Shown: positions 1-9,846 of the stretch, piece by piece | How positions within the stretch are numbered: the first letter of the stretch is position 1 | Layout: each line of letters opens with the position of its first letter | Origin: Deltaproteobacteria bacterium | Lineage (GTDB): Bacteria > Bdellovibrionota_F > JAHFAK01 | Direction: 5' to 3' | Assembly (NCBI GenBank): GCA_023250585.1 | Contig: JAHFAK010000042.1 | Coordinates: forward strand, 6,978-16,823 | Length of the DNA: 9,846 nt | Made by a program: the position numbers and the translations under genes | The notes under the pieces: model-generated | The model's database searches: none | Seen by the model: only the letters and a program-made list of their open reading frames with translations | Told to the model about the DNA's origin: nothing

Positions 1-2730
1 GAGCGTCATACTAAAATTCCACGATTTGTTTTCTATAAAATTACACCTGATGTTTTTACCACATACAATTCCCAATTCTATACAACTGAATTTTTTAAAT
101 GTTTCTTGAAATTCTTGTAATCGATCTTTTTCTATACTCACTATAAATGTTCCTGTTGGTTCTGAGAACATTATTTTTGCATCATTGATGATCAGCTCTA
201 CTCCCCTATTACCTCCTAAAGCTGATTCAATGATTGCGACTAATGCTCCACCATCAGAAACATCATGGAGGGAATGAAAAAGATTTCGATGGGATGAAAG
301 CGTTCGATAGAGATCATTATTCTTTTCTAATAAAACACCCGGAATTTCTTGTATAGAATGATCAAAATTTCTCTCGTACGCGCTGCCGCCAAGCTTGTTA
401 CTGCTTTCGCCTATAAGAAAAATAATATCTCCATCATTTTTAAAATCAGGGGTCGTAATATTTTTTACATCCGTAAATACACTCATCATGGAAATAAGCA
501 GTGTTGGAAGAACCGCATAATAATCGCCATTAATGATTGCATCGTTTTTCATACTATCTTTTCCTGAGATAAGCGGAATTTCATACACTTTTGCGGCATC
601 GTACAGTCCTCGACAATTTTCCACTAATGATCCCAACATTTTTTTATCGCGCAAGGGATCGGGGAAAGAGAAGTTATCAAGCATAGCACTGCGATCAAGA
701 TTACCGCCTATTGCAATGGTATTGCGAACTGCTTCATCTACTGCGTAGAGAGCCATCTGATAAGGATCACGGATCCAGGGCTTTACACCATTGGTTATGG
801 TAACAAAAACATCTTTGCCTAAAAGCGGCGCAAGAATTGCTCCATCAGTCGGCCCTGCAAAGCTATATCCCACATATTCTTTAAGAATAGTTTGGGCTTT
901 CACTTCAGCATCATATCGCGAGAATATTTTTTCTTTTGAGGCAATGTTTGGATCCTGTAAGAGCTTTTGAATAATTTCACGAGGAGCTTTTTGTAGATCA
1001 CGAGCTTTCGTATATTCAATAGTTGGTTTTTCTGCTTTAAGATTTAATACAGGATTTCCGGCATGCAAAAACTCTAAATCAAGATAAGCAACTGTTTTTT
1101 CACCATACACGACATGTACATAACCTGATCGCGTAAATTCACCAATATCGTAATATTCAACACCATGCTTCTCACAAATACGCGCAAACTCATCTGGTTT
1201 ATCAGTCGCAACCGTCATACGCTCTTGCGATTCAGAAATTAAAATTTCCCATGGAAGTATTTTCACGTCTTTTAATAATGCACGTGAAAGATCAATGTGC
1301 GCTCCACCAATATCTCGTGCAAGTTCTCCGATCGATGATGAAAAACCACCCGCGCCGTTATCGGTTAATGATGTTATAAGGCCTCTATCCCGTGCTTCAA
1401 GCAACGCCTCACCTAAAATTCTTTGAGTATACGGATCAGCAATTTGCACCGCACTTGCAGGAGAATCTTCAGTTAAAGAAAGCGACGAAAAAGTAGCTCC
1501 GTGAATTCCATCCCGGCCCACACGGCCGCCAAGAATAATTATACGATCGCCGGCTTTTCCTTTCTTTTCGGCATTGCCTTTGGGAAGAATTCCGCCAGCT
1601 CCACAAAACACCAAAGGCTTTGCATAATATGATTCATCATATAAGCACGCACCATTTACGGTTGGAATACCACTTTGATTTCCCCCGTCTTCAATGCCCT
1701 TTACAATACCTTCGATTAAATTATTTCTGTTTTTGCTATCAAAACATAAAATATTTGTTCCGAATATTGGTTTTGCTCCAAGCCCCGTTCCTAAGATATC
1801 GCGATACACCCCAACAATACCTGTAGAAGCTCCGCCGTAAGGATCAAGCGCCGAAGGTGAATTATGTGTTTCAACTTTAAAACAAATATCATGCTCGTCA
1901 TCGAGAGTGATAACGCCACTATTATCAGTAAAAACAGAAATTAAATAATCTTTTTTTAATTCCTCGGTCGCCTTCTTAATATAGGTTTTAAAAAGTGAAT
2001 TAATAGTTTCTTTTTTGCCATGAATATCGTATTCAATAGTGGCATTCATGATTTTATGTTTACAGTGCTCAGACCATGTTTGCGCAATACATTCGAGTTC
2101 GGCATCAGTAATTTTATGTGAAAGGCCAAGTCGCTCACGATCGTTTTGTATCTTCTCATTATTAAAATAATTCCAGATCGCCTTCAGTTCTTCTGTATTG
2201 AGCGCCAGTAATCGTTCTTTGTTAATTTTTTCAAGTTCAGTTAATGAAAGATCAGCAGGGTAATATTGAATTGCTTGAGATTGCTTCGTCGCTATTGCTC
2301 CTCGCAATGACAATTCTCCATCTGTCATTGCGAGCGGAGCGAAGCAATCTTTTTCATTGCCTTGTATAATCCTCAAATCATGAATAAGCGGATTATGAAT
2401 TTTTCTTTTAAACTCTTCAGTAATTTCTTTTTCTTTTTCAAATATATAAAGTTCACTAACTTTTATTTTAAGATTTTTTACTTCTGGATGGGTAAGCAAA
2501 ATAAGCTTTCGAGCAATTTCAGCTTCATTATCTCGGACATTGGATTTATATGATTTCAGAAGGGCACAGGAAAATGTCAGAGTATCAGAATAATCTTGAA
2601 TAATATGATTACAAAAGAGTTCTTTAAAATTTATTCGAAAAATATCCGTACCGAAAATAGTGTACGACTTAACCTGGCGAGGTTTAGTTTTTTTTAATTT
2701 TCGTCCTATATAAAATGTTACGTGGTCCAT
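1..2730 (-). CDS. purL: Phosphoribosylformylglycinamidine synthase, synthetase subunit with PurS-like N-terminus (3' end cut by window)
   Basis: PurL converts FGAR, ATP and glutamine-derived ammonia to FGAM, step 4 of IMP synthesis, in the cytoplasm. The frame is open from ATG at 2730 to the window edge (910 codons, no stop), so the C-terminus is missing. Residues 1 to about 120 resemble PurS-type sequence, with two YTIFG/LYIFE-like strands and the HNPLI segment. A linker follows, then the FGAM synthase core: WSEHCKHK at 219-226, ETHNSPSA at 287-294 followed by DPYGGASTG, a DNGAGG motif mid-protein, SGKDSM near residue 723 and HDVSDGG near 820. No glutaminase domain is seen, so a separate PurQ is expected, probably just outside the window. 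The start codon overlaps the purCD stop region by 13 nt, which suggests translational coupling. Residues 128-151 come from an in-frame palindromic repeat in the linker between the PurS-like region and the core. The family assignment is very secure; the exact C-terminus is unknown. Confidence 0.96.
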   Translation of the reverse strand, partial: MDHVTFYIGRKLKKTKPRQVKSYTIFGTDIFRINFKELFCNHIIQDYSDTLTFSCALLKSYKSNVRDNEAEIARKLILLTHPEVKNLKIKVSELYIFEKEKEITEEFKRKIHNPLIHDLRIIQGNEKDCFAPLAMTDGELSLRGAIATKQSQAIQYYPADLSLTELEKINKERLLALNTEELKAIWNYFNNEKIQNDRERLGLSHKITDAELECIAQTWSEHCKHKIMNATIEYDIHGKKETINSLFKTYIKKATEELKKDYLISVFTDNSGVITLDDEHDICFKVETHNSPSALDPYGGASTGIVGVYRDILGTGLGAKPIFGTNILCFDSKNRNNLIEGIVKGIEDGGNQSGIPTVNGACLYDESYYAKPLVFCGAGGILPKGNAEKKGKAGDRIIILGGRVGRDGIHGATFSSLSLTEDSPASAVQIADPYTQRILGEALLEARDRGLITSLTDNGAGGFSSSIGELARDIGGAHIDLSRALLKDVKILPWEILISESQERMTVATDKPDEFARICEKHGVEYYDIGEFTRSGYVHVVYGEKTVAYLDLEFLHAGNPVLNLKAEKPTIEYTKARDLQKAPREIIQKLLQDPNIASKEKIFSRYDAEVKAQTILKEYVGYSFAGPTDGAILAPLLGKDVFVTITNGVKPWIRDPYQMALYAVDEAVRNTIAIGGNLDRSAMLDNFSFPDPLRDKKMLGSLVENCRGLYDAAKVYEIPLISGKDSMKNDAIINGDYYAVLPTLLISMMSVFTDVKNITTPDFKNDGDIIFLIGESSNKLGGSAYERNFDHSIQEIPGVLLEKNNDLYRTLSSHRNLFHSLHDVSDGGALVAIIESALGGNRGVELIINDAKIMFSEPTGTFIVSIEKDRLQEFQETFKKFSCIELGIVCGKNIRCNFIENKSWNFSMTL
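2279..2349. repeat. Palindromic repeat element inserted in frame in purL
   Basis: Imperfect inverted repeat. The left arm 2279-2312 begins GATTGCTTCG and ends CGCAATGACA; the right arm 2323-2349 is its reverse complement apart from a 7-nt length difference and a few substitutions; the loop is about 10 nt. Read in the purL frame it gives residues 128-151, including CFAPLAMT and SLRGAIATKQS. From memory, these peptide strings recur in unrelated predicted proteins of many bacteria because the DNA repeat is dispersed. The element leaves the purL frame open and lies outside the conserved catalytic motifs. The inverted repeat is directly visible; its repeat-family identity rests on recall. Confidence 0.85.
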
Positions 2731-4877
2731 TTTTTTCCAATATCTTTACGTATATATTTGCCTTCAAATTTTATGTGATCTGCTGCTCTATACGCATGCG
2801 TAATACTCAAAGCCAATGTTTTATCCCAACCAGTTGCATAGAGAACACGCCCTCCGCTTGTGTAGAGTTTTCCTTCTTTTTCAATTACACCTGCCATAAA
2901 ATAGTGAGTGTTGAGAGAATGAAATTCCTCAAAAGAAATTGCATGCGATTCCGACGTCTTTTCTGGGTAGTTTTTATCGGCAATGGTAATTACCGTTGCA
3001 TGCTCTTGTGCATTGATTTCTGACAATGCATTATTTTGAAAACTTTCAATGATATCATAGAGGCTGTACGAAAAAGTATTCAATAAAACTTGTGTTTCAG
3101 GATCACCAAGTCGCGCATTAAATTCAAGAACATAGAGTTTTCCATCAACGATCATTCCTCCGCAATAAAGAAAACCCTTATACGAATGTCCTGTTTTTTC
3201 CATATGAGTTAAAACTTTTTTAAAAATCTCATTGGATTGTTTTTTAAGATTTTCGTCCCATCCGCCTCCGCCTACTACGTTTTCAGATGCGAGTGAATAC
3301 GAGGCGGATGCCCTCCGTAGCCTTGGCGAAGGAGGGCTCAGTGCTTCGGCGGATTCCGCGGAGCTCCACAATGGATGTGGAGAAATTGCGCCCATGCCAC
3401 CAGTGTTTGGTCCTAAATCGTTTTCATTTTTGCGTTTATAATCAGCAGCTGTTCCTATAATGCTGTATCGACTACCATCTGCAATTGCGAATATGCTGAT
3501 TTCATGTCCTTGTAAGCGTTCTTCGAGTAGTATTTTTTCATTCGATTTTGTTGAATACAACTTTTGTAGAATATCAGTTACTTCTTCTTTTGTTTCTGGC
3601 AAGAACACTCCCTTCCCTTGCGCAAGACCATCAAGCTTAATTACCGGAAGAGTTTTGAAATGAGCAAGAGCCGCAAGCGCTGTTTGAAGATTTTCTACAA
3701 TTTCTGCACGAGCAGTATGCGCATGAACTTCATTCAGAACATTCTTGGCAAATGATTTTGAGCTTTCAAGCTGGGTCGCATATTTTGTAGGTCCAAAAAC
3801 AGGAATATTTTTTGAAGTCAAAAAATCAACAATACCTTGAGCTAAATATTCTTCTCCCCCTGGAATGACAGAATCAATTTCATATTGTTTAATAAAAGAC
3901 AATATTTCCTCAAAAGGATGCGCTGATGTTTTTTGCAGTACTTCAAGTCCATCATGTTTCATGCCTGGATTCCCGGGATATACATATACATCTAAAACAT
4001 CTTTCGATTTTTTGCACGAAACTCCCATGGCATGTTCGCGGCCAGCAGAGCCAATGATTAAAACATTTTTTCTGCCGGTCATTACTTTTGCGGCTTTTCT
4101 ATACAGCTTTGCACCCTTTTCAATTTCTTCGGGAGTCAACGTGTTCTTTTCTTTACAAAAATTTCGTAACAGCTGTTTGGAAAGAATTTCTCCATCAAGA
4201 TCCATGCGTAATTCATCTGGTGTAATAACATCTGCAAGTAAAATATTGTTATGTTCATCAATTGCGAATTCGAATTTTCCGTCCCAAAGCCGCAATTGTT
4301 TTTTCTCGAAAAGATCTTTTAAAAACAGGGAAATCTCTTTCGTATACTCAATAAGAGCATCAAAATATTTTCTTTCAATTCCAGAAATCTGAAATGCTTC
4401 ATCAAGGGTAAGTAAACGATCTTTCTTTTCATATTTGGTTGTAAATTCAACTAAGGGTTCATCAAAAATGGTATTTGGCTGATATCCTCTTTTAATGAGT
4501 GAACTTCCTTGAGGAACACCATAACGGAAAATGCATTCAAGCGGAATCATCTTATTATTTTTATGAGCAGTATTTTCATGATAGTCGTAAACTTCATTGT
4601 GCAAGACTGGTTTATATGCCTTGAAATAACGTAAAATAATTTCATCTTCTTGAGTCTTTAGATGATCCGCACAGGATGTCTTAAATGTTTTATTAAGTGC
4701 TTCATAAATATACTTTGAAAATCGTGCTAAATTTTTACCTTTACCCGGTATAGTATTGGGCATACGTCCAATATCAAATACCGAAAAACAGTCAGTAAAT
4801 TTCATGAGCACATATTCAATGCCCTTTTCGCGAAAGAGGTAGAGATCCTTTACGCTACCTGCATATATTTTTTCCAT
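2718..4877 (-). CDS. purCD: Fused SAICAR synthetase / GAR synthetase (PurC-PurD)
   Basis: A single 719-residue protein carries two purine enzymes. Residues 1 to about 266 are PurC, which joins aspartate to CAIR using ATP: GSSL at 124-127, LWDGKFEF at 197-204 and LADVITPDELR at 214-224 fit the SAICAR synthetase signatures. Residues from about 269 are PurD, the ATP-grasp GAR synthetase that joins glycine to phosphoribosylamine: VLIIGSAGREHA at its start, PNTGGMGA at 490-497 and EFNARLGDPETQ at 585-596. Without the 36-residue insertion at 505-540 the PurD part is about 415 residues, normal for the family. I chose ATG 4877 over the in-frame ATG at 4889 because GGAGGG lies at the right distance only from 4877. 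The gene overlaps the purE end by 28 nt and the purL start by 13 nt. The two activities catalyse non-consecutive steps (2 and 8 in the usual numbering), so direct channelling is not obvious. A sequencing error joining two genes is unlikely because both domains are intact and in frame. Confidence 0.95.
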   Translation of the reverse strand: MEKIYAGSVKDLYLFREKGIEYVLMKFTDCFSVFDIGRMPNTIPGKGKNLARFSKYIYEALNKTFKTSCADHLKTQEDEIILRYFKAYKPVLHNEVYDYHENTAHKNNKMIPLECIFRYGVPQGSSLIKRGYQPNTIFDEPLVEFTTKYEKKDRLLTLDEAFQISGIERKYFDALIEYTKEISLFLKDLFEKKQLRLWDGKFEFAIDEHNNILLADVITPDELRMDLDGEILSKQLLRNFCKEKNTLTPEEIEKGAKLYRKAAKVMTGRKNVLIIGSAGREHAMGVSCKKSKDVLDVYVYPGNPGMKHDGLEVLQKTSAHPFEEILSFIKQYEIDSVIPGGEEYLAQGIVDFLTSKNIPVFGPTKYATQLESSKSFAKNVLNEVHAHTARAEIVENLQTALAALAHFKTLPVIKLDGLAQGKGVFLPETKEEVTDILQKLYSTKSNEKILLEERLQGHEISIFAIADGSRYSIIGTAADYKRKNENDLGPNTGGMGAISPHPLWSSAESAEALSPPSPRLRRASASYSLASENVVGGGGWDENLKKQSNEIFKKVLTHMEKTGHSYKGFLYCGGMIVDGKLYVLEFNARLGDPETQVLLNTFSYSLYDIIESFQNNALSEINAQEHATVITIADKNYPEKTSESHAISFEEFHSLNTHYFMAGVIEKEGKLYTSGGRVLYATGWDKTLALSITHAYRAADHIKFEGKYIRKDIGKKWTT
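3258..3365. repeat. GC-rich repeat-like insertion in frame in the purD domain
   Basis: This segment of about 108 nt is visibly richer in G and C than its surroundings. It contains an inner hairpin, GCCCTCC (3310-3316) with GGAGGGC (3331-3337), and outer arms ATCCGCC (3260-3266) with GGCGGAT (3348-3354); a further GGCGGAT copy lies at 3303-3309. In the purCD frame it encodes 36 residues (505-540), including SPPSPRLRRASAS and a glycine run. It directly follows the conserved PNTGGMGAISPHPLW stretch, where ordinary PurD proteins have only a short loop before the helix leading to YKGFLY. From memory, the peptide LRRASA with flanking proline and serine residues recurs in proteins of other bacteria through a similar repeat. 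The edges are approximate. Confidence 0.72.
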
Positions 4878-5548
4878 CGTTCCCTCCATGTATCTTCATT
4901 TTCTTTTTTATTAAAAAGCCATGTTTGTTTTTTGAGATAATCAAGATAACACGCATAGAGATCACTCGAATCTGTAGGAATTGTATAACGTTCAAAATTA
5001 CCTTTAAGAAATCCATGAATCACTTTTCCAATTTCGTTGATTTCATTGAGTGGCGCAACGAGTACAGGAACTCCTTTGGGCAGAGAATACATTGAAAGAA
5101 ATGAGTCAATAGCTGGATTTGGCACATTTGTATCTTTTAAAACAGGAATTCCAATCACTGGCTTATCACACGCTCCAGCTAGTACTGCAGGTAGTGCAGC
5201 AGCAAGAGACGCACCTGCAATAAGAATTGAGCCATCGAGTTTTTTAACAAATGATTGAATATCTAAAATATTCCGGTGTGCTGAAAATACAAACGTCGCT
5301 ACCGTAAATCCTAGTTCTTGTAACGAAGTTTGCAATTTTCCATAGAACCACTCATCGGATGCACTTCCAAAAACAATATTAATACACACGGTATCAGACC
5401 TTCGCATACCTTCGTTACTCCTCGTCTCATCGTTGCGGCGTAACAAAGAGTACGCCTCACTCCTCGACTTCGTCGTGCCTCGGTCTGCTTGGTCTGATAC
5501 CGTGTGTGAGTGATTACTTATTTTGGTTTGTAAAGTTTGTTTTAACAT
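4850..5548 (-). CDS. purE: N5-CAIR mutase / AIR carboxylase family protein with element-derived N-terminal extension
   Basis: PurE-family enzymes form CAIR from N5-CAIR (class I) or from AIR and CO2 (class II). The conserved core starts near residue 57: GSASDEW at 61-67, FSAHRN at 88-93 with the conserved SAHR histidine, AGASLAAALPAV at 111-122, PVIGIPV at 130-136 and DSFLSMYSLPKGVPV at 148-162. The usual GGAAHLPG motif has become SLAAALPA, so a normally conserved histidine is alanine. Class I or II cannot be decided here; no purK is in view. Residues 14-55 are encoded by a 124-nt palindromic element, so the 232-residue protein is longer than a typical PurE of about 160-180; a C-terminal tail of about 50 residues adds to this. 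The start ATG 5548 overlaps the purF stop in ATGTTAA and is preceded by AAAGG at suitable spacing. An alternative start is ATG 5407 inside the element. Family certain, biochemical class uncertain. Confidence 0.9.
   Translation of the reverse strand: MLKQTLQTKISNHSHTVSDQADRGTTKSRSEAYSLLRRNDETRSNEGMRRSDTVCINIVFGSASDEWFYGKLQTSLQELGFTVATFVFSAHRNILDIQSFVKKLDGSILIAGASLAAALPAVLAGACDKPVIGIPVLKDTNVPNPAIDSFLSMYSLPKGVPVLVAPLNEINEIGKVIHGFLKGNFERYTIPTDSSDLYACYLDYLKKQTWLFNKKENEDTWRERWKKYMQVA
4881..4887 (-). promoter_or_regulatory. Ribosome binding site deciding the purCD start
   Basis: On the minus strand GGAGGGA precedes ATG 4877, with 5 nt between GGAGG and the start codon. It begins inside the in-frame upstream ATG at 4889, so it cannot serve that codon. 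It is one of the clearest Shine-Dalgarno sequences in the window and lies inside the end of purE. Confidence 0.8.
5384..5507. repeat. 124-nt palindromic element at the 5' end of purE
   Basis: Perfect 17-bp terminal inverted repeats, ACACACGGTATCAGACC at 5384-5400 and its exact reverse complement at 5491-5507, bound about 90 nt. On the minus strand the interior has a smaller hairpin core: TGAGGCGTAC (5459-5450), 7 nt, then TACGCCGCAA (5442-5433). The same two core strings occur in the element at 8108-8232. In the purE frame the element encodes residues 14-55 with no stop codon. It contains no gene of its own, so it is non-autonomous if mobile. Confidence 0.88.
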
Positions 5549-6963
5549 CTTTCGGCCTTTCTTCGTGTAACAAAATTATCTGTGCCTCGTAGTTCTGTAG
5601 GATAATCAGCATCCACACATGCGCTACAGAGTTTTTTATGGCCTAATACCGTATATACTTCTTCCATTGTTGGATAATACACTTTATCAGCTCCAATCAT
5701 TTTTGTAATTTCATCAATACTTTTTCGATTGGCAATTAACTCATTTGCATCGGGAATATCAATTCCATAAAAGCATGGATGAGCAATCGGCGGACAAATA
5801 ACCATAAAGTAAATATTAGTTGCACCCGCTTCTTTTAAAATAGAAATGATACGTTTACTCGTATGGCCGCGTACGATGCTATCATCAACAAGTAATATCG
5901 ACTTTCCTTCCACTTGGCTTCTGAGCGCTTGTAATTTATGGCGTAATGCTTTGGTTCTCGATCCTTCAGTATCAGTCATAATAAATGTCCGTTGGAAATA
6001 ACGGTTTTTCAAAAGTACTTCTCCATAAGGAATGTGTAATGCTGCTTGTGCTCCAGCAGATGCTGGCCGACTTGAATCAGGAACCGGAGCAATGAGATCA
6101 ATATGGATTTCTTTTTTTACAAGATCGGGAAGTACATATTTTTTTGCAATAAGTTCGCCGAGCTTGTAGCGCACATCATATACATTTGCATTTTCAAGGG
6201 TAGAGCTTGTTGAAGAAAAATAAATCCATTCAAAAAAACAGGTTCTTTTTTGTGATTCTGTAATAGTATGCTCTGTTATCTTGCCATCTTTTATGGTGAT
6301 AAGTGTTCCTGGAGCAACATCACTAAACTCTCGAATACCAAGCAAGTCAAACACCGTGCTTTCAGACGAGAACATACATGCATCCCGATCTTTACCTAAT
6401 AAAAGCGGACGAATGCCAAAGCTATCGCGATATCCAAAAAGCTCTCCATTCACAATACCAATCACGCTGTAGCTTCCAATGAGCAATCGATTAATTGTTT
6501 GAAAGGCTTGTGCGATATCGTGATGACGTGTATATTCATTCACAAAAATTGCATAAATATATTCCAGATCTGATTTTGTTTTAAGCTCATAGTGGTATTC
6601 ACGCCGTACATATTCTTCAAGCTCTGCGACATTCATAATATTTCCATTATGAGCAATGGAAATAGAAAGCTCGGTGTCACTGTAGGTAAAGGGTTGCGCT
6701 TCTTCAATGGTATTGCTTCCAATTGTTGGATATCGTACTTGTCCTAAACCAATTGTTGCGTTTTTTGTAACATTAATATCCCATTTTTTCTCTTCTAATA
6801 ATTTTGAAAAGAGACCCATACTTTTATAGGTATGAATTTCATGGGCATTGCCCACTAAGCTAATCCCGCTTGCATCTTGTCCGCGGTGTTGAATACCATA
6901 CATCGACGTAATTAAATCATCGATTATCGGTTTGTTTGATTGTATGCCGACTATTCCACACAT
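5542..6963 (-). CDS. purF: Amidophosphoribosyltransferase (glutamine PRPP amidotransferase)
   Basis: PurF makes 5-phosphoribosylamine from PRPP and glutamine, the committed and usually feedback-inhibited first step. The protein starts MCGIVGIQ, so the catalytic Cys2 is exposed after Met removal and there is no long propeptide. The N-terminal glutaminase half shows GIQHRGQDASG (23-33), GQVRYPTIGS (74-83) and AHNGNI (104-109). The phosphoribosyltransferase half has the PRPP loop ILLVDDSIVRGHTS (356-369). Cys242, Cys397, Cys446 and Cys449 lie in contexts matching the four [4Fe-4S] ligands of the Bacillus-type enzyme, so an Fe-S form is likely (inference). The length of 473 residues is normal. 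It overlaps purN by 13 nt and purE by 7 nt. Assignment secure. Confidence 0.98.
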   Translation of the reverse strand: MCGIVGIQSNKPIIDDLITSMYGIQHRGQDASGISLVGNAHEIHTYKSMGLFSKLLEEKKWDINVTKNATIGLGQVRYPTIGSNTIEEAQPFTYSDTELSISIAHNGNIMNVAELEEYVRREYHYELKTKSDLEYIYAIFVNEYTRHHDIAQAFQTINRLLIGSYSVIGIVNGELFGYRDSFGIRPLLLGKDRDACMFSSESTVFDLLGIREFSDVAPGTLITIKDGKITEHTITESQKRTCFFEWIYFSSTSSTLENANVYDVRYKLGELIAKKYVLPDLVKKEIHIDLIAPVPDSSRPASAGAQAALHIPYGEVLLKNRYFQRTFIMTDTEGSRTKALRHKLQALRSQVEGKSILLVDDSIVRGHTSKRIISILKEAGATNIYFMVICPPIAHPCFYGIDIPDANELIANRKSIDEITKMIGADKVYYPTMEEVYTVLGHKKLCSACVDADYPTELRGTDNFVTRRKAERC

Positions 6964-7580
6964 ATTTGTTTCTCGGTTGGCGGTTTGTGATTAGCGATTT
7001 TTTGTTGAACAAACACTTCACATACCGCCGGAAAAAAATTATTTTCTACTGCTTTAACTCTATTTCGTAACGTTTCTATTGTGTCATCTTTTTCTACTTT
7101 TACTTTAAATTGACCAAGAATTCTACCATGATCGACCTGTTCATCAACCAAATGTACCGTAACTCCTGTATATTCCTTCTGAGCCTCAAGCACTTGTCTA
7201 TAGACGTCGGTGTCGATTCCAGGAAATTCAGGAAGCAGTGATGGATGCGAATTAATGATTCGATCAGGAAACGCTTGAATAAATTCAGCTGAAAGGATTT
7301 TAAAATATCCACAAAGGAAAATATAATCTATATCGAGATATTGTAAAATACTTAAAAATTCTCTATCTCGCTCGATTCTCGTTTTATGTTCAATGACCAC
7401 AGCATCCAATCCATAATTTTTTGCAATTTCAAGTGCGGGACAATTTCTGTCAGACAAAACTTTCACAATATCCACAAATAATTTTTTAGCTTGTCTTGCT
7501 TCGATTACAGCTTTCAGCAAGCCACCACTTGATGAGGTCAGAATTCCTACGCGTATAGTTTTCTTACTAATACTTTTCAT
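6951..7580 (-). CDS. purN: Phosphoribosylglycinamide formyltransferase, folate-dependent
   Basis: PurN transfers a formyl group from 10-formyltetrahydrofolate to GAR, giving FGAR. The catalytic triad is recognisable: Asn110 and His112 in INSHPSLLPEFPG (109-121) and Asp150 in VHLVDEQVDHGRILGQ (142-157). GYFKIL (91-96) matches the folate-site region. The N-terminal phosphate-binding loop is divergent, reading SSSGGLLKAV instead of the usual GxGxN form. At 209 residues the length is ordinary. The start overlaps the pyrR stop by 14 nt and its own stop overlaps the purF start by 13 nt. A formyltransferase-fold enzyme with another substrate is possible, but the position between pyrR and purF supports PurN. 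Confidence 0.94.
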   Translation of the reverse strand: MKSISKKTIRVGILTSSSGGLLKAVIEARQAKKLFVDIVKVLSDRNCPALEIAKNYGLDAVVIEHKTRIERDREFLSILQYLDIDYIFLCGYFKILSAEFIQAFPDRIINSHPSLLPEFPGIDTDVYRQVLEAQKEYTGVTVHLVDEQVDHGRILGQFKVKVEKDDTIETLRNRVKAVENNFFPAVCEVFVQQKIANHKPPTEKQICVE

Positions 7581-8091
7581 TTATTACTACCTTATCTTCA
7601 GGATGTATTTCTTCATGAATAGTAAATTCTATACGTTCATTATCATGAGCAGGAATATTTTTTCCAATGTACGTAGGAAGAATTGGCAATTCCCGTCGCC
7701 CGCTACTCATCATCACAACCAATTCAATTCCGCTCGGGCTTCCATATTTAATAATCCCTGTAAGCGCTCCTCGTACTGTTCTTCCCGTACGAATTACATC
7801 ATCAACTAAAATAATTTTTTTTCCCGTTACAGATCCAGCAATATCAGAAGTATCTTCTCGTTCACGTTTTTCATCATCACGAAAGGGACGCGGATCAATA
7901 AATCCCAAATCAATCGCAAACGAAATTTTTTGTTTAAGTAATTCATTATATAATCTTTTCGTTATTGATATTCCACCGTCTTTAATACCAAGTAAAGCAA
8001 TAGGCAGATTCTGGCTATTTTTCTCAATAATCTCATGAGCGATACGCTCTATCATTTTTTGTACATCGTGATAATTTAATAATACTTTCAT
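7567..8091 (-). CDS. pyrR: PyrR-family phosphoribosyltransferase / possible RNA-binding regulator
   Basis: This 174-residue type I phosphoribosyltransferase looks most like PyrR, known in other bacteria as a uracil phosphoribosyltransferase and UMP-responsive mRNA-binding attenuator of pyr genes. The PRPP loop is IILVDDVIRTGRTVRGAL (93-110), followed by SSGRRELPILPTYIGKNIP (129-147), which closely fits the PyrR pattern (RGHRELPI...VGKNIP). The N-terminal IAHEIIEKN and LLGIKDGG segments also fit. The usual YRDD segment reads FRDD (70-73). Hypoxanthine/guanine phosphoribosyltransferases lack the RELPI...GKNIP segment, so I favour PyrR, although purine salvage would suit the context better. It follows guaA after a 139-nt gap filled by a palindromic element, and overlaps purN by 14 nt. 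No strong Shine-Dalgarno precedes ATG 8091. Family confident, role in this operon open. Confidence 0.82.
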   Translation of the reverse strand: MKVLLNYHDVQKMIERIAHEIIEKNSQNLPIALLGIKDGGISITKRLYNELLKQKISFAIDLGFIDPRPFRDDEKREREDTSDIAGSVTGKKIILVDDVIRTGRTVRGALTGIIKYGSPSGIELVVMMSSGRRELPILPTYIGKNIPAHDNERIEFTIHEEIHPEDKVVINEKY

Positions 8092-8107
8092 AGTATCTAA
8101 CGCTTAT

Positions 8108-8232
8108 GAACCTTTCAAAAATGTCCAGATACAAGGCGATAAGCTAAAGTCAGACTGAGGCGTACATCATAGCTACGCCGCAAGGAGGACTTTAGCTTAT
8201 CAACGCCGTAGATGGGCATTTTTCAAAGGTTC
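8108..8232. repeat. 125-nt palindromic element filling the guaA-pyrR gap
   Basis: The outer arms GAACCTTTCAAAAATG (8108-8123) and CATTTTTCAAAGGTTC (8217-8232) pair with one mismatch. An inner perfect 14-bp stem joins GATAAGCTAAAGTC (8138-8151) to GACTTTAGCTTATC (8188-8201). The centre has TGAGGCGTAC (8156-8165), 8 nt, TACGCCGCAA (8174-8183), shared with the purE element on the opposite strand. Its right edge takes in two bases of the guaA stop codon. The stem followed by T-runs on both strands could stop or slow transcription in either direction (inference). From memory, similar sequences are dispersed in several bacterial genomes. Confidence 0.88.
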
Positions 8233-9736
8233 ATTCCCACTCAATAGTCGCTGGTGGCTTCGTTGTAACATCATACACAACACGATTTACTTCTTTTATA
8301 TTATTACAAATCATTGATGCAATTTTTTTCAAATCATGAGGAGCAAAATCAAATACATCAGCAGTCATACCGTCGTTACTGGTTATCGCACGTAAGGCAA
8401 CAGTATATGCATACGTTCGCGCATCACCTTGAACACCTACTGAACGAACCGGTAAAAGCACCGAAAATGCCTGCCAAATTTTATTATAAAGGTCATGTTT
8501 TTTTAAATACTCAATATATAAATTATCAACCTCTTGTAAAAGATGAATTCGTTCTTCCGTTACTTCTCCAAGAATACGAACGCCAAGTCCTGGCCCAGGA
8601 AAAGGATGACGCATAAGCAGCTCCTCATCAATACCCAAAGATCTGCCTAGTTCACGCACTTCATCTTTGAAGAGTAAACGTAATGGTTCATATATTTTAA
8701 ATTCAATGCTCTCTGGCAAACCACCAACATTATGGTGAGATTTAATATTTTTACTTTCAATAACATCAGGATAAATCGTCCCTTGCATAAGATACTCAAA
8801 ATTCTTATATGTATGAACCGCTTCTTCAAATACACGAATAAACGTCTCTCCAATAATTTTTCGTTTTTTTTCAGGATCTTCAACTCCTGCAATTTTTCCT
8901 AAAAAACGTTCCCGAGCATCAATAATAGTAATATCAAGGCCGGCTTTGTTTATCAGATACTCTTTAACATGCTCAGCTTCATTTTTTCTCAAGAGTCCAT
9001 TATCGATGAGAAATCCTTTTACTTTTTTTGGTGCGAGCTGAGACACTACACGTGCAGCAACAAGCGAATCAACACCACCACTAATTGCACAAAGAACATT
9101 TTTTCCGGCAATGATATTTTGACCATCTTTCAAAATTGATTCTAAAATACTTTGACGTTTCCAATTTTTTGGAGCTTTACAAATTTTGAATACAAAATTC
9201 GACAATAATTCTTTGCCATAATGGGTATGGATTACTTCGGGATGAAATTGCACAGCGTAGATTTTTTGCGCTTCATTTTCAAATGCTGCAACAATCTCAT
9301 TATTACTTTTAGCAGTAACCGAAAACTCAGAAGGCATCGCTGAAAAAGAATCATTATGGCTCATCCACACAGTTGAACTCTTTGGTATATCTCTAAAAAA
9401 ATTACTGCTATTTAAAACATTAATTGTTGCGCTTCCAAATTCTTTGGTCACCAAAGGCTCAACCTTTCCTCCAAAATATCGGACTAAAAGTTGTGCGCCA
9501 AAACAAATTCCCAACACTGGTTTTTTGAGTTTTAAAATAAATTCAAGTTCACCGCGATAATCAAAATCCTTCGTTGATAAATCACTCCCACTTAAAATTA
9601 TACCAGCAACATTTTCTATTTTATAGATTTGTTCTGGTGTAATAATTTCTGAGTAAACTTCGTACTCACGTACTCGGCGTGCGATAAGCCGCGTCGTCTG
9701 ACTCCCAAAATCTACAATGACAATTTTATTCTCCAC
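8231..9736 (-). CDS. guaA: GMP synthase (glutamine-hydrolysing)
   Basis: GuaA aminates XMP to GMP using glutamine and ATP. The class I glutaminase domain comes first, with nucleophile Cys78 in LGICFGAQ (75-82) and His165 and Glu167 in VQFHPEV. The ATP-pyrophosphatase P-loop SGGVDS lies at 219-224. The C-terminal region has HHNVGGLPE, HPFPGPGLGVRILGE and the terminal TTKPPATIEWE typical of GMP synthase. The oxyanion-side loop reads SGSDLS where SGGPxS is usual, and Phe79 replaces the usual Tyr. The length of 501 residues is slightly short but complete. Translation starts at GTG 9736, overlapping the guaB stop by 11 nt, with GGAG 6 nt upstream. The stop codon touches the palindromic element at 8108-8232. 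Assignment secure. Confidence 0.98.
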   Translation of the reverse strand: MENKIVIVDFGSQTTRLIARRVREYEVYSEIITPEQIYKIENVAGIILSGSDLSTKDFDYRGELEFILKLKKPVLGICFGAQLLVRYFGGKVEPLVTKEFGSATINVLNSSNFFRDIPKSSTVWMSHNDSFSAMPSEFSVTAKSNNEIVAAFENEAQKIYAVQFHPEVIHTHYGKELLSNFVFKICKAPKNWKRQSILESILKDGQNIIAGKNVLCAISGGVDSLVAARVVSQLAPKKVKGFLIDNGLLRKNEAEHVKEYLINKAGLDITIIDARERFLGKIAGVEDPEKKRKIIGETFIRVFEEAVHTYKNFEYLMQGTIYPDVIESKNIKSHHNVGGLPESIEFKIYEPLRLLFKDEVRELGRSLGIDEELLMRHPFPGPGLGVRILGEVTEERIHLLQEVDNLYIEYLKKHDLYNKIWQAFSVLLPVRSVGVQGDARTYAYTVALRAITSNDGMTADVFDFAPHDLKKIASMICNNIKEVNRVVYDVTTKPPATIEWE

Positions 9737-9846
9737 TATTCACTCCATAAATATCATGAGGATGACTTTCCCGAATACTACTTTCAGTTAGACGAATAAA
9801 TTTTGCTCTTTTTTGAAATGTAGCTAAGTCTTTAGATCCCGTATAA
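9726..9846 (-). CDS. guaB: IMP dehydrogenase, C-terminal end only (5' part cut by window)
   Basis: GuaB oxidises IMP to XMP with NAD+, the step before GuaA. Only the last 39 codons and the stop are inside the window: the frame reads YTGSKDLATF, then AKFIRLTESSIRESHPHD and a short tail, ending in TAA at 9726-9728. The RESHPHD string is characteristic of the IMP dehydrogenase C-terminus, and YTGSKDL fits the preceding YxGA/S-K region. Its stop overlaps the guaA start by 11 nt, which supports a guaBA unit. The family call rests on this short but distinctive segment and on the neighbour. Confidence 0.9.
   Translation of the reverse strand, partial: YTGSKDLATFQKRAKFIRLTESSIRESHPHDIYGVNSGE
9743..9746 (-). 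promoter_or_regulatory. Ribosome binding site supporting the GTG start of guaA
   Basis: GGAG on the minus strand lies 6 nt before GTG 9736. The only nearby upstream ATG runs into TGA two codons later, so GTG is the plausible start. The site is inside the last codons of guaB. Confidence 0.65.

Follow-up and report, generated by a model that had tools for sequence, protein, structure and literature searches.

A short mobile palindrome probably inserted in frame into purE of a deltaproteobacterial purine operon

The window analysed here, a 9,846-nt stretch of a contig from a Deltaproteobacteria bacterium, carries on its minus strand a purine operon with purL, a fused purC-purD, purE, purF, purN and neighbouring genes (purL, purC-purD and purE were called from domain matches, and the other genes were assigned by reading). 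One open reading frame at 2718–4889 fuses SAICAR synthetase (purC) and GARS (purD), and the complete purine pathway speaks against Rickettsia as the host. The question raised by this locus is where the long N-terminal part of PurE comes from, as the PurE (AIRC) domain begins only at residue 56. The extension was absent from all 29 aligned PurE homologues, most of which begin 1–9 residues ahead of the core. The earlier note had ascribed it to an inserted element, and that claim withstood the search for orthologous PurE proteins with the same extension. The features to which the text refers are as follows:

4850–5548, minus strand: purE with the insertion, 232 aa (PF00731 at residues 56–168, E 3e-21)
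5385–5532, minus strand: whole palindromic element, 148 nt (sharp conservation limits TA/TA in the sister family; 150-nt removal)
5384–5507, minus strand: inner hairpin unit, 124 nt, the stretch named in the earlier note (arms, fold and copy alignment)
5491–5507, minus strand: inner 5′ arm (ACACACGGTATCAGACC), 100% complementary to 5384–5400
5384–5400, minus strand: 3′ arm (GGTCTGATACCGTGTGT), complementary to the inner 5′ arm, with covariation
5508–5532, minus strand: outer 5′ arm region, a diverged version of the family motif TACACAACGACATAAATAATTGCGT (weight-matrix score)
5533–5534, minus strand: putative left target copy, TT in purE and TA in most copies (sister-family flanks; 150-nt removal)
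5383–5384, minus strand: putative right target copy, TA (150-nt removal; TA/TA flanks are common in the sister family)
5405–5407, minus strand: candidate alternative start ATG (M48), in the PurE frame inside the element (read from the sequence)
8106–8234, plus strand: second member of the superfamily, intergenic, with unrelated arms (covariance model R1, E 7e-6)

The 17-nt inverted arms at 5384–5400 and 5491–5507 are 100% complementary, with 90 nt between them, and the element strand folds at −59.6 kcal/mol compared to −31.6 ± 3.3 for shuffled sequences (z −8.4), so that the perfect termini and the nested hairpin described in the earlier note are real. In most copies, including that in purE, a third, outer arm is found 25 nt upstream of the hairpin; a weight matrix trained on the other copies, with the window excluded, locates it in purE at the usual distance, exactly −24 (empirical p 0.003). 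In the sister family, from genome G193 and its kin, conservation rises at the left TA and drops after the right TA (56 aligned copies), and 44 of the 56 have TA at either end. In the host genome such flanks were found for only 8 of 20 copies, partly because some of them are without the outer arm. The element measures 148 nt, its termini read TACAC...GTGTA and its terminal inverted repeats are TACACAACGACATAA and TTATGACGCTCTGTA. The 124-nt stretch had been proposed as a discrete unit, and a discrete inserted unit it remains, but its upstream side runs further, to about 5532.

Deletion of 150 nt, corresponding to the element and one target copy, leaves the frame intact and yields MLKQTINIVFGS. 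The product reads MLKQTINIVFGSASDEW, in which MLKQT joined to INIVFGSASDEW makes an ordinary PurE start, and the removed part codes for PurE residues 6–55. As the deletion is in frame and the 29 homologues are without the extension, residues 6–55 would be the inserted ones, and MLKQT alone would be left of the original N-terminal part because the residues that follow come from the outer arm of the element; LQTKISN would thus be element sequence and not original PurE. This changes the earlier assignment, in which the element supplied residues 14–55 immediately before the core and MLKQTLQTKISN was the original N-terminus: the border with the domain at residue 56 stands, whereas the insert starts at residue 6 and the proposed N-terminus shrinks to MLKQT. 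The view that the insertion lengthened the protein and kept its start is supported as regards the lengthening, and PurE probably also retained its first start codon, the one that is coupled to purF. The relatives of the host among the genomes compared are one genome of the same class and others related at the domain level only; as they are remote, the purE insertion is deduced from the 150-nt removal and not from an empty allele.

Repeat copies elsewhere, which the earlier note had recommended looking for, are abundant. The host genome (2.24 Mb) contains 37 matches to the 124-nt stretch, itself included, the last few of which represent its own arms or fragments alone, and the best non-self copy was detected at E 3e-33; the family thus amounts to about 30 copies or fragments in this genome. 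In the aligned copies the core is common to all and the terminal arms vary between copies. One copy lies within a 956-aa open reading frame carrying TolB-like repeats. The second superfamily member of the window has 27-nt arms (8106–8132 and 8208–8234, ATGAACCTTTCAAAAATG...), a perfect 14-nt inner stem (8138–8151 and 8188–8201) and two near-full relatives in the same genome.

Several individual copies in the host genome showed peculiarities of their own. Four of them (L026, L029, L032 and L033) harbour, at the identical point of the element, a further palindrome (TCCTGCTTCGTTCC...GTAGTAGGA); it is enclosed by CGCARYGA-like repeats, which agree with each other within each copy. The copy at L017:1595–1718 immediately precedes an RNase P RNA-like sequence, and its arms continue into the flanking sequence, 9 nt past the usual end (TTGATCGTT / AACGATCAA). 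This copy suggested that arms might arise by inverted copying of target DNA, an idea for which the other copies gave no support. The copy at L030:1530–1650 abuts a tRNA-Leu-like gene and begins just after a promoter-like TTGACT-17-TATAAA, and its arms are wholly unlike those of the family, yet complementary. Other repeat types may also be present in the window. A palindromic stretch at 2279–2350 (GATTGCTTCG...CGAAGCAATC), in frame within purL and coding for FAPLAMTDGELSLRGAIATKQSQ, looks like an inserted repeat of another type, with a partial match in L033. A GC-richer in-frame stretch at 3255–3370, in the purD part of purC-purD and coding for AESAEALSPPSPRLRRASASYSLASENVVGGGG, is a possible third inserted repeat, of which no second copy was found among the fetched loci.

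Insertion into coding sequences could be followed better in G193, where 76 matches to the family were found. Three of these copies span open reading frames of more than 200 aa in frame, namely those of HisIE, of an AddB-like nuclease domain and of an unknown protein. All three belong to the class with the 124-nt core, which accounts for 4 of the 62 listed copies and which adds exactly 150 nt, so that it keeps the frame; the probability of such a coincidence is 1e-4. HisIE orthologues without the element were found in G194 (MKLHFNINIKFDE) and G172, two genomes of the same family as G193, and AddB orthologues without it were found in both as well. In AddB the insertion lies deep inside the protein; HisIE of G193 reads MKLN, then about 50 residues, then NINLIKFDE, and its insertion is at nearly the same distance from the start codon as that of PurE. 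A further in-frame copy, L253 on contig C172 of G193, lies in a 381-aa open frame and has an extra hairpin nested on one side.

The family is not confined to the host genome. A covariance model detected members in 8 other genomes of the 192 sampled, all of them in other phyla and related to the host at the domain level only. A pattern scan also detected the family in the groundwater MAG Hainich-H32-bin143-1, whose five closest copies are 80–86% identical to the query, while its best PurF match reaches only 34%. When the carrier genomes are compared, conservation is seen in the blocks near GCAAGGCGC, GAGGCGTAC/GTACGCCGCA and AACGCCGCAGATG, and variation in the outer arms and in a middle stem. 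Such a shared core may reflect horizontal spread or, on another reading, strong constraint. Two core patterns gave no match in viral contigs. In the Hainich genome a sister-family copy (L101:1474–1602) stops right where a tRNA-Lys-like gene starts. The flanks of L137 and L176, copies from two genera (G172 and G193), match, which suggests an old, inherited origin for some of the insertions.

The copies elsewhere bear directly on how the PurE extension is to be explained. Were it an ordinary host-specific extension with a chance hairpin, a reading that a single-copy view of the window would allow and nothing else favours, the same sequence should not recur; its multi-copy presence at unrelated places in the host genome and the covariance-model matches in other phyla refute this explanation, to which we give practically no weight. 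A less extreme alternative, which we consider unlikely, is that the element was inserted at the purF-purE junction and supplies a ribosome binding site and a start, so that PurE would begin at M48 (MRRSDTVCINIVFG) with no 50-residue lengthening. A GAGGAG found about 10 nt upstream of the M48 ATG, inside the element, is compatible with such a start, and M48 would place PurE among the homologues that begin 1–9 residues ahead of the core; moreover, two copies of the host genome (L016 and L019) put an in-frame ATG before signal-peptide-like sequence. However, the ATG further upstream, which overlaps the stop codon of purF, lies in the PurE frame and is restored exactly by the 150-nt model, and HisIE and AddB offer true in-frame insertions. 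In-frame lengthening of PurE remains our preferred explanation.

The perfect arms had been taken in the earlier note as a sign of recent insertion or of selection on structure. Two-sided changes were found at 13 of the 17 arm pairs (21 copies from two genomes), and over the whole structure there were 45 cells with two-sided changes compared to 10.6 in shuffles, none of 500 shuffles being as high; the signal was lost when the pairing was shifted by 1 to 3 columns. As the arms of the copies have diverged and are nevertheless complementary, perfect arms do not indicate a recent insertion, and this part of the claim is not supported. Diverged but complementary arms point instead to arm-to-arm correction or to selection on the fold. 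In many copies the arms retain a G.A mismatch, which has become the left arm's version in purE, L012 and L034 and the right arm's version in L028; conversion of a mismatch to either side's version has been described as a footprint of template switching (PMC8794818). Such conversions in single copies, from an ancestral G.A mismatch, argue against the alternative that the arms covary because of selection for a structured RNA or for a DNA hairpin on which the element or host genes depend. This alternative, which we regard as somewhat improbable, would fit with conserved internal blocks and variable but complementary stems across phyla, and with the copies that adjoin rnpB-like and tRNA-Leu-like sequence.

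Taken together, the locus is very probably the product of a short non-autonomous, MITE-like mobile palindrome inserted in frame at a TA-type site after the fifth codon of purE; the multi-copy family, the sharp TA ends, the in-frame fit, two insertions elsewhere with empty orthologues and the covariation of the arms are established. A transposase acting in trans would have inserted the palindrome directly behind this codon, probably leaving a 2-bp TA duplication. The purE frame would have been kept because the element and the duplicated dinucleotide add up to 150 nt, and as the element is stop-free in the PurE frame, the protein would have gained 50 residues ahead of its first strand. The arms would stay complementary mainly because template switching occurs from one arm to the other when the DNA is replicated, and the long PurE would be translated and active. 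Counting against the TA-site model, purE has TT instead of TA as its left target copy. Regarding the mover, the host genome contains Y1 transposases, which were set aside because such enzymes leave no target duplication. The isolated sites of the end motif inspected in two genomes held fragments or lone ends and no full-length parent element, and no transposase was found among the open reading frames listed at three of these sites.

Among the closest known systems are the Rickettsia palindromic elements (RPE; Ogata 2000, 2002), which, according to a review (PMC10969869), are multi-copy palindromes of about 150 nt, inserted in frame in unrelated protein genes and also between genes, and open in the frame used. 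The purE-element family resembles them in being a palindrome of about 150 nt in many copies, within the 100–150 nt of RPE, and in its in-frame gene insertions with empty orthologues, found for HisIE and AddB (G193 versus G172 and G194) and deduced for purE; it differs in its occurrence in other lineages, its three-arm layout, its TA flanks and a core common to several phyla. A search of NCBIfam, which may hold no RPE models, gave no RPE-kind match to E 1. Like MITEs, the family is short, is found at many sites without a transposase, and has terminal inverted repeats with 2-bp TA flanks (the 44 of 56 copies above). In contrast to MITEs, no parent insertion sequence with the same ends was found at the isolated end-motif sites of the two genomes, and the variable arms and conserved core are the reverse of the usual MITE pattern. 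The GTAG- and CGTC-tagged REP palindromes (PMC3733652) are likewise small, of high copy number and in some cases within genes, but the purE element, at 148 nt, is much longer than these (20–40 nt), and its ends, TACAC...GTGTA, carry neither a GTAG nor a CGTC tag. Rfam contained no family matching the element, its sole match in the window being elsewhere and weak (E 0.73), and a literature search with core strings returned nothing relevant. In its behaviour the family resembles RPE and MITEs, and its ends are those of a MITE.

With slightly less than even confidence, we propose that these copies belong to a superfamily of mobile palindromes that is widespread and has not been described before. 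Its members would share a conserved core, their arms would be interchangeable and self-correcting, and they would spread across bacterial phyla and repeatedly donate in-frame peptides to core metabolic enzymes. So far, protein-coding palindromes have mainly been regarded as peculiar to Rickettsia and its relatives, and the same behaviour is now seen in distant lineages. As the same core is present in several phyla and two sites have empty orthologues, the building of protein parts by palindromes becomes testable by comparison. Moreover, the copies constitute a natural set in which to measure how template switching keeps the arms of a hairpin matched.
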